Shown piece by piece: positions 1-64,000 of a stretch of DNA of 64,000 nt (its first letter is position 1; every line of letters starts with the position of its first letter). The DNA is taken from NCBI RefSeq assembly GCF_020515625.1, contig NZ_JAIWPJ010000003.1, positions 248,001 through 312,000 on the forward strand. Reading direction: 5' to 3'. This DNA is from Natrinema amylolyticum. GTDB taxonomy: Archaea; Halobacteriota; Halobacteria; Halobacteriales; Natrialbaceae. The notes beneath the pieces are model-generated. The model was not told the origin of the DNA. It saw only the letters and a program-made list of their open reading frames with translations, and did no database searches. Both the position numbers and the translations under genes were made by a program.

Positions 1-547
1 CGGCGTAGATCGGGATCGTCAGGTTGTCGTCGATGATGTAGGTGCGGATCTCGAGGGTCACGCCGTCGGCGAGCGTCGCTCCGATCGCGGCGACCAGCGC
101 CGCCGTGATCGGCAGAAACGGAATCGCGATGATCGTCGAGACGAGAAACATCGTCCCGAGCACTTTCGGCGGCTTGACCCGCTGGAGGGTGTTGTCCGAT
201 ACCATCCCGCTGATCGGATCTCCGAGTGCGAGCATCAACATCGCGGGCAGGGCGATATCCGGCTCGAAGACCACCACGACGGCGGCCATGCTGAGCAGGT
301 ACAGTGCGTAGGCGGCGGGATTGTCCTGCTCGTACTCGCGGGTGAGCACGTCGTAGAGCCGCCAGTCGAGCCCGATCTGGAGCCGCAGGAACTCGAGGAC
401 GAGCGCGCCGGCCGCGAGGACGACCATGAGGACCTGAAATCGGGTCCAGGTAAGCCCGAGTTCGAGATAGTTGGCGAGCAGATAGAGGGCGACTAGCCCC
501 GAGCCGCTGGCGTGGACGAGTCGCCGCTTCAGTTCGTCGGCCATCAT
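1..547 (-). CDS. Dolichol kinase-like membrane protein (C-terminus cut by window edge)
   Basis: The minus-strand frame begins at 547 (a second ATG follows at once) and runs off the left edge after about 182 residues. It is strongly hydrophobic with several membrane segments. GDPISG near residues 109-114, followed by a KPPKVLGT-like stretch near 125-132, resembles the conserved loop of CTP-dependent polyprenol/dolichol kinases and the related cytidylyltransferases. In haloarchaea such a protein would phosphorylate dolichol, the lipid carrier for protein N-glycosylation, in the cytoplasmic membrane. An AT-rich TATA-like stretch at about 600-612 could be its promoter. Assignment rests on overall hydrophobicity and these motifs; a phosphatidate cytidylyltransferase-like protein is the alternative. 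Confidence 0.72.
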   Translation of the reverse strand, partial: MMADELKRRLVHASGSGLVALYLLANYLELGLTWTRFQVLMVVLAAGALVLEFLRLQIGLDWRLYDVLTREYEQDNPAAYALYLLSMAAVVVVFEPDIALPAMLMLALGDPISGMVSDNTLQRVKPPKVLGTMFLVSTIIAIPFLPITAALVAAIGATLADGVTLEIRTYIIDDNLTIPIYA

Positions 548-678
548 ATCCTGCCTCGAGAGAGGTGACCTTCAGTCCGTCGGTTAGTTCTCCCCAGTAC
601 TATATACTATATAAATGGCTCCCGCGCCCGAACGACAGCAACCGATAGTGCGCAGTGCCGTCACCCGCCCGGTGTCGC

Positions 679-2469
679 TTACTCCTCGAGTTCGTCGAAC
701 GCGAGGTCGCCGGCGCGAATCGCCGCCAGCGTCTCGGCGAGGTCGTCGACCGGCAGCCGCTTCTGGTCGGTCGTGTCCCGCTCGCGGACCGTGGCGGTCG
801 TCTCCTCGTTCTCGATGGTCTCGTAGTCGACGGTCACGCAGAACGGCGTGCCGACCTCGTCCTGACGGCGGTAGCGCCGACCGATGTTGCCTGAATCGTC
901 GTAGGTCACGGAGAGGCCGGCCGCGCGCAGGTCGTCGACGATCTCGTTCGCCTGCGCCTCGAGTTCGTCGTCGTTCTGCAGCGGGAAGACGCCGACGAAG
1001 GTCGGCGCGACCTCGGGCTCGAGGTCGAGGAAGGTCCGCTCCTCGCCGGCGACCTCGTCCTCGCGGTATGCGTGGTGGAGCACGGTGTAGACCGTCCGGT
1101 CCACGCCGAAGGAGGGTTCGACGACGTGGGGCGTGACGTGCTCGCCGGACTCCGTCTGCTCCTCGACCGCGAAACCGGTCTTTTCGACGGGGATCTCGTG
1201 GGTCTCGCCCTCGAGCTCGATCTCGACCGCGTCGCCGTCGAACGCGGAGCGATCGCGGGCCGCGAGGTCCTCGAGCTTCCCGACCACTGCCTGTGCGTCG
1301 CCGCCGAACTCCGGCCCCAGATAGCTCATGTCGGGGTCGACGGTGGCGCGCTCGACGGTCTTCGGTTCGTCGTACTGCTTGAAGACCGTGAACCGATCGC
1401 CGGAGTGTTCGGCGTGCTTCGAGAGGTCGTAGTTTCCGCGGTGGGCGAAGCCAGCCATCTCGATCCAGTTGCCGTCGATCTCGCTTTCGGCGTCCCAGCA
1501 GTCGCTGGCGTAGTGGGCCCGCTCGCCCGAGAGGTGCTGGCGGTAGCGGAATCGATCCATGTCGACGCCGACCGATTCGTACCACGGTTTCGCGACGCCG
1601 AGGAAGTAGGCCACCCACGGGTCCGTGATGATGCCCTCCTCGACCGCCTCGCCGATCGTCGTCTCGACGGCCTCGCCGTCCTCGGCGTTCTGTTCGCTGG
1701 CCGGGTACAGCGTGACATCGACGTCTTCGACGCCGGAGAGGTCCGGCTCGTCGGCCTCCGGATCGATGAAGTACTCGAGTTCGGCCTGGGTGAACTCGCG
1801 CGTGCGGATGATCGAGCGGCGGGGGCTGATCTCGTTGCGATAGGCCCGGCCGATCTGGGTCACGCCGAAGGGGAGCTGATTGCGCGCGTACTCCTTGAGT
1901 CGCGGGAACTCGACGAAGATGCCCTGTGCCGTCTCGGGGCGCAGGTAGCCGGGATCGGAGTCGCCGGGGCCGATGTTCGTCGCGAACATGAGGTTGAACG
2001 AGTCGACGGCCTGTCCCGCGAGTCCGGCCCCGCAGGTCGGGCAGACGAGTTCGTACTCGGCGATGACCTCCTCGACCTCGGGAATGGGGAGGCTCTCGGC
2101 GTCCTCGTACTCGGTGTTGTCCTCGACGACGTGGTCCGCGCGGTGGCTCTCGCCGCACTCCGGACACTCGACGAGCATGTCGTCGAAGCCGTCCAGGTGG
2201 CCCGACGCCTCGAAGACGGGCTCGGGCATGATCGTCGGCGCGTCGATCTCCATGTTGCCCTCCGCGACCGCGAAGCGATCGCGCCAGGCGTCCTCGACGT
2301 TGCCCTTCAGCGCCGCGCCCTGCGGGCCGAAGGTGTAGAAGCCGCCGACGCCGCCGTAGGCCCCGGAAGACTGGAAGAAGTAGCCTCGCCGCTTGGCCAG
2401 TTCGACCAGTTTCTCGCTCGTCGCCGCCGGCTCGCTCTCGGTCGCGTCCGCGTGTTCGTGCTCACTCAT
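679..2469 (-). CDS. glyS: Glycyl-tRNA synthetase
   Basis: A 596-residue class II synthetase of the eukaryotic/archaeal alpha2 type, which charges tRNA-Gly in the cytoplasm. The N-terminal KLVELAKRRGYFFQSSGAYGG and YTFGPQG signatures (about 20-50) are typical. Two CxxC pairs (CPECG near 101, CPTCG near 142) form a probable zinc-binding insertion. Motif 2 is visible as RTREFTQAELEYF near 220-232. The C-terminal part from about residue 480 is the anticodon-binding domain (PTFVGVFPLQ, then SGNIGRRYRRQDEVGTPF). The ATG start overlaps the end of the upstream CBS-domain gene by 8 bp, so the two are probably co-transcribed. The domains present and the full length leave little doubt. Confidence 0.97.
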   Translation of the reverse strand: MSEHEHADATESEPAATSEKLVELAKRRGYFFQSSGAYGGVGGFYTFGPQGAALKGNVEDAWRDRFAVAEGNMEIDAPTIMPEPVFEASGHLDGFDDMLVECPECGESHRADHVVEDNTEYEDAESLPIPEVEEVIAEYELVCPTCGAGLAGQAVDSFNLMFATNIGPGDSDPGYLRPETAQGIFVEFPRLKEYARNQLPFGVTQIGRAYRNEISPRRSIIRTREFTQAELEYFIDPEADEPDLSGVEDVDVTLYPASEQNAEDGEAVETTIGEAVEEGIITDPWVAYFLGVAKPWYESVGVDMDRFRYRQHLSGERAHYASDCWDAESEIDGNWIEMAGFAHRGNYDLSKHAEHSGDRFTVFKQYDEPKTVERATVDPDMSYLGPEFGGDAQAVVGKLEDLAARDRSAFDGDAVEIELEGETHEIPVEKTGFAVEEQTESGEHVTPHVVEPSFGVDRTVYTVLHHAYREDEVAGEERTFLDLEPEVAPTFVGVFPLQNDDELEAQANEIVDDLRAAGLSVTYDDSGNIGRRYRRQDEVGTPFCVTVDYETIENEETTATVRERDTTDQKRLPVDDLAETLAAIRAGDLAFDELEE

Positions 2470-3316
2470 AGAGTACCTCCAGCAGGTCGACGTCGCAGAC
2501 GATGCCGACGAGTTCCTCGCCCGTGACCAGCGGGATCTGTTCGATGTCGTTCGTGATCATCCGCTGTGCGGCCTCCTGAATCGACGTCTGGCCCGAGACC
2601 GTCACGACGTCGTCGCTCATGAACTCCCGGATCGGTCCCGCCGGAATCTCGATGTCCCGCGTGGGGAGATAGCGGCTACCGACCGCCTTGATCCCCTCCC
2701 AGGACCACTCGTCGTCCTGATCCCCGAAGTTGTCGCCCGTCTCCTCCTCGCCCTCGACGATCCGGGCGACCTCGAGAATGTCGACCTCGGTCAGGACGCC
2801 GCTCATCCGCCCGTCGTCGTCCAGCGCGACGGTGTAGGGGACGTTCGCGTAGGAGAGTTCCCGTTCGGCGACCGGCAGCGGTGCGCCCTCGTAGGTCGTG
2901 TTCACGTCCTCGCTGGCGTAGGACTCGACGGTGCCCTCGGTCTCCTGATCGCCCGTCGCGATCGCGTGGATGACGTCCGTGACGGTGACGATCCCCTCGA
3001 ACTCGCCGTCGACGACCGGCACGCGGCGCGCGCCCGCTTCGACCATCGTCCGCGCGACGTCTTCGAGGCTCGTCTCGGCGGTCGTCGTCGGGACGCCTTC
3101 TTCCATCAGCATCACGAGCTGGTCCTCGTCCGGCTCCTCGATGAGCGTCTCTCGCGAAATGAGACCGCGGTACTCCGGGCCGTCGTCGGTCGGTTTGACG
3201 ACCGGCACGGACGAGAACGACCGTTCTTGCAGGTACTCGAGCACGTCCGAGCGAGTACCCGGCAGGTCGGCGGTGACCACGTCCTCGCGGGGCGTCATCG
3301 CGTCGGCTACGTTCAT
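2462..3316 (-). CDS. CBS-domain protein with four CBS motifs
   Basis: A 284-residue soluble protein made of repeated CBS units. The boundaries are visible as recurring MTPREDVVTADL, EEGVPTTTAETSLEDVARTM, VEIDILEVARI-type and MSDDVVTVSGQTSIQEAAQRM segments, each followed by a VPVV or IPLV strand and a G-I-V-x-x-x-D turn. Tandem CBS pairs bind adenine nucleotides and act as energy or ligand sensors, but the specific ligand cannot be read from sequence. It lies directly upstream of glyS with an 8-bp overlap. A TATA-like GTTTATAC (minus strand, about 3342-3350) lies roughly 28-30 bp before the ATG, which suggests a leaderless transcript for the CBS-glyS pair. Confidence 0.9.
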   Translation of the reverse strand: MNVADAMTPREDVVTADLPGTRSDVLEYLQERSFSSVPVVKPTDDGPEYRGLISRETLIEEPDEDQLVMLMEEGVPTTTAETSLEDVARTMVEAGARRVPVVDGEFEGIVTVTDVIHAIATGDQETEGTVESYASEDVNTTYEGAPLPVAERELSYANVPYTVALDDDGRMSGVLTEVDILEVARIVEGEEETGDNFGDQDDEWSWEGIKAVGSRYLPTRDIEIPAGPIREFMSDDVVTVSGQTSIQEAAQRMITNDIEQIPLVTGEELVGIVCDVDLLEVLYE

Positions 3317-3424
3317 ATCCCCAGGGTACGGCGAAAATGAGTATAAACCCAGTGTTTCACACCCGGTATCGGTTCGATTTCCGATCGGTATCGCGACCGG
3401 ACAGTCTGATTCGATGAGTTTATA

Positions 3425-3449
3425 TGTGAGTGGGTGTCACTCACTCACA
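3425..3449. promoter_or_regulatory. Inverted repeat between TATA box and start codon
   Basis: TGTGAGTG (3425-3432) and CACTCACA (3442-3449) form a perfect 8-bp inverted repeat with a 9-nt spacer. Its last base is the A of the ATG of the following 53-aa gene. A TATA-like TTTATA sits at about 3419-3424, so transcription would start within a few bases of the ATG. The repeat therefore fills the space where a repressor could block initiation. Confidence 0.5.
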
Positions 3450-3610
3450 TGGCGACGAACCCCCACGCCATGGCGTCCGATGATACGATCGTCGGTTCGA
3501 TCGACTCGACGGCCGCGAGCGACGAGTACGTCATCGCGGATATCTCCGCGGACGGTGCCTGGCTGTCGATGCAGGCAGACGACGCACCGACGCTTCCGGC
3601 CTGGCGATAA
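3449..3610 (+). CDS. Small haloarchaeal protein (DUF7556-like)
   Basis: A 53-residue acidic protein that matches the pattern I know from the haloarchaeal DUF7556 family: a short variable N-terminus, a YVIADISADGAWLSM core, and a C-terminus ending in PAWR. No catalytic motif, signal peptide or membrane segment is visible, and the function is unknown. The ATG is supported by the TATA box about 27 bp upstream, which implies a leaderless mRNA. An alternative internal start (MASDD) lies seven codons in. It stands alone, divergent from the CBS-glyS pair, and behind a striking inverted repeat. Confidence 0.75.
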   Translation: MATNPHAMASDDTIVGSIDSTAASDEYVIADISADGAWLSMQADDAPTLPAWR

Positions 3611-3768
3611 CCGGGGGTGGGAATGGGATTGTTCTGTCACGAGTCCGGTCGCGACACCCGTCGCGGCCGACAGCGGCATGCCGACAGTCGCTACTGCACG
3701 AGACGCGGACTCTCAGCGAGCGACCGGCCGCCCGTACCGTTTAGTGCACTGCGCTGGTCGCTGGCTCT

Positions 3769-4287
3769 ATGGGGCGCTCTCGACCGCGACGCGATGCGGG
3801 ACCGGACTCGAGCGACGAGCTCGGGCTCCGACGCGATGACTCCCGCCCGTCCGTCGGCACCGTCCTTTCGGCGCTGGTCCCGCGAGCCGTCGCCCGGCGC
3901 GCGATCTCCGTCTCCGTCACGACCGACCGGGACGTCTACGAGCGCGACACGCCTGTCGAGATCACCGTCGATTTCAAAAACCGGCTCCCGGTTGCCGTCG
4001 AACTCCCGACGCCCGGTCAGCGCCGCTGGGGCTGGACCGTCGACGGCCACCTCGAGGCCAGCGACGAACGGCTCTACACCCGAGAGCGGCCCGCCACGTT
4101 CGACTTCCGCGGCGGCGAACGAAAGCACGTCTCGGTGACGTGGCACGGCCGCCTCGAGCGAGTGCGGACCGGAACCCGTCGCGAATCCGTGGTCCCGGCA
4201 CCCGGCGAGTACGAGATTCGGGCGTTCGTCGCGACGGATGAGACCGGTAGCCGCCCGAGCGATTCGACGACGATTATCCTTCGGTAG
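3769..4287 (+). CDS. Haloarchaeal protein with an Ig-like/BsuPI-like fold
   Basis: 172 residues. A variable, charged N-terminus of about 45 residues precedes a compact beta-rich domain. Within it, SVSVTTDRDVYERDTPVEIT and VEFKN-type strands (about 47-75), a WGWTVDG segment (about 90) and a closing PAPGEYEIRAFVAT (about 148) resemble immunoglobulin-like domains of the intracellular proteinase inhibitor BsuPI type. I infer a ligand- or protein-binding module; no enzyme residues are evident. It probably belongs to a haloarchaeal DUF family. It is 55 bp upstream of the next plus-strand gene and may be co-transcribed with it. Confidence 0.7.
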   Translation: MGRSRPRRDAGPDSSDELGLRRDDSRPSVGTVLSALVPRAVARRAISVSVTTDRDVYERDTPVEITVDFKNRLPVAVELPTPGQRRWGWTVDGHLEASDERLYTRERPATFDFRGGERKHVSVTWHGRLERVRTGTRRESVVPAPGEYEIRAFVATDETGSRPSDSTTIILR

Positions 4288-4342
4288 GAGGAGCCAATCC
4301 GTCACCGGTAACAGTTTGGTCGTCTGTCCCGTGGTACCACAC

Positions 4343-4849
4343 ATGTCCCTCGAGCAGGTGTTCGCGCAGCTCCCGGCACCCGGTTCGCACACGTTCCCCG
4401 ACTACTCGCTCCCGCGGGGCGATCCGGTCTCGCCGATCGCGGTCACCCGGGACGAACTCTCGCAGTTGCTCGAGCTGTACGAGACGTTCCGGGCCGTCGA
4501 TCCGACCGGGTGGGACTCGAACTCGGTGCTCGGGGCGGCGACGACGTACATGCAACGGACGTTCGGACTGCCGCAGTATCGGCCGGACGAGCAGTTACAC
4601 GACGATATCGCGGCGATGCTCAACGACTTCTCCGACGGGCTCGGCGACCGATCGATCGGCGTCGTCGACGCGACGCCCGATCATCACCGGACGCTGTACT
4701 TCTTCCTCGTCAGTTGCCGCGGCTATCACGCCGCGCCCCACATTCGGTTCGACCCCGACGAGGCGGCGGTAGAGGCGCTCTACGACGTCTACCAGCGGGT
4801 GATCGAACAAGATTTCTACGTCAAGCACCCGTCGTCGGCGTTCGGCTGA
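4343..4849 (+). CDS. Conserved haloarchaeal protein of unknown function
   Basis: 168 residues from the ATG at 4343. The frame is open further upstream to 4238, but that part overlaps the preceding gene and is rich in arginine, so I chose the internal start beginning MSLEQVF. The protein is acidic and soluble with an alpha-helical look (DELSQLLELYETFR, QLHDDIAAMLNDF). Near the C-terminus it has HHRTLYFFLVSCRGYHAAPHI, with histidines and a cysteine that could bind a ligand. I do not recognise a family. GC-rich third positions and the acidic composition show it is a real gene. Confidence 0.7.
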   Translation: MSLEQVFAQLPAPGSHTFPDYSLPRGDPVSPIAVTRDELSQLLELYETFRAVDPTGWDSNSVLGAATTYMQRTFGLPQYRPDEQLHDDIAAMLNDFSDGLGDRSIGVVDATPDHHRTLYFFLVSCRGYHAAPHIRFDPDEAAVEALYDVYQRVIEQDFYVKHPSSAFG

Positions 4850-5028
4850 ATCGGAGCGATAGCGCCGTCGGTTCGAACTCGAAAACGCGGCAGTTCCGGC
4901 GCTGAACGCGTGCTGATTTCGGATTGTGTTCTCACTGAGCCACTGCGCTCTCACTGCCGAAGTACTGCGTCTCGATTACGGGTGGGAGAAAAGGGGCCGC
5001 GTCCGCGGCGTCCGTTCATCGGTTCGCC

Positions 5029-5187
5029 TCACCCGGTGAGGAAGCCGCCGGGGGGAATGCGCGTCGCGGGGCGACCGTCGTCGTCCGTCGGTCGGTCGTC
5101 TCCGAACGCCGGGGAGTGGGCGATCGTTCGTCGAGCCTTCGCGATTCGCTGCGTGCCTGCCGTAACGGTGGTGAAGAGTTTACTCAT
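5029..5187 (-). CDS. Small peptide gene 1 with C-terminal PGGFLTG
   Basis: A 52-residue frame starting MSKLF and ending GRPATRIPPGGFLTG. Its neighbour at 5609-5764 encodes a relative: both share MSK at the start, A-K-x-x-R-T-I-x-H-S-P-x-F in the middle, and G-R-P-x-T then PGGFLTG at the end. Conservation at both ends of two diverged copies is strong evidence for coding. The N-terminal half is basic (five K/R within residues 3-20), which is unusual in a salt-in proteome, and could form an amphipathic helix. A TATA-like TTATAC about 27 bp upstream implies a leaderless transcript. No family is recognised and no function can be assigned. Confidence 0.72.
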   Translation of the reverse strand: MSKLFTTVTAGTQRIAKARRTIAHSPAFGDDRPTDDDGRPATRIPPGGFLTG

Positions 5188-5197
5188 ACACGAGTAA
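5180..5197. promoter_or_regulatory. Palindrome over the start codon of peptide gene 1
   Basis: TTACTC-ATACAC-GAGTAA is a perfect 6-bp inverted repeat whose left arm includes the start codon of the 52-aa peptide gene. A TATA-like element with the context AAAATACTTATACGCG (minus strand, about 5209-5224) lies one turn-and-a-half upstream. The same arrangement recurs at the second peptide gene, so a shared operator is likely. Confidence 0.55.
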
Positions 5198-5608
5198 CAA
5201 CGCACGGCACGCGTATAAGTATTTTCGAGATGAAAGATCATGTCGGTCCGATAGCGGCGATCGCGTCTTTTCGCCTCATTCGAACAGGGGATTCGAACCT
5301 CTCAGCGCCGAAATTCGTCCAGTTATCCGACGCGAAATCTCGAGGAGAGCGGACACGGATAAAATATACAAAATCAGATACTATCGGTCCGGTCGATCAC
5401 CGATGCGGGCGGCAGGGAGCGGATCGCTCACCCGGATCGTACTCGACTCGAGCACAACCGCTGTCGGAACGCGGAGAATATCGAGAGCAGCGGTGGCCCG
5501 CTCTCGGAGCGCAGAAGTCAGGTGTCGTCCGCAACTCGCCGTATCGTCGGGGTCCCCGTTCGAGGGGAACCGGACCGGGCGGTGCATGCGCGGTGTGTCT
5601 CGGTCCGC
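5188..5608. other. Spacer between the two peptide genes
   Basis: About 420 bp without a convincing gene. It holds the promoter of peptide gene 1 at its left end. It also holds an isolated T-arm-like stretch (GGTTCGAAT core on the minus strand, about 5286-5302) with no cloverleaf around it, and an AT-rich patch at about 5360-5380. An open frame of 68 codons on the minus strand (5381-5587) has no acidic bias and no visible relatives here, so I do not call it. Confidence 0.6.
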
Positions 5609-5764
5609 TTACCCGGTCAGGAACCCGCCGGGCGAGACCTGCGTCTCGGGGCGGCCGTTTTCGCTCGTCTGAACGCCCGAGAACGACGGCGAGTGCTCGA
5701 TCGTTCGCTGTACCTTCGCGCCGATTTTCGTGTGCGTTGCCAGGATGGCGAGTATCTTACTCAT
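5609..5764 (-). CDS. Small peptide gene 2 with C-terminal PGGFLTG (paralogue)
   Basis: A 51-residue frame starting MSKIL and ending in V-S-PGGFLTG, related to the peptide encoded at 5029-5187. Identical blocks are MSK, AK, RTI, HSP, GRP and PGGFLTG; the linker around residues 28-36 differs in length and sequence, as expected for old duplicates under selection. The promoter is also similar: an AAAATGCTTAAGGCG element (minus strand, about 5788-5802) lies about 30 bp before the ATG. The start region carries a slightly imperfect copy of the TTACTC/GAGTAA palindrome. It lies 177 bp beyond the last gene of the peptide ABC transporter, on the same strand. Function unknown; candidates are a signalling, antimicrobial or modified peptide. 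Confidence 0.7.
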   Translation of the reverse strand: MSKILAILATHTKIGAKVQRTIEHSPSFSGVQTSENGRPETQVSPGGFLTG

Positions 5765-5775
5765 ACACGAGTTAA
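5757..5775. promoter_or_regulatory. Palindrome over the start codon of peptide gene 2
   Basis: TTACTC-ATACAC-GAGTTAA matches the palindrome at peptide gene 1 with one inserted T. The central ATACAC and its position on the start codon are identical in both genes. Confidence 0.5.
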
Positions 5776-5941
5776 TAATTGCGTCAGCGCCTTAAGCATT
5801 TTTACGATGATCGATCGTGTTATATAATATTGGACCGGGCCATTAGCGAATGACTCTCACGGTCCCGTTGCTTCTCGGTCCTCGCTCCCTGAACGGCCGA
5901 CAGAAACGTCTGGAGAAAAAACTCGAGCGTGCGCCCGGCCG

Positions 5942-7288
5942 TCACCGGTGCAGGTGACAGGCCGCGAAGTGATCGCCGTCGCCGTACTCGGACTCGAGTT
6001 CGTACGCTGGCCGTTCGCGCGCACAGACGCTCTGCTCGGCGAAGGACTCGAGCAACAGGTCGGTCGCCGCCTCCCACCGTTCGGATTCGTCGTCCCCGCT
6101 GTCCCCGCCGGCTCCGCCGTCGGTCGCGACGAGGTCGATCGCCTCCTCGACGATCGATCCCGCCTCGCCCCGCGGCAGGGCTCCGTCGAAGAACTCGGTC
6201 TCGATCCGGGCGGCCGGCATCGGTTCGAACGTCCGCCGCTTGACCGCTCGCATGAACGCTCGCGTCCGCACCCACTCCTCACCGGTCCAGTCGTACGCGT
6301 CGGGAGCGATCAGCCGTGGACACCGCGTCCGGAACCGACAGCCCGAGGGCGGATCGACCGGGCTCGGCACCTCACCCTCGAGCACGCCGCGCGAGCCGCC
6401 TTCCCGCGGATCGGGGACGGGAATCGACTCGAGCAGGGCGCGCGTGTACGGGTGCTGTGGGTTCTCGAACAGCTCCTCCTTCGCCGCGACCTCGACGATG
6501 TGACCGAGGTACATCACCGCTACGCGGTCGCTGATATGCCGAATGACCGAGAGGTCGTGAGCGATGAAGAGGTAGGTGAGTCCGAACTCGTCCTGGAGCC
6601 GTTCCATCGTGTTCAGCACCTGCGCCTGAATGGAGACGTCCAGCGCGGAGACGGGCTCGTCACAGACCACAAAGTCGGGATCGACCGACAGCGCCCGCGC
6701 GAGGTTGATCCGCTGGCGCTGTCCGCCGGAGAAGGCATGGGGATGGCGGTTGTAGTGGCGCGGATCGAGCCCCACCCGCTCGAGGAGGTCCTTCGCCCGC
6801 GCTTCCCGCCCTTCGTCGTCTAACATGTCGTGGGCCCGCATCGGCTCCTCGATGATCTGGCCGACCTTCATCCGCGGATCGAGCGAGGACTGGGGGTCCT
6901 GGAAGATCATCTGCATGTCCGAGCGCGTCCGTCGCAGGGCCTCGCCGCCGAGGTCGGCCAGGTTCTCTCCCTTGAAGTAGATGTCTCCCTCCGTCGGCTC
7001 GAGCAGACGCAGGATCGTCCGCCCGAGGGTGCTCTTCCCGCAGCCGGACTCGCCGACGAGCCCGAGCGTCTCGCCGGGCTGAATCTCGAGGGAGACGTCG
7101 TCGACGGCTCTGACGGTCTCCCGGTCGATCCTGATCGGCGGGAACCGGCTCGAATCGAACTGCAGGCCCGCGAAGAGCCCCGACTCCTGATCGAAGTACT
7201 TCGCGACACCGTCGAGTTCGAGCAGCGCTTCGTCGCTGTCGTAGCCGCTGTCCTCGTCTAATCGAATCCCGCTACTCACGGCCCTCAC
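5942..7288 (-). CDS. dppF: Peptide ABC transporter ATP-binding protein (DppF/OppF type)
   Basis: 448 residues. Residues about 20-350 form an oligopeptide-type ATPase: Walker [10 protein letters not shown] near 80, signature FSGGQRQR near 167, Walker B DFVVCDEP near 185, and the family's C-terminal cysteine-rich [10 protein letters not shown] near 318. With DppD it powers the permease pair on the cytoplasmic face of the membrane. A further acidic extension of about 100 residues ends with a displaced CHLHR, the usual OppF terminus, so the extension is an insertion before the true end. It overlaps dppD by 17 bp and is the last transporter gene before the two small peptide genes. Confidence 0.93.
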
Positions 7289-8438
7289 CTCCGCTCTCGT
7301 CGCCCGTCGGATTCGGCGCGAGTTCGGACTCCGGCTCCTCGGTCGCCGCGGCTCTCTCGTTGCCCGCCGCTCCCTCGAGCGACGGGCTCTCGTCGTAGCC
7401 GACGTCGAACGCGTCGTGTTTCACGCAGGCCGCCCGGTGGGGCTCGCCGCCGGCGTCGTCGACGACTTTCGCTTCGGGATGGACGCGCTTGCACACCTCG
7501 CGCGCGTCGGGACAGCGCGGATGGAACCGACAGCCCGGCGGTGGGTCGATCGCTTCGGGCATCACGCCCTCGATCGCCTCGAGGTCCATGACGGTCCGGT
7601 CGGGGCGGGGAATCGAGTTCAGCAGGGCGTTCGTGTAGGGATGCTTAGTGTCGTAGAACAGCTCGTCGACGGGCGCTTGCTCGACGATCTCGCCGAGGTA
7701 CATGACGTTCACCCGGTCGCAGATCTCGGCGACGACGCCCAGATCGTGGGTGACCCAGATGAAACTCGTCCCGTACTTCGCCTGGAGGTCGTCGACGAGG
7801 TCGAGGATCTGCCCCTCGACGGTGACGTCCAGGGCCGTCGTCGGCTCGTCGGCGATGATGAGGCTCGGCTCGCAGGCCAGTGCCATCGCGATCAGCACGC
7901 GCTGGCGCATCCCGCCGGAGAACTGGTGGGGGTACTCCTCGTAGCGCTCTTCCGGATCGGGAATGCCGACCTCCCGAAGCATGTCGATCGCTTCCGCTTT
8001 GGCCTCGTCTTCGGGCAGCCCGCGGTTGAGTTCGATGAACTCCCGCAGTTGGCCCCCGACCGTGAAGACGGGGTTGAGCGACTCCATCGGATCCTGGAAG
8101 ATCACCGCGATCTCGTTGCCCCGGATTCTGGTGCGGATCTCCTCGTTCGAGAGGGCGTCGTCGCGCTTTCGCAACTCGCCGTTCGGGCCCTCCTCGAGGC
8201 CGAAGATCGTCTCGCCCTTGTAGGTGATCTCGCCGGCGACGATCTCGCCGGGGCTCTCGACCAGCCCCATAATACTCATCGAGGCGACGCTCTTCCCGGC
8301 GCCGCTCTCGCCGACGAGGCCGACGATCTCGCCCTCGCGGACCTCGAAGGAGATGCCGTCGACTGCGCGCACTGTGCCTGCCTCGGTGAAGAACTGGGTC
8401 TTGAGGTTCTCGACGCGGAGTAGTGGTTCGGAGCTCAT
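7272..8438 (-). CDS. dppD: Peptide ABC transporter ATP-binding protein (DppD/OppD type)
   Basis: 388 residues from the ATG at 8438; the open frame extends upstream only as antisense-like arginine-rich sequence. Walker A GESGAGKS lies at 43-50, the signature FSGGMRQR near 175, Walker B near 197 ([11 protein letters not shown]), and the H-loop is WVTHDLG. The cysteine-containing [14 protein letters not shown] motif near 310 is the typical OppD/DppD tail. An acidic C-terminal extension of about 40 residues follows the usual end. Start and stop are 2 bp from dppC and overlap dppF by 17 bp, which fits tight translational coupling. Confidence 0.94.
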
Positions 8439-8440
8439 TG

Positions 8441-9472
8441 TCAGTCGTCGATTCGGGGGTCGAGGGCGTCCTGCAGGCCGTCGCCGAACAGGTTGAAGCC
8501 CATGATGGTGATCATGATCGCGATGCCCGGCCAGATCGAGAGCCAGACGTTCGAGTGCATGTAGCCGTGGGCGATGTTGAGCATCTGGCCCCAGTCGGGG
8601 GTCGGCGGCTGTGCGCCGTAGCCGAGGAAGGAGAGCCCGGCGACGATGAGGATCGTCACGCCGATCTGGAGCGTCGCGTACACAAGCACCGGCGCGAAGC
8701 TGTTGGGCACGACGTGTCGCATGATGATGTCCCGATCCTTCACGCCGGCCGCTCGCGCCGCTTCGATGTAGTCCATTTCGCGGACGCTCAGGACCCGGCT
8801 CCGGATGATCCGGGCGAAGACGGGGACGAACGCGATGCCGACGCCGAGCACTGCGTACCAGATGTTCGCCCCGCCGATGAAGACGGTGAAGACGATGATG
8901 AGGATCAGCGGGGGGATCGCGTACACCGTCTCGACCATCCGCATCAGGACGTCGTCGACTCGGCCGCCGTAGTAGCCGGCGACGGCACCGACGACCGTTC
9001 CGCCGGCGAGTCCGATGAACGTCGAGACGATCCCGACGAACACCGACACCTGCGTCCCGTAGACGATCCTCGTGAAGTAGTCCCGCCCGGTGTGGTCGGT
9101 CCCCAGCGGGTGTTCGACGGTACCGCCCGCCGGCAGCGGGTTCCACGACTGCTCGGCCAGCGGGAAGTACGGCGGCATATGCTGCGTGCCCTCGCCCGGC
9201 GGGGGGATGTGCGTCGGATGGTCGAAGATGGGCAACAGCCGCGCGAACGTGTAATCCGACGCGCGGCCGAACGTGAGCGTCGAGAGGTTGCTGTCCACGA
9301 CGGCATAGATCGCGACGAGTAACACGACGGTCACGACGTACAGCCCCCAGCGGGCCGTCGTGTCGCGTTTGATCCGCGCGACGGTGTATCGCCAGCCGAC
9401 GCGGGCCTCGACCTCTTCCTCCTCGGCCGCCGATTCCGTCCCGCTCTCGAGTTGTGATTCGCCGACTGCCAT
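8441..9472 (-). CDS. dppC: Peptide ABC transporter permease (DppC type)
   Basis: 343 residues with a cytoplasmic acidic N-terminus of about 40 residues, one membrane segment at about 43-65, and a long extracellular loop with LGTDHTGRDYFTRIVYG (about 120-137), the DppC/OppC hallmark. A BPD-type permease domain with five more segments follows. The EAA loop that docks the ATPases is visible as YIEAARAAGVKDRDIIMRH near 245. It pairs with DppB to form the membrane channel. Neighbouring genes are separated by only 2 bp on each side. Confidence 0.94.
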   Translation of the reverse strand: MAVGESQLESGTESAAEEEEVEARVGWRYTVARIKRDTTARWGLYVVTVVLLVAIYAVVDSNLSTLTFGRASDYTFARLLPIFDHPTHIPPPGEGTQHMPPYFPLAEQSWNPLPAGGTVEHPLGTDHTGRDYFTRIVYGTQVSVFVGIVSTFIGLAGGTVVGAVAGYYGGRVDDVLMRMVETVYAIPPLILIIVFTVFIGGANIWYAVLGVGIAFVPVFARIIRSRVLSVREMDYIEAARAAGVKDRDIIMRHVVPNSFAPVLVYATLQIGVTILIVAGLSFLGYGAQPPTPDWGQMLNIAHGYMHSNVWLSIWPGIAIMITIMGFNLFGDGLQDALDPRIDD

Positions 9473-9474
9473 GA

Positions 9475-10476
9475 TTACTCCCTCTCACCGTAGGTGACTC
9501 GCGGGTCGACGTACGCGTACGAGATATCGGTAATGACGACGCCCACGACGAATAACACGCCGAGCATCATCGTGACGCCCATGACCAGTTGGTAGTCGTT
9601 CTGCTGAATCGCCTCGACGAACAGCTGTCCCATCCCGTTGATGTTGAACACCGTCTCGACCAGCACCGCGCCGCCGATCGCCGTCGACAGGTTGAGACCG
9701 ACGATCGTGATGATCGGTAGCTGCGCCACTTGGAAGGCGTGCTTTCGCAGGATCGTCCGCTCGGGCACGCCGTACGCGCGAGCCAGTTTGACGTACTCGC
9801 CCTGCAGCGACTCGATCATCTGCGTGCGCTCGACGCGCATGATCGTCGCCATCTGCAACGTTCCGAGCGCGATCATCGGCAACAGCAGGTGTCTGGCCGA
9901 CTCGTAGTAGAGCTCGAGGTGACCGTCGATCCCCGGATAGGACTCCGGCGGTCGCCACGGGTAGTAGAGCCCGCTCGAGGGGAGCCAGCCGAGCTTGACG
10001 GCGAAGATCAGGATCAGGACGATCCCGATCCAGAACGACGGGGTGCTGACGCCGACGAGCGCCGCGATCCGCGAGGCGTGATCGGTCGGTTCGTTGCGTC
10101 GGTCGGCGGCCACGATACCGAGCGGAATCGCCGTCACCAGCGCGAACGCGTACGCCGACAGGACCAACAGGAGGGTCGGCCCGATCCGGTCCATCATCAG
10201 GGCGGCAACCGGCCGCTGGTAGTGGATGCTCCGGCCGAGATCCCCCTGTAGCAGGCCGGCCATGTAGGTCACGTATCGCTCGTGGAGCGGTCTGTCGAGA
10301 CCGTATCGCCGTTCGATCGCTCTGACCAGTTCCTCGCTGTGCTCCTGTCCCTGGAGCATGAGGCTGACCGGATCGCCCGGGCCCAAGTTGGCGAGCAGGA
10401 ACGTGATGACGGAGATCCCGATCAGGACGGGGACCGCCTGTAGGAGCCGGTATATGGTGTATTTGAGCAGTTTCAT
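9475..10476 (-). CDS. dppB: Peptide ABC transporter permease (DppB type)
   Basis: 333 residues from the ATG at 10476, where the sequence MKLLKYTIYRLLQAVPVLIG opens with the first membrane helix, as in DppB/OppB. The frame is open about 29 codons further up, but that part is arginine-rich and lacks family similarity. LGPGDP near 35-40 and ERRYGLDRPLHERY near 63-76 are classic DppB motifs; the EAA loop reads YVKLARAYGVPERTILRKH near 232. It forms the channel with DppC. The gap of about 120 bp to the upstream binding-protein gene could allow separate expression levels. Confidence 0.93.
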   Translation of the reverse strand: MKLLKYTIYRLLQAVPVLIGISVITFLLANLGPGDPVSLMLQGQEHSEELVRAIERRYGLDRPLHERYVTYMAGLLQGDLGRSIHYQRPVAALMMDRIGPTLLLVLSAYAFALVTAIPLGIVAADRRNEPTDHASRIAALVGVSTPSFWIGIVLILIFAVKLGWLPSSGLYYPWRPPESYPGIDGHLELYYESARHLLLPMIALGTLQMATIMRVERTQMIESLQGEYVKLARAYGVPERTILRKHAFQVAQLPIITIVGLNLSTAIGGAVLVETVFNINGMGQLFVEAIQQNDYQLVMGVTMMLGVLFVVGVVITDISYAYVDPRVTYGERE

Positions 10477-10596
10477 TGGTTCGCGAATCGGTCCGTTCGC
10501 TCGTCGGTCGCGGACTGCGTCGGCGTCGCGACGACCGGATCGATGGGCGATCTCCGTTCCCACCGATCGCGGTCGAATACCGTCGGTTCCGCCGAC

Positions 10597-12177
10597 TCAC
10601 TCCATCGACACGTTCGCGTGGTCCGCGATGAGGTCCGGGTTCCTCGTGACCTCCGGGTGGGCCTGGAGGTCCTGGACGTAGTCCCGCGAGGCCATCGTGT
10701 TGTCCTGCGTGAACGCGGGCAGCGCGGGCAGCTGTTCGACGATTTCCCGAATGACGGGTTCGTAGAGGTCGTATCGCTCCTGCTGATCCGCCGAGTTACG
10801 CCCGTCGGCGATCGCCTGGTGGAAGCCGTCACTGCCGCCGTAGTAGTGGCCCTGGTTCGTCCCCGCCTGACTCTCGTGGAACAGCGGGTAGAGGTAGAAG
10901 TCGGGGTCGGGGCCGCCGGTCCAGCCCAGCAGGTACATCTGGTAGTCGTCGGCGTTCCCGCTGGTGTAGGTGTCGACCAGCGTCGCGAAGTCGAGCACCT
11001 GTACGTCGGCTCCGTAGCCGATCTCGTCGAGTCGGGTCGCGATCCGTTCCGCCAGTTGCGCGCGGATCCCCTCCGGCGTGATGATCGTCGGCGTGAAGCC
11101 GTCCGGCGCGTGTTCGTCGAGCAGCGACTGGGCCTGATCCGGATCGTACGACGGCAGCATCTCCTGGTACTCGTCCTGGGGAAACTCCCAGACCTCGTTG
11201 ACCACCGGCGGAATCGGGCTGTACATCGGCGAGGTCACGTTCGCCGCGTTGGACTCGATGAAGTCCTGCATCGAGAACGAGTGGGCGATGGCCCGTCGCA
11301 CCTCGGGGTTCGTCGTCGGCCCCTCGTTACAGTTGAAGGCCATGTACATGAACGTCGGACTCTCCGCCGAGTGGAGGTTCACGCCGTCCTCGTTCTCGAG
11401 GACGTCCCAGTCGTCGTTCGGAATGCCCGCGATGGCGTCCGTGTTCTCCGCTCGGATGTCCGAGACCCGCCCAGCCTCGTCGTCGTGGGCGACGAAGCGG
11501 ACCTGCTCTAAGTTCGGCTCGAGGTCGTCCCAGTAGTCGTCCCACCGTTCGATCTCGACGTACTCGTTCTCCTGGAGGTCGGCGAACGTGAACGGACCGG
11601 AGCCGACCGGATCCGTGTTGAACGCCTCGCGGTCCTCGGTCCGAACCGACTCGGGGACCACCGTCACGCCCATCGTCTGGAGTTCGAACGGACCGTAGGG
11701 GTCCTCACCGAGATCGACCTGTAACTGGTAGTCGTCGATGACCTCAGTGCTCTCGATCATGTTGTACTCAGAGGCGTTCTCCGTCTCCTCTTCGACGGGT
11801 GCGGTAAACGAGTGGGCGACGTCCGCGGCGGTCACGTCGTCGCCGTTGTGGAACTCCGCGGCCTCCTCGATCTCGAAGATGTACCGGGTGCCGTCGCGCT
11901 CGACGGTCGGCTCGCCCGTCGCGAGTTTGGGCTGCAACTCGAGTCCCTCACCGAACTCGTAGAGCCCGTCGAAGACGAGGTTGATCACCTGAAAGCTGTA
12001 CGCGTCGTTCGAGACGACGGGGTCGAACTGCTCCTCGCGCGACTGTTCCTGCGTGAAGTGAAACTGCTCCCCGTTACCGCCACCACCGCCACCGATGCAC
12101 CCTGCGATAACTGCCGCCGAGACGGCGGCCCCCGAACCGAGGAGTCGCCGTCGCGTCGTTGATTGATTCGGCACCAT
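10597..12177 (-). CDS. dppA: Peptide ABC transporter substrate-binding lipoprotein (SBP family 5)
   Basis: 526 residues from the ATG at 12177. The N-terminus has a twin-arginine signal (TTRRRLLG) followed by a hydrophobic stretch and the lipobox AGC near residue 27, then a glycine-rich linker: a Tat-exported, lipid-anchored protein on the outer face. The body is a family 5 extracellular binding protein: RYIFEIEEAAEFHNGDDVTAADVAHSF (about 95-120) and DPVGSGPFTF (about 185) are the typical signatures. It captures oligopeptides or dipeptides for DppBCDF. It is the first gene of the transporter unit. Substrate specificity cannot be read from sequence. Confidence 0.93.
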   Translation of the reverse strand: MVPNQSTTRRRLLGSGAAVSAAVIAGCIGGGGGGNGEQFHFTQEQSREEQFDPVVSNDAYSFQVINLVFDGLYEFGEGLELQPKLATGEPTVERDGTRYIFEIEEAAEFHNGDDVTAADVAHSFTAPVEEETENASEYNMIESTEVIDDYQLQVDLGEDPYGPFELQTMGVTVVPESVRTEDREAFNTDPVGSGPFTFADLQENEYVEIERWDDYWDDLEPNLEQVRFVAHDDEAGRVSDIRAENTDAIAGIPNDDWDVLENEDGVNLHSAESPTFMYMAFNCNEGPTTNPEVRRAIAHSFSMQDFIESNAANVTSPMYSPIPPVVNEVWEFPQDEYQEMLPSYDPDQAQSLLDEHAPDGFTPTIITPEGIRAQLAERIATRLDEIGYGADVQVLDFATLVDTYTSGNADDYQMYLLGWTGGPDPDFYLYPLFHESQAGTNQGHYYGGSDGFHQAIADGRNSADQQERYDLYEPVIREIVEQLPALPAFTQDNTMASRDYVQDLQAHPEVTRNPDLIADHANVSME

Positions 12178-12514
12178 CTTGGTAGGTGATATCAACCCAC
12201 CTATTTTGGTATCTACAGGGTAAGATATGCAAACCGGCCGTTACTGACGGATAATACACTAGTACCGGACCGAATGGTTCCAATTCTTGTACACTGATGC
12301 GGTTCATTGCACATCGCTGCTGATTTTTTCTACGGGCGAAACGTATATCATATATTTCACTATAGTGTACAGGTTGTAACGCTTACAATTCACTAGATCC
12401 CCGATTGTCTGCTATGGTATCGAGCGGGGACGGTCCACGTCCCACATTCGAGGCCGGTCACCGACCGCGGCGCGACCGGTGGGCTTTTTCTGCCGGCCGT
12501 CACAGTAGATCAGT
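12178..12514. other. Divergent intergenic region between dppA and the PPC-domain gene
   Basis: About 340 bp with locally high AT content (12190-12400). On the minus strand an AT-rich stretch at about 12200-12215 could be the dppA promoter. On the plus strand no clear TATA box is placed near the following ATG, apart from AT-rich runs at 12340-12395. No gene is seen. Confidence 0.5.
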
Positions 12515-12934
12515 ATGAACTACCGAGCCGTCGAAACCACGGGTGAGTACGTCGCCCGCCTCGAGACGGGTGCCGACTGGCGGGCCGAGATCGAGTCGCT
12601 CGCGGACGACGTCGAGGCCGACGCCGCCTGGTTCACCGCGCTCGGCGCGGTCCAGGACGCCGAACTGTGGTTCTACGATCAGGACGAGTGCGAGTACTAT
12701 CCGATCGAATTCGACGAGCCGCTCGAGGTCGCCGGCTGTACCGGGAACGTCTCCTGGTTGGATGACGAACGGTTCGCCCACACGCACGCGGTCCTCTCGG
12801 ACGACGAGGGAACCACCTACGCCGGCCACCTGAACGAGGCCACCGTCTGGGCCGGCGAGGTCCACATGCGCGTCTTCGAGGACCCCCTCGAGCGCGAGTA
12901 CGACGAGACCACCGAACTGGACCTCTGGCTCTGA
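12515..12934 (+). CDS. PPC/DUF296-domain protein
   Basis: 139 residues matching the plant and prokaryote conserved (PPC, DUF296) domain. The N-terminus has ATTGEYVARLETGADW, then LADDVEADAAWFTALGAVQDAELWFYD (about 30-58). A conserved region HTHAVLSDDEGTTYAGHL (about 88-105) supplies the histidines that bind a metal in structural relatives. The family includes AT-hook proteins in plants; in archaea its role is unsettled. It ends 1 bp before polC starts, so both are probably on one transcript. Confidence 0.85.
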   Translation: MNYRAVETTGEYVARLETGADWRAEIESLADDVEADAAWFTALGAVQDAELWFYDQDECEYYPIEFDEPLEVAGCTGNVSWLDDERFAHTHAVLSDDEGTTYAGHLNEATVWAGEVHMRVFEDPLEREYDETTELDLWL

Positions 12935-12935
12935 C

Positions 12936-15900
12936 ATGCGACCGGAAGACGAACGGTACTTCGAGGGGCTCGAGGACCAGCTCGACGAGGCCCTCGCGGT
13001 CGCCGAGCGGGCTAAAGAACGGGGCGGCGATCCGAAACCCGAAGTCGAGATTCCGGTCGCCAAGGACATGGCCGACCGTGTCGAGAACATTCTCGGGATC
13101 GACGGCGTCGCCGAGCGGGTCCGCGAACTCGAGGGCCGGATGAGCAGGGAGGAGGCCGCACTCGAACTCGCCGAAGACTTCGCCGAGGGGCGCGTCGGCG
13201 ACTACGAGACGAGAGCGGGCAAGGTCGAGGGAGCGGTCCGCACCGCGGTCGCCCTGCTGACCGAGGGGGTCGTCGCCGCCCCCATCGAGGGGATCGACAA
13301 GGTCGAAATCTTAGAGAACGACGACGGCACGGAGTTCGTCAACGTCTACTACGCCGGCCCGATCCGCTCGGCGGGCGGGACCGCACAGGCGCTGTCGGTT
13401 CTCGTAGCCGACTACACACGCGCGCTCGTCGGCATCGAGCAGTACGGCGCGCGCGAGGAGGAGGTCGAACGCTACGCCGAGGAGATCGCCCTCTACGACA
13501 AGGAGACCGGCCTCCAGTACACCCCGAAGGCCAAGGAGGCGAAATTCATCGCCAAACACCTCCCGATCATGTTGGACGGGGAGGCCACCGGCGACGAGGA
13601 AGTCTCGGGATTCCGAGACCTCGAGCGGGTCGACACCAACAGCGCCCGGGGCGGGATGTGTCTCGTCCTCGGTGAGGGGATCGCGCTGAAGGCCCCGAAG
13701 ATCCAGCGCTACACCCGCAACTTGGACGAGGTCGACTGGCCGTGGCTGCAGGACCTCATCGACGGCAACTACTACGACGACGGAGACGCGGCCGACGATG
13801 ACGACTCCGACGGCGAGGCCGACGACGAAGCGACGACCGAGGACGATGGCGACGAGGCGGCGACGGAGGACGAATCCGACGACGAGGCGGGCCCGCCCCG
13901 CGTCGAGACCTCCGAGAAGTACCTCCGAGACCTGATCGCCGGCCGCCCCGTCTTCTCTCACCCCTGTGCGAAGGGGGGCTTTCGACTGCGCTACGGCCGC
14001 GCGCGTAACCACGGCTTCGCGACCGCCGGCGTCCACCCCGCCGCGATGCACCTCGTCGACGACTTCCTCGCGACGGGCACCCAGATCAAGACCGAACGCC
14101 CCGGGAAGGCCGCCGGCGTCGTCCCCGTCGACTCCCTCGAGGGGCCGACCGTCAAACTCGCGAACGGCGATATCCGCCGGATCGACGACCCCGAGGACGC
14201 CCTCGAGATCAGAAACGGCGTCGAGGCCATCCTCGATCTCGGTGAGTACCTCGTCAACTACGGCGAGTTCGTCGAGAACAACCACCCGCTCGCGCCGGCC
14301 TCCTACACCTACGAGTGGTGGGTCCAGGACCTCGCGGCCGCGGGCGTCGACACCCAGGCGCTCGAGGACGACCCCCGTATCGACCTCGAGTTCCCCGACC
14401 CCGAGGACGCCCTCGAGTGGGCGCTGGAGTACGACGCGCCGCTCCATCCCGAGTACACCTACCTCTGGCACGACATCTCGGTCGAGACGTTCAGCGATCT
14501 CGCGGCGACCGTCGCAGACGGTCGAATCGAGCGAGACGGCGACGGCAGCGTGAACGGAAACGGGGACGATAGCATCCTCGTCCTCCCGTACGACGATACC
14601 GTCCGCGAAGCGCTCGAGACGATCGTCATCGAACACCGCCAGCGCCCCGACGCGGACCGCATCGAGATCGACGACTGGCGGCCGTTCGTCCGGACGCTCG
14701 GCTGCGAGCCCCGGCGCACCGCCGCCGACGGTGCCGCCCTCGAGCCCGAGATGGAAGACGGAGACCGGGCGACGACCGTCGAACTCGAGCGAACGTGGAC
14801 GGACGACGACCTCTCCGAACGCGCTCGGACGTGGGGGCGCGACGAGGACGGCGATAACGCCATCGAGGCGGTCAACGAGGTCGCGCCGTTTCGGGTGCGC
14901 GAGCGAGCGCCGACCCGGATCGGCAACCGAATGGGCCGCCCCGAAAAGTCGGAGAGCCGCGACCTCAGCCCACCCGTTCACACGCTGTTCCCGATCGGCG
15001 AGGCCGGCGGCGCACAGCGCAACGTCGCCGACGCCGCCAAACACGCCGAGACGATGTCGGACACGCCCGGCATCGTCGAACTGCAGGTCGGCCGCCAGCG
15101 CTGTGAGTCCTGTGGCACGGAGACGTTCAAGAACCGCTGTCCAGACTGTAACGCTCGAACGACGCCGGACTACCGCTGTCCCGACTGCGACGAACGCCTC
15201 GAGCCAGACGAGGCCGGTCGCGTCGAGTGCGATCACTGCGAACGCGAGGGCACCTGCGTCGAGCCCCGCGAGATCGACGTCAACGAGGAGTTCCGGGACG
15301 CCCTCGAGTCCGTCGGCGAACGCGAGAACGCCTTCGAGATCCTGAAGGGCGTCAAGGGACTCTCCTCGCAGAACAAGATCCCCGAACCGATCGAGAAGGG
15401 CATCCTCCGGGCGAAACACGACGTCTCCTCGTTCAAGGACGGCACCGTCCGCTACGACATGACCGACCTCCCCGTGACGTCGGTCCGCGCGAGCGAACTC
15501 GATATCGACGTCGGCCAGCTCCAGGCGCTGGGCTACGAGGAGGACATTCACGGCGAACCGCTCACTCACGAGGACCAACTGGTCGAGCTCAAGGTCCAAG
15601 ACATCGTCCTCTCGGACGGCGCGGCCGAGCACATGCTGCAGACGGCCGACTTCATCGACGACCTGCTGGAGCAGTACTACGGCCTCGAGCGGTTCTACGA
15701 GTTCGACGACCGGCAGGACCTCGTCGGCGAACTCGTCTTCGGGATGGCACCCCACACCTCTGCCGCAACTGTCGGGAGAGTGATCGGTTTCACGAGCGCG
15801 GCGGTTGGATACGCTCATCCGTACTTTCACGCCGCGAAGCGTCGCAACTGTGACGGGGACGAAGATTGCGTGATGCTTCTTCTCGACGGACTCCTCAACT

Positions 15901-16595
15901 TCAGTAAGTCTTTTCTGCCCGACCAGCGCGGGGGGAAGATGGACGCCCCCCTCGTCATGTCCTCCCGCATCGACCCCTCCGAGATCGACGACGAGGCCCA
16001 CAACATGGACGTCGTCACGCAGTACCCCCGCGACTTCTACCTCGCGACCCGCGAGCAGGCCGACCCCGGCGAGGTCGACGTCGAGATCGCCGAGGACACG
16101 CTGGGCACCGATACGGAGTACACCGGCTTCGAACACACGCACGACACCACCGACATCGCGATGGGGCCCGACCTCTCCGCGTACAAAACGTTGGGCTCGA
16201 TGATGGACAAGATGGACGCCCAGCTCGAGCTCTCGCGCAAACTCGCGGCCGTCGACGAGACGGACGTGGCCGAGCGGGTCATCGAGTACCACTTCCTGCC
16301 GGACCTGATCGGGAACCTGCGGGCGTTCTCCCGGCAGGAAACGCGGTGTCTCGACTGCGGCGAGAAGTTCCGGCGGATGCCCCTGACCGGCGACTGTCGG
16401 GAGTGTGGCGGCCGCGTCAACCTCACCGTCCACAAGGGCTCGGTCAACAAGTACATGCAGACCGCGATCCAGGTCGCCGAGGAGTACGACTGCCGGAATT
16501 ACACGAAACAGCGGTTAGAGGTGCTCGAGCGCTCGCTCGAGAGCATCTTCGAGAACGACAAGAACAAACAGAGCGGGATCGAAGACTTCATGTAG
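12936..16595 (+). CDS. polC: DNA polymerase D large subunit (DP2), intein-free
   Basis: 1219 residues, the catalytic subunit of archaeal replicative polymerase D, which works with the proofreading subunit DP1. The active-site motif NCDGDED lies near residues 969-975. Zinc-ribbon cysteine clusters are at about 723-770 (CESCG, CPDC, CPDC, CDHC) and 1138-1160 (CLDCG, CRECG). A haloarchaeal acidic linker (about 285-318, mostly D/E) interrupts the N-terminal part. No intein is present although the active-site motif is a known insertion point in this family. Codon use changes sharply for about 170 bp around that motif (15752-15925): AT-ending codons appear in a gene otherwise ending almost only in C or G. 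Confidence 0.97.
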   Translation: MRPEDERYFEGLEDQLDEALAVAERAKERGGDPKPEVEIPVAKDMADRVENILGIDGVAERVRELEGRMSREEAALELAEDFAEGRVGDYETRAGKVEGAVRTAVALLTEGVVAAPIEGIDKVEILENDDGTEFVNVYYAGPIRSAGGTAQALSVLVADYTRALVGIEQYGAREEEVERYAEEIALYDKETGLQYTPKAKEAKFIAKHLPIMLDGEATGDEEVSGFRDLERVDTNSARGGMCLVLGEGIALKAPKIQRYTRNLDEVDWPWLQDLIDGNYYDDGDAADDDDSDGEADDEATTEDDGDEAATEDESDDEAGPPRVETSEKYLRDLIAGRPVFSHPCAKGGFRLRYGRARNHGFATAGVHPAAMHLVDDFLATGTQIKTERPGKAAGVVPVDSLEGPTVKLANGDIRRIDDPEDALEIRNGVEAILDLGEYLVNYGEFVENNHPLAPASYTYEWWVQDLAAAGVDTQALEDDPRIDLEFPDPEDALEWALEYDAPLHPEYTYLWHDISVETFSDLAATVADGRIERDGDGSVNGNGDDSILVLPYDDTVREALETIVIEHRQRPDADRIEIDDWRPFVRTLGCEPRRTAADGAALEPEMEDGDRATTVELERTWTDDDLSERARTWGRDEDGDNAIEAVNEVAPFRVRERAPTRIGNRMGRPEKSESRDLSPPVHTLFPIGEAGGAQRNVADAAKHAETMSDTPGIVELQVGRQRCESCGTETFKNRCPDCNARTTPDYRCPDCDERLEPDEAGRVECDHCEREGTCVEPREIDVNEEFRDALESVGERENAFEILKGVKGLSSQNKIPEPIEKGILRAKHDVSSFKDGTVRYDMTDLPVTSVRASELDIDVGQLQALGYEEDIHGEPLTHEDQLVELKVQDIVLSDGAAEHMLQTADFIDDLLEQYYGLERFYEFDDRQDLVGELVFGMAPHTSAATVGRVIGFTSAAVGYAHPYFHAAKRRNCDGDEDCVMLLLDGLLNFSKSFLPDQRGGKMDAPLVMSSRIDPSEIDDEAHNMDVVTQYPRDFYLATREQADPGEVDVEIAEDTLGTDTEYTGFEHTHDTTDIAMGPDLSAYKTLGSMMDKMDAQLELSRKLAAVDETDVAERVIEYHFLPDLIGNLRAFSRQETRCLDCGEKFRRMPLTGDCRECGGRVNLTVHKGSVNKYMQTAIQVAEEYDCRNYTKQRLEVLERSLESIFENDKNKQSGIEDFM

Positions 16596-16953
16596 GAAAT
16601 TTTGCTCTGCGGGCGCGCCTGCGGCGCGCCCTCGGCAAAATCCTCAAAAGAGCGCGTAGCGTTCTTTTGGACTGAGCGATTCCGAAGGAATCGCTTGCAG
16701 TCGGCGCGAAGCGCCGACGACCTTGCGGAGCTTCGCTCCGCTCAGTTTCCATCAAAAGCACTCCTCCTTCCGTTCCGCTCACTCGACTCGCGGCTTGCGC
16801 CGCTCGTCTATACGCGGCGCGTAGCGCCGTGCTCTCGTTCGCTCCACGTCAGTCGTCGGCCCGCTCGCTCACCCTTCGGGTTCGCTCGCGGCGGATTTCG
16901 GTGAACTGCCTGCCCTCCCCCGGGTCACGCGGTTCGCCGCGAGTGCGGCGAAC
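16596..16953. repeat. Hairpin-array element at the 3' end of polC
   Basis: Starts right after the polC stop codon with GAAATTTTGCTCTGCG. Perfect hairpins with 3-nt loops follow: 16611-16631 (GGGCGCGCC, loop TGC), 16675-16695 (AGCGATTCC, loop GAA), 16700-16718 (GTCGGCGC, loop GAA), 16725-16741 (GCGGAGC, loop TTC), 16815-16829 (CGGCGC, loop GTA). Also present are a longer imperfect one at 16645-16669 and one with a 4-nt loop at 16932-16953. The 14-mer AAAAGCACTCCTCC at 16754-16767 also occurs, inverted, at 47977-47990. No gene is convincing here. Part of the array could act as transcription terminator for polC and for the converging hydrolase gene. Confidence 0.75.
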
Positions 16954-16980
16954 GCGCGTTCCCGGCCACGTACGACTCGA

Positions 16981-17892
16981 TTAATCGCCGCTGACGCGAG
17001 TCACGCCGGGCATCCCTTCCTTGGTGTACTGCGGCGTCGGCGAATACCGGGGGTCCGGCAGCCAGTTCCGGAGGCTCTCGTTGAACCGGTCGGGGCGCTC
17101 GCGAGGCGTCCAGTGGCCGCAGTCGTCGATTAGGTCCAGTTCGGCGTCCGGAATCAGCTCCGCCGCCCGCTTCGACCACCCGACGGGGACGAGGGGGTCT
17201 TCCCTCCCGTGGATCAGGAGCGTTGGGACGGACAGGGACTCGAGGTCGTCGACGAAGTTCGTTTCGACGCGGCCGTTGAAGGAGAGCTCGTTGTCCTGGA
17301 ACGCCTCGAACGCCCGTATCGAGCCCGGCTCCATCAGTTTCCGCCTGACATCGTCGACGAAGCGATCCGGCAATCCGCCGGCGTCCGCGACGAGGCTATC
17401 GAGGACCATGCGGACGCTCTTGGTGGAGGCACTGGCCGCGATCTTCCCGAACTCGGTCGCGCCGGGAACCTGTGAGAGGACCTTCCACTGGAGCGCGTTC
17501 GGCAGTTTGTCACCGAGTCCGTAGCTGTCGACGAGCGCCAGTCGCTCGACGCGGTCGGGATTCTCGAGCGCGTAACCGAGCGCGACGCCCCCGCCCATCG
17601 AGATCCCGGCCAGCGAGACGCGCTCGAAGGGGAGCGTCTCGAGGAACCCCTCGAGGACGTCGACGTAGGTCTCGACGGTGTGTTCGACGTCGCCCGTGCT
17701 GTTCCCGTATTCGGGCCAGTCGAGCGCGTAGACGCGGTAGTCGTCCGCGAGGGCATCGATCGCGTGTCGCCACGACACGGTCGCGTCGTCGATCCCAGCG
17801 CCGTGACAGAGGACGACCGGTGGGCCGCTCGTCCCCGCGCGCCGGTAGGCGATCCGGCAGTCACCGATCGTGGCGACACCGGTCCCGCTCAT
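16981..17892 (-). CDS. Alpha/beta-fold hydrolase
   Basis: 303 residues with the full hydrolase signature set. The oxyanion region is VVLCHGAG near 26-33. The nucleophile elbow GISMGG (Ser about 97) is followed by LGYALENPDRVERLALVD. The acid is in IHGREDPLVP (Asp about 237) and the base in DDCGHWTPRERPD (His about 262). It therefore cleaves an ester, lactone or similar bond in the cytoplasm; the substrate is unknown. No signal peptide. It converges on polC with the hairpin array between them. Confidence 0.9.
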   Translation of the reverse strand: MSGTGVATIGDCRIAYRRAGTSGPPVVLCHGAGIDDATVSWRHAIDALADDYRVYALDWPEYGNSTGDVEHTVETYVDVLEGFLETLPFERVSLAGISMGGGVALGYALENPDRVERLALVDSYGLGDKLPNALQWKVLSQVPGATEFGKIAASASTKSVRMVLDSLVADAGGLPDRFVDDVRRKLMEPGSIRAFEAFQDNELSFNGRVETNFVDDLESLSVPTLLIHGREDPLVPVGWSKRAAELIPDAELDLIDDCGHWTPRERPDRFNESLRNWLPDPRYSPTPQYTKEGMPGVTRVSGD

Positions 17893-18303
17893 GATCGAAT
17901 CACATCGCGAACGTGAGGGGACGAGGCCGTATTAGCAACCGGATTGCGTCTGATGGCCGCACCGATCGGACGCGACGACGGGCCGCCGTCCGCCGGTACC
18001 GTCCACCCGTTTCCCGATCCCGGGACGCCGAACGATACTCTTCCCGTTCCGCGTGACTTGAGAGGGCGCGTTCCGGCCGAAAAGGTCTCGTTAAAAGAAG
18101 CAAGCATGAGATGACTTATCATACCTCGTGTCTCTATCCTGGGGGTGTATATCGTTTTCTATTACCGTGTTATGTTTTAGCATGGATAGTCGGACCGCAG
18201 CCGTCGCCGCTGTTCTCTCCGTTTCGGGCGTATCACGCCCTCCATCGGCCGCTCGCACAATGCGCGCTGTGTCTTTATCGCCATCGCGGGCGTACTCGCG
18301 TCC
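17893..18303. other. Intergenic region
   Basis: About 410 bp with no convincing gene. The part from 18085 to 18180 is locally AT-rich (including GTTAAAAGAAGC and TTATGTTTTAGC) and may hold regulatory sites for the zinc-ribbon gene at 18304. I see no clear TATA box at the usual distance from that ATG. Confidence 0.4.
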
Positions 18304-18642
18304 ATGGTCGAAACTGGCGAGACACCGGCGAAAGAAGGGGAGGAAGAGGCCGTCGAGGAGGTAGAGAAGCTCAATTTCGGGCAGACGGTCTACGACGAGG
18401 ACGGCAACCAACTCGGTCGCATTCGGGGCTTCGAACAGAGCGGGTTCTTCGTCACGACCCGCGACGGTGCCGAGGCGATGAGCGTCGAACACGCCCGCTC
18501 GGGCCACGAGTTCGGCGAGGCCGAGCTCATGTGGCGCTGCATGGAGTGCGGTGAGATGGGCGAAATCGACGACGGGCTTCCCGACGAGTGTCCGAACTGC
18601 AACACCGAACGGGAGGATCTGATGTACTGGACCGAGGACTGA
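18304..18642 (+). CDS. Zinc-ribbon protein with PRC-barrel-like core (DUF7130-like), copy 1
   Basis: 112 residues. An acidic N-terminal tail of about 25 residues precedes a small beta-barrel-like domain (TVYDEDGNQLGRIRGFEQSGFFV, about 30-52) and a rubredoxin-like zinc ribbon. The ribbon comprises RCMECGEMGEID near 79-90 and CPNC near 97-100, ending ENDLMYWTED-like. Two CxxC pairs should bind one zinc. The next gene encodes a close paralogue. The family is haloarchaeal and its function unknown; the fold suggests protein or nucleic-acid binding. Confidence 0.82.
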   Translation: MVETGETPAKEGEEEAVEEVEKLNFGQTVYDEDGNQLGRIRGFEQSGFFVTTRDGAEAMSVEHARSGHEFGEAELMWRCMECGEMGEIDDGLPDECPNCNTEREDLMYWTED

Positions 18643-18753
18643 CGACGATACTGCCCGGGAGATCGCTGGCGACACCGGACGACGAGTTCAGATTTCGTAT
18701 AGCGCTTTAGGATTTATTTCCGTTCGCAGCGTAGGATCATGCTAGTGGTTCAC

Positions 18754-19047
18754 ATGTATAGCGAACAGCCGCGACTGGGGTTCGGAACCACGGTCTACAC
18801 CGAGGACGGCACGGAAATCGGCCGAATTCGGGGGATCGACGAGAACGGACTCTACATCACGCTCCGGGACGGAATCGAGGGGATGAGCGTCGAACACGTC
18901 CGCTCGGGCCAGACGTTCGGTGAGGCCGAGCTCATGTGGCGCTGCTGGGAGTGCGGCGAGCTGGGACGACTCGATTGCGACGTCCCCGACGCCTGTCCCT
19001 CCTGCGGTGCCGACCGAGAAGACCTGTACTACTGGACGGAAGACTGA
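18754..19047 (+). CDS. Zinc-ribbon protein with PRC-barrel-like core (DUF7130-like), copy 2
   Basis: 97 residues from the ATG at 18754; an ATG 15 bp further up (18739) is the alternative. It mirrors the gene at 18304: FGTTVYTEDGTEIGRIRGID, then MSVEHVRSGQTFGEAELMWRC, then two CxxC pairs (CWECG, CPSCG) and a YYWTED end. The acidic N-terminal tail of copy 1 is missing. A TATA-like GGATTTATTT at about 18709-18718 gives this copy its own promoter, so the duplicates can be regulated separately. Confidence 0.8.
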   Translation: MYSEQPRLGFGTTVYTEDGTEIGRIRGIDENGLYITLRDGIEGMSVEHVRSGQTFGEAELMWRCWECGELGRLDCDVPDACPSCGADREDLYYWTED

Positions 19048-19122
19048 ACGCGACCGTCCGACGGACGGGGTGAGCGCGGGCGGACGAAAACCGTTTTCAC
19101 CCCGCTCGGTTCACCTCGAGTC

Positions 19123-20031
19123 ATGGAGATCGTCGTCTTCGGTGCCGGCAGCCTCGGTAGTCTCATCGGCGGACTGCTCGCCCGCGAGCACGACGTCACG
19201 CTCGTCGCTCGCGAGGCCCACGCCCGTGCCGTCCGCGAGTCGGGACTGCGTCTCGAGGGGGCGATATTTGACTCCCCCGCCCGCGTGTTTCCGGCGGCGA
19301 CGGACGACGGAACCGGACTCGAGGCCGAGCTGGCCGTCGTGACGGTCAAGTCGTTCGATACCGCGTCGGCGGCCGATCGGCTCGCGACGGGCGCCATCGA
19401 CGGCGTTCTCTCGCTCCAGAACGGCATGGGCAACGAAGCGACGCTCGCGGCGCGACTCGATGTCCCGGTTCTCGCCGGAACAGCGACCTACGGAGCGATC
19501 TTGCAGGAGCCGGGCGTCGTCGAATGCACCGGCATCGGCGAGGTCGTCCTTGGGGCTCGAGACGGTGGCCCCTCTCCGCTCGCGGATCGGGTCGGCGAGG
19601 CCTTCGCGACGGCCGGACTCGAGACCGCCATCGCCGAGGACATGCCCCGACGCCTGTGGGAGAAACTCGCGGTCAACGCCGGCATCAATCCGGTGACGGC
19701 GCTGACCGCGACCGAAAACGGAGCCGTGCTCGAGGAGCCCGCTACCGACCGCTCTCGGGCGGCCGTTCGGGAGACCGCTCGCGTCGCTCGGGCCTGCGAC
19801 GTCTCCCTCTCGAACCGCGAGGCGCTGGCCGCGATGGAAGCCGTCGCCTCGGCGACGGCCGCGAACACGTCCTCGATGCGCCAGGACGTGCTGGCCGACC
19901 GCCGCACCGAGATCGACGCGATCAACGGCTACGTCGTCGATCAGGCGACCGAATTGGGACTCGAGGTGCCGACGAACCGGACGCTGACCGCGTTGATCAG
20001 AACGTGGGAATGCGGCCGGAAACTGCGGTGA
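19123..20031 (+). CDS. panE: Ketopantoate reductase family protein (2-dehydropantoate 2-reductase)
   Basis: 302 residues. The N-terminal Rossmann motif FGAGSLGSLIGG (about 5-16) binds NADP. TVKSFDT near 74 and SLQNGMGNE near 97-105 are the PanE signatures. The C-terminal helical domain carries WEKLAVNAGINPVTAL (about 187-202), with the catalytic lysine in the first part, and SSMRQDVLADRRTEIDAINGYVV (about 250-272), which contains the conserved Ser and Glu-Ile-Asp. It would reduce ketopantoate to pantoate for coenzyme A synthesis. Haloarchaea have more than one relative, so the exact substrate is inferred. Confidence 0.88.
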   Translation: MEIVVFGAGSLGSLIGGLLAREHDVTLVAREAHARAVRESGLRLEGAIFDSPARVFPAATDDGTGLEAELAVVTVKSFDTASAADRLATGAIDGVLSLQNGMGNEATLAARLDVPVLAGTATYGAILQEPGVVECTGIGEVVLGARDGGPSPLADRVGEAFATAGLETAIAEDMPRRLWEKLAVNAGINPVTALTATENGAVLEEPATDRSRAAVRETARVARACDVSLSNREALAAMEAVASATAANTSSMRQDVLADRRTEIDAINGYVVDQATELGLEVPTNRTLTALIRTWECGRKLR

Positions 20032-20168
20032 GCGCCGGGGCGTCCCACCGCAATTTCGATCGGTCTCATCCGTTCGTCCGTCTAACCTGATTTCACCGAG
20101 AACGAAGCCGCTACGCGGTCAAAAATAGCAAAAACATCGAGTCGGATCCGCGTGGGACGACCGACGGA

Positions 20169-20537
20169 TTAGAACGGTGCTTCCGGGCCTTCGTCGACCT
20201 CGCCGCCCTCGTCGTCGTCGACGGTCTCGCCGGGGAAGGACGGACTCATGCCGCCCATCTCCTCTTCGCCGCCGTCCATGCCGGTGGAGGCGTTGACTTT
20301 CTCGATCTCGGGAATCTCCTTGACCATCCGGCTCTTGATCGCCTGGATCGTCATCGGCGAGATCCCGCAGCCACTGCAGGCGCCACCGAGGGCGATGCTG
20401 ACTTCGCCGCTCTCGCGATCGATGTCCTGAATCGCTGCGCTGCCGCCGTGCATCTGAATCTGCGGGAAGTTCCGTCGCAGGAAGTTCGTGACGCGGTCTT
20501 CGAGGTCGTCCCCGTCGTTCTGGGTCTCGGTGCTCAT
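20169..20537 (-). CDS. NifU-like C-terminal domain (Nfu) iron-sulfur protein
   Basis: 122 residues from the ATG at 20537 (MSTETQ). The domain spans about 12-90: a helix with LRRNFPQIQMHGGSAAIQDID, then VSIALGGACSGCGISPMTIQAIKSRM, in which the two cysteines of CSGC bind a transient Fe-S cluster. It probably delivers clusters to apoproteins. The last 40 residues are an acidic, glycine-rich haloarchaeal tail. The upstream open frame of 15 codons is not needed and lies in a spacer. Confidence 0.9.
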   Translation of the reverse strand: MSTETQNDGDDLEDRVTNFLRRNFPQIQMHGGSAAIQDIDRESGEVSIALGGACSGCGISPMTIQAIKSRMVKEIPEIEKVNASTGMDGGEEEMGGMSPSFPGETVDDDEGGEVDEGPEAPF

Positions 20538-20616
20538 AGAAATCCATTGGGTATCAGCCCCCCTAAACCTTCCGTCCTCCATGTTCGCCTGCCGGCGTCG
20601 GCGACGGGTGGACGCG

Positions 20617-20934
20617 CTACTTGAATCCGAAGACTCGCTGCAGTTCGGTCTCGATCTCCTCGACGTGCGTCTCCAGAATTTCCTCGAATCGCTCTTCCTC
20701 GACGAGCACGCCCGAGAGTCGGCCGTGCGGATCGTCGGGGAGTTCGATACGGAACTCGCCGTCTCCCTCGTAGAAGGGCTCGCTCTCGTTGAGGACTTGC
20801 TGGTCGATCGCGTGGACGAGTTCGGAGTCGTAGCGGTCGTTCATCCGGTTGAACGCGTTCTTGTACGCCTGTTGGAGTTCGGGGAAGTAGTTGGCGTACT
20901 TGTCCTCGAACTTCTCGGGATCGAAGTCGGCCAT
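20617..20934 (-). CDS. DUF5783 family protein
   Basis: 105 residues, acidic, predicted soluble. The pattern MADFDPEKFEDKYANYFPEL, then a central helix AYKNAFNRMNDRYDSELVHAID, and a C-terminus rich in glutamate (FEEILETHVEEIETELQRVFGF) matches the haloarchaeal DUF5783 family as I remember it. Function unknown. It lies 79 bp upstream of the Nfu gene on the same strand, so the two could share a transcript. Confidence 0.82.
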   Translation of the reverse strand: MADFDPEKFEDKYANYFPELQQAYKNAFNRMNDRYDSELVHAIDQQVLNESEPFYEGDGEFRIELPDDPHGRLSGVLVEEERFEEILETHVEEIETELQRVFGFK

Positions 20935-21082
20935 ACTCTATCCCAGCGCTAGCGGAGACAAAAGTCGGACGATCGACCTCGCGTCGCGAGTCCGCGACGA
21001 CCCGAATCGGCCGGACCGGCTCACACTGCCGACGATGATCGAACGTCGACCGGAAACACACCAATCCAGTGACGTGGTAGGG

Positions 21083-21099
21083 GTTCCCTATATAGGAAC
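21083..21099. promoter_or_regulatory. TATA box inside a near-perfect palindrome
   Basis: GTTCCCTATATAGGAAC reads almost the same on both strands (one extra C) and contains the TATA element CTATATAG. The following gene starts at 21136, so transcription would begin at about 21117. A protein bound to the palindrome would compete directly with TBP. Confidence 0.45.
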
Positions 21100-21135
21100 G
21101 CGCGCTCGCAAGCGGAACGGACACCCCCGTTCTCG

Positions 21136-21543
21136 GTGATATCGATGTACATGGCTGCTGATCAGGACCCCATCCCTCGGGAGGCGCTTCCCCCGAGATG
21201 GGGGCTCGCCGAACTCCGCGATGATCGGTTCATCTACCGCCACAGCCGCCCCCCAATCGAACTGATCGCGGAGACCACGATCGCCGATCGCTCGCATCCC
21301 GGCCTAGGTATCTGTCGGTGCTGGGAGCTTCGCTACCGGTTCTTCCTCGCCGACCGGGCGATCACCGAGTCGATCGGCCGCGTCTCGACCCAGCGGGCCG
21401 CCGTCGACGGGTTGCTCGAGTGTATGCATCGCATTCACGACACCGTCTCGGCGGCCGACGACGCGCTCGAGGTCGGTCAAGTCCTCGATAGCGTCTCGCT
21501 CTCCGATCTCGTTCCCGACGGCCTGCCCGCGTCCTCGGAGTAA
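21136..21543 (+). CDS. Conserved haloarchaeal protein of unknown function
   Basis: 135 residues, with alternative starts at codons 4 and 6 (MYM, MAAD). The C-terminal half looks helical and acidic (AAVDGLLECMHRIHDTVSAADDALEV), and the middle part is richer in aromatic and basic residues (CRCWELRYRFFLADRA). Two close cysteines in GICRCW and one later at ECM could bind metal, but no known pattern fits. I do not recognise the family. It is transcribed from a TATA box embedded in a palindrome. Confidence 0.65.
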   Translation: MISMYMAADQDPIPREALPPRWGLAELRDDRFIYRHSRPPIELIAETTIADRSHPGLGICRCWELRYRFFLADRAITESIGRVSTQRAAVDGLLECMHRIHDTVSAADDALEVGQVLDSVSLSDLVPDGLPASSE

Positions 21544-21572
21544 CCCGCTCGGATGCCGGGCGTCCGGTCCGC

Positions 21573-22379
21573 CTACACGCGCCGCGACAGGTGCGCTCGA
21601 ACCGTTCGCTGACAGTCACCGCAGATCCCGTACAGTCGCGTTGCGCTCGAGAGGAGCGGATATCGGACCGAACAGTCCGAGTAAACGGACTCGACCAGCG
21701 TTCGATACCGGGTCCCGCCCGGTCCGTAGCGGTTCGTCGAGCGGGTGAACTGCGCCTGTCGGTCCGCCGTGAGCGTCTCGAGGCGATCCCGATAGGTCGC
21801 GAGTCGGTCGTGTTTCTCCCGCAGCGTCTCGAAGTCACACTGCAGGAGTGACTCGTCGGCCGTCCGCTGGAGCCACGCGAGGATCTCGTCGAGCTCGTCG
21901 ATCGCGTCCTCGACGGTTTCTCGTTCGTTCCGAAGGGTTTCCTTGACCACCTCGACTTCCCGCTGTCTGGTCTCGATCTCCTCGAGAACGGCCCGCTTGA
22001 GCGCTGGCGTCCAGCCGGTTTCCGACGCGAGCGCGACCGCGATGTCCTCGCTCAGCTCCGCCGCCATCGTCTCGGTGAGCGGTTCGTCCCCCTCGCGGTC
22101 GGCGATGCTGTGGGGACGGACGATTTCGGCGAACGCTTCTCGAACGGTGACACACCGATCCGCCGTCGTCGATGGGGCCGATCGCTGGGACTGAACCGTC
22201 GTCGCCATCGCCGTCGGCGTCGCTGCGGTCGCTTGTCGGGTCCGTCCCGCCGCGGGACGCTCTACTGGGACGTCGCGAACGCGCTGCGCGAACGTCTCGA
22301 ACGCCTCCCCTCGCTTCGTGACGGCCTCTCGTTCCTCGTCGATACACTCGAGCGCCCGATGGACGGCCGTCCCGGTCAT
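21573..22379 (-). CDS. DUF7260-like coiled-coil protein
   Basis: 268 residues. A central region (about 125-210) is a long charged helix with heptad character (RQREVEVVKETLRNERETVEDAIDELDEI, written here only in part). The C-terminus has YGICGDCQRTV with a CxxC pair. I relate it to the haloarchaeal DUF7260 group from the overall pattern; function unknown. Its start codon overlaps the stop of the upstream gene (ATGA, 22376-22379), so the two are translationally coupled and probably work together. Confidence 0.72.
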   Translation of the reverse strand: MTGTAVHRALECIDEEREAVTKRGEAFETFAQRVRDVPVERPAAGRTRQATAATPTAMATTVQSQRSAPSTTADRCVTVREAFAEIVRPHSIADREGDEPLTETMAAELSEDIAVALASETGWTPALKRAVLEEIETRQREVEVVKETLRNERETVEDAIDELDEILAWLQRTADESLLQCDFETLREKHDRLATYRDRLETLTADRQAQFTRSTNRYGPGGTRYRTLVESVYSDCSVRYPLLSSATRLYGICGDCQRTVRAHLSRRV

Positions 22380-23311
22380 CGGCTCTCACCCCGCGTACAG
22401 ACGAGTCCGCTCGCCGCGGCGTCGCTTCGCAGGACGAACTGCCAGTCGCCGTCGCCGAGCGCGGTGACGTCGGTGACGCCGAGCGGATCGCTCGACGTTG
22501 CCGACCGGCGCAGAATGTCGATTCCGATCGGCAGCGTGGGAAATCGGGACTCGCCACACTCGATGGCGTACCCCCGCAGGGAGACGGTCCAGACGTCGCT
22601 GCCGGTCCCGTCAGTCTCGTCGATTCCATCGCGCGTCACGCCGTACTCCCGGACTAACGACAGCGAGTCCAGGAAGGCGAGGCTCGCTTCGACCGGATCG
22701 TCCGCCGGTTCGACCGGCGAGAGGTTCGCCGCCGCGGCCCGCAGTACCTGCATCCGTTCGGCCGCCTCGAGGTGGGCTTCGAGTTCCGACGCCATGGTCT
22801 CGAGCAACACCAGACAGAGCGTGTTCCGGTCGGTCGTCGCTTCGGCTGCGGCCAGATACGTCTCCATGATCGCCCGCTCGGCGGCCGCGTGGTCGCGAGC
22901 CGAGAGCGACTCGAAGACAGCCCCTGAAACGTCGTGACAGAAACTGATCAGCGGGCTGTCGTCCCAGGGGTTCCGATCGGGGTCGGCCGCCGGCCGATCC
23001 TCGTCGTCCGCGATCGTTCGCGCGGCACCACACTGATCCTCGTCCGACTCCGTCCTGCCCGCGTCCACCGGTCGCTCCTGGCAGGCGACCGGATCGTAAA
23101 ACGGCAATTGCGGATCGTATCGCCTGAGCGCGGCGCGATACTGTTCGGTCGCCTGTGCGGCGTCCGCCGCGTCCGCTCGGGTCGCGAATCGCTGTCCGGC
23201 GACCGGAACGGGCCGTTCGCCGGAGCGCGCACAGACGACGTAGTACTCCCCGTCGTCGCTGGCCAGTCGTTCGATGTGTTGGCGAATCTCTCGGAGTGTC
23301 GTTCCGACCAT
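22376..23311 (-). CDS. DUF7551/DUF7552-like haloarchaeal protein, first gene of a two-gene operon
   Basis: 311 residues. The N-terminal 60 residues (TLREIRQHIERLASDDGEYYVVCARSG, abbreviated) form a small domain I associate with haloarchaeal DUF7552. The centre (about 115-215) is helical and may resemble a ferritin- or rubrerythrin-like bundle (SARDHAAAERAIMETYLAAAEATTDR), though no metal-binding motif can be fixed. A GGAGG ribosome-binding site lies 7-8 bp before the ATG, which is notable in a genome with many leaderless genes. Upstream, two palindromes flank a TATA-like box, so the operon appears tightly regulated, perhaps by metal. Confidence 0.72.
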   Translation of the reverse strand: MVGTTLREIRQHIERLASDDGEYYVVCARSGERPVPVAGQRFATRADAADAAQATEQYRAALRRYDPQLPFYDPVACQERPVDAGRTESDEDQCGAARTIADDEDRPAADPDRNPWDDSPLISFCHDVSGAVFESLSARDHAAAERAIMETYLAAAEATTDRNTLCLVLLETMASELEAHLEAAERMQVLRAAAANLSPVEPADDPVEASLAFLDSLSLVREYGVTRDGIDETDGTGSDVWTVSLRGYAIECGESRFPTLPIGIDILRRSATSSDPLGVTDVTALGDGDWQFVLRSDAAASGLVCTRGESR

Positions 23312-23438
23312 GTGTGTTCCTCCAGTCGTATTCGGCGTCGTGGCCGTCCCTGACTGCTCGCGCGGACGATCGAACCGCGCTACGGCAGGTTCGTCACCGT
23401 TCTGTCCCCCTCGGTACTACCGGGGACCGTTCTTACCA

Positions 23439-23489
23439 TTTAGGCCAACCTAAACCGTGATAAGTCCATCGTATTTTAGGCCGGCCTAA
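23439..23489 (-). promoter_or_regulatory. Promoter with two DtxR-like operators flanking a TATA box
   Basis: TTTAGG-CCAA-CCTAAA (23439-23454) and the perfect 14-bp palindrome TTAGGCCGGCCTAA (23476-23489) share the TTAGG/CCTAA arms typical of DtxR/IdeR/SirR metal-dependent repressors. Between them, on the minus strand, is a TATA-like ACTTATCA (about 23458-23465). Centres of the two sites are 36 bp apart. The promoter reads toward the operon starting at 23311, with a 5' leader of roughly 120 nt. Confidence 0.6.
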
Positions 23490-24603
23490 TTGCGGCCTGG
23501 CGCGACCGCCGATTCGCCGGCCGACGAGATTTAGTATATCTATATGCACTTTATTATTTACGTGGTCGTCGGTTGCGATCCGCTCTCCCGTCTGTACACC
23601 TCGAGCCGGCGGAGCGTTCGATACGGTGACGGCTCTCGAACAACCGCTGCCGTTCGCGCGATCAGGTACCGTGATCGGTCGCGAGTCCCCACGTCCGCCG
23701 AATCCGCGTCCGAACGCTCTTTTCTCCGGTGCGAGCGGATGACGGATCACAGCAGACATTCACCAGGGGTTACACGTCGACAGAACCATCGAGCACGGCC
23801 GCGCCGCCACCGGCAGCTCGCAACGCAGCGCGAGCAATCGGCGGTATCGATCGGCTCGATTTCGCGGCCGTCACCGGCGCGACCGATTCAGAGACGGAGC
23901 GATACTCATCGCGGGTCACGACGCCGCGTGTCGACGCTCGACGGGGCGAAGACAACGACGTCGACGTACTCACGGACCCGGCCACCGGTCTCCTCGAAGC
24001 GTTCGGGACGTCGATCCTCCGCTCCGCGTCGGCGTGCGAGCGCGCTCTCGGTCGAGTCGGGCACGATACTGATCGAGACTGACCAGTTCCCCGAACGAAC
24101 TCGGTCCCTGCCCAGGGCCACCGACGCGTTCGAACTCAGTTGCGAGGCCGATGTTCTCGAGCGATCCGTTCTCGCACCCGCGGTCATCGAACCCGGAGCG
24201 AAACGAGCGAGTGCGGAACTGCCGAGGGCGAACTCGTCGTCGAGAAGACGGGGGAGAGCGCCATCTCGTGGGACGACGCAATTGCGTTCGTCGACGACCT
24301 CGAGTATGGAGGCCGTCCAGACGCGATCCGGTTTCGGCCACCGATCGGGTCGGTATCGAGCGTCGCTCCCACCGTTCTCGACCGTCGGAGCCCACCGGCC
24401 GGCTTTTCGCTCGATTTCGGCCGCGCTGATCGCCGCTCGAGCCCTCGAGTGTCAACTCTCCGTAGCGGGCAATTCGCGGTGTAAATCACATAATGATATA
24501 TTGAAAGTCGATCGAGCTACCACTGCCGGGCGGCAGCACAGTGTTTATGCGCGATAACGAGCTATTGGTGGTAGCGACCCCGCTGTACCCGCTCTTGGAC
24601 CCC
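23490..24603. other. Gene-poor stretch with possible decayed coding sequence
   Basis: About 1.1 kb without a convincing intact gene. Two plus-strand segments show weak coding character. Positions 23760-24082 give a frame with moderate C/G third positions. Positions about 24200-24330 give an acidic segment (GELVVEKTGESAISWDDAIAF, shortened) in a frame with no good start. Neither matches a family I know, and the intervening sequence has lost the pattern. The right end is AT-rich (24480-24550) and carries a TATA-like GTTTATGC at 24543-24550 for the PHP gene. Confidence 0.45.
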
Positions 24604-25359
24604 ATGACCACTCAGATTCCGTTCGCAATCGACTTTCACGTCCACTCCGACGACTCCTACGACGGGCACGAACCGATCGAACTCATCCTCGAGCACGCCG
24701 CCGATATCGGACTCGACGGCGTGGTCATCACCGATCACGACGAGATCGAGGAATCGCGGCGCGCCGCCGATCTCGCGCCCGACTACGGGCTGATCGGCAT
24801 TCCCGGCGTCGAGGTCTCGACGCAACACGGCCATCTGCTGGCGATCGGCGTCGAGACGCGGCCCGATCCCGGTCAGCCGTTCATGGACACCGTCGAGACC
24901 GTCCGCGAACGCGGCGGCGTGGCGATCGTTCCCCATCCGTTCCAGCGCAGCCGTCACGGCGTCCGGAAAGGCACCATCGACGACGCCGACGCGATCGAGA
25001 CCTACAACTCGATGGTCTTTACGGGCTACCGCAATCGCCGCGCCCGGACGTTCGCCGAGCGTCGCGACTATCCACAGATCGGTGCCAGCGACGCCCACTA
25101 CCTGCCGAACGTCGGCAAGGCCTACACTGAGGTCGTCGTGACGCCCGACGCGGCGAACCCGACGAAGGCCGATATCGACGGGGAGCACCTCGTCGAGGCC
25201 ATCCTCGAGGGCCGGACTCAGATCCGGGGTAAGCGCACGCCGATCCGCAAGAGTGCCGTCCAGTACGGGAAGGGCGCAGTGCGGAAGGCGACGTACATGT
25301 TCACTTCGCGCGCGCCGCTCCTCCCGACGATGCCGGCCTCGATGGACAGATCGACCTGA
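24604..25359 (+). CDS. PHP-domain metal-dependent phosphoesterase
   Basis: 251 residues from the ATG at 24604 (MTTQIPF); the frame is open 21 codons further but those residues are hydrophobic and not part of the domain. Metal ligands are visible in order: DFHVHSDDSYDG (about 10-21), VVITDHDEIEES (about 45-56), IPGVEVSTQHGHLLAIG (about 70-86), AIVPHPFQRSRHG and IGASDAHYLPNVG (about 160-172). Such proteins hydrolyse phosphoesters using a trinuclear metal centre; the substrate, nucleotide or nucleic acid, is unknown. Confidence 0.9.
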   Translation: MTTQIPFAIDFHVHSDDSYDGHEPIELILEHAADIGLDGVVITDHDEIEESRRAADLAPDYGLIGIPGVEVSTQHGHLLAIGVETRPDPGQPFMDTVETVRERGGVAIVPHPFQRSRHGVRKGTIDDADAIETYNSMVFTGYRNRRARTFAERRDYPQIGASDAHYLPNVGKAYTEVVVTPDAANPTKADIDGEHLVEAILEGRTQIRGKRTPIRKSAVQYGKGAVRKATYMFTSRAPLLPTMPASMDRST

Positions 25360-25430
25360 CGACGAGAAGACGGAGATGAGCATCCGAGGCCCTCACTCTG
25401 TTCGCGCCTCGGACCGCTCGCTCATCCACT

Positions 25431-26969
25431 CTAGGACAGCTGTTCGCCGACAATCTCGTCTGCGCGTTTGATAAACGACTCTTCTTCTCCCTTCGGAACC
25501 GTCGCCCCCGCCGCGACGTCGTGACCGCCGCCGTCGCCGCCGACAGCGCGGGAGGCCTCGCCCATTACGACCGAGAGATCCAGTCCGTTCCGGACGAGCG
25601 AGTGGGTGCCCCGCGAAGAGACCTTGACTTCGTCCTCGTTCTTTTCAGCGAAGGCGATGATCGGCTTCGAGCGGCTGATTCCCTGGTTCCCCATCGCCAT
25701 TCCCGCGACGATGCCGACGATGGTCTCGCGGATCTCGTCGCTCGCGTGGAACCACTGCACGTGGTCCTCCTGGGTCGCTCCCTCGCTCGTGACGAGATCG
25801 ATGCCCTCCGAGAGGTTTCGACGGTGTTCCCGTAGGAGCTGTCGTGCGCGCTCGAGCGCGCCGTCCCGGTCACCGAGGCAGACGCCCAGCCCGACGTCCG
25901 ACCGCTCGTAGCGCGCAGTGGCGTTGAGGAGCGTCGAGAACTCGCTCACGTCCCTGAGTTCGGTTCCGACGGGCTCATCGCTCAGGACGTAGGCCGTGCT
26001 CACGAGCCCGTCGATCTTTTTCGCGGGGACGCCGCTCGAGACGGCCCGCCGGACGAGCGCGCTGGCGACCGTCTGTTTCTCCTCGTTCGTCAAGCCGGCC
26101 CAGCGCCGCCACTCGCCGTCGCGTTTCAACTCGAGGTCGAGCCCGTCGAGGAATCGGAGCGCGCCGTTCTCGTCGTTCGAGATGCCGGGGATGTGGACGT
26201 CCGTGGCGTACTCGAGCAGCTTTGGGAGCGGTCGGGTCTGTTTGCCGTACAGCGCGAGGTCCTTGCCCGTCTCGAGGACGCCGGCCGCGACGCCCTCTTC
26301 GACGATGCCCTCGTTCGCGCCGTGGAGTTCGCCGCCGGAGGCCTGCATGTCGCCGACCGCGCCGACGACGGCGAGAGCCGCGAGGTCGCAGTTGTCGGCG
26401 CGAGCGTTCGCGGCTCCCGATGCGGTAACGGTGCCACCATCAGAGCAGAGCTCTGACGAGGTTTGCCTCGTTTGACTCGGCTCACCACCGTCGGAGCGCG
26501 GTTCCGACGGATCCGGGTCGCTGTCGGAGACGTCCGCCAGCGCCCGAGCGAGGACGTAACTCGCGCCCGCACCGGAGAGTTCGGAGGCCCCGTTGATCCC
26601 GAACAGCAGGGGATTGAGGTGGTACTCGGTGTCTCGGTCCGCGGGCTGGTGGTGGTCCGCGATGATCGGCGTGAAATCGCCCGCGTCCTCGCGGTCGCCG
26701 ATGCGATCGAGTTGGCCGCTCCCGAAGTCGGTAAAGAGGACGGTCTCGTAGTCGGTCGCCGCGATGTCCGCTATCGCGTCCTCGTCGAGTTGCTTCTCGA
26801 AGACCGTCTCGAACGGAATTCCCGCCCGCTCGAGCGCAGTCGCCGCGATCGCGGCGCTGGTGAGTCCGTCGGCGTCGATGTGCGACGCGAGCAGTACGCG
26901 ATCGGCCTCGCACAGCCGCTGTGCACACGCTATCGCGCGATCCTCGAGTTCGGGAACCGGCCCTGCCAT
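25431..26969 (-). CDS. RecJ-like DHH-family exonuclease/phosphoesterase
   Basis: 512 residues. The DHH domain shows LLASHIDADGLTSAAI (about 26-41), VLFTDFGSGQLD (about 77-88), IIADHHQP (about 101-108) and AVVGAVGDMQ (about 202-211). The C-terminal DHHA1 domain ends GGGHDVAAGATVP (about 475-487). It is an archaeal RecJ-family protein expected to degrade single-stranded nucleic acid in repair or RNA turnover. At about residues 155-195 the sequence between two conserved DHH motifs is expanded by a low-complexity insert with EPRSDGG and ELCSDGG repeats. This insert is encoded by hairpin-forming DNA at 26432-26508. Confidence 0.9.
   Translation of the reverse strand: MAGPVPELEDRAIACAQRLCEADRVLLASHIDADGLTSAAIAATALERAGIPFETVFEKQLDEDAIADIAATDYETVLFTDFGSGQLDRIGDREDAGDFTPIIADHHQPADRDTEYHLNPLLFGINGASELSGAGASYVLARALADVSDSDPDPSEPRSDGGEPSQTRQTSSELCSDGGTVTASGAANARADNCDLAALAVVGAVGDMQASGGELHGANEGIVEEGVAAGVLETGKDLALYGKQTRPLPKLLEYATDVHIPGISNDENGALRFLDGLDLELKRDGEWRRWAGLTNEEKQTVASALVRRAVSSGVPAKKIDGLVSTAYVLSDEPVGTELRDVSEFSTLLNATARYERSDVGLGVCLGDRDGALERARQLLREHRRNLSEGIDLVTSEGATQEDHVQWFHASDEIRETIVGIVAGMAMGNQGISRSKPIIAFAEKNEDEVKVSSRGTHSLVRNGLDLSVVMGEASRAVGGDGGGHDVAAGATVPKGEEESFIKRADEIVGEQLS
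26432..26508 (-). repeat. Hairpin repeat unit inserted in frame in the recJ-like gene
   Basis: Three short inverted repeats occur in 70 bp: TCAGAGC with loop AGA (26440-26456), ACGAGG with loop TTTG (26456-26471), and GTCGGAGC/GTTCCGAC with loop GCG (26490-26508). On the coding strand two related 24-bp units, each ending GGTGG, encode RSDGG and CSDGG. The length keeps the reading frame. Stem and loop size match the hairpins after polC and the alcohol dehydrogenase. Confidence 0.65.
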
Positions 26970-27043
26970 GGAGGGATTGTGGGGCGGCTTCGCTCATAAA
27001 CCCGCGGATCGTCCCGGCCGACCGTGCGAGCGGTGTCGGTGGC

Positions 27044-28135
27044 TCACAGCGAGAGAACGAGATCGTCGCCGTCCCGCTCGTAGGGCGTCTCGAACGGGCT
27101 CGAGCGGTCGCGCATCGTCTCCCGGAGCCAGGCCGCCGCGTCCTCGTCGGCCCGAGAGACGGCTCGATCGTCGATCGCGACGGGAACGAGCCGGAGCTCC
27201 TCGAGGCTCTCTCCCTCGAGTCCGACTTCGAAGAGGAAGCTCCGGTCGTTGCGCAGCTCTTCCTTGGTGATGTAGTCGTCGACGATATCGCCGGTGTCGT
27301 GGAGAATGAGACCGTCACCGTAGCGTTCGACGCCCTGGACGACGTGGGCGCTGTGGCCGTGGACGAGGTCGATCCCCTGATCGACGAGCCAGTGAGCGAA
27401 CGCGACGTACTCCTCGTCGGGGTACTCGACCCAGTTCGGTCCCCAGTGGACCGAGGCGACGAGCAGATCGGGCTCGCTCGCTTTCGCGCGATCGATCGCC
27501 CCGCCGACGATCCGGCGGCTCTCGGGCGACTCCGAATCGAACTCGACGTAGGCCGTCCCGGGTCGGTCGTCGGTCGCGCCGTACTCCGCGTAGTGGTCCG
27601 CAAAGGAGACGACCGCGACGTCGACGTCGCCGACGGAGACCGTTGCGGGTTCGCGGGCCGCCGCCGGGCTCTCGCCGGCACCCGCATATCCGATGCCCCC
27701 GTCCGCGAGGGCGTCGACGGTATCGCGAAGCGCCGCCGGCCCGTAATCCAGCATGTGATTGTTTGCCAGCGACGCGAACCGAATGTTTCCGGCCTCGAGA
27801 GCGGGGACGGCCCACTCGGGATCGGCTCGGAAGTAGTACGCCCGGTCGGGGAACCGCTCGCCCCGCGTCGACAGGCAACACTCGAGGTTACAGCAGACGC
27901 CGTCCAGCGACTGCAGTCGGGTCCCGAGGTCGCCCCAGACGGCGGCGGGGTCGGCGCCGGCGCGCCCGTAGCGGCCGTCGACGTTTCGGCCGAGCATGGC
28001 GTCGCCGGCGAAGCCGATCGTCGTCTCGTGGCGCACGTGGTCCTCGAACGCGGTCGGCTCGGCCGCGGGCGCGGTACAGCCGCCGAGCACTGCCGTCCCC
28101 GCCGCTGCCAGAAACCGTCGCCGACTCCCGCTCAT
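27044..28135 (-). CDS. CapA-family lipoprotein (poly-gamma-glutamate capsule-type metallophosphatase fold)
   Basis: 363 residues from the ATG at 28135. A Tat signal SRRRFLAAAGTAVLGGC ends in a lipobox cysteine near residue 20, so the protein is anchored outside the membrane. The CapA domain shows TIGFAGDAMLGRNVDGRY (about 38-55), FASLANNHMLDYG (about 125-137), VSFADHYAEYG, VASVHWGPNW (about 225) and VHGHSAHVVQGVERYGDGLILHDTGDI (about 255-280, cut here). These correspond to the metal-binding motifs of the calcineurin-like fold. Role in capsule or cell-surface polymer metabolism is inferred; no Cap synthesis genes are nearby. Confidence 0.9.
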   Translation of the reverse strand: MSGSRRRFLAAAGTAVLGGCTAPAAEPTAFEDHVRHETTIGFAGDAMLGRNVDGRYGRAGADPAAVWGDLGTRLQSLDGVCCNLECCLSTRGERFPDRAYYFRADPEWAVPALEAGNIRFASLANNHMLDYGPAALRDTVDALADGGIGYAGAGESPAAAREPATVSVGDVDVAVVSFADHYAEYGATDDRPGTAYVEFDSESPESRRIVGGAIDRAKASEPDLLVASVHWGPNWVEYPDEEYVAFAHWLVDQGIDLVHGHSAHVVQGVERYGDGLILHDTGDIVDDYITKEELRNDRSFLFEVGLEGESLEELRLVPVAIDDRAVSRADEDAAAWLRETMRDRSSPFETPYERDGDDLVLSL

Positions 28136-28336
28136 CGGTCGGCCGGCCCTGCCCGCGTGTCCCCGCGAGCGTCTCGGTTCGCGATCGCTTGAGTCCGTTC
28201 GGGTCGGCTCATCGATTCCCCGTTCGAATTCGAGGTTCAAATAGCCCGTCGACCCATCGGTTCCATTCTATCGTACTTGTCATTGCCTCTGTTCAACGGA
28301 CAATACAGTTAAGATTACGTAATAGAAGAATCCGGT

Positions 28337-29209
28337 ATGGACGTCTTGATCGCGGGCGGCTCGGGATTCATCGGGCAGTCCCTGTGTCGCGTCCTGCTCG
28401 ACCGCGGGCACGCGGTGACGGTCGCCTCGCGGACGCCCGACGCGGCCGGAGTACCGGCGGCCGTCGACACGGTCGCCGTCGACGTGACCGTCCCGGGGCT
28501 CGACGACGTCGTCGACGGCCGCGATGCCGTCGTCAATCTCGTCGCGCTCCCGTCGCACGTTCAGCCGCGAGGACGAAGCCACGAGGCGGTCCACTTCGAC
28601 GGGACCCGTCACCTCGTGGCGGCGAGCGAGCGGGCCGGGGTCGACCGGTTCGTCCAACTGAGCGGGCTGGGCGTCGACTCGGGCGTCGAAACGGCCTACT
28701 TCCGGGCGAAGCGGCGGGCCGAACGCGTCGTCCGCGAGTCCGAGCTGGCGTGGGTGATCTACCGCCCATCGGTCGTCTTCGGCGACGGCTGTGCGTTTCT
28801 CCCGTTCGTCGAGCGACTGTCGCTGCCGCTGGTCACGCCGCTGCCGGGCGGCGACCGAACGCGGCTCCAGCCGATCTGGGTCGAGGATCTCGCGCCGCTG
28901 CTCGCGGACGGCGTCGAGGACGACCGTCACGTCGGCCGGTGCTACGAGATCGGCGGGCCCGAACGACTCACCCTCGCCGAAACGGTCCGGCGGATTCGCG
29001 GCGGGGGCGTCGTCGTGCCGATTCCGATGGGGCTCGCCGCGGTCGCGGCGATGATCGTCGATCCCCTCCCCTGGATTCCGTTCGGTCGCGACCAGTATCG
29101 CGTGCTGGGACTGGACAATACGATCGCGGACAACGACGTCACGGCGTTCGGGGTGTCGCCGGACTCGCTCCGGACGCTGTCGGCGTACCTCGCCGACGAC
29201 CGCGGATAG
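28337..29209 (+). CDS. NAD(P)-dependent SDR/NDUFA9-like epimerase
   Basis: 290 residues of the extended/atypical short-chain dehydrogenase group. The cofactor motif is GGSGFIGQSL (about 7-16) and VNLVALPS near 70 is the NNAG-like strand. The active-site region has FVQLSGLGVD (about 108) and an A-Y-F-R-A-K-R segment (about 120-126) with the Tyr-x-x-x-Lys pair. It resembles proteins annotated as complex I NDUFA9-type. It heads a three-gene set with DUF4166 and a YndJ-like membrane protein, a combination also known, partly fused, in Bacillus. The substrate is unknown. Confidence 0.85.
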   Translation: MDVLIAGGSGFIGQSLCRVLLDRGHAVTVASRTPDAAGVPAAVDTVAVDVTVPGLDDVVDGRDAVVNLVALPSHVQPRGRSHEAVHFDGTRHLVAASERAGVDRFVQLSGLGVDSGVETAYFRAKRRAERVVRESELAWVIYRPSVVFGDGCAFLPFVERLSLPLVTPLPGGDRTRLQPIWVEDLAPLLADGVEDDRHVGRCYEIGGPERLTLAETVRRIRGGGVVVPIPMGLAAVAAMIVDPLPWIPFGRDQYRVLGLDNTIADNDVTAFGVSPDSLRTLSAYLADDRG

Positions 29210-29295
29210 CCACACGGAACTAATCGAACCATGAGACCGATACGTACCGGAGCCCGGCGAGTCGCAGCGTTCGCCCACCGACCGGAGGGTCCGCC

Positions 29296-29979
29296 GTGAC
29301 CGGCCCGTTCGAGCGCGAGGTCGGCGACGCGTGGGAGACGCTCCACCCTCGCGTCCGCGACCGGTACGGGCTCGAGTCGGCCGAGGACCGCGAAGCGGTC
29401 GGCGTCGGCCGAATGCAGACCCTCGATCGGAGCCCCCTCGCAGCGCCGACGCTCCGGCTCGGTACGCTCGACGACTTCCTCTTTCCGGAGCGTGGGACCG
29501 ACGTTCCGTTCACGATTATCACGGAGCCGTTCGTCGACGACGACGGAAACGAGGCGCTCGTCCTCCGCCGGCGCTTCAAGACCTCGCCGCCGCGGACGTT
29601 CGTGGACACGCTGCGGTGGAACCCCGATCGAGGCTGTCTCACCGACCTCTTCGGCAGGCACGGATACGTCGCCGCCGACGTCCATATCGACGCCGAGGAC
29701 GGCGCGCTGGCACTCTCGATCGGCGCGCAGTGGCTCCGGGTCGGCGGTCGGTACCTCGAGTTTCCCTCTCCGCTCTCGGTCGACGGACGGCTTCGCGACT
29801 GGTACGACGACGATGACGGCCGGTTTCGGGTCTCGGCCGCGATCATCAACCCCCTCCTCGGCACTGTCTTCGAGTACGAGGGTACGTTCGAGAACGAGTT
29901 CCGACCGCGCGAGGCTGACACCGATACCGCGCCGCCGTCGGCCCTCGGCGGCGTCGACCTGCCGGGTGAAAATGCGTGA
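29296..29979 (+). CDS. DUF4166 domain protein
   Basis: 227 residues from a GTG start at 29296. The domain covers almost the whole protein: GDAWETLHPRVRDRYG (about 8-23), GRMQTLDRSPLAAPTLRLG, then a beta-rich central part with VLRRRFKTSPPRTFVDTLRW and INPLLGTVFEYEGTFENEF near the end. The pattern is that of DUF4166, found attached to SDR proteins and YndJ in bacteria. Its stop overlaps the GTG start of the next gene by 4 bp, which indicates translational coupling. Function unknown. Confidence 0.85.
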   Translation: MTGPFEREVGDAWETLHPRVRDRYGLESAEDREAVGVGRMQTLDRSPLAAPTLRLGTLDDFLFPERGTDVPFTIITEPFVDDDGNEALVLRRRFKTSPPRTFVDTLRWNPDRGCLTDLFGRHGYVAADVHIDAEDGALALSIGAQWLRVGGRYLEFPSPLSVDGRLRDWYDDDDGRFRVSAAIINPLLGTVFEYEGTFENEFRPREADTDTAPPSALGGVDLPGENA

Positions 29980-31001
29980 CTGATCCCGAGATGACCGCCG
30001 CTCGAGCGTCGGGTCCGCCGACGGCTTCACACCCCTGCCCCCGATTCGCCGGTCGACGCGTCACCGATCTGAGCGCGGCGACCGGCGGGACTCTCTGGCT
30101 GGGTCTCGCCGCCGGGACGATCGGCGGGGCAGTTCCGCTCGCCCCTGTAGCGCTGTACGTGGCACTCGCCGCGCTCGTCGTCGTGCCGCTCGGTCTCGGC
30201 GCGGTCGAGACGCCTCGAGACGCGACGACTGCGACGGTCGCTTATCGGGCCGCCGCCGTCGGACAGGCCCCGGCCGCGCTGGCGCTCGTCGCCGCGCTCG
30301 CCGCGCCGCAGGGATCGCCGGTCGCGGTCGCGCTCGTCCTCCCGTGGCTCGGCGTCACCGGTGCGATCGCGCTGTGTGGGGTCGGTCGGCTCGCGGCCCG
30401 CGGCGGCGGTCCGCTGCCGGAACTCGCCGTCGACGCCGGACTGCTGTACGTGCCGATCGCCGCCGCGTTTCTCTGCCTGCACGCGGCCGGGATCAGCCTC
30501 CGGTTCGCACCGATAATCGTCCTCCTGACGGGCGTCCACTTCCACTACGCCGGATTCGCATTGCCGCTCGTCGTCGGCCTGACCGGTCGAATCCTGACGG
30601 GTACAGATGGAACGTTCCCGGCGACGATCGCGGGACGCGCGACGGCCGCGGCGACGGTCGTCATCGTCGCCGGTATCCTCCTGATCGCGATCGGCATCAC
30701 CTTCTCACCACTGGTCGAGGTCGTCGCTGTCGTCGCCTTCACGGTCGCCGTCGTCGGGTTCGCGATCCGAATGCTCCGCGACGCCGTTCCCGCGGTCCCG
30801 CGACTGGCGGGACTGCTGCTCGCCGTCGCCGCGCTGTCGGTCTGCTGGACGATGGCGCTGGCGCTCGCCTTCGCGTCCGCCTCGCTTCCCGGGACGCCAT
30901 CGCTCGTGACGATCCCCGAGATGATCCGCTGGCACGGGAGCGTCAACGCCTTCGGATTCGCGCTTCCCGCTCTGGTCGCGTTCCGGTTGCTCGAGGATTG
31001 A
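29976..31001 (+). CDS. YndJ-like integral membrane protein
   Basis: 341 residues from a GTG at 29976 that overlaps the DUF4166 stop. After about 35 hydrophilic residues it has some nine membrane segments. FAPIIVLLTGVHFHYAGFALPL (about 180-200, shortened) is the hallmark of the YndJ family, and a second conserved patch is MIRWHGSVNAFGFALP near the C-terminus. The histidines within membrane segments could bind haem or metal. Coupling to DUF4166 suggests the two proteins act together at the membrane. Function unknown. Confidence 0.84.
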   Translation: MTDPEMTAARASGPPTASHPCPRFAGRRVTDLSAATGGTLWLGLAAGTIGGAVPLAPVALYVALAALVVVPLGLGAVETPRDATTATVAYRAAAVGQAPAALALVAALAAPQGSPVAVALVLPWLGVTGAIALCGVGRLAARGGGPLPELAVDAGLLYVPIAAAFLCLHAAGISLRFAPIIVLLTGVHFHYAGFALPLVVGLTGRILTGTDGTFPATIAGRATAAATVVIVAGILLIAIGITFSPLVEVVAVVAFTVAVVGFAIRMLRDAVPAVPRLAGLLLAVAALSVCWTMALALAFASASLPGTPSLVTIPEMIRWHGSVNAFGFALPALVAFRLLED

Positions 31002-31033
31002 TTCCGTCGAAATGAACAGGTCGGCGAATCCCC

Positions 31034-31777
31034 TTACGACTCGTGCGCCGAGATCGCCGCCACCGTCTCTCGAGCGAGCGCATCGAACGTCGCTTCCTCG
31101 GGAACCACGTCGACCTCGATCCCTCGCTCCGCCGCGGTTTCAGCCGTCGGCTCGCCGATGACGCCGACAGTGGCGTGCTCGAGTCCGTCGAGCGCTGCCT
31201 CCCGAATCCCGCGCTCGGCGGCGGCCTCGAGGAAGTGCTCGACCGTCAGCGACGAGGTGAAGCAGGCGGCGTCGAGTTCGCCCTCGGCGGCCAGCTCGGC
31301 CGACTCGCCGCTGTCGGCGGGCCGCACCAGTCGGTAGAGGATCGTCTCGTGGACGTACGCGCCCGCGCCCTCGAGCCCCTCGAGCAACACCGGGCTGCCG
31401 TGATCGCTGCGGGCGACCTCGACGCGCGCGCCGTCGACCCGACTTTCCAAGGCCGCGACCAGCCCGCTCGAGGTGAACTCCTCGGGGACGAGGTCGACGT
31501 CGTACCCCTCCGCGCGGAGCGCGTCGGCCGTCGCGGGGCCGATGGCACAGACGGTCTCGCCGTTCGGTTCCCAGCCCGCCGCGGAGACGAGTTCCGCGCC
31601 GGTCTTGCTCGTGAAGACGACGTAGTCGGCGTCTGTCCGCGGCGTCGCGTCGGTCGCCTCGACGGCGAGCATCGGGTCCGGGACCGGCTCGACGCCGAGA
31701 TCCGCGAGTAGTTCCGCGGCTCGCTCGAGGCGGTCGTCGTCGGGGCGGAAGACGGCGACGGTGGGTGCGTCGCTCAT
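31034..31777 (-). CDS. hemD: Uroporphyrinogen-III synthase
   Basis: 247 residues, in two similar Rossmann-like halves as expected for HemD. YVVFTSKTGAEL (about 53-64), VCAIGPATADAL (about 78-89), and the C-terminal FTSSLTVEHFLEAA (about 175-188) with VGVIGEPTAETA are the recognisable signatures. It cyclises hydroxymethylbilane to uroporphyrinogen III. It is 4 bp downstream of cobA and third in the hemC-cobA-hemD order, so the operon encodes consecutive steps. Confidence 0.92.
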   Translation of the reverse strand: MSDAPTVAVFRPDDDRLERAAELLADLGVEPVPDPMLAVEATDATPRTDADYVVFTSKTGAELVSAAGWEPNGETVCAIGPATADALRAEGYDVDLVPEEFTSSGLVAALESRVDGARVEVARSDHGSPVLLEGLEGAGAYVHETILYRLVRPADSGESAELAAEGELDAACFTSSLTVEHFLEAAAERGIREAALDGLEHATVGVIGEPTAETAAERGIEVDVVPEEATFDALARETVAAISAHES

Positions 31778-31781
31778 TCGG

Positions 31782-32594
31782 TCACCCCTCGAGCCCGCCG
31801 TCGTTGTCGTCGGCCGCGCCGTAGTCGTTTCGGAGAAAGTCGACGACCGACTCGCGCGTGCCCGCGACGTCGCCGATCACCGTCACCGCGGGCGGCGAGA
31901 TGTCTTCCTCGTCGCGGGCCTCGACGATCGTCTCGAGGGTGCCCGTCGCGACCTGCTGACCGGGCCAGGTGCCGCGTTCGACGAGCGCGACCGGCGTTTC
32001 GGGGGCCATCCCGGCCTCGAGCAGCGCTTTCGTGTAATCCGGGAGCCGACCGACGCCCATCAGGACGACGATGGTGCCGCCGGTCGCGGCCAGGGCGTCC
32101 CAGTCGACCGCCGACTCCTCCTTCGTGGGATCCTCGTGACCCGTGACGAACGAGACCGAGGAGGCGTGATCGCGGTGCGTGACCGGGATGCCGGCCACGG
32201 CTGGCGCGGCGATGGCCGAAGTGACCGCGGGGACGACCTCGAACGGCACCTCGCGGGCCGCGAGGTACTCCGCTTCCTCGCCGCCGCGGCCGAAGACGAA
32301 GGAGTCGCCGCCCTTGAGTCGGACGACGGACTTCCCCTCGCGGGCGAGTTCGACCAGTCGCTCGTTGATCTCGGACTGGGGCGTGCGCTCGCCGCCGGCG
32401 CGCTTGCCGACGTCCTCGCGGCGATCCTCGGGCAGCATCTCGATGATCTCCGGGCCGGGTAGCTTGTCGTGGAGGACGACGTCCGCGGCCTCGAGCAGCC
32501 GCTTTGCCTTGACGGTCAGGAGCTCGGGATCGCCGGGACCGCTGCCGACGAGGTAGACGGTGCCCGGATCGACGTCGATAGCGTTGTCTGACAT
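31782..32594 (-). CDS. cobA: Uroporphyrinogen-III C-methyltransferase
   Basis: 270 residues of the SUMT family. VYLVGSGPGDPELLTVKA (about 14-31) is the SAM-binding signature, VRLKGGDSFVFGRGGEEAEYL (about 92-111) the P-loop-like GGDxFxFGRG motif, and VVPAVTSAIAAPAVAGIPVTHR (about 120-140, cut) the conserved middle. It methylates uroporphyrinogen III at C2 and C7 to precorrin-2, the branch to sirohaem, cobalamin and the archaeal haem route. It sits between hemC and hemD with minimal spacing. Confidence 0.95.
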   Translation of the reverse strand: MSDNAIDVDPGTVYLVGSGPGDPELLTVKAKRLLEAADVVLHDKLPGPEIIEMLPEDRREDVGKRAGGERTPQSEINERLVELAREGKSVVRLKGGDSFVFGRGGEEAEYLAAREVPFEVVPAVTSAIAAPAVAGIPVTHRDHASSVSFVTGHEDPTKEESAVDWDALAATGGTIVVLMGVGRLPDYTKALLEAGMAPETPVALVERGTWPGQQVATGTLETIVEARDEEDISPPAVTVIGDVAGTRESVVDFLRNDYGAADDNDGGLEG

Positions 32595-32608
32595 TCGGTA
32601 CTCGCTAG

Positions 32609-33754
32609 CTATTTCCCCTCGGGCTTATCTTCCGCGGAGACGCCCTCGTCGCCGTCGTCGCCGTCGGCCGCCTCGCGGGCCCGCTCGATCAGCTCCGCCG
32701 CGCCGCGGTCCGCGAGGTCCCGCGCGAACTCTCGGGCAGCGTCGGCGTGGGTCTCGACCGGCAGGTCCCGGCTGGCGGTCACCGACTCCTCGCCGTCGCG
32801 GTCGAAGACGCTGACGTTCGCGTGGACGTACTCGCCCTGGACGACCGCGTAGATGCCGATCGGCGCGATACAGCCGCCGCCGAGTTCCGCCAGGATCGTC
32901 CGCTCGACGGTCGTCTCGACGCGGCTCCGCGGGTGATCGATGTGCGTCTGAATGTCCCGAGCCGTCTCCCCGTCGGGCGCGGTCACCGCGAGCGCTCCCT
33001 GTCCCGGTGCGGGAACGAACGTCGACGTCGGCAGCTCCTGATAGTCGACGTAGTGGGCGAGCCCGCTGCGCTCGAGGCCCGCCTGCGCGAGGACGATCGC
33101 GTCGTACTCGGTCTCGATCTCGCGGCCGAGCGCGCCCTTCTCGAGTTCCGAGAGGTCGTCGAACCACTCGTCGGTGGTGCGGTCGAACTCGGCCTCGAAG
33201 TCTTCGTTCCCGGTGTTACCCTTGCGCTCTTTGTCCGCTTCCGTCCGCCGCTGGTGTTCCGCCTGCAGCGCGGGCGCGAGCAGTTTCTCGATGCGCGTGT
33301 CGACGTTCCCGCGCAGGGGCTCGACCGCGAGGTCGGCCCGCTCCGAGAGCAGTTGTGCGCGCCGGCGGAGGCTCGAGGTGCCGACGGTCGCGCCGTCGGA
33401 CAGCTCCTCGAGCGTCGCGCCGTCGGGCGTGATGAGGACGTCCCCCGGCCGTCCCCGTTCGGGAACCGCGGCGGTCACGAGCTTCTCGGGTTGCTCGGTC
33501 GGCATGTCCTTCATCGAGTGGATCGCGGCGTCGAGGTCTCCCTCGAGAACCCGCTCGTCCAGTTCGCGGACGAACGCGCCGGTCTTCCCGAGTCGATGGA
33601 TCAACTCGTCTCTGATCTGGTCCCCCGTCGTCTCGACGGTGACGAGTTCGACCTCGTACCGGCGTTCCTCCAAGGCCTCTTGTACCAGGGCGGCCTGTCG
33701 CCGGGCGAGTGCGGACCCCCTCGTCGCCAATCGCAGCGTCCCGCGCGTTCTCAT
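32609..33754 (-). CDS. hemC: Hydroxymethylbilane synthase (porphobilinogen deaminase)
   Basis: 381 residues from the ATG at 33754 (MRTRGTLRLATRGSALA). Hallmarks: LATRGSALARRQA (about 8-20), HSMKDMPTEQP (about 78-88), and the dipyrromethane cofactor cysteine in LGGGCIAPIGIYA (about 292-304). It polymerises four porphobilinogens. The protein is about 65 residues longer than bacterial HemC because of a charged haloarchaeal insert near 155-200 and an acidic C-terminal tail. It is the first gene of the hemC-cobA-hemD unit. Confidence 0.95.
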   Translation of the reverse strand: MRTRGTLRLATRGSALARRQAALVQEALEERRYEVELVTVETTGDQIRDELIHRLGKTGAFVRELDERVLEGDLDAAIHSMKDMPTEQPEKLVTAAVPERGRPGDVLITPDGATLEELSDGATVGTSSLRRRAQLLSERADLAVEPLRGNVDTRIEKLLAPALQAEHQRRTEADKERKGNTGNEDFEAEFDRTTDEWFDDLSELEKGALGREIETEYDAIVLAQAGLERSGLAHYVDYQELPTSTFVPAPGQGALAVTAPDGETARDIQTHIDHPRSRVETTVERTILAELGGGCIAPIGIYAVVQGEYVHANVSVFDRDGEESVTASRDLPVETHADAAREFARDLADRGAAELIERAREAADGDDGDEGVSAEDKPEGK

Positions 33755-33891
33755 AGGGAGCAGTCGGGTCCTCGAGTATGAAAAGCGCACGCTTGTCCGA
33801 CGCGAGAGGAAAGCGCGCGCCACCTACATCGCGTAACTCTCCCAAGAACAGATACTCGCCGGTAGAGCGACCGATTCGAGTGGTAGTGGAT

Positions 33892-33912
33892 TTGTGTGTC
33901 TTTCACACACAA
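33892..33912. promoter_or_regulatory. Inverted repeat upstream of the globin TATA box
   Basis: TTGTGTGT-CTTTC-ACACACAA is a perfect 8-bp inverted repeat with a 5-nt centre. A TATA-like CTATTTATATTA follows at about 33935-33946 and the globin ATG is at 33975. The position just upstream of BRE/TATA suits an activator or a repressor. Confidence 0.55.
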
Positions 33913-33974
33913 TATTTTCGCAAAACACGTTCGGGATACTATTTATATTACTTGAGGGGGGTAGATCCGATCGA

Positions 33975-34340
33975 ATGGCAGACACCCTCTACGAGCGACT
34001 CGGTGGCGAAGACGCGATTACGGCCGTCGTCGACGAGTTCTACGACCGCGTCATGGCGGACGAACAGGTCGCGGGCTACTTCGACGACGTCGACATGCAG
34101 AAACAGCGCGCACATCAGGCGCAGTTCATCAGTTCGGTCACCGGCGGACCGGTCGAGTACGCCGGCGGGGAGATGGAAGCCGTTCACGCTGACATGGGCA
34201 TCACCCCGTCGGACTTTCAGGCGATCGCGACCCACCTCGACGACGCGCTCGCGGCGTTCGACGTCGACGAAGCCGACCGCGAGGCGGTCCTCGAGGAGAT
34301 CGCGAGCTATCAGGACGCGATCGTCACGGCCGCGGACTGA
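33975..34340 (+). CDS. Group I truncated haemoglobin
   Basis: 121 residues from the ATG at 33975 (MADTLYERLGG). The family's N-terminal LYERLGGEDAITAVVDEFYDRV (shortened) places the B9-B10 Phe-Tyr pair near 24-25, the distal NO/O2-binding position. The proximal histidine is in EAVHADMGI near residue 74. Glycine pairs mark the helix bends of the two-on-two fold. Such globins oxidise NO to nitrate or handle O2. The next gene is a quinol nitric oxide reductase, which supports an NO-related role. A strong TATA box and an inverted repeat lie upstream. Confidence 0.93.
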   Translation: MADTLYERLGGEDAITAVVDEFYDRVMADEQVAGYFDDVDMQKQRAHQAQFISSVTGGPVEYAGGEMEAVHADMGITPSDFQAIATHLDDALAAFDVDEADREAVLEEIASYQDAIVTAAD

Positions 34341-34349
34341 CTCCTTTCG

Positions 34350-34385
34350 ACCCTTCGGGTTCCGAGAGCGGGCCGGATTTCGGTG
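34350..34385. repeat. Short fragment similar to part of the polC hairpin array
   Basis: ACCCTTCGGGTTC (34350-34362) and CGGATTTCGGTG (34374-34385) also occur in the same order at 16871-16883 and 16892-16903. They lie just after the globin stop codon. The first part is a small GAACCC hairpin that could act as terminator. Confidence 0.4.
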
Positions 34386-34530
34386 CCCGCCGTCGGTCGG
34401 CGGACGAGTTGCGGGGAGTGCTACGAACTCCCTTCCCCTAATCGCTGTCGCGAACCGGTTCGCCCCTTTTTCCAGATCGTAGGAACTCCCGGGTTATTTG
34501 AGGGTGAATTAGGGTCGAGTTACGCTCGTC

Positions 34531-36852
34531 ATGCAGATATCCAGAAAGCAACTCGCCACGTTCCTCGCGGCGATCTTCGTCCTCAATCTCGTCGTCATGG
34601 GCGGCGGGGCGTGGCTCTCATACGAGAACGAACCGGAGATTCCGGAGACGATCGTCGGTCCGGACGGCGAAACGGTCGCCACGAGCGACGACGTCCAGTC
34701 CGGGAAGGCGGTCTTCCAGGAGAACGGCCTGATGAATCAGGGCTCGATGCTCGGCCGCGGTAGTTACTACGACGTCGACTACACGGCCGACGCCCTCGAG
34801 TTGAAGACAGAGTACATGCGCGACTATTACGCGCAAGAGGAGTACGACACGGCCTACGAGGACCTCGAGACGTCCGAACGGGCCGGCATCGACGAGACGG
34901 TCCGGCAGGAACTCCAGTCGAGTGAGTACACCGACGGCGAGCGGGTCGAGTACTCCGCGGCGGAAGCGTACGCCCACGAGCAGGTTCGGCAGGACTACGT
35001 CGAGACGTACCACGAGGGCGACCGCGAGCGCGGGGTTCAGGAGGGGCTGATTCCGACCGAGGAGGAGGCCGAGCAGTTCGCTGACTTCGCGCTGTGGACC
35101 GCCTGGATCTCCCACACCGACCGTCCGGGAACCGACGTCTCGTTCACGAACGACTTCCCGTACTCGCCGGCCGCGGGCAACGACGCCGGCGGGGCCGTGA
35201 TGACCTGGAGCGTCATCGCGATGGTGTTGCTGGTCGCCGGCGCCGGGATCGCGATCTGGCTCTACCAGGCCGTCGAACTCCCCGAACCGGAGGCCGCGGG
35301 CGTCTCGATCCCCCATCCGAAGGAGATCGACCTCACCCCGAGTCAGCTACTGAGTACCAGATTTATCCTCATCGGGGCGCTGCTGTTCGTCCTCCAGACG
35401 TTCCTGGGCGGTCTGCTCGCCCACTACTACATCGAGCGCGACGGCTTCTTCGGCCTCAACGAGCTGATCGGCTTCGACATCCTCCAGTGGCTCCCGTGGA
35501 CGATCGCCCGCACGTGGCACGTCGACCTGGGGGTCCTCTGGATCGCCACGATGTGGCTCGGCGCGGGCCTGTTCCTCGCGCCGCTGCTGACGGGCCACGA
35601 ACCGCGCAAGCAGGCCCTCTACATCAAGGGCCTGATCGGTGCGCTGCTCGTCGTCGCCGTCGGCGGCCTCGCCGGTATCTGGCTCGGCATCAACAACGTC
35701 TTCGACGGCCAGCTCTGGTGGCTGCTGGGCAACGAGGGGCTGGAGTACGTCGAGATCGGTCGCGTCTGGCAGGCCGGGCTGCTGGTCGGCTTCCTCGGCT
35801 GGACCGCTCTCGTCGCGCGCGGTTTCAAGCCGCTGCTGGATCGCGAGCCCCGCTACGGGCTGGCCCACATGATCGTCTACGCGGGCGGCTCGATCGGTCT
35901 GCTGTTCATGGCCGGCTTCCTCTACACGCCCGAGACGAACTTCGTCATGACGGAGTTCTGGCGCTGGTGGGTCGTCCACATGTGGGTCGAGGGCGTCTTC
36001 GAGTTCTTCATCATCGTCGTCATCGCCCTGACGCTGGTCTCGATGAACCTCCTGACCAAGAAGTCCGCCGAGAAGGCCGTCATCTTCCAGGCCGCGCTGG
36101 TCATGGGCAGCGGCATCATCGGCGTCTCCCACCACTACTGGTGGGCCGGCCTCCCCGAGGTCTGGCTCCCCATCGGGAGCGTCTTCTCCACCCTCGAGTT
36201 CATCCCGCTGCTGTTCATCCTCTACGAGGCGCTGGGACAGTACCGCGCGATGGACACCGCCGGGAAGGACTTCCCCTACCGGATGGCCTTCTACTTCATC
36301 GTCGCCTCTTCCGTCTGGAACTTCTTCGGGGCCGGCGTCATCGGCTTCTTCATCAACCTGCCGGTGATCAGCTACTTCGAGAGCGGGACCTACCTGACGG
36401 TCGCCCACGCTCACGGCGCGATGTTCGGCGCCTTCGGGTTCCTCGCGATGGGGATGGCCGTCTACATCCTCCGGGTGACCACCCGCAACGCACACTGGTC
36501 CGACCGGCGGCTGCGCTGGTCGTTCTGGCTGTGCAACGTCGGCCTCGCGCTGATGTTGTTCCTGTCGCTGCTCCCCGTCGGCTTCCTCCAGCTCGAGGTC
36601 GCCTTCACCGAGGGGTACGCCGCCTCGCGCAGCCTCGAGTTCTACAACGGCGGACTGATCCAGACGCTGTTCTGGCTGCGCATGCCCGGTGACACGCTGT
36701 TGATCCTGGGTGCGGTCGTCTTCGCCTGGGACGTCACCGCGAAGCTGCTCTTCCAGCGGAAGGCGACCGCCGGAGAGACGACCGGTCACGTCATCGCCGA
36801 CCGGATCTTCGGCGACCGCGACCCGGTCGAACCGGTTAGCGACGACGACTGA
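34531..36852 (+). CDS. norZ: Quinol-dependent nitric oxide reductase (qNOR)
   Basis: 773 residues. One N-terminal membrane segment (about 8-30) and an extracytoplasmic domain of about 180 residues (with VQSGKAVFQENGLMNQGSM near 53) replace the cytochrome c subunit of cNOR. From about 220 the catalytic NorB-like domain follows with some 12 helices. Haem and metal ligands are in RTWHVDLGVLW (about 330), VVHMWVEGVFEFF (His and Glu, about 484-496), GVSHHYWW (His pair, about 531) and VAHAHGAMFG (about 627). It reduces NO to N2O with quinol electrons. No norC is present, as expected. Confidence 0.96.
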   Translation: MQISRKQLATFLAAIFVLNLVVMGGGAWLSYENEPEIPETIVGPDGETVATSDDVQSGKAVFQENGLMNQGSMLGRGSYYDVDYTADALELKTEYMRDYYAQEEYDTAYEDLETSERAGIDETVRQELQSSEYTDGERVEYSAAEAYAHEQVRQDYVETYHEGDRERGVQEGLIPTEEEAEQFADFALWTAWISHTDRPGTDVSFTNDFPYSPAAGNDAGGAVMTWSVIAMVLLVAGAGIAIWLYQAVELPEPEAAGVSIPHPKEIDLTPSQLLSTRFILIGALLFVLQTFLGGLLAHYYIERDGFFGLNELIGFDILQWLPWTIARTWHVDLGVLWIATMWLGAGLFLAPLLTGHEPRKQALYIKGLIGALLVVAVGGLAGIWLGINNVFDGQLWWLLGNEGLEYVEIGRVWQAGLLVGFLGWTALVARGFKPLLDREPRYGLAHMIVYAGGSIGLLFMAGFLYTPETNFVMTEFWRWWVVHMWVEGVFEFFIIVVIALTLVSMNLLTKKSAEKAVIFQAALVMGSGIIGVSHHYWWAGLPEVWLPIGSVFSTLEFIPLLFILYEALGQYRAMDTAGKDFPYRMAFYFIVASSVWNFFGAGVIGFFINLPVISYFESGTYLTVAHAHGAMFGAFGFLAMGMAVYILRVTTRNAHWSDRRLRWSFWLCNVGLALMLFLSLLPVGFLQLEVAFTEGYAASRSLEFYNGGLIQTLFWLRMPGDTLLILGAVVFAWDVTAKLLFQRKATAGETTGHVIADRIFGDRDPVEPVSDDD

Positions 36853-36954
36853 CCCCCGATTCACGTTTCGGCTCGGCGCGGTGGACCGTCCGCGACGGGC
36901 CGGCCGGGGACGGTGGCCAGAAACGCTAACCGCGTCGACCGCCGTTAGCAGGGT

Positions 36955-38139
36955 ATGCAATGGCCGGTGGACGCCAGTGGACACTTCGGAGACCGGATTC
37001 CGACGTATCTGATCGGGTTCGGAACGGGACTGTCGTTCGTGATACTCGCCGAAATCGGCCTCCTCTTCGCGTTCGATCCGGCACTCGTCTTCAACGGCGA
37101 GTTTCTGGTCGGGGTCGTCACGACGATTCCGTTTCTGATCGGGATCACGTACGCCGGCCACTGGCTCCGTTCGTCCCGGCTCTCGTCGGCCCGGTACCCG
37201 CGCATCGCGTGCTGGTGGCTCGGCGGTCTGTTCACCTTTCTCTCCGTCAACATCGCCCTCATGGCGGTCATTCCGACCGAATCGGGGGGCGTCATCGTTT
37301 CGTGGGGGCGGTGGGCCACGGCCTTCGGTGCCGGGACCGGGTTACTCATCGGGTGTATCGAAGGCCGTGCCATCGAACGCGCCCTGACCGCCGAACGCGC
37401 AGCCCTCCGGACGGAACACCTCGAGGAACAGCGCGATTACCTGGACTACCTCAACAGCATCCTCCGTCACGAGGTGTTGAACACCGCGACGATCATCGAC
37501 GGCTACGCGTCGCGGGTGCTCGAGGAGGAGTCGGCGCTGGACGACCGCAGCCGGCAGTGGCTTGAGATCGTTATCGACCAGTCCGAGGAGATGTCGACGG
37601 TGATCGACGACGTCCGCGTGTTGCTCCGGACGACCGAGGGGAGCTACCGGCCCGAGTCCGTCGACGCCGCTCGCGTGCTGGCGGACGAGGTCCGAAAGCT
37701 CGAGACCGAGTGGGAGACGGTCGACGTGGAGACGTCGATCCCGGATCGCGTCTTCGTCCGCGCCGACGACCTCCTCGCCCGGATCTTCGGTAACCTCCTC
37801 TCGAACGCGGTCGAACATAACGACGCTGCGACGCCCCGCGTCTTGATCGCGGTCGAACCCGGCCCCGAGACCGTCCGGTTCGAAATCGCGGACAACGGAC
37901 CCGGGATCCCCGAACCGGAGCGTGACGCTCTCTTCGACCGGGTCGAGAGCCGCGGGAGCACGCACGGACTGGGCCTCTATCTGGTCGATCGACTGGTCGC
38001 CCGCTACGACGGGACCGTCGAACTCACCGAAACCGGTCCCGAGGGAAGCCGCTTCGCGGTCGAACTCCCCGCGGCCTCGAGCGAACGGGACGAGAAACCG
38101 CCCGAAGACGCTGCGATGACAGCGCTCCTCGTGGAGTGA
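36955..38139 (+). CDS. Membrane-anchored sensor histidine kinase
   Basis: 394 residues. Four membrane segments in the first 135 residues (about 18-40, 50-70, 84-105, 115-132) form a compact sensor, followed by a coiled linker. The phosphoacceptor is in LNSILRHEVLNTATII (His about 170). ATPase boxes follow: N box FGNLLSNAVEHND (about 282-294), G1 DNGPGIP (about 317-323), and G2 THGLGLYLV (about 340-348). No response regulator lies beside it. It is 100 bp behind the NO reductase; a sensing role for NO or respiration is speculation. Confidence 0.9.
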   Translation: MQWPVDASGHFGDRIPTYLIGFGTGLSFVILAEIGLLFAFDPALVFNGEFLVGVVTTIPFLIGITYAGHWLRSSRLSSARYPRIACWWLGGLFTFLSVNIALMAVIPTESGGVIVSWGRWATAFGAGTGLLIGCIEGRAIERALTAERAALRTEHLEEQRDYLDYLNSILRHEVLNTATIIDGYASRVLEEESALDDRSRQWLEIVIDQSEEMSTVIDDVRVLLRTTEGSYRPESVDAARVLADEVRKLETEWETVDVETSIPDRVFVRADDLLARIFGNLLSNAVEHNDAATPRVLIAVEPGPETVRFEIADNGPGIPEPERDALFDRVESRGSTHGLGLYLVDRLVARYDGTVELTETGPEGSRFAVELPAASSERDEKPPEDAAMTALLVE

Positions 38140-38182
38140 GACGGCGTCGTTCGTCGCCGTCTCTCGCGTTCACTGCGCTCGA

Positions 38183-39529
38183 CTACAGCGCTTTCTTGTA
38201 CGCCTCGAGCGTCTCCTCGACGTCTTCTTCAGTGTGGCCGTAGCTGACGAACTGGCACTCGAACTGGTTCTGCGAGAGGAAGACGTCCTGCTCTTTCATC
38301 TTCCCCCAGAAGATGCGTCGCCAGCGCTCGGTCTCGGCGTTCTTCACGTCCGCGGCGTTCTTCGGCGAGTAGTCGTAGCGCGGACAGGTCGGGTCCTGTC
38401 GGCAGCCGGCTGTGCACTGCTCCTCGAGCGAGTTCGGCCCCGGTCCCTCACGCGTGAAGATCACCTTGAACATGCTGTCGGTGCCGGTGACGGTGTAACT
38501 GGGGGCCTGATCGGCGACGATGTCGGTCAGCCCGCTCCGGAGCCGGTCGCCCAGCCCGTTGACGTGGTCGTAGACGTCGTTCTCCGCGGCGAACTGCAGG
38601 GTCTCGAGGCCGGCGGCCATCGTGACCGGGTGACCCGAGAAGGTACCGGCCTGGAAGACGTCGCCGGAGGGCGTGAAGTGCTCGATAATCTCCGCGCGGC
38701 CGCCGATCGCGCCGACGGGGAAGCCGCCGCCGATGATCTTTCCGAAGGTCGTCAGGTCCGGCGTGACGCCGAACTCGCTCTGGGCGCAGCCGAGGCCGCC
38801 GACGCGGAAGCCGGTGATCACTTCGTCGAAGATCAGCAGGGAGCCGTGCTCGTCGGTGATCTCCCGGAGGAACTCGTGATAGCCCTCTTCGGGGTAGACG
38901 ATGCCGTAGTTGCCCAGAATGGGCTCGGTGAGGACGGCCGCGATGTCGTCGCCGTGTTCCTCGAAGACCTCGCGCATGGCGTCCTCGTCGTTGAACGGCA
39001 CCGGAAGCGTGTGCTCGGAGAACGACTGCGGAATTCCCGCGGAGGACGGTTTCGGGTTCTCGGCGTCGCCCTCGACCAGCGTCGACTCCTGGGCACCGTG
39101 GTAGCCGCCCTGCATGACGACGATCTTGTTTCGTCCGGTGTACCCCCGCGCGAGTCGCACGGCCGAGGTGGTGGCTTCGGTCCCGGAGTTGACGAAGCGG
39201 ATCTTCTCGACGCTGGGGACGTGGCGGACGACGAACTCCGCGAGGTCGACCTCGACCGGCGTGGGCGTCCCGTACATCGGGCCCTCGCTGGCCTTCTGCT
39301 GGATGGCGGCCTGAACCGGTTCGGGGAGGTCGTGACCCAACAGCAGCGGGCCGAGTCCCATCACCCAGTCGATGTAGCGGTTCCCGTCGGCGTCGATGAC
39401 GTGGCCGCCCTCACCCTTCCGGACGAAGAACGGATACGGTTCGATCGCCGCGCGGACCGCCGAATTGACGCCGCCGGGCATCACCGACAGCGCCCGGTCG
39501 TACAGCTCGCGTGAGTTGTCCTCGGTCAT
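38183..39529 (-). CDS. hemL: Glutamate-1-semialdehyde 2,1-aminomutase
   Basis: 448 residues from the ATG at 39529 ([14 protein letters not shown]). [11 protein letters not shown] (about 17-27), [20 protein letters not shown] (about 123-142), and the PLP lysine in [16 protein letters not shown] (about 268) define HemL. It makes 5-aminolevulinate from glutamate-1-semialdehyde, the first tetrapyrrole precursor. Near residues 372-400 is an insert with three cysteines ([16 protein letters not shown]) absent from bacterial HemL; it might bind metal or an Fe-S cluster. It is transcribed toward the kinase gene. Confidence 0.95.
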
Positions 39530-39921
39530 GCGCGGTCTTTCGCATTCGGACGGCAAAGTAGTACCGAGGTTCGGCTCCGAATCGCCGGCCGAAACGCCGA
39601 ACGTGTACGCGTCGGGCTCGAGAGTCGCCACGTCGGACCCGGTCACGCGACGCTCGTCGGTCCTGATCGCTCGAGAAAACGGAAAAACGGACGGAACCGC
39701 ATCGAATCCAGTACAGCGTCTCCGATCGAAACCACAGCGGACTGCACTGGGCGTCGGCCGCGGGCCGGTCGGGCCCGGCCGACGTGACGCCCCGTTCGGG
39801 GAGGCGTCGAATCGCCGATTCGTGTTGCCAGAGGCCGTCGTGGAACGCGGGCCGCGTGAGTCATCTCACGTCGCGGTCCGTCGGCGGGCGGACCGCGATC
39901 GGTCGGCCGCGCGACCCGAAC
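39530..39921. other. Intergenic region between hemL and the Amt-PII gene
   Basis: About 390 bp with no convincing gene. It contains GC-rich inverted repeats (GGGCCGGTCGGGCCC at about 39765-39779 and GTGAG-TCAT-CTCAC near 39857-39870) that may terminate the amt transcript. The right-hand half is antisense-like arginine-rich in every frame. Confidence 0.45.
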
Positions 39922-41562
39922 TTAGACGGCATCAGGACCGGTCTTGCCGGTGCGGATCTGCGTCGCGCCCTCGACGGGTAGGACGAAGATCTTGCCGTCG
40001 CCGGGCTCGCCGGTTTCGGCACCCTCGCGGATGGCATCGACGACCTCCTGGGCCGGGATATCCGCGACGACGCACTCGATCTTGACCTTCTGGTGGAGAT
40101 CGACCGTGTACTCCTCGCCGCGCCACTGGCCCTTCTTCGCGGGCTGGGAGCCGCGGCCGGAGACGTTGGTGACGGTCAGCGACGGCGCGCCGGCTTCGGC
40201 CAGCGACTGCTTGATCGCGCCGAGACGGTCGGGGCGGACGATCGCCATGACCATCTTGATCTGGCCGTCGTTCGGCTCGCCGCCGTCAGCGCGGATGATC
40301 TCGTCGCCGCCGTCGGTGGCGACGTCGGGCTGACCGAACTCGGGGTAGGTGTCGACGCCGTGTTCGGAGACGTCGAGCCCGTCGCGCTCGTGTTCCGGCG
40401 AGACGCGGGCCTGACCGGCGGCTTTGAACGCGTACCAGATGACGGCGGTCGCGACGACCGTCCAGGCGGTGATGACGACGACGCCAATGAACTGGGTGAT
40501 GAAGGCGTTCGCGATGTTATCGACGACGCCCGGGGCGGCGACGAAGGGGAACAGCAGCGTTCCGAGGACCCCGGCTGACCCGTGAACGGGGAACACCGCA
40601 CACACGTCGTCGATCTTCAGGTACTGCTCGACGAACTCGAAGACGATCGGCAGCTGTGCGCCAGCGAGGCCGCCGACGACGAACGCTCCCCACCACGCGG
40701 TCGTTTCGGGAATCGCGGTGATGCCGACCAGACCGGCCAGCAGGCCGTTCGCGACGTACAGCGTGTCGACCTTCCCGGTCTTGAGCCACGCGACGAGTCC
40801 GGCACCCATCGCACCGCAGGCCATCGAGACCGTCGTGGTCATGGCGACGCGACCGAGCTGATCGCCGAGGTAGACGCCCTCATCGAAGATGGCCGAGGTA
40901 CCGACGTTGAAGCCGTACCAGCCGAAGGCGAGGACCAGCGTGCCGAGCACTGCGAACGTCAGCGAGTGACCGGGGATGACGTTCGCGCTCCCGTCGCTGT
41001 TGTACCGGTCCATGCGCGGGCCGAGCACCCACGCCGCGGTGAGACCGGCGATGCCACCCATCCCGTGGACGATCATGCCGCCCGCGAAGTCCTGGAACAG
41101 GACGCCGCTGTACGCGATGTGCTCGCCGGCCCACGTCAGTCCGGTGACGACGGGGTAGATGACCGCGGCCAGCAGGAACGTGTAAGCGACGTACGCACGG
41201 AGCTTCGCGCGACCGGCGACGGCCCCCGAAACGATCGTCGCCGCGGTCATGGCGAAGACCGCACCGTAGAGCCAGCCGATCCAGCTACTTGCGTCTCCCA
41301 TGAACGCGGGTTCGAAGCTCCCACCGGCGACGACGCTCTCGACGCCGACGCCGATGAGGAAGAATACCGTTACACCGACGCTCCAGGTCAGCAGATTCTT
41401 CGTCAGTTGGTTCGCGACGTTCTTCGAGCGCACCTGCCCCGCCTCGAGCATGGCGAAGCCGGCGTGCATGAAGAAGATGAGGAACGTGACGACCAGAATC
41501 CACGTGTTATTGATCGCCGTCGTCAGCATCTCGGTGTCGGCCTGCAAGAGCGTCGGCTCCAT
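39922..41562 (-). CDS. Ammonium transporter fused to a PII signalling domain (Amt-GlnB)
   Basis: 546 residues from the ATG at 41562. Residues about 1-395 form an Amt/MEP/Rh channel with eleven segments; [17 protein letters not shown] (about 157-173) contains the first pore histidine and [18 protein letters not shown] (about 325-342) the second. After an acidic linker of about 45 residues comes a full PII domain (about 440-546): [18 protein letters not shown], then [20 protein letters not shown], which carries the T-loop tyrosine, and the C-loop [14 protein letters not shown] normally blocks Amt in nitrogen excess; here the regulator is tethered. It starts inside the stop of a 26-aa leader ORF. 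Confidence 0.95.
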
Positions 41563-41642
41563 CAGGCATCCACCTCGAGTTCCCATCCACTGTCACACCC
41601 ATCGACCGTACGATCGTCCTCTTCTAGTGCAATCTCGTTCAT
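41562..41642 (-). CDS. 26-aa leader ORF coupled to the Amt-PII gene
   Basis: An ATG at 41642 opens a frame of 26 codons ([15 protein letters not shown] at the start, WELEVDA at the end) whose TGA overlaps the amt ATG as TGATG. It has a strong AGGAGG ribosome-binding site 6-7 bp upstream, while the amt start has none of its own. Ribosomes must therefore probably translate this small acidic peptide before re-initiating at amt. A TATA-like CCTTAAATGATA (minus strand, about 41682-41693) precedes it. Whether the peptide itself has a function is unknown. Confidence 0.65.
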
Positions 41643-42054
41643 GTTCGTCCTCCTAATCACGTTAGAGTCCGTTGTACTTGTATCATTTAAGGGTTAGCCT
41701 TTACGATCGAACAAAATTGTGGGCGTAATAGGGTCATCCGTTCAAAGCTAAATCAGGTATAATGTGTATAAGGGTATTGGAAATCACGTCTTTTTCGAGC
41801 AACGGTTATATTCTACGCGTTTGTCAACCACTACTGAGCGACGAACCCGTTCGGAACCGGGATAATTACCTCGAAAGCGGACCCAGTATGGGGCTTATCG
41901 ATCCATATTTGCTCGCGCGCGGCAGATATTGCCCGTCCGCCGTTCGGGGGCGAGCTGATATTGACATTCGTCTAATCGTCCGTCCGGCGCGCGAGAAAGT
42001 GGTCGGTTTGGGCGAATCGATCACACGACGAAGCGATCTCGGTTGCCGGCGACC
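41643..42054. other. Intergenic region upstream of amt and downstream of hemB
   Basis: About 410 bp. It carries the amt leader promoter near 41680-41695 and an AT-rich block (41700-41820). A plus-strand frame of 108 codons (41762-42088) runs into the hemB gene in antisense, lacks the acidic bias of real genes and is not called. Confidence 0.5.
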
Positions 42055-43068
42055 CTACAGTCGTTCCGCGACGTCTTCGGCGAAGTAGGTCAGAATCAGG
42101 TCCGCGCCCGCCCGTTTGATCGACAGCAGCGATTCCGTCGCGACTTCCTCGAGATCGAGCCATCCCTTCTCGGCGGCGGCGTGGAGCATCGCGTACTCGC
42201 CGGAGACGTTGTAGGCGGCGACGGGGTGGTCGAACTCGCGGCGGACGTTGCTGATGATGTCGAGATAGGGGAGCGCGGGTTTGACCATCATCACGTCCGC
42301 GCCCTGGTCGGCGTCCAGCCGGACCTCTCGCATTGCTTCGCGCGAATTCGCGGGGTCCATCTGGTAGTGTCGGCGATTGCCAAAGGACGGCGCGCCGTCG
42401 GCGGCGTCCCGGAAGGGTCCGTAGAACGCGCTCTCGTACTTGGCAGCGTAGCTCATGATCGGGACGTGTTCGAACCCCTCGCCGTCGAGCGCCTCGCGGA
42501 TGACCCCGACCATGCCGTCCATCATCCCGCTCGGAGCTACCATGTCCGCGCCCGCACGGGCGTGTGAGATGACGATCCGCTCGAGCGCCTCGAGCGTCGC
42601 GTCGTTGTCGACGGTCATCGTGGGCTCGCACGCGGGGCCGCTCTCGTCGACGACGTCCTCGCTGCGCAGTTCCTCCTCGAGCGGGCCGCAGTGGCCGTGG
42701 TCGGTGTACTCGCAGAGACAGACGTCGGTGATGACGTAGGCGTCCGTCTGGCTCGTGATTCGACGAAGCGCCTCCTGAATGACGCCGTCCTCGGCCCAGG
42801 CGCGGCTCCCCTCGGGATCCTTCGATTCGGGAATACCGAAGAGCATGACCGCCTCGACGCCCGTCTCGAGGACCTCCTCGACGCGGGCGACGATTCCGTC
42901 GATCGGCACGCGGTCGTGGCCGGGCATCGACTCGATCGGAATTCGTTCGTCGGTCGTCGCGTCGACGAACACCGGCGCGATGAGGTCCGCCGGCTCGAGG
43001 CTCGTCTCGCTGACGAGGCCGCGAACCCGGTCCTGTCGGAGCCGCCGGGGGCGATGGGTGAGATCCAT
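42055..43068 (-). CDS. hemB: Delta-aminolevulinic acid dehydratase (porphobilinogen synthase)
   Basis: 337 residues from the ATG at 43068, which has a strong AGGAGG site 6 bp upstream. DVCLCEYTDHGHCG (about 125-138) carries the three cysteines of the zinc-dependent type. Schiff-base lysines are in MSYAAKYESAFYGPFRDA (Lys about 203) and DVMMVKPALPYLD (Lys about 256). PSGMMDGMVGVIREAL (about 173-188) is the conserved middle. It condenses two 5-aminolevulinates to porphobilinogen, the substrate of HemC encoded 10 kb away on the same strand. Confidence 0.96.
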   Translation of the reverse strand: MDLTHRPRRLRQDRVRGLVSETSLEPADLIAPVFVDATTDERIPIESMPGHDRVPIDGIVARVEEVLETGVEAVMLFGIPESKDPEGSRAWAEDGVIQEALRRITSQTDAYVITDVCLCEYTDHGHCGPLEEELRSEDVVDESGPACEPTMTVDNDATLEALERIVISHARAGADMVAPSGMMDGMVGVIREALDGEGFEHVPIMSYAAKYESAFYGPFRDAADGAPSFGNRRHYQMDPANSREAMREVRLDADQGADVMMVKPALPYLDIISNVRREFDHPVAAYNVSGEYAMLHAAAEKGWLDLEEVATESLLSIKRAGADLILTYFAEDVAERL

Positions 43069-43108
43069 GTGTCCTCCTATAGACGGACGGGTCAAAAACG
43101 GCGCGCTC

Positions 43109-43430
43109 TCACGAGTGACGCGAGGCTCGGCAATCCCGCCGGACGGCGTCGCTGATCGCACGACTGACCCTGTGGCAGTCGTCGGCGATGTCCGTGACCT
43201 CGCCGGCGTGCAGGCAGCCCGTGTCGCGACTCGCGTGTTCGCGGATCTCTTCGTCTCGAGGCGAGTTCGCGGCCGCCGATCGGGTCTCGTCCGTCTTCTC
43301 TCCCGTATCGCCTCCCTCTGTCCACTTTGCTCCGTCGGTGCCTCGAGTCGTCGGTTGTCTCCGTTTCTCGATCGACTCGAGGCGCTGACTGCCGGTAGCA
43401 GTGCTCTCATCCGTCGGGATCGATGACGGA
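43109..43430 (-). pseudogene. Possible coding remnant upstream of hemB without a start codon
   Basis: One minus-strand frame has haloarchaeal coding character: acidic, with C/G third positions in its second half. It reads DEEIREHASRDTGCLHAGEV, then ends CRASRHS and a TGA at 43109-43111. Going upstream it meets an in-frame TAG near 43480 with no ATG, GTG or TTG between. It is therefore either a gene that lost its start or a real short gene with a start I cannot place. No family recognised. Confidence 0.35.
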
Positions 43431-43498
43431 GAAGTGGATTTCCGCCCCGACTGGCGAGTGACGATACCGATGACGACGGGACTACTCGAGGTCGATTA

Positions 43499-44671
43499 AT
43501 GCGCTGGCGATACGAGGAGACGGTGCTGGCGATGTGTACGCTCGCCTTTCTGGCGACGATGGCCGGCAGGCTGGTGATCAGCCCGGTCGTACCCCGGATT
43601 ACGGCCGAGTTCGGTGTCTCGAACTCGGTGATCGGGCTCGCGCTGACGGGGATGTGGATGGCGTATTTCCTGTCGCAGTTCCCCAGCGGCGTCTTCGCCG
43701 ACAGGTACGGCGAGCGCCGCGTAATCCTGGTCGCCGTCGGTGGGACGGCGGTCGCGAGCGCCTTCCTCGCCGTCGCGCCGCTGTTCCCCGTCTTCGTCGT
43801 CGCGACCGTCGCGCTCGGGGCCGTCGCGGGCCTCCACTACAGCGTCGCGACGTCGCTGCTGACCCGAACGTACGACGAGATCGGGGCCGCGATCGGGGTG
43901 CACAACAGTGGCGGTCCGATCGCGGGACTCGTCGCGCCGCCGCTCGCCGCCTGGATCGCCGTCCAGTACGGATGGCGGGCTGCCATCGCCGTGGGGACCG
44001 TCGTTGCCGTCCCGATATTCGTCCTGTTCGCCCGGTCGGTCCGGCCGACCGAGCCCCAGCGCCCTAACCAGCCGATGGCCGAGCGATTCGAACTCGAGCC
44101 GCTGGTCGAACTGCTCTCGCGGCCGAAAATCGCGTTCACGTGCGTCCTCGCCATTCTGGGCGACTTCGTCTGGCAGGCGACGTCCTCGTTCCTGCCGACG
44201 TTCCTCGTCGCCTACCGCGGCCAGCCCGAGACGACGGCGAGTCTCGTCTTCGGGGGCTACTTCGTCGTCCAGGGAATCACGCAGGTCGGCGTCGGTGCGG
44301 CCTCCGATCGCTACGGTCGCGAGGTCACGACCGCGGCCTGTATGGCGCTCTCCGTCGCCGGATTCGGGCTGTTCGTCGCCGTTCCGGGAATCGCCGCCGT
44401 CGCGGTCGGCGCCGTGCTCCTCGGGATCGGTCTCGGCTGGGGCGCAGCGCTCTTGCCGCGGTTCATGGACGAACTCTCCGCCGCCGAACGCAGCGCCGGA
44501 TTCGGGCTCGTTCGCACCGTCTACGGCTTCGTCGGCGCACTCGGTTCGGTCGTCACCGGGATCCTTGCCGATCTCTTCGGGTGGGGCGTCTCCTTCGGCT
44601 TCCTCGCCGCGTTGCTCGCCCTCGTCTTCGTCGCGCTGGCCGTCAACCGGCTGTTCTCGCTCGGCTACTGA
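43499..44671 (+). CDS. MFS transporter
   Basis: 390 residues with twelve predicted membrane helices. The MFS signature between helices 2 and 3 reads GVFADRYGERRVILVAVGG (about 62-80), and the related motif after helix 8 reads GAASDRYGREVTTAACMAL (about 265-283). It imports or exports a small solute by proton or sodium coupling. The N-terminus (RWRYEETVLAMCTLAFLATM) starts with the first helix. Substrate unknown. There is no adjacent enzyme that would hint at it. Confidence 0.9.
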   Translation: MRWRYEETVLAMCTLAFLATMAGRLVISPVVPRITAEFGVSNSVIGLALTGMWMAYFLSQFPSGVFADRYGERRVILVAVGGTAVASAFLAVAPLFPVFVVATVALGAVAGLHYSVATSLLTRTYDEIGAAIGVHNSGGPIAGLVAPPLAAWIAVQYGWRAAIAVGTVVAVPIFVLFARSVRPTEPQRPNQPMAERFELEPLVELLSRPKIAFTCVLAILGDFVWQATSSFLPTFLVAYRGQPETTASLVFGGYFVVQGITQVGVGAASDRYGREVTTAACMALSVAGFGLFVAVPGIAAVAVGAVLLGIGLGWGAALLPRFMDELSAAERSAGFGLVRTVYGFVGALGSVVTGILADLFGWGVSFGFLAALLALVFVALAVNRLFSLGY

Positions 44672-44804
44672 CCGAACCGTCCGCTCGCTCTTCTCGAGAC
44701 GATACCCGACGGCCGAGCCGGCTGTTGTCACGGCTGGAGCACGCGGCCGTTGTTTCCCGTCGAACTCACGGTCTACTTATATATCGAACGGGAGAAAAAC
44801 GCCC

Positions 44805-44954
44805 ATGGAAGCGCAAGCACGACGGAAGGGCGCGGCACGGTGTACGGACTGTGGCAGAGCGCTAGCGGTCTGGGTCTCGGAGGAGGACGTCCGACCGATC
44901 GGAAGCGCCGACGGCTGTCCCTGTGGCGGGACCTCCTTTCGGATCTTCTCCTAG
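44805..44954 (+). CDS. Small zinc-finger protein (49 aa)
   Basis: A short frame starting MEAQARRKGAARCTDCGRAL and ending CPCGGTSFRIFS. A CxxC pair near residues 13-16 and a CxC pair near 38-40, about 22 residues apart, should bind one zinc, as in the many haloarchaeal single-domain zinc-finger proteins. A TATA element TTATATAT (about 44777-44784) lies about 25 bp upstream, giving a leaderless or nearly leaderless mRNA. Function unknown; such proteins often act in stress or nucleic-acid regulation. Confidence 0.75.
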   Translation: MEAQARRKGAARCTDCGRALAVWVSEEDVRPIGSADGCPCGGTSFRIFS

Positions 44955-45019
44955 CCAGCATATAACGGCGTGGCGCGAGAAAGCCGCGTTCTTTCCCGAT
45001 TTCGGCGTGTGAACCAACC

Positions 45020-45820
45020 GTGCCAGACGCCGAGGAAGCGGTCACAACCCTCGAGGAACTGGGTCTGACCGAATACGAGGCTCGATGTTTCGTGGCGCTC
45101 GTCCGCATCTCGAAGGGGACCGCCAAGGAGATCAGTCAAGTCGCGGATATCCCCCGGTCGCGGGTCTACGACACGATCGAGCGACTCGACCGGAAGGGGC
45201 TCGTCAGCGTCCAGCAGACCGAACCCCGCCAGTACAAGGCCGTCCCGGTCGACACGGCGTGTCGGCGAATTCGCGAGGACTACGACTCGCGGATCAACGC
45301 CGCCGAGAACGCCCTCGGCCAGCTCGAGGAGCCCGACTCGCGGGACGACGAGGGGATGTGGGCGATCACGCAGAAGGAACACGTCACCGAACGCGTCACC
45401 CTCTTCCTCGAGGAAGCCGAGGATATCGTCCATTACCTCATCCCGGCGACTGAGGTCGTCGAGCAGCGGATCCTCGACGGCCTCCAATCGGCCGCCGACC
45501 GCGGCGTCAGAGTATACATCGAAGTCCCGACCGAGGACGCCCGCGAGACGTTCGCGGAGGCGGTCCCCGACGCGGACGTCGTCGTCGCGTCCGACCTCGA
45601 GACGACCAACAACGTCCATCAGGAGTGGCCGGCGCAGTTGCTCATGGCCGATCAGGAAGCGATCGTCGCGGCCGGGATCAAGGAGAGCGACCTCCCCAAC
45701 GTGGTCAACGAGATGGCGGTCTGGACCTACGGCCGCGATCACGGCTTCGCCGTCTGGATCCGCGAGTTGCTCGACGACCGCCTCGCGGAACGCGACGAGG
45801 ATCGAACGACGGGCGAGTGA
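45020..45820 (+). CDS. TrmB-family transcriptional regulator
   Basis: 266 residues from a GTG. The N-terminal winged helix is clear: LEELGLTEYEARCFVALVRI (about 10-29), GTAKEISQVADIPRSRVYDTIERLDRKGLV (about 33-62, cut), typical of TrmB. A short coiled coil follows, then a sugar- or effector-binding-like domain (about 110-250) with VHYLIPATEVVEQ and QLLMADQEAIVAAGI. TrmB proteins control sugar uptake and central metabolism. Its target cannot be read from the neighbours, though the ferredoxin gene follows on the same strand. Confidence 0.88.
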   Translation: MPDAEEAVTTLEELGLTEYEARCFVALVRISKGTAKEISQVADIPRSRVYDTIERLDRKGLVSVQQTEPRQYKAVPVDTACRRIREDYDSRINAAENALGQLEEPDSRDDEGMWAITQKEHVTERVTLFLEEAEDIVHYLIPATEVVEQRILDGLQSAADRGVRVYIEVPTEDARETFAEAVPDADVVVASDLETTNNVHQEWPAQLLMADQEAIVAAGIKESDLPNVVNEMAVWTYGRDHGFAVWIRELLDDRLAERDEDRTTGE

Positions 45821-46270
<450 letters not shown>

Positions 46271-46283
46271 AAAGACGCTGCGC

Positions 46284-46448
46284 TTATTCGGCGCGATCGA
46301 CGTCGACTTTCTCCTTCAGGCTCTCGAGCCCGTCGGCTTCGGCGAGCTCCTGTAATCGCTCGCGGAAGTGCTCCTCGCAGAGGCCAACTTTGAGTCCGTC
46401 GGACTCGGCTGCGAAGGCGGCCTCGCGGTCACAATAGTGGCAGTTCAT
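46284..46448 (-). CDS. Small zinc-finger-like protein (DUF6757-like)
   Basis: 54 residues from the ATG at 46448 (MNCHYCDREAAFAAE). A CxxC pair near 3-6 and a C-x-x-H pair in LCEEHFRERLQELAEA (about 24-27) make a treble-clef-like zinc site, followed by a helix. The sequence matches the haloarchaeal DUF6757 pattern as I know it. Function unknown. It converges with the ferredoxin gene and is 56 bp downstream of the PHP-domain gene on the same strand. Confidence 0.8.
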   Translation of the reverse strand: MNCHYCDREAAFAAESDGLKVGLCEEHFRERLQELAEADGLESLKEKVDVDRAE

Positions 46449-46504
46449 ACCCGCCCGTTGGGACCACGACGCATTGAACCCTCCGCTAGCGGCCAGCATT
46501 TAGG

Positions 46505-47284
46505 TCAGTCGCCTGTCAGCTCGAGTCGCTCGTAGGCCCGCCGAGAGAGCCCGTCGACGCCGAGGCGCTCGTCGTGAGCGTCGCTGCCGCCGGTCGCGAG
46601 CAGGTCGTGGCGCTCGATCGCCCGTTCGACGGGCTCGCGGTCGACGTCGCGGCCGTACGGGTACTCTAACTCGACGGCGTCGAGGTCGGCCGCCAGCGCG
46701 AGCGCGCGCTCTGGATCGCGGTACCGCAGCGGATGCGCGAGCGAGACGAGTCGGCACGACTCGGCCAGCGCCGCTCGCCCCGTCTCGAACGACGGAACGT
46801 CTCGGGGCACGTAACACGGGCAATCGGAGCCGATGACGTGGTCGAACGCGCCCTGATAGTCGTATTCGGTCTCGGGATGGGCCTCGATCGCTCGCGCGAT
46901 GTGTGGCCGCCCGAACCCGCCGTCGACGGTCACGTCGAGATCGATCCCCAGCCGCGACTCCACGCAGTCGACGATCGCCCGCCCGCGCTCGATCCGGTTT
47001 TCCTGAATATTCGCGAGAATGGCCTCGAGCGATGCGCTCGGCTCGAGCCCGTAGCCGAGCAGGTCGATCCGCTGTCCCCCCGGCGTCCCGACGCGGAGTT
47101 CGATTCCGTGGACGAGCGTCACGCCGTCGCGCTCGACGACCGGCCCGTCGAACGGCTGGACCCGATCGTGGTCCGTCACCGCGACGACATCGACCCCACC
47201 GCGGCGAGCGGCCTCGGGAACCGCCTCGAGCGTGAGGCTGCCGTCCGAGCGCGTCGTGTGGACGTGCAAGTCCGCATATGGCAT
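46505..47284 (-). CDS. PHP-domain phosphoesterase (second in the window)
   Basis: 259 residues with the PHP motifs in order: ADLHVHTTRSDGSLT (about 4-18), VVAVTDHDRVQPF (about 32-44), LVHGIELRVGTPGGQRIDLLGYG (about 55-77, cut), RGRAIVDCV, GRPHIARAI (about 124), SLAHPLRYRD (about 180) and GGSDAHDERLG (about 230). It resembles RNase AM/YciV-type and nucleoside 3',5'-bisphosphatase proteins, which have an extra helical domain in the middle, as here. It differs clearly from the PHP protein at 24.6 kb, so the two are not recent duplicates. Confidence 0.9.
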   Translation of the reverse strand: MPYADLHVHTTRSDGSLTLEAVPEAARRGGVDVVAVTDHDRVQPFDGPVVERDGVTLVHGIELRVGTPGGQRIDLLGYGLEPSASLEAILANIQENRIERGRAIVDCVESRLGIDLDVTVDGGFGRPHIARAIEAHPETEYDYQGAFDHVIGSDCPCYVPRDVPSFETGRAALAESCRLVSLAHPLRYRDPERALALAADLDAVELEYPYGRDVDREPVERAIERHDLLATGGSDAHDERLGVDGLSRRAYERLELTGD

Positions 47285-47443
47285 ACGCTAACCGAACGGG
47301 GCCGCTCGTAAAGGCGTTTCTCCGGGTCTGCGCCCGGATTTCCGATATCTCTAGGGGCGTAATAGGTGTATTAGGTATCCAGTGCTACTAGGAAACATGG
47401 ATGGACAATGTTTATAATTATCGTTCACAGAGGATAGGGCGTA

Positions 47444-47731
47444 ATGCTGCTCAATGGCACCGGCGAGGTCATCGACGACTACGAGTATCCCGCGACGACC
47501 GACGAACTGATCGAGGACCACGGCGATCGCACCCTCGAACTCCCGAACGGTAGCGAGACGGTCGGCGATGTACTCGCCCGCCTCGAGCCCGAAACCTTCG
47601 AAACCGCGGAAGACGCGCGCTTCGCCGTCTACTCCGCCGTCAGCGACAAGGCCGTCGGCCGCGTCGGCTACAGCGACCGCGACCCGACCCCGGTCGGCAG
47701 CCCGTACTCGCCCGACGCGGTTTCCTTCTAA
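47444..47731 (+). CDS. DUF5789-like small acidic protein
   Basis: 95 residues, acidic. The central ELIEDHGDRTLELPNGSETV and the C-terminal FETAEDARFAVYSAVSDKAVGRVGYSDRDP (cut) match the haloarchaeal DUF5789 pattern, related to DUF2795. No catalytic residues or membrane segments. A TATA box TTTATAAT (about 47410-47417) lies about 27 bp before the ATG. The hairpin-rich region begins 20 bp after its stop. Confidence 0.8.
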   Translation: MLLNGTGEVIDDYEYPATTDELIEDHGDRTLELPNGSETVGDVLARLEPETFETAEDARFAVYSAVSDKAVGRVGYSDRDPTPVGSPYSPDAVSF

Positions 47732-47753
47732 GGACCGAAGTTTTTTACTCTCG

Positions 47754-47992
47754 GGTCGGCCTCCGGCCGACCGCTCGAGCAAAAAAATTCGATTAAAAAA
47801 GGCCGAGCGCGCCGACGGCGCGCTCGGTACGACTGCTTGCGTTCAACACTGGCGGAGAGGCTACCGCTAGCATCCGCGAGCGACCAACGGGAGCGAGCGG
47901 GCCGACGACCGACCCGGAGAGCGCGGTGCGAAGCGCCGCGTCACGGCGAGCGGCCGAAGGCCGCGAGCCAGGGGAGGGAGGAGTGCTTTTAT
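47754..47992. repeat. Hairpins outside the terminal repeats of the adh element
   Basis: Two strong hairpins follow the DUF5789 gene: 47754-47772 (GGTCGGCC, loop TCC) and 47803-47827 (CCGAGCGCGCC, loop GAC), with T-rich and A-rich runs beside them. They look like rho-independent-type terminators. GGAGGAGTGCTTTT at 47977-47990 is the inverted copy of the 14-mer found after polC. No gene is seen. Confidence 0.65.
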
Positions 47993-48254
47993 ACTAAATT
48001 TTGCCGAGGGCCGCCAAAGGCGACCCGTGGTTCGAAAGGCGCGAAGCGCCTTTCGTCATCAAGCGAGACCTTCGGTCTCGCGGACAGCGAGGGACCTTCG
48101 GTCCCTCGAGCAGTCGGCGCGAAGCGCCGACGACCTCGCGAATTCTGGCGGGACGTACGTCCCGCTGACCTCGCGGGAACTTCGTTCCCGCTTAGCTTCG
48201 ATTCGCTCAGTCACGAGAGAGCTTCGCTCTCTCGAACGCAGAGCAAAATTTAGT
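47993..48254. repeat. Hairpin-array element with 12-bp terminal inverted repeats
   Basis: ACTAAATTTTGC (47993-48004) and GCAAAATTTAGT (48243-48254) are perfect inverted repeats bounding 262 bp. Inside are seven hairpins, most with 8-9 bp stems and loop TTC or GAA: 48034-48054, 48063-48081, 48089-48107, 48113-48131, 48148-48165 (no loop), 48173-48191 and 48215-48233. An imperfect hairpin with loop AAA is at 48008-48026. The right terminal repeat covers the stop codon of the alcohol dehydrogenase. No coding frame is convincing. Confidence 0.8.
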
Positions 48255-49314
48255 TGAAGGTGTCGATGACCGGAATGCCGACCGTTTCGAAGTCGGTCAT
48301 CGCGTCGAGCTTGTCGCTGACGTCCTCGAGTTCGATGGTCTCGGAGACGACTTTTTCGGGCTCGAGTTTCCCCGTCGAGACCATCCGGAAGATCTCGTCG
48401 TAGCGGGTCGGGGGCATGCCCAGCGAGCCGATGAACTCGATCTCCTGCATGACCATCGCGTCCGTCGGCAGGTGGACCATCCCTTGCTCGTCTTGGGTGG
48501 TGAGCCCGACCTGGATGTGCTGCCCGCGGGTACCGAGGCTCATCACGGAGTTCTGGCTGGTGGTTTCGATCCCGAGCGCGTCCATCGCGATGCCGGCTCC
48601 GCCGTCGGTGATCGACGTGACCTCGCCGGGAACGTCGTCGACGTCCTCGGCGTTGACCGTCTCGACGGCCCCGAGTTCGCGGGCTTTCTCGAGCTTCTCG
48701 TCTTTCAGATCGACTGCGACGACGTTGCCGCCCAGCGCGTCGGCGATGTGGACCGCCGAGAGGCCGACGCCCCCGCAGCCGTGGATCGCCACCCAGTCGC
48801 CCGCGCCGATGTCGGCGCGGTGGGCGAGCGCGTGGAACGACGTCATGAAGCGACAGCCGAGCCCGGCCATGTCGACCGACGAGACGCCGCCGGGGAGTTC
48901 CACGAGGTTGTGATCGGCGACGGGCACGTGGAGTTGCTCGGCGAAGGCGCCCTGTGCCTCCTCGATGAAGCCCAGCGGCATGACGTTCTCGCAGGTGTTC
49001 GAGTGGCCACGTTGACACTGCGGACAGACCCCGTCGCCGAGGTTGAACGGCACTGCGACGTGGTCGCCCTCGGCGACTCCCTCGACGTCCTCTCCGACGG
49101 CGACGACGCGTCCGGCCGGCTCGTGGCCCAGGATCTGGCCCGGCTGCGTCTCGAGGCCAAGCCAGCCCCAGTCGCCCTGCCAGCCGTGCCAGTCGCTCCG
49201 ACAGACGCCGCAGGCTTCGACCTCGACGACCGCGCCGTCCGGCGTCGGGTCGGGCGCGTCGACGTCTTCGATCGACAGCGGTTCACCGTGTTCCTCGAGG
49301 ACTGCTGCGCGCAT
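48250..49314 (-). CDS. Zinc-dependent alcohol dehydrogenase-like protein
   Basis: 354 residues of the medium-chain family. Catalytic zinc ligands are in GVCRSDWHGW (Cys about 37), GHEPAGRVV (His about 63) and GLGCRFMTSFHAL (Cys about 152). The NAD-binding motif is GCGGVGLSAVHIA (about 174-186). The structural-zinc loop reads CPQCQRGHSNTC, with only three of four usual cysteines, so this zinc may be absent. It oxidises an alcohol or reduces an aldehyde; the substrate is unknown. Its stop codon lies inside the terminal repeat of the hairpin element. Confidence 0.92.
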   Translation of the reverse strand: MRAAVLEEHGEPLSIEDVDAPDPTPDGAVVEVEACGVCRSDWHGWQGDWGWLGLETQPGQILGHEPAGRVVAVGEDVEGVAEGDHVAVPFNLGDGVCPQCQRGHSNTCENVMPLGFIEEAQGAFAEQLHVPVADHNLVELPGGVSSVDMAGLGCRFMTSFHALAHRADIGAGDWVAIHGCGGVGLSAVHIADALGGNVVAVDLKDEKLEKARELGAVETVNAEDVDDVPGEVTSITDGGAGIAMDALGIETTSQNSVMSLGTRGQHIQVGLTTQDEQGMVHLPTDAMVMQEIEFIGSLGMPPTRYDEIFRMVSTGKLEPEKVVSETIELEDVSDKLDAMTDFETVGIPVIDTFN

Positions 49315-49425
49315 GGGTATGGTTGTCTATGGCATACTACAAATAGGTCACACTCCGTTGCAGTGGCTGACGGAACGAAGCGAGCGGAGACGAACAGAGC
49401 GGCGTCGACCGTCTGCGTTACTAAC

Positions 49426-50433
49426 TCAGTCCAGAAATCCCATCGCGTCGGCCAGCTCGAGGGGCACCGCGCCCTTCTGGTAGCCTTCGACGTGGCCGTT
49501 CGGTCGGACGCGATAGACGACGGCGGGACGGTGGCGAACGTCGGGCTGTTCGCCCCGAACCGCGGCCCAGGCGTCGTCTCGGAAACTCGAGCAGTCGACG
49601 AAGAGGACGGCACCGCCGCCGTGTTCGGCCAGCTGGCCGTTGGTCTTGGTCTCGGCGGTGTCGCGGACGGCGGCGACGGGGCCAGACGCGGCGCGGTTCC
49701 CCGGCGGTTGCGGGCGCGTGACCTCGACGAGGACGTTGGTGTCGCCGTTTTCCGCCCGGAAGTCCAGCGAGTGTCCGGTCGTGACTTCGATCTCCGGGAC
49801 CACGTCGTAGCCCGCGTCGGTGAGGATCTTCGCGGCGATGAACTCGGCCATCGCGGCGCTCATTCGGACGCGGTCGACGTGATCGCTGGTGCCGAGTTTG
49901 CCGGACATGACGTGTCGGTACTCGTCTAAGACGCCGGTCCGCAGGAACTCCTCGAAGAAGCGGGTCGTCTCTCGGCGACCGGCGTCGGGAAAGCCGCCAG
50001 CGTGTTCGCGGAAGAACGAGCGGGTCGAGTCCCGTCCGTCTTTGGACATGAACACCGGCAGGAAGAACCACGAGAGGTGCGGATAGTCGGCGAGCCAGGG
50101 GTCTTCCTCGTGCAGCGTCGCGATTAGCTCCCGCTGGGCCCACCGCGAGACGTGATAGGGGACCTCCCGCCAACCGAACTTGTCGGTCTTCCAGAGTGCG
50201 GAGGGCGTCTCCGTGTTGCCCATCCAGTAGGCGTCCGAATCGGTCCGTGCGAAGAGCGCGACATCGCCGTTTTGCATCTCGAAACGGTGTGTCTGCCAGT
50301 CGCCACCGCTCTTGAACCACGGCGAGACTTCTTGTGCGCCGATATTAGATTGGAGCGGCTGGAGAATATCGTGTTCGACTCGCCCGTCGCTCCAGGACTG
50401 GGGCGAGTATCGAAAGCGAAGCGGCCGTGCCAC
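49426..50433 (-). CDS. DUF5784 family protein, possible PD-(D/E)XK-like nuclease fold
   Basis: 335 residues from a GTG at 50433, where ARPLRFRYSPQSWSD matches the start of the haloarchaeal DUF5784 family; the ATG at 50460 would add nine residues. The N-terminal half is aromatic-rich (WREVPYHVSRWAQRELIATL). At about 195-235 AKILTDAGYDVVPEIEVTTG, followed by LDFRAENGDTNVLVEVTR, has the helix-Asp-x(n)-Glu-x-(Lys) layout of restriction-type nucleases, with Thr in place of Lys. This fold assignment is my inference. Confidence 0.78.
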   Translation of the reverse strand: MARPLRFRYSPQSWSDGRVEHDILQPLQSNIGAQEVSPWFKSGGDWQTHRFEMQNGDVALFARTDSDAYWMGNTETPSALWKTDKFGWREVPYHVSRWAQRELIATLHEEDPWLADYPHLSWFFLPVFMSKDGRDSTRSFFREHAGGFPDAGRRETTRFFEEFLRTGVLDEYRHVMSGKLGTSDHVDRVRMSAAMAEFIAAKILTDAGYDVVPEIEVTTGHSLDFRAENGDTNVLVEVTRPQPPGNRAASGPVAAVRDTAETKTNGQLAEHGGGAVLFVDCSSFRDDAWAAVRGEQPDVRHRPAVVYRVRPNGHVEGYQKGAVPLELADAMGFLD

Positions 50434-50612
50434 GATCAGTTCTACGCCGCGAGGGTGCATATATCGTTCGTTGTCAGCCAGCGGACGAATCCGCCGCTTG
50501 ACCGGAACGATAAGTAAACCGCTCTGCCGACCGGACTACGTTTCACGCGACTGGAGGTGTGATGGACCGTTACATTAATAATCGCCAGCGTCCTATCATG
50601 TTCATACTTACC

Positions 50613-50786
50613 ATGTCAATGGGTGCCTATGACGAAGACGAACACGAGCGCCGCGAAAAGCAGGCCTCGAGGGTCGACGCCGACTTCGACGACGAGCGGA
50701 CGATCTACCACGGCGAGGTCGAGTACGATTCCGGCGATTCCGCCGAGGAGCTCCTGGACAAGTTCGAACAGATCAAGTCGGACTAG
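50613..50786 (+). CDS. DUF5786 family small protein
   Basis: 57 residues from the ATG at 50613 (MSMGAYDEDEHERRE); starting at the second Met is possible. The highly acidic sequence with YHGEVEYDSGDSAEELLDKFEQIK fits the haloarchaeal DUF5786 family as I know it. An AT-rich TACATTAATAATC (about 50571-50583) is a plausible promoter. Function unknown. Confidence 0.8.
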   Translation: MSMGAYDEDEHERREKQASRVDADFDDERTIYHGEVEYDSGDSAEELLDKFEQIKSD

Positions 50787-50879
50787 GGCCGGCTGACTCG
50801 CGTTCTCCTCCTCCCTTCCGATGGTCTCGCCCGCGAGTCCATCGCACAGTCCGCTCACCTCCGGAACCGCGCTGCCGCG

Positions 50880-52001
50880 TCAATCGAGGGCGTCCCAGCC
50901 CGGCGTTTCGGGCGCGCCGCGGTCCGTTTCGACGGCGTCGGCGACGGCCGGTGACGGGACCGTCTCGTCGGCCTCCTGGTAGCGGCGGTGCCAGTCGCGG
51001 ATCGCCGGACCGACCCACGACTCCTCGTCCGCGGACTCGGATTCGGCGGCCGCTCCCTCGAGCGCCCGCGCTTTCGCCCGCTCGTAGTGGTGATCGGAGA
51101 TCGCCAGCGTGCCGGGGCTCGAGGCGGCGGCGACCGCGACGGGCTCGGCGCGATCCCGTCTGGTGAGTTCGCCCGCGGCGGCCCGTTCGACGATCCCCTC
51201 GAGATCGGCCGGCCGGGGATGACAGAAGAGCTTCGCACCGATCGCCTCCGTCCCGAGCAATAGTCCGTCCGGATCGTCGTGATCGGCCGCGAGCAGGCGC
51301 TCGCCGCCGAACGCCGCTTCGACGCGCTCGCACTCGGTCTCCTGCTCGAGCGCGAGGTTGTGTTCCGGATACGCGCCGCACTCGTCGGGGTAGAGTTCGC
51401 TCTCGTGGATCCGACACTGCAGTGTCGTCGGGTCGAGAAAGACGCAGGTCGGCAGCCACGTCGGGTCCTCGCGACCGAACGGGGCCACCGGTTTCGGCGG
51501 CTTCCGGAGGCCGACGAAAAAGGCGGGGCGACCCGCGACGGCCGCGACGGTGTGGCCGTCGATTTCGACGCCCTCTCCCTCGCGCTCTCGCGGAGCGTCT
51601 CCGCTCGCGGCCGCGGAGCGCTCTCCTCGTTCGCCTTCTGCACCGCTCGAGGAGTCCCCGGTGCGTGACTCCGCGCCGTCGCGGGCATACCAGAACCGCG
51701 GCGTCAGGGCCGCGGCCATTCCCGCCTCGAGGAACGCCCGCACCTCGTCGCGGGTCAGCGGGACGAAGGTGGCGTCGTCGTCGAGGGGCTCTCGCCGGGC
51801 TCCCCGCTCGGTGCCGGTCCCGTCGAACGGATCGCGCGGTCGCTGGCGTCGACGGTCGGCGTCGCGCTCGGTTCCGCCCCCGCCGTCGTCTCGAGCGGCG
51901 GCCGCCGCCTCGTCCTCGAGCAGTGCTCGCCAGTTCATACAACAGCCGGCACAGCCCTCGCAGTTCACCTCCATGGGTGACGGTATGTCACTGTGCCCCA
52001 T
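50880..52001 (-). CDS. YkgJ-family cysteine cluster protein
   Basis: 373 residues from the ATG at 52001; MEVNCEGCAGCCMNW nine codons in is an alternative start. The N-terminal CEGCAGCC, the CVFLDPTTLQCRIHE segment (about 200-214) and YPDECGAYP (about 217-225) are the cysteine clusters of the YkgJ/Fe-S-binding family (UPF0153-like). They probably bind zinc or iron. Two acidic and Arg-rich low-complexity inserts (about 35-70 and 105-145) separate them, which makes it longer than bacterial relatives. Role unknown. Confidence 0.85.
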   Translation of the reverse strand: MGHSDIPSPMEVNCEGCAGCCMNWRALLEDEAAAAARDDGGGGTERDADRRRQRPRDPFDGTGTERGARREPLDDDATFVPLTRDEVRAFLEAGMAAALTPRFWYARDGAESRTGDSSSGAEGERGERSAAASGDAPREREGEGVEIDGHTVAAVAGRPAFFVGLRKPPKPVAPFGREDPTWLPTCVFLDPTTLQCRIHESELYPDECGAYPEHNLALEQETECERVEAAFGGERLLAADHDDPDGLLLGTEAIGAKLFCHPRPADLEGIVERAAAGELTRRDRAEPVAVAAASSPGTLAISDHHYERAKARALEGAAAESESADEESWVGPAIRDWHRRYQEADETVPSPAVADAVETDRGAPETPGWDALD

Positions 52002-52095
52002 AACCGCTGTGCGGGGTATCGCCGTCCGCCGCCGCGAGCGGCGCGTCCGGTCTCCCGGGAGAACGACTTTGACCGTCGGGCACCCACGTTCACGT

Positions 52096-52341
52096 ATGTC
52101 GAAGGATTCCTGTGACGGCTGCGGCCGAACGGTCACCGTGTCGGGCGGGATCGCCAACCTCTGGTCGTTCGGCACCGACGCCGGCACCGTCGGGACCGCG
52201 ATGACGCTGGAGCTTGAGGACGGGACCTCGCATCTGCTGTGTTATCCGTGTATCGAGGCCGTTCCCGATCATCCGACCGCCGAAGACATCGAGCGGTTAG
52301 AGCAGGTCGACGACGAGACCTCGCGACTCAGCGCGCTGTAG
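52096..52341 (+). CDS. Small zinc-binding protein (DUF7561-like)
   Basis: 81 residues from the ATG at 52096 (MSKDSCDGCGRTVTVSGGI). A CxxC pair near 6-9 and a second in LCYPCIEAVP (about 52-55) should bind zinc. Between them are beta strands with ANLWSFGTDAGTVGTAMTLEL. It matches a haloarchaeal DUF7561 pattern. It is divergent from the cysteine-cluster gene; the shared upstream region is 94 bp. Function unknown. Confidence 0.8.
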   Translation: MSKDSCDGCGRTVTVSGGIANLWSFGTDAGTVGTAMTLELEDGTSHLLCYPCIEAVPDHPTAEDIERLEQVDDETSRLSAL

Positions 52342-52797
52342 CGCGACGCGGGGCCCCACACCGGTGGCTGTGGCGGATCGCCCACCGAAAAATGGCGGAG
52401 TTGGGAATGGAGGCGAAAGTGGCGGTACCGGCGTACCGCCCCATGACAAGCACAAGCACACAACCCGATCCGCGGCCATAACCGCGGACCGACCGCGACC
52501 GCGAGCGGAAGGGGTGGGATTCGAACGCCACGGGGCGAAATGCCGCCGCGGAACCAGATGGCACCGCGGTGCTCTACCGCTGAGCGACCCTTCCGCAGGT
52601 CAACCCGACGGCGGATTTCGTATTTGTAATCGGCCGGCTACCCGCCGGGCCGGCGGTCGCTATCGATCCGTAGGGGACCGATACCGGCCGGTAGCTACCC
52701 GTTTCGTCCTCGTTCGAACGGCACCGGTCTCCGGTCGCTCTTCACCTCGAGCGACGGTCCGCAGCCTTTAGGACGCGGCCGCGCCCTGCATCGAACG
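52342..52797. other. Spacer containing a tRNA-like sequence
   Basis: About 455 bp without a protein gene. It contains the tRNA-like sequence described at 52505-52596. The rest is GC-rich with no convincing coding frame; the stretch from 52610 to 52640 is AT-richer and would be upstream of the tRNA on the minus strand, a plausible place for its promoter. Confidence 0.5.
52505..52596 (-). tRNA. tRNA-like sequence of unclear isotype
   Basis: On the minus strand GGAAGGG and CCCTTCC make a 7-bp acceptor stem, extended by GC at both ends. GCTC-AGCGGTA-GAGC is a standard D arm and GTTCGAATCCCAC a T-loop-like segment. Between them CCGCG and CGCGG could be the anticodon stem, but the loop would be 14 nt (GTGCCATCTGGTTC) instead of 7. 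A small GGC-ATTTC-GCC hairpin could be a long variable arm, and the T stem has one extra C. It may be a gene with an intron, a class II tRNA, or a pseudogene; the anticodon cannot be fixed. Confidence 0.5.
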
Positions 52798-54672
52798 GTG
52801 AATACCGAGCGGATCTTCGAGGAGTTTCCCGCACCGAGTTACCGCGGAACCCAGGAGCAGGCCCTCCGCGACGTTCGCGACGCCTTCGCGGCCGGCAACG
52901 ACGTCGTGCTCGTGCGCGCGCCGACGGGCAGCGGCAAGTCCCTGCTCGCCCGCGCCATCGCCGGCTGTGCTCGACGTGCGGACGAGGGCGATCCCAGCGA
53001 CGCGACGGGCGCGTACTACACGACGCCGCAGGTCTCCCAGTTAGACGACGTGGCGGCCGACGACCTGCTGGCGGATCTCAACGTCATCCGCGGGAAGTCG
53101 AACTACACCTGCATCCTGCCGGAGGAACGCGAGACGCCGGTCAATCAGGCACCCTGCGTGCGAGAGCGGGGATACGACTGTTCCGTCAAACACCGGTGTC
53201 CGTACTTCTCGGACCGCGCGATCGCGTCGAACCGCGAAATCGCGGCGATGACGCTCGCCTATTTTATGCAGACCGCCGGCAGCGAGGTCTTCCGCCAGCG
53301 CGACGTCGTGGTCGTCGACGAAGCGCACGGCCTCGCCGAGTGGGCGGAGATGTACGCGACGATTCAACTGGGGCCGCGAACCGTGCCGTTCTGGGACGAT
53401 TTACGCGTTCCCGAGGTCGACGACGTTGAGCGCGCCGTTCGCTACGCCGAGAGCCTCGCACAGACGTGTACGCGCCGCAAGGACGACCTGCTCGCACAGG
53501 ACTCGCTTTCCCCCGCCGACGTGCGCGAACGCGACCGCTTGCAGGAGCTCATCGGCGAACTCGAGTGGTTCGTCTCGGACTACCGCGACCCGCAGAGCCC
53601 GACCACGTGGCTGGTCGATCAGTCCGAACTGCGGTCCCGCGACGCCGGCGACGCTGGAGACGACGGCGACGACGACCCGCAGGGCGGTCCGCTGACGATC
53701 AAGCCGATGAATCCCGAGAAGTATCTCCAGCACACCGTCTGGGACCGGGGCAACAAGTTCGCGCTCCTCTCGGCGACGATCCTCAACAAGGACGCGTTCT
53801 GCCGACAGGTCGGGCTCGATCCCGCCGACGTCGCCCTGGTCGACGTCGAACACACGTTCCCCGTCGAGAACCGACCGCTGTACGACGTGACTCAGGGGAA
53901 GATGACCTACGACGAGCGCGGCGAAACGACGCCGAAGATCGCCCGGACGATCGTCCGGCTCATGCAACACCACCCCGACGAGAAGGGGCTGATCCACGCC
54001 CACTCCTACGACATTCAGGACCGGCTCGCCGATCTCCTCGAGGACTTCGGTGTCGGCGATCGGGTTCGAACGCACGACCGCGACGGCCGCGACGCCGCCC
54101 TCGAGGCCTGGAAGGCCGGCGACGACCCCGACGTCTTCCTCTCGGTGAAGATGGAGGAAGCGCTGGATTTGAAGGGCGATCTCTGCCGCTGGCAGGTCAT
54201 CTGCAAGGCACCGTTCCTCAACACGAGCGACTCGCGGGTGGCCCACCGACTCGAGGAGGGACAGTGGGCGTGGTACTACCGGACGACGCTCCGGACCGTC
54301 ATTCAGGCCTGCGGTCGGGTCGTCCGCGCGCCCGACGACTACGGCGCGACGTACCTGGCGGACTCGAGCCTGCTGGACTGTTTCGATCGCGCCCGAACGG
54401 ACATGCCGGACTGGTTCGAGGCGCAGGTCGATCGCATGTCTCGACCCGACCTGCCGGCCTTCGAACCGCGGGCCGCGCTCGGCGGGAGGTCGTCAGAGTC
54501 GGGCGGCAGATCCGGCACCCGTTCGAAAAGCGGGTCGTCACGACGGGGCCGAGCCGGCGAGGCGGAGTCGAACGACGGCGGACGCACCGACCGTTCGTCG
54601 TCGCGATCGCGACGATCGGGTGGCTCCTCCCGCTCGAGCCCGCTGGCGGACGTCTGGGACACGGACGAATAA
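52798..54672 (+). CDS. XPD/DinG-type Fe-S DNA helicase
   Basis: 624 residues from a GTG. Walker A PTGSGKS is near 42-48 and the DEAH box VVVDEAH near 170-176. Four cysteines between them (in NYTCILPEE, NQAPCVRERG, YDCSVKHRC, about 104-138) fit the Fe-S domain of XPD-family 5'-3' helicases. Helicase motifs IV-VI are in LIHAHSYDIQDRLADLL (about 398-414) and TVIQACGRVVRAPDDYG (about 500-516). The last 70 residues are a Ser/Arg/Gly-rich tail, unusual in an acidic proteome. It unwinds DNA in repair. Confidence 0.93.
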   Translation: MNTERIFEEFPAPSYRGTQEQALRDVRDAFAAGNDVVLVRAPTGSGKSLLARAIAGCARRADEGDPSDATGAYYTTPQVSQLDDVAADDLLADLNVIRGKSNYTCILPEERETPVNQAPCVRERGYDCSVKHRCPYFSDRAIASNREIAAMTLAYFMQTAGSEVFRQRDVVVVDEAHGLAEWAEMYATIQLGPRTVPFWDDLRVPEVDDVERAVRYAESLAQTCTRRKDDLLAQDSLSPADVRERDRLQELIGELEWFVSDYRDPQSPTTWLVDQSELRSRDAGDAGDDGDDDPQGGPLTIKPMNPEKYLQHTVWDRGNKFALLSATILNKDAFCRQVGLDPADVALVDVEHTFPVENRPLYDVTQGKMTYDERGETTPKIARTIVRLMQHHPDEKGLIHAHSYDIQDRLADLLEDFGVGDRVRTHDRDGRDAALEAWKAGDDPDVFLSVKMEEALDLKGDLCRWQVICKAPFLNTSDSRVAHRLEEGQWAWYYRTTLRTVIQACGRVVRAPDDYGATYLADSSLLDCFDRARTDMPDWFEAQVDRMSRPDLPAFEPRAALGGRSSESGGRSGTRSKSGSSRRGRAGEAESNDGGRTDRSSSRSRRSGGSSRSSPLADVWDTDE

Positions 54673-54741
54673 CGGCGGTCGACGACCGCTCACCCGCGTC
54701 CGGTTCGGAACGGGGAGCCGTCGCTCGCGTCAGGCGTCGCG

Positions 54742-54828
54742 TTAGAACATCGCGATCGCACTCCCGGCGACCATCGAGGTCATCATGAGGATCGCGAAGA
54801 CGAGGGCGATGAGCTGGCTTCTGTTCAT
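54742..54828 (-). CDS. 28-aa single-span membrane peptide
   Basis: A very short frame from the ATG at 54828: MNRSQLIALVFAILMMTSMV followed by AGSAIAMF. Nearly the whole peptide is one membrane helix with a basic residue at the N-terminus (inside). The pattern resembles very short membrane proteins I recall from other haloarchaea, which is why I call it despite its length. Function unknown. It lies between the helicase and the methyltransferase gene. Confidence 0.6.
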   Translation of the reverse strand: MNRSQLIALVFAILMMTSMVAGSAIAMF

Positions 54829-54970
54829 GTTCGAAGGAATTCGCTCCGCGAGTATCAATGTCACGACCGATCCCCGTTGACGCGAGCCGTCTCGGTCGTC
54901 GCGAGCGCAGGTCCGAGCGCTCCGCATCGGGCGCACCCGATCTCGCGGCACGTGACGATTCGGGACCTCG

Positions 54971-56299
54971 TCACTCGAAGCGCGCGTCGACGACGACGTG
55001 TGCGACGCCCGCGCTGTGGCTCTTCACCCGCCGCTTCTCGAGCACCTCGAGCTCCCGATCTGCCGTGTCGGCGGCCGCCTCGAGGCGCTCGAGGGGCCGC
55101 TCCCACAGCCGCGCTTCGGGGGTCGCCTCGTGATAGTGAACGACGCCGCCGGGAACGAGCGCCGCGAGGGCGTTCTCGAGGAACTCGTGTGCCTCGTCGG
55201 TTCGCGTTCCGTGGTCCGAGCCGTCCCCCGCGTCCGTCTCGTCGCTCACGGTGCCGTCGGAACTGCCGTAATAGCCCATCACGACCCGGTCGGCCTCGAT
55301 CTCGCTCGCGAGGTCGCGGCAGTCGGTCATGTAGGCGTCGACGCGATCGTCGACGTCGTTGAGCACGGCGTTCTCGAGCAGATACCGGAAGGCGGTCGGG
55401 TTGATCTCGGTCGCCGTCACCTGCGCGCCGGCCCGAGCCATCGGGAGGGTGAAGTAGCCGATGCCGGCGAACATGTCGAAGACGCATTCACTGTCGCTTC
55501 CCAGTTCGCCCATGCGCGCTCGCTCGGCCTGATTGCCCGGCGAGAACATCACTTTCGCGGGGTCGAGCCCGTATCGGGTCCCGTGCTCGGTGTGAATCGT
55601 TTCTGTGTCGCTGTCACCCGCGATGAGACGAGTTTGGGGTTCGCGGTAGGTGCCGGCCGCGCCGTCGTTGGCGATCCCCTCGTCGGCCAGCACGCTGTCG
55701 GCCTCGCCGTGGAGTTCGAGCAGCGCCTCGCCCAGTTCGGACTCGTCGGGACAGCCCTCGGGCACCGTCACGAGGATCACCGAGCCGATCACCGCCCACG
55801 AGCCCGGAACCGACTCGAGGTCCTCGTCGCTCCAGCCGCGTTCGGCCAGCAGATCCTCGAGATCCGTGCGTCGGGGCTCGGGCTCGAGTTGTTTAACGAC
55901 CTCGAGCACCGCGGTCTCGGTCGGCGGGTCCGTGATCGGCAGCGCGACCCCGTCGGGCCCGGCCTCGCAGATCGCGTTGCTCCCGTCCTGTTCACGGGTC
56001 TCCGACCCGTTCGCACGGTCCGCGGGCGTCGCTCCGCTTCGCGCTCGCGCCTCGCGCACGCGGCGCGAGTCGTCGTAGACGCCCTCGGCGCGCAGCGACT
56101 CGATGGCCGCCTCCGCGCGCGGTTTCTCGACGATGGCGGCGAGCGGGGCGTCCGCCACCGCGGGTTCGAGCACGTCGTCGACCGCCCGCTCGAGGGCGTC
56201 GTCGGACCTCGACGGGTCCGCCGTGCCCTCCGCGACCGCGTCTCTGTCGGTTGTGTCCCCCTCGGTCGCGTCTCCGCTCCTCGCGTCCTCGTCAGTCAT
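54971..56299 (-). CDS. Class I SAM-dependent tRNA methyltransferase, Taw2/Trm5-like
   Basis: 442 residues. A long acidic N-terminal region (about 1-120) precedes a domain with RYGLDPAKVMFSPGNQAER (about 252-270) and the SAM site VFDMFAGIGYFTLPMARAGA (about 281-300). The residues DMFAGIGYF and RVVMGYYGSS (about 348-357) resemble Taw2/TYW2, which builds the wybutosine precursor on tRNA-Phe; Trm5, which makes m1G37, is the close alternative. An acidic insert of about 20 residues follows GYYGSS. It overlaps the NMD3 gene by 8 bp, so both are made from one transcript. Confidence 0.85.
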   Translation of the reverse strand: MTDEDARSGDATEGDTTDRDAVAEGTADPSRSDDALERAVDDVLEPAVADAPLAAIVEKPRAEAAIESLRAEGVYDDSRRVREARARSGATPADRANGSETREQDGSNAICEAGPDGVALPITDPPTETAVLEVVKQLEPEPRRTDLEDLLAERGWSDEDLESVPGSWAVIGSVILVTVPEGCPDESELGEALLELHGEADSVLADEGIANDGAAGTYREPQTRLIAGDSDTETIHTEHGTRYGLDPAKVMFSPGNQAERARMGELGSDSECVFDMFAGIGYFTLPMARAGAQVTATEINPTAFRYLLENAVLNDVDDRVDAYMTDCRDLASEIEADRVVMGYYGSSDGTVSDETDAGDGSDHGTRTDEAHEFLENALAALVPGGVVHYHEATPEARLWERPLERLEAAADTADRELEVLEKRRVKSHSAGVAHVVVDARFE

Positions 56300-57416
56300 C
56301 GCTCTCGTCCGGCAGCACGTGCAGCCCGGCGCGGCTCTTCAGCACGGGCACGGTCTCGGCGTCGGGATCGAAGTAGTCCGGTCGGGAGACGGTCTTGGCC
56401 CGAAAGGTCTCGGGGTCGAGTACCTGCACGGCGTTCTCGTCCTCGACGGTAACGACCGTGGCTTCGACTGCGTCCTCGAGGTCGCCCAGTTTCCGCGCGT
56501 CGGGTGAGTTGCCCTCCTCGTAGCTCGCCTCGTAGCGCTCGCCGGTCGTCACGCGGACGCCCTTGAGATTGCCGCGGGCGCTGCGGACCAGGACGGGGCC
56601 GTCCTCGTCGTCGGCGAGATCGATCACGTCGCCGGGGGTATAGGGCGGCAGGCGGACGGCGAAGGTGACCCGGTAGACCTCGTTACCGTCCTCGTCCTCC
56701 GTGACGAGGGTCTCGGCGTCGTTGACGGTGCCGCCGAACTCCTCGATCATCTTGTTCGAGATCTTCTTCCCGATCTTGTTGGTCGAGACCTTGATGTTCA
56801 GCCCGTCGTCCGTCTCGCCGACTTCGGTGACGAAGGCGTTGCGGTCGCCGGTGGCCTCCATCTCTTCTACGATTTGGGTCGCGATCTCCTTCGCTCGCTC
56901 GATCTCCTCGGTCGTCGGAGTGCGGTCCTCGGCGCGGATTTGGACGATGCTGGCGTAGTAGTCGCCGGCGATCCGCCCGCAGCGGGTACAGGTCTGCCGG
57001 GCGATCCTGACCGGGACCGTCACCTGCTCTTCGACCGGCGTCCCGCGGACGACGCCAGTGAAGAAACAGTGCATCCGGATCGTGTTCTGGTCGACCTGTT
57101 CGGGATCGATCTGCCAGGCGACGTCCTCGACGTCGACGTGGACGGCCAGCGCCTCACTGACCTCCTCGATGGCGATGTCCGTGTAATCCTCTGCGCCGAC
57201 GTCGACCCACCGATTTCCGCGGTAGACCGCACCGCAGCGGGCGCAGACGCGAACGTCGATCCGGTCCGGCGCGTCCACGAAGTCGAAGTCCTCGAAGTAA
57301 CAGGAATCGCAGAGTTCGACCTCGGCACCGGGCCGCAACGGATCGTTCGCGTCGCTCGCCGACCGCTCGGGCACGGGATCCCCGCACCGGGGACAGAACG
57401 CGCGCGACTCACTCAT
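56292..57416 (-). CDS. nmd3: NMD3-family protein (60S export factor homologue)
   Basis: 374 residues. Four CxxC pairs in the N-terminal 150 residues (CPRCG about 8, CDSC about 36, CARCG about 58, CTRCG about 141) form the zinc domain of NMD3. EEVSEALAVHVDVEDVAWQID and ISNKMIEEFGGTVNDAETLV match the archaeal family, and the C-terminal beta domain ends VLKSRAGLHVLPDE. In eukaryotes NMD3 takes large ribosomal subunits out of the nucleus; in archaea a role in subunit maturation is likely. It is the first gene of a pair with the methyltransferase. Confidence 0.93.
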   Translation of the reverse strand: MSESRAFCPRCGDPVPERSASDANDPLRPGAEVELCDSCYFEDFDFVDAPDRIDVRVCARCGAVYRGNRWVDVGAEDYTDIAIEEVSEALAVHVDVEDVAWQIDPEQVDQNTIRMHCFFTGVVRGTPVEEQVTVPVRIARQTCTRCGRIAGDYYASIVQIRAEDRTPTTEEIERAKEIATQIVEEMEATGDRNAFVTEVGETDDGLNIKVSTNKIGKKISNKMIEEFGGTVNDAETLVTEDEDGNEVYRVTFAVRLPPYTPGDVIDLADDEDGPVLVRSARGNLKGVRVTTGERYEASYEEGNSPDARKLGDLEDAVEATVVTVEDENAVQVLDPETFRAKTVSRPDYFDPDAETVPVLKSRAGLHVLPDESDD

Positions 57417-57759
57417 TGGCCCCGTTTGGGGTCTCGCGGAGTTAAGGGACGCGTTCCATCGCTCGAGTCGCCCGTCTCGTTCGAAGCGATGGTCTCTCTG
57501 TCACGACTCGCGACCGGTTCCGTCCCGTGACGTTCGGGCCGCCCTATACGAACCGAAGGAGACCGGGCGAATAAAACGTCAGACATCCGTCACACGGCCG
57601 CCGATTCCATTGCGTCAGACGTGACTCCGTCACACGGTCTCCAGGCGAAACGAGGGGGTTCAGTCGACCGGCAGCAGAACTATCAGACAGAATTACAATC
57701 CTGGCCGTAGTTACTGATTTGCGTTTTTGAAACGAACTGCAGTAGTACTGCCATACGTC
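57417..57759. other. Intergenic region with a short direct repeat
   Basis: About 340 bp upstream of nmd3. GTCAGAC-AT-CCGTCACACGG (about 57578-57597) is repeated as GTCAGAC-GTGACT-CCGTCACACGG (about 57614-57637). No gene is seen; the repeats could bind a regulator or be a relic of duplication. Confidence 0.45.
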
Positions 57760-58518
57760 TCATATGGCGTCGCGCTCGGCTTCGATCCGTTCGACGTACG
57801 CGTCGGTGACGGCGTCGAAAATCGCGTCGCCGGCCTCGGCAGTGGCTTCGCCGGGGTCTCCGAGAACGCCGTTCTCGGTGATCGAACCGAACCCCTCGCT
57901 GAGCAGTCGCGCGGTGGAGATCGATCCCTCCGGCCCCGTCTCGAGCCGATCCGTCCGGACGAGCCCCTCCTCGATCGCGAGGATCATGGCCGTTTCGGCG
58001 GCCCCGGCGTGGATCACGTCCTGCTGATACTCGACGCCGGCCTCGCGGAGCCCCTCGTTCAGCAGTTCCATATGGTCGTCGAGGTCCGCGAGGGCGATCA
58101 CGCTCGCGTCGATCTCGCGGGCGATTTCGGGCGCGACGGTCGAGACCGGCGCGAAGTTCCCGCCGTGGGTCGGGACGAGGACGACGTGCTCGAACCCGTG
58201 CTCGTCCAGCGAGCGACAGTAGGCGCGGATCATGTCCATCAGCGTCTCCGGCGGCATCGTGATTGTTCCCGGAAATTCCATGTGGTGACCCGAGCAGCCG
58301 GGCCGAATCGTCGGCGCCGCCAGCGCGTCGCCGAGCTCCGCGGCGATTCGTCGAGAGAGTTCGTCGCCGTCGAGCGTGTCCATATTCAGCGGCAGGTGCG
58401 GCCCGTGTTGTTCGATCGAGCCGACCGCCACGATCACCGTCCGCGTTCCGTTCTCGAGCACCGTCTCGACTTCCGGCCACGTGCACTCCTCGAGGAGTCT
58501 CGAACTGGGAGAGGGCAT
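57760..58518 (-). CDS. Creatininase family protein (creatininase/ArfB-like amidohydrolase)
   Basis: 252 residues. AVGSIEQHGPHLPLNMDTLDG (about 31-50, shortened) supplies Glu, His and Asp metal ligands, PGCSGHHMEFPGTITM (about 73-88) the next histidines, and VPTHGGNFAP (about 114-123) plus DVIHAGAAETAM (about 167-178) the remaining ones. The family hydrolyses small cyclic or formyl amides; in archaea ArfB acts in riboflavin and F420 synthesis. Which substrate applies here is uncertain. A TATA-like ACTATATTTGC lies about 30 bp upstream. Confidence 0.88.
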   Translation of the reverse strand: MPSPSSRLLEECTWPEVETVLENGTRTVIVAVGSIEQHGPHLPLNMDTLDGDELSRRIAAELGDALAAPTIRPGCSGHHMEFPGTITMPPETLMDMIRAYCRSLDEHGFEHVVLVPTHGGNFAPVSTVAPEIAREIDASVIALADLDDHMELLNEGLREAGVEYQQDVIHAGAAETAMILAIEEGLVRTDRLETGPEGSISTARLLSEGFGSITENGVLGDPGEATAEAGDAIFDAVTDAYVERIEAERDAI

Positions 58519-58823
58519 TCGTCGTTTCGACGGAACGAGTCAATGCAAATATAGTTCGGGGACGATCGGTGAAGTCCTTCCGTTAGTCGATCCGCTATAG
58601 ACCGGCTAGTACACGAAAAGGCGTCCCGGGCGAGCCCCCGATTGCCAGGGACGCCACCGGTTCCCGGGAACCGCACTCGAGAGTTGGCACTCGTCGAATG
58701 TCATTCTTTCGCAGGACTGTGGAGAAAGTCAGGATCAATCGAATTCGGAAGCCGACCGCGCTCGAGGGTAGTCACGAGCGTATCGTCAGGGTACTTATTT
58801 CTCCTGAGCCCATTGTTTGAGGT
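58519..58823. promoter_or_regulatory. Divergent intergenic region with a 16-bp palindrome
   Basis: CGGTTCCCGGGAACCG at 58658-58673 is a perfect 16-bp palindrome midway between the creatininase and htpX genes. A TATA-like GTACTTATTT (about 58790-58799) precedes htpX by 25-35 bp. No gene is seen in the remaining sequence. Confidence 0.5.
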
Positions 58824-59711
58824 ATGAACTGGCAGGCGGACTGGGGGCTGCGGTTTCGAATGTTCGTAACGATGTTCCTGCTGTTCGCGCTGTACATCGT
58901 CTTCGCGGGCGTGATCACCGCCTACGTCGGCGGCGGGCTGTTGCTCTTCGGGCTGTTCTTCGGCGGGTTCTCGCTCGTGCAGTACTACTTCAGTGACACG
59001 CTCACCCTCCGGAGCATGGGCGCGAAGACGGTCTCGGCCGACGAGTATCCGCAACTGCACGCCTCGATCGAGCGCCTCTCACAGCAGGCCGACCTCCCGA
59101 AGCCGAAGGTGGCGGTCGTCGATTCGAAGGTCCCGAACGCCTTCGCGACCGGGCGCAACCAGCGCAACGCCGCCGTCTGCGTGACGACCGGGCTCATGAA
59201 CACGCTCGAGCAGGACGAGCTCGACGGCGTCCTCGCCCACGAACTCGCCCACGTCAAGAACCGCGACATGATGGTGATGACGATCGCCTCGTTCCTCTCG
59301 ACCATCGCGTTCATGATGGTCCGCTGGGGCGCGTTCTTCGGCGGCGGTCACAGCCGCGGCCGCGGCGGCGGAGGCGGCGGCATCGTCGTCGCCATCCTCG
59401 TCTCGCTGGTCGTCTGGATCATCAGCTACCTGCTCATTCGAGCGCTCTCCCGGTACCGCGAGTACGCCGCCGATCGCGGGGCTGCGGCCATCACCGGCAA
59501 CCCCTCCGCGTTGGCGTCGGCGCTGCTGAAGATCTCGGGCGAGATGGACAAGGTCCCGAAAGACGACATGCGCGAGGAGGCCGAGATGAACGCCTTCTTC
59601 ATCATCCCGATCAGGTCCGGCGTCATCGGCCGGCTCTTCTCGACGCACCCGCCGACCGAGCGCCGCGTCGAACAGCTCCGCGACCTCGAGCGCGAAATGC
59701 AGGCCTTCTAA
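58824..59711 (+). CDS. htpX: M48 family metalloprotease HtpX
   Basis: 295 residues. Two membrane segments at about 12-52 and another one or two at about 155-205 anchor it. The zinc site is HELAHVKNRD (about 139-148) with a later glutamate in YREYAADRGAA (about 210). A glycine-rich loop (HSRGRGGGGGGIV) follows the active site. It degrades damaged membrane proteins at the cytoplasmic face. It is 24 bp upstream of the PspAB gene; this pair is conserved in haloarchaea and indicates a membrane-stress role. Confidence 0.95.
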   Translation: MNWQADWGLRFRMFVTMFLLFALYIVFAGVITAYVGGGLLLFGLFFGGFSLVQYYFSDTLTLRSMGAKTVSADEYPQLHASIERLSQQADLPKPKVAVVDSKVPNAFATGRNQRNAAVCVTTGLMNTLEQDELDGVLAHELAHVKNRDMMVMTIASFLSTIAFMMVRWGAFFGGGHSRGRGGGGGGIVVAILVSLVVWIISYLLIRALSRYREYAADRGAAAITGNPSALASALLKISGEMDKVPKDDMREEAEMNAFFIIPIRSGVIGRLFSTHPPTERRVEQLRDLEREMQAF

Positions 59712-59735
59712 GGGATCTCCCCCCTCACACGACCT

Positions 59736-60341
59736 ATGGGACTACTCGACGGACTCCGCGCCATCCTCGGCTCGCGCGCCGAGGTCGACGCCGGACGCGA
59801 CGCTGACTCCGACGATCTCTTCGGGATGAGCACTGCCTACCTCACGATGCAGGCCGATCTGGGCTACGAGTCGCTGGACGTCGGCGCGCTCTGTTTCTCC
59901 GGCGTCGACTCGAGCGACTTCCGGGACGCCGTCGACGAGGTCGAAGCGATCCTCGAGGCCGGGCGCGAGGAGACCGGCACGGAGTTCTCGGTCACGTCGG
60001 ACGACCACGGCTATCACTGGGTCGTCCTCACGGACGACGATCCCGAGGACCTGATCACGAGCATGCACTTCGCCGCGGACACCTTCATCGAGCACGGCTA
60101 CGGCTCGCGGCTGCTCGCAGCGGTTTTCGCGTACGAAAATCGGGACGGACCCGCCTACTGGATCTACTCGTTCCGGCGCGGTCGGTTCTACCCCTTCGTC
60201 CCGCGCGACGGCCGGGAGCGGGACTCGAGCGCGGAGTTCACCCTCGAGTCGGCCTTGGACGGCGAACTCGAGATCGAACGCGAGAAGGAGTACTGGTATC
60301 CGCTCTGGCCCAGCGAGGGCGGGACACATCCCTGGGAGTAA
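59736..60341 (+). CDS. PspA-associated protein PspAB
   Basis: 201 residues, acidic, no signal or membrane segment. MSTAYLTMQADLGYESLDVGALCFSG (about 31-56, cut), HYWVVL-type strand and ENRDGPAYWIYSFRRGRFYPFVP (about 130-152, cut) match the PspAB family, and REKEYWYPLWPSEGGTHPWE closes the protein. The family goes together with HtpX and PspA-type phage-shock proteins. Coupling to htpX supports a role in membrane-protein quality control. No PspA gene is in the window. Confidence 0.88.
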   Translation: MGLLDGLRAILGSRAEVDAGRDADSDDLFGMSTAYLTMQADLGYESLDVGALCFSGVDSSDFRDAVDEVEAILEAGREETGTEFSVTSDDHGYHWVVLTDDDPEDLITSMHFAADTFIEHGYGSRLLAAVFAYENRDGPAYWIYSFRRGRFYPFVPRDGRERDSSAEFTLESALDGELEIEREKEYWYPLWPSEGGTHPWE

Positions 60342-60704
60342 GCGCCGGCCGAGTCGAGAACGGACGAGCGGTCTCAGCCGCCCCGCGATTCGGTTTCCTC
60401 GCCCTCGATCGACGGACTCCCAAATTGTGTAGGAGTCACCGGTATTGCAGTTCCCCGTCTAACCATGAGTACGCGGCAGGAAGCCACATCATCATCACAA
60501 CTGCGCCATACACCAGTTGCTCCCTTTTCCTGCCGTTCTCCGCTTTACCGACGAGCCCTCGGCTCGATCGCCCGTGCCGCAGTCGGTCTCCGACGCGCCG
60601 ATGAGCGTCAATCTCCCGCGACCGTCAACGAAATGCCATCAGACGGTTGACGAGAGCCAGTGAACCTATAGTGACCGCTCCGTATGTCCGAGTGAACCAG
60701 TGGA
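60342..60704. other. Intergenic region upstream of the GAF kinase
   Basis: About 360 bp. An open frame of 61 codons (60465-60650) has a poor haloarchaeal composition and no recognisable motif, so I leave it out. I see no clear promoter or hairpin. Confidence 0.45.
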
Positions 60705-62312
60705 ATGAGAGGCGTTTCGAACCGGACCGTCGGCGCAGTCCTCGCGATCGCGGGAGCGCTCCTCTCGCTGTTTCATCTCCGTCTAATCATCGAGACCGGA
60801 GAGCAGACGGTGCTGACGCGGGTGCTCATCGGCGGGGTTCCGCTCGTGCTGTCGCTCGTCATGACCGCGATCGGCGTCTCACTCGCTCGAGAGCGGGCGC
60901 TCTCGAGTCGGTTTCCGGGCCGAATGCTCGCCTGGACCGGCGCGGGCGTCCTGGCGCTGTCCGCGCTCGGCGGGTGGGTATCTGCAACGACCCTCGCGGT
61001 GGGATCCGCCCCGTTGAATCCCGTTCTCGTCTCGCTCAACGTCGCGACGGTCGGTGCTCTCGTTGGGTTACTGGTCGGCATCTACGACGTTCGCGGACTG
61101 GAGCGCCAGCAGTCGATCGAACGGCTGAACCGCATCAACAACACGATTCGAATCGCGACCCAGGAACTGGTCAACCGGACGGATCGAGACGGCCTCGAGC
61201 AGGCGGTCTGTGACCGGCTCGGCGAGTCCGACCCCTACGAGGGGGTCTGGATCGGCCGGTACGACGCCGACGACGAGCGGGTGCGACCGCGCGCGTGGGC
61301 GAGACTCGAAGACGAGTACGTCGAATCGCTCGACGTCACGGTCGACGACAGCCCGACTGGGACCGGGGCCGGCGGCCGCGCGGTCAAGACCCGCGAGATC
61401 CAGTGCGTGTCCGACGTCTTCGCGGACTCGTCGATGGAGCCGTGGTGGGACGAGTTCGAGCGCCGCGGCGTCAAGTCGATCGCGGTCGTCCCGATCGCTC
61501 ACGACGAGACCGTCTACGGCTTCGTCAGCATCTATGCGGACCGACGGACCGTGTTCGACGACCACGAGCAAGCGGTGCTCGCGGAACTCGGCGAGACGAT
61601 CGGTCACGCCATCGCGTCGATCGAAGCCCGCGAGCGCCTCGCGGACCGCGAGGCCGAACTCGCGCGCCAGAACGATCGGCTGGACGCCTTCGCCGGCGTC
61701 GTGTCTCACGACCTCCGGAACCCGCTGAACGTCGCGACGGGCCATCTCGAGATCGCGCGCGAGAAACGGAACGACGGTGACCAGAACCTGGCCGAGGTCG
61801 CGGACGCGTTAGCGCGCATGGAAGCCCTCATTCAGGATCTGTTAACCCTCGCGCGACAGGGCGAGACGGTCGGCGAGTTCCGCCCCGTCTCGCTGCAGTC
61901 CGTGGTCGACGGGGCGTGGTCGACGGCCGGTTCGGCCGCGGCACAGCTTCGAATCGAGGACGACCTCGGCGTGATCTCGGGCGACCGGGATCGAGTACAG
62001 CAGTTGCTGGAGAACCTGTTTCGCAACAGCCGGGAACACGGCGGTCCTGACGTGACCGTCACCGTTCGCCGAACGGACGCGGGGTTCGTCGTCGAAGACG
62101 ACGGTCCCGGAATCCCACCGGACCGGCGGGAGACGGTGTTCGAGATGGGATACACGACGAACGACGACGGGACCGGCTTCGGCCTCAACATCGTCCGGAC
62201 TATCGCCGACGCCCACGGCTGGGACGTCTCGATCGAAGCGAGTCCCGACGGGGGCGCCCGATTCGAGTTCGCCGGCGTCGAGACGCTCGATTCGGTGGCG
62301 CACGACCCCTGA
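60705..62312 (+). CDS. Membrane sensor histidine kinase with GAF domain
   Basis: 535 residues. Four membrane helices fill the first 130 residues. A GAF domain (about 160-310) follows, with WIGRYDADDERVRPRAWA and a closing FVSIYADRRTVFDDHEQAVLAELGETIGHAI (cut). The kinase core shows H box FAGVVSHDLRNPLNVATGHLE (His about 332), N box LLENLFRNSREHGGPDV (about 430), G1 DDGPGIPP and G2 GTGFGLNIV. The GAF domain would bind a small effector. It has no response regulator next to it, as with many haloarchaeal kinases. Confidence 0.92.
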   Translation: MRGVSNRTVGAVLAIAGALLSLFHLRLIIETGEQTVLTRVLIGGVPLVLSLVMTAIGVSLARERALSSRFPGRMLAWTGAGVLALSALGGWVSATTLAVGSAPLNPVLVSLNVATVGALVGLLVGIYDVRGLERQQSIERLNRINNTIRIATQELVNRTDRDGLEQAVCDRLGESDPYEGVWIGRYDADDERVRPRAWARLEDEYVESLDVTVDDSPTGTGAGGRAVKTREIQCVSDVFADSSMEPWWDEFERRGVKSIAVVPIAHDETVYGFVSIYADRRTVFDDHEQAVLAELGETIGHAIASIEARERLADREAELARQNDRLDAFAGVVSHDLRNPLNVATGHLEIAREKRNDGDQNLAEVADALARMEALIQDLLTLARQGETVGEFRPVSLQSVVDGAWSTAGSAAAQLRIEDDLGVISGDRDRVQQLLENLFRNSREHGGPDVTVTVRRTDAGFVVEDDGPGIPPDRRETVFEMGYTTNDDGTGFGLNIVRTIADAHGWDVSIEASPDGGARFEFAGVETLDSVAHDP

Positions 62313-62399
62313 CCGGACCGTCCCACTGCCAGTCGTCGCCGACTCGTTCTCGCTCTCGCTCCACATCCGTTATACCGATTCGTTCTGTATTCCCGACCA

Positions 62400-63608
62400 G
62401 TGACTGAGTGGACCCAGTTCAAGGGCGATCCGCACAATTCGGGACTCCGCCGCGATCTCGAGGGACCGGTCCGCGTCACCGAGGCGTGGACGACCGACCT
62501 CGTCGGCCCGCCGGGGTCGCCGGTGCTCGACCGCGACACCGTCTACGTCGGCACGGCTCGAGGGAACTGCTACGCGCTCGAGCGGGAGACGGGTCGCCGG
62601 CGGTGGCTGTTCGAGACGACGGCGGCGACCGGCGCGACGCCGGTCGTCACCCACGACTTCCTGTATCTGGGTACGGGCGAGGGAACCGTGTACGCCCTCG
62701 ATCCCGCCACCGGCGAGGAACGGTGGCGGACCGAACTCTCGGGCTCGCTCGAGGCCGCGCTCGCGCTCTCGGACGGCCGACTCTACGCCAGCCACGCGGA
62801 CGGGCTCTCCGCGCTCGAGGCCGAGACGGGGACGGAAATCTGGACCCATGAGACCGAATCGACCGTCGTCGGCGCTCCGGCGATCGCCGACGGGCGAGAG
62901 GGGGAACAGCGTCGATCCGCACTGGACGAGGAGCAGGGCGACGATCCCCTCGAGTCGGGAGCGCCGTCGCTGCTCGACGCGGAGCGAGTCCAGGAGCCGG
63001 ACCGACGGTGGGGAGCGACCGAGGAACGGGTGTTCGCGGGAACGACGGCCGGGACGGTGCTGGCGCTCGAGGCCGAGACGGGCGAGGAGGCCTGGACCGC
63101 GCCCGCTAACGGATCGGTCGCCGGCGGACCGACGATCGCCGACGGGCGGGTCTACGTCGGCGACGACGGCGGGACGATGCTCGCGCTGGACGCCGGGACC
63201 GGCCAGACGTGGTTTTCCTACGAGATCGACGACGGGTTCACTACGTCCGCGACCGTGCTCGCGGCCGCCGAGACGACGTTTATCGGGGCCGACGACGGCT
63301 ATCTGCACGTCACCGACACGACCGTCGGCCGGCGGAAACTGCGCGGCTGGCTGTTCTCGCGGAAGGGCGTCGAACTCGACGGCTCGATCCGCTCCTGTCC
63401 CGTCGTCGCCGGTGACGTGCTCTGCGTCGGCGACGCGACCGGCTCGCTCTACGGGATCGACGTCGACGATCCCGAACCGCTGTGGCGGTTCTCGGCCGGG
63501 GACGCGATCAGCGGGACGCCCGCGCTCGCGGCCGAGCGCCTCTACGTCGGCAGCGACGACGAGCGCCTCTACTGCCTCGAGTGGGACGCCGACGCGCGAC
63601 CGCGCTGA
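62400..63608 (+). CDS. PQQ-like beta-propeller repeat protein
   Basis: 402 residues from a GTG. At least six repeats of the pattern VYVGT-x-x-G-x-x-YALD-x-x-TG-x-x-x-W are visible (for example around 45, 88, 130, 225, 265 and 365), forming a propeller. Between repeats, near residues 165-205, a charged insert with ALDEEQGDDPLESGAPSLL replaces a normal strand. No signal peptide is visible, although most relatives are secreted, so it may act in the cytoplasm. No enzyme residues identified; binding or scaffold role likely. Confidence 0.88.
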   Translation: MTEWTQFKGDPHNSGLRRDLEGPVRVTEAWTTDLVGPPGSPVLDRDTVYVGTARGNCYALERETGRRRWLFETTAATGATPVVTHDFLYLGTGEGTVYALDPATGEERWRTELSGSLEAALALSDGRLYASHADGLSALEAETGTEIWTHETESTVVGAPAIADGREGEQRRSALDEEQGDDPLESGAPSLLDAERVQEPDRRWGATEERVFAGTTAGTVLALEAETGEEAWTAPANGSVAGGPTIADGRVYVGDDGGTMLALDAGTGQTWFSYEIDDGFTTSATVLAAAETTFIGADDGYLHVTDTTVGRRKLRGWLFSRKGVELDGSIRSCPVVAGDVLCVGDATGSLYGIDVDDPEPLWRFSAGDAISGTPALAAERLYVGSDDERLYCLEWDADARPR

Positions 63609-63754
63609 GACGCGGTCCCCGATTCGACTCCTCGACGCGCCTTCAGTTTTCAATCCACTGCTGCTCCCTCGAGTGACCCCGCTGCCCGCCGGCACTTTCA
63701 CTTTCACTTCCCTGTTAACGAGGGTTTATGGGGGGTCCGGCACAACGAGGGAGT

Positions 63755-64000
63755 ATGCCCGAATCAGATCTCGAGGAACTCCCCGGTGTCGGACCGGCGA
63801 CCGCAGACAAACTTCACGACGCAGGTTTCGACTCCTATCAGAGCCTCGCCGTCGCCGCGCCGTCGGAACTGTCGAACACGGCCGACGTCGGCGAGTCCAC
63901 GGCCGCGGACATCGTCCGCGCCGCCCGCGGTGCCGCAGACATCGGCGGCTTCGAGACCGGCTCGACGGTACTCGAGCGACGAAACGAAATCGGCAAGCTG
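63755..64000 (+). CDS. radA: DNA repair and recombination protein RadA (N-terminus; cut by window edge)
   Basis: The first 82 codons are present and the frame is open at the right edge. The helix-hairpin-helix domain is unmistakable: [20 protein letters not shown] (residues 5-24), then [20 protein letters not shown] and [30 protein letters not shown] (shortened). This matches RadA, the archaeal RecA/Rad51 recombinase that pairs homologous DNA strands. The ATPase domain would lie outside the window. A TATA-like GGTTTATG at about 63723-63730 precedes it by about 25-30 bp. Confidence 0.95.

Follow-up and report, generated by a model that had tools for sequence, protein, structure and literature searches.

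MITEs carry terminal inverted repeats that match a known transposon, and REPs are palindromes of 20-40 bp tagged at one end by GTAG or CGTC. The haloarchaeon Haloquadratum walsbyi harbors many copies of short, non-coding, palindromic, transposase-free repeats (SMRs and PATEs), and small repeats there insert into the palindromes of other repeats (PMC3119063, available portion). In the same portion, PATEs are described as having near-terminal palindromes like those of IS605-type transposons and no terminal inverted repeats, and SMRs as too short to code, with terminal inverted repeats unlike those of known transposons and no target duplication. Bacterial REPs, 20-40 bp long and tagged at one end, are associated with tyrosine transposases in the available portions of two reports (PMC2817692, PMC3733652). 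RepRanger reports REPs in archaea, and the string "Halo" occurs 0 times in the available portion of its main text (PMC12306157). T stretches terminate transcription in Haloferax volcanii (PMC7237163, available portion).

Here, we describe a haloarchaea-wide family of non-coding, palindrome-rich repeats that is apparently undescribed; no description was found in a literature search whose scope left out most subscription journals and all preprints. By analogy, its nearest kind is the PATE/SMR group of Haloquadratum, with the bacterial REP/BIME as second analogue, and we read its members as small mobile repeats that are palindromic, lack a transposase and are akin to both. Like SMRs and PATEs, the element is haloarchaeal, short, non-coding, multicopy and palindromic and has no transposase, and hairpin cassettes insert into it likewise; unlike them, as far as the available portion of PMC3119063 goes, its scaffold is common to most sampled genera of the class, lies directly behind stop codons, with a preference for CTAR, and shows a strand-specific tandem G-A structure. 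That portion makes no mention of gene 3' ends or CTAR. PATEs are described there without terminal inverted repeats; mobile copies here appear, by eye, to end in imperfect inverted repeats (CGRTMASTAC). For a comparison with the SMRs of that portion, the element is short, its inverted ends are imperfect and no consistent target duplication was seen by eye. The IS605-type ends of PATEs were not found here (6 Y1_Tnp loci and 30 TnpB loci, the latter among the TnpB matches listed). With REP/BIME, as far as the available portions of the sources go, the element shares extragenic palindromes, a mosaic layout and, for many copies, a place close to an upstream stop codon, and differs in being one composite scaffold of 120-400 bp in archaea. 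No link to a RAYT/Y1 transposase was found: one genome with 45 element matches (G044) is without a PF01797 match, and the Y1 loci of three other genomes are without the scaffold. Because both the IS605-type ends and the RAYT link fail, we file the family as its own variant, a member of neither PATE nor REP/BIME. The T-stretch terminators of Haloferax volcanii are likewise T tracts at gene ends, sometimes with an upstream hairpin, but in the available portion of PMC7237163 they are short unrelated signals, unlike a repeat family with a conserved scaffold.

Anatomy and spread of the element

Within the 64-kb stretch of DNA analyzed here (the window), two genes are followed by a copy of the element. 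The polC gene (12936-16595, + strand), a 1219-aa open reading frame whose product we take to be the large subunit of DNA polymerase D, ends with the stop codon TAG at 16593-16595, and AAATTTTGCTCTGCG comes directly after it at 16597-16611 (+). The other gene, named an alcohol dehydrogenase from sequence reading (48250-49314, - strand), ends with TAA at 48252-48250, and AAATTTTGCTCTGCG at 48251-48237 (-) shares the last two bases of this stop codon. Both copies also contain CCTCGGCAAAAT (16630-16641, +; 48009-47998, -) and AAAAGCACTCCTCC (16754-16767, +; 47990-47977, -), which confirms the sequence-only reading that the same frame lies behind both genes. With up to 2 mismatches, AAATTTTGCTCTGCG and AAAAGCACTCCTCC each occur twice in the 64-kb window (0.06 and 0.17 expected, respectively), and CCTCGGCAAAAT alone is no rarer than chance (5 occurrences vs 2.6 expected). 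Both copies are longer than first described: they run on through GTCGTCGGCCCGCTCGCTC (16852-16870, +; 47909-47891, -) into a closing hairpin that ends at 16891 in the polC copy and at 47874 in the dehydrogenase copy, and the polC copy goes further, to a tail ending near 16967.

The polC copy opens with the 5' arm of an outer stem, GGAAATTTTGC (16595-16605, +), for which covariation is seen in 63 simple copies. It continues with an internal loop, KCTGC/TCG (16606-16634, +), around a variable hairpin H1 whose type differs between species at one locus and which reads GGGCGCGCC-TGC-GGCGCGCCC here (16611-16631, +). The 3' arm of the outer stem, placed from sequence and copy comparison, begins with GCAAAAT (16635-16641, +) and is split by an optional array of four hairpin cassettes (16642-16745, +) that is missing in most simple copies; its second half, TTTCC, follows together with an ATC linker (16746-16753, +). 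Next comes AAAAGCACTCCTCCTT (16754-16769, +), the minus strand of which forms the 3' side of a central helix and then an unpaired TTTT. The variable hairpin region H4 of this helix (16770-16851, +) is followed by the GTCGTCGGCC strand of the helix and hairpin H5 (16852-16891, +), which on the minus strand show tandem GA/GA loops and a GNA triloop. The copy closes with an optional tail domain (GCCTGCCCTCCCCCGGG ... CCCGGCC; 16908-16967, +), a pattern present in 50 of 87 copies. Behind the dehydrogenase gene, the copy (47874-48251, -) comprises the outer stem, a long array of hairpin cassettes, CCTCGGCAAAAT, AAAAGCACTCCTCC, the central helix and H5, without a tail. One 27-nt cassette, GCAGTCGGCGC-GAA-GCGCCGACGACCT, is common to both arrays and reads on the + strand in each (16697-16723 and 48110-48136); the frames lie on opposite strands, and the earlier observation that this hairpin is inverted relative to the scaffold is thus real. 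The gene convergent to polC (16981-17892, -; alpha/beta hydrolase-like by eye) ends approximately 15 nt past the tail of the polC copy.

The same scaffold recurs across the family, with a length of approximately 120-400 bp. In the direction of the gene, it consists of the stop codon, a few bases, the outer-stem 5' arm (CGAA-x-TTTTGC), KCTGC, the variable hairpin H1 and TCG; then the 3' arm (GCAAAA-x-TTCG), sometimes split by hairpin cassettes, GAT(C/G) and AAAAGCACTCCTC; and finally the central helix with the variable region H4, GTCGTCGGCC, hairpin H5 and, in 50 of 87 copies, the tail GCCTGCCC...CCGGCC. A scan of the genome collection gave at least 120 stretches matching AAAAGCACTCCTCCYTCC, and of the 80 loci listed, 75 are haloarchaeal, nearly all from Natrialbaceae and two from Halobacterium. 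The five others (Streptococcus, Aquificaceae, Kaistella, Methylobacter and Shewanella) were rejected as chance matches, the rest of the scaffold being missing. Comparisons between copies rest on 97 distinct copies, 18 from the window's own genome and 79 from others, with a recognizable start in 91; the six dropped are four non-haloarchaeal chance hits (L069, L085, L114, L126) and two haloarchaeal copies (L057, L104), and one chance hit (L061) remains among the 91. Since the copies of one set (A2) were fetched by the word AAAAGCACTCCTCCYTCC, the conservation of AAAAGCACTCCTCCYTCC within that set is circular.

The two window loci are far from the only ones. Searching the window's own genome (4.71 Mb, 11 contigs) with words of the frame, as the sequence-only reading had proposed, revealed further copies: AAATTTTGCTCTGCG with up to 2 mismatches gave 21 matches vs 1 for a reversed control, AAAAGCACTCCTCC with up to 1 mismatch gave 19 vs 5 and exact CCTCGGCAAAAT gave 12 vs 0. 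At one exact CCTCGGCAAAAT match (L047), the surroundings look like coding sequence and the other parts of the element are missing. A covariance model of the scaffold (R1) gave 28 matches at approximately 23 distinct places in this genome. With 11 candidates scored per genome, R1 matched 213 of 292 genomes of the class and 66 of 77 genera; eight fully scored genomes of other families had 10, 19, 28, 30, 31, 35, 36 and 45 matches, and copies in other families retain the scaffold, many of them directly behind stop codons. Among 120 genomes sampled from the phylum, 11 matched, every one within the order, and no match was found in the approximately 101 sampled genomes outside it. Rfam 15 gave no match at gathering score on the elements of 12 loci (78569 bases), where just SRP RNA and tRNA were found, and only subthreshold matches on the window stretch.

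Gene ends, CTAR stops and exchange of hairpins

Nor do the copies lie at random positions relative to genes. When distances to stop codons were recorded, 62 of 91 copies were found to start -4 to +5 nt from a stop codon, with a usual start 0-5 nt past it; 18 others lie farther from a stop, and 11 have no long frame ending within 400 nt. By our own gene caller, the upstream neighbor points toward the element in 74 of the 91; of the downstream genes, 37 are convergent and 33 codirectional. The upstream genes form clusters (EngB, 8 copies, one of them from another family; acyl-CoA dehydrogenase, 7; TFS, 6; TbsP, 6; thermosome, 5; polC, 4; and smaller groups), and the same genes bear the element across genera and families (e.g., EngB, TFS, TbsP, thermosome, polC and DUF5611), with DUF5611 and PhoU among the groups that cross family borders. 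The names EngB, PurF, TbsP, MvaD, LarE, DUF5611, DUF502, DUF5813, IF2 and PhoU come from domain or family assignment; TFS, thermosome, L10e, GyrB and TrkH were named by reading C-termini and are presumed identities. Two copies lie behind SRP RNA genes and one behind a duplicated tRNA 3' end. In this last case (L054), the element is immediately preceded by a second tRNA 3' end (TTCGAATCCTGTCCCGCGCA), which lies approximately 100 nt after a tRNA-Leu gene and looks like an integration duplication. A few copies lie just upstream of a gene on the opposite strand; L014, L082, L088, L093, L120 and L130 form one orthologous group approximately 45 nt upstream of such a gene, not behind a stop. Several genomes contain inverted pairs of elements a few hundred nucleotides apart.

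The stop codons that adjoin a copy are biased in kind (TAA 36, TAG 17, TGA 2) compared to those of other genes at the same loci (TAA 111, TAG 105, TGA 219). A CTAR stop (CTAA or CTAG) ends 42 of 55 genes next to a copy vs 57 of 435 other genes; the P value of 4e-22 is too small because orthologues were counted repeatedly, and the size of the effect is clear. Presence at a given gene varies. For EngB (30 of 59 loci examined, with presence resting partly on rows that end in the EngB C-terminus), the element is found in some genomes and missing in others, one of the window's own genus included. In an empty-site comparison, EngB and polC loci without the element showed unrelated intergenic DNA or degenerate remnants.

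The hairpins within the scaffold turn over, as the sequence-only reading had supposed when it described a mosaic of modules swapped within a fixed scaffold; this is supported by differing H1 types at one orthologous locus and by gain and loss of cassettes. Among the polC orthologues of the window's own genus, of which 26 of 29 loci were readable, H1 is of type GGC in 10, CTC in 3, TGC in 2, GTC in 2 and another type in 1, and 8 loci have no intact start, several of these being visibly degenerate remnants. Six copies at TbsP have four H1 types. Downstream of polC in two genomes of the genus (L338 and L340), the elements are the same but for one base and an approximately 75-nt cassette of two hairpins flanked by CAC. 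The neighboring gene sequence is clearly different at these two loci although the elements are nearly the same, which points to a recent exchange of the whole element between species. The 27-nt cassette of the window copies also occurs elsewhere, in both orientations and at various places in the scaffold, in only 5 distinct contexts among the loci scanned.

Fold and strand preference

It is the strand antisense to the gene that gives the best fold of the scaffold, and in this respect RNA and single-stranded DNA are indistinguishable. The outer stem is nearly all Watson-Crick with compensatory changes; its pair 9, for instance, is GC in 43, AT in 9, TA in 5 and CG in 5 of 63 simple copies, with one exception. 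The Y of CTCCYTCC covaries with the R of TCRGTCG (C-G 46, T-A 36, C-A 4, T-G 2; 9 unscored; 97 copies). On the gene strand, the central helix and H5 have internal loops that are TC/TC in 61 of 87 H5 segments and 29 of 87 H4 segments, and the other strand then has GA/GA; triloops on the gene strand are TNC rather than GNA by 51:1 in H5, 45:10 in H4 and 24:13 in H1. Tandem sheared G-A pairs, like GNA triloops, are stable in RNA as well as in single-stranded DNA, and TC/TC loops would be destabilizing on the sense strand. Across the 85 copies compared for free energy (87 have the H4/H5 frame), the central/H5 half was of lower free energy on the antisense strand in 85 of 85 with RNA parameters and in 84 of 85 with DNA parameters. 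The H1 half showed no strand preference (antisense lower in 36 of 85).

Unguided folding by RNAalifold of an antisense-strand alignment of 22 simple copies gave 35 pairs, 16 of them with double changes, and in its consensus helices 1 and 2 have two-base loops of GA/GA. In this consensus structure, 98.3% of cells are paired and 86 cells have double changes vs 22.4 in shuffles (0 of 500 reached this), and pairing falls to 34-54% when partners are slid by 1-3 columns. Read on the antisense strand, wobbles are GU rather than AC by 85 vs 22 in H5 and the central helix and by 38 vs 25 in the outer stem and H1, counts taken from alignments fitted to a model that itself leans antisense (best 80 of 93 and best 60 of 71 rows, 77 and 56 of them distinct). 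The strong helix of the antisense strand is followed at once by an unpaired T4, each T of which is kept in 57-60 of 60 rows of a model-selected set (A3); polC loci, fetched by protein rather than by word, show the corresponding AAAA on the gene strand in nearly all intact copies by eye. A further T4 tract lies on the gene strand directly past the stop codon. Three other readings were considered and rejected. A general haloarchaeal hairpin habit would not explain the fold, as few TC/TC hairpins with TNC triloops occur elsewhere in the window; a kink-turn was considered by eye for the H1 internal loop and abandoned, since other families do not keep this loop; and an open reading frame on the antisense strand was likewise considered by eye and rejected.

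Mobility, rival explanations and a putative role at gene ends

Part of the family has moved recently. One genome (G254) holds four copies that are 99-100% identical over 154 nt and have different flanks, and similar sets of copies are found in G397, G162 and G163. At one G254 locus (L268), a near-identical stretch of approximately 30 nt (CCTGTACTGAACGGCAACTACG-YGTGCGAAC) lies on both flanks of the repeat, as if a tandem or att-like joint had formed. We therefore regard a mosaic family of small mobile repeats as highly probable. A search for a mobilizer with R1 at E <= 0.1 did not find the scaffold around 6 Y1_Tnp loci of three genomes or around 30 TnpB loci (among the TnpB matches listed), and an origin as an IS605/PATE element was rejected, as R1 gave nothing convincing near Y1 or TnpB genes.

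How mobility relates to the strand preference and to the stop codons can be explained in several ways. The strand preference could stem from single-stranded DNA transposition, with an IS200/IS605-type (HUH) enzyme acting in trans on the folded antisense strand, as for PATEs and REPs, and no host function. DNA parameters too favor the antisense strand in the central/H5 half (84 of 85 copies), both tandem G-A pairs and GNA triloops have high stability in single-stranded DNA too, and a target-like CTA flanks the element on one side; Haloquadratum PATEs are moreover related to IS605-type elements (PMC3119063, available portion). Against this stand the missing scaffold around the 6 Y1-transposase and 30 TnpB loci, the genome with 45 matches and no Y1 transposase match (G044) and the imperfect terminal inverted repeats of mobile copies, which misfit IS605-type ends; nor would such a mechanism give a role for retention at the same genes across families, and we consider it doubtful. 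That retention, together with covarying structure kept at old sites, also weighs against a purely selfish repeat, in which stop adjacency reflects target choice and purifying selection against insertion inside genes, although re-homogenization between copies could maintain the structure likewise. The CTAR preference, the degenerate remnants at polC and the presence or absence at EngB within the genus all fit a selfish repeat, which may be the case, with the odds leaning against it.

Two further explanations assign the element to a transcript. As a sense-strand 3' UTR structure, it would stabilize or terminate the mRNA of the upstream gene; this agrees with a tie to the upstream gene whatever lies downstream (74 of 91 toward the element; downstream convergent 37, codirectional 33) and with an outer stem and H1 that fold equally well on either strand, but the sense strand gives a clearly poorer fold of the central helix and H5, and their TC/TC loops would be destabilizing there, making this role unlikely. 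Covariation and wobbles of the G-U type (GU 85 vs AC 22, from rows fitted to the antisense-leaning model) would suit a family of small structured non-coding RNAs, antisense to the gene and made from their own promoters. In the 63 tails, however, neither a TATA-like signal nor an AT peak around -27 was seen ahead of the antisense 5' end (one TATA-like word overall), and no Rfam family reaches threshold on the 12 loci (78569 bases); such a family is improbable, and an autonomous antisense RNA gene was rejected for want of a promoter signal.

The best explanation, to which we give a probability of roughly 55%, would be a joint one, in which a mobile mosaic repeat family also serves as a transcription boundary at gene ends. 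We infer that insertion would occur preferentially at CTA(R) and be tolerated mainly at stop codons, which would leave the surviving old copies at the very 3' ends of genes. The hairpins would then be replaced as copies recombine and small hairpin cassettes insert, and the scaffold would stay. On the antisense strand, the G-A helix followed by the unpaired T4 would end antisense or convergent transcription short of the gene.

The boundary component of this explanation, taken by itself, is more tentative, with the odds leaning against it. Consistent with a putative boundary are the termination at T stretches described for Haloferax volcanii (PMC7237163), the T4 after the stop codon on the gene strand, the helix and T4 on the antisense strand and the inverted pairs of elements a few hundred nucleotides apart. 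On the strand of the dehydrogenase copy, 47 nt past the point where that copy ends, lies a classical terminator-like site, hairpin CCGAGCGCGCC-GTC-GGCGCGCTCGG followed by a T6 run (47827-47803, -); such a site would be unexpected if the dehydrogenase transcript were ended by the element. A scan for terminator-like sites found none inside either window copy, and TC/TC loops are not clearly commoner beside convergent neighbors (30 of 38 vs 18 of 31; P = 0.07). Several species of the genus have degenerate remnants behind polC, so the element is dispensable at that gene. We speculate, with less confidence again, that the family may act as a class-wide guard of gene 3' ends: a mobile repeat tamed at CTAR stops, whose antisense RNA, a helix with tandem G-A pairs and a GNA cap before U4, would end antisense or convergent transcription at selected housekeeping genes, with the inner hairpins free to turn over.

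The family lends itself to comparative study of how archaea prevent convergent and antisense transcription from running into genes, and it bears as well on how transposase-free palindromic repeats of haloarchaea move and exchange parts. It also calls for caution, as intergenic hairpins of this kind should not be read as independent terminators or small RNAs.
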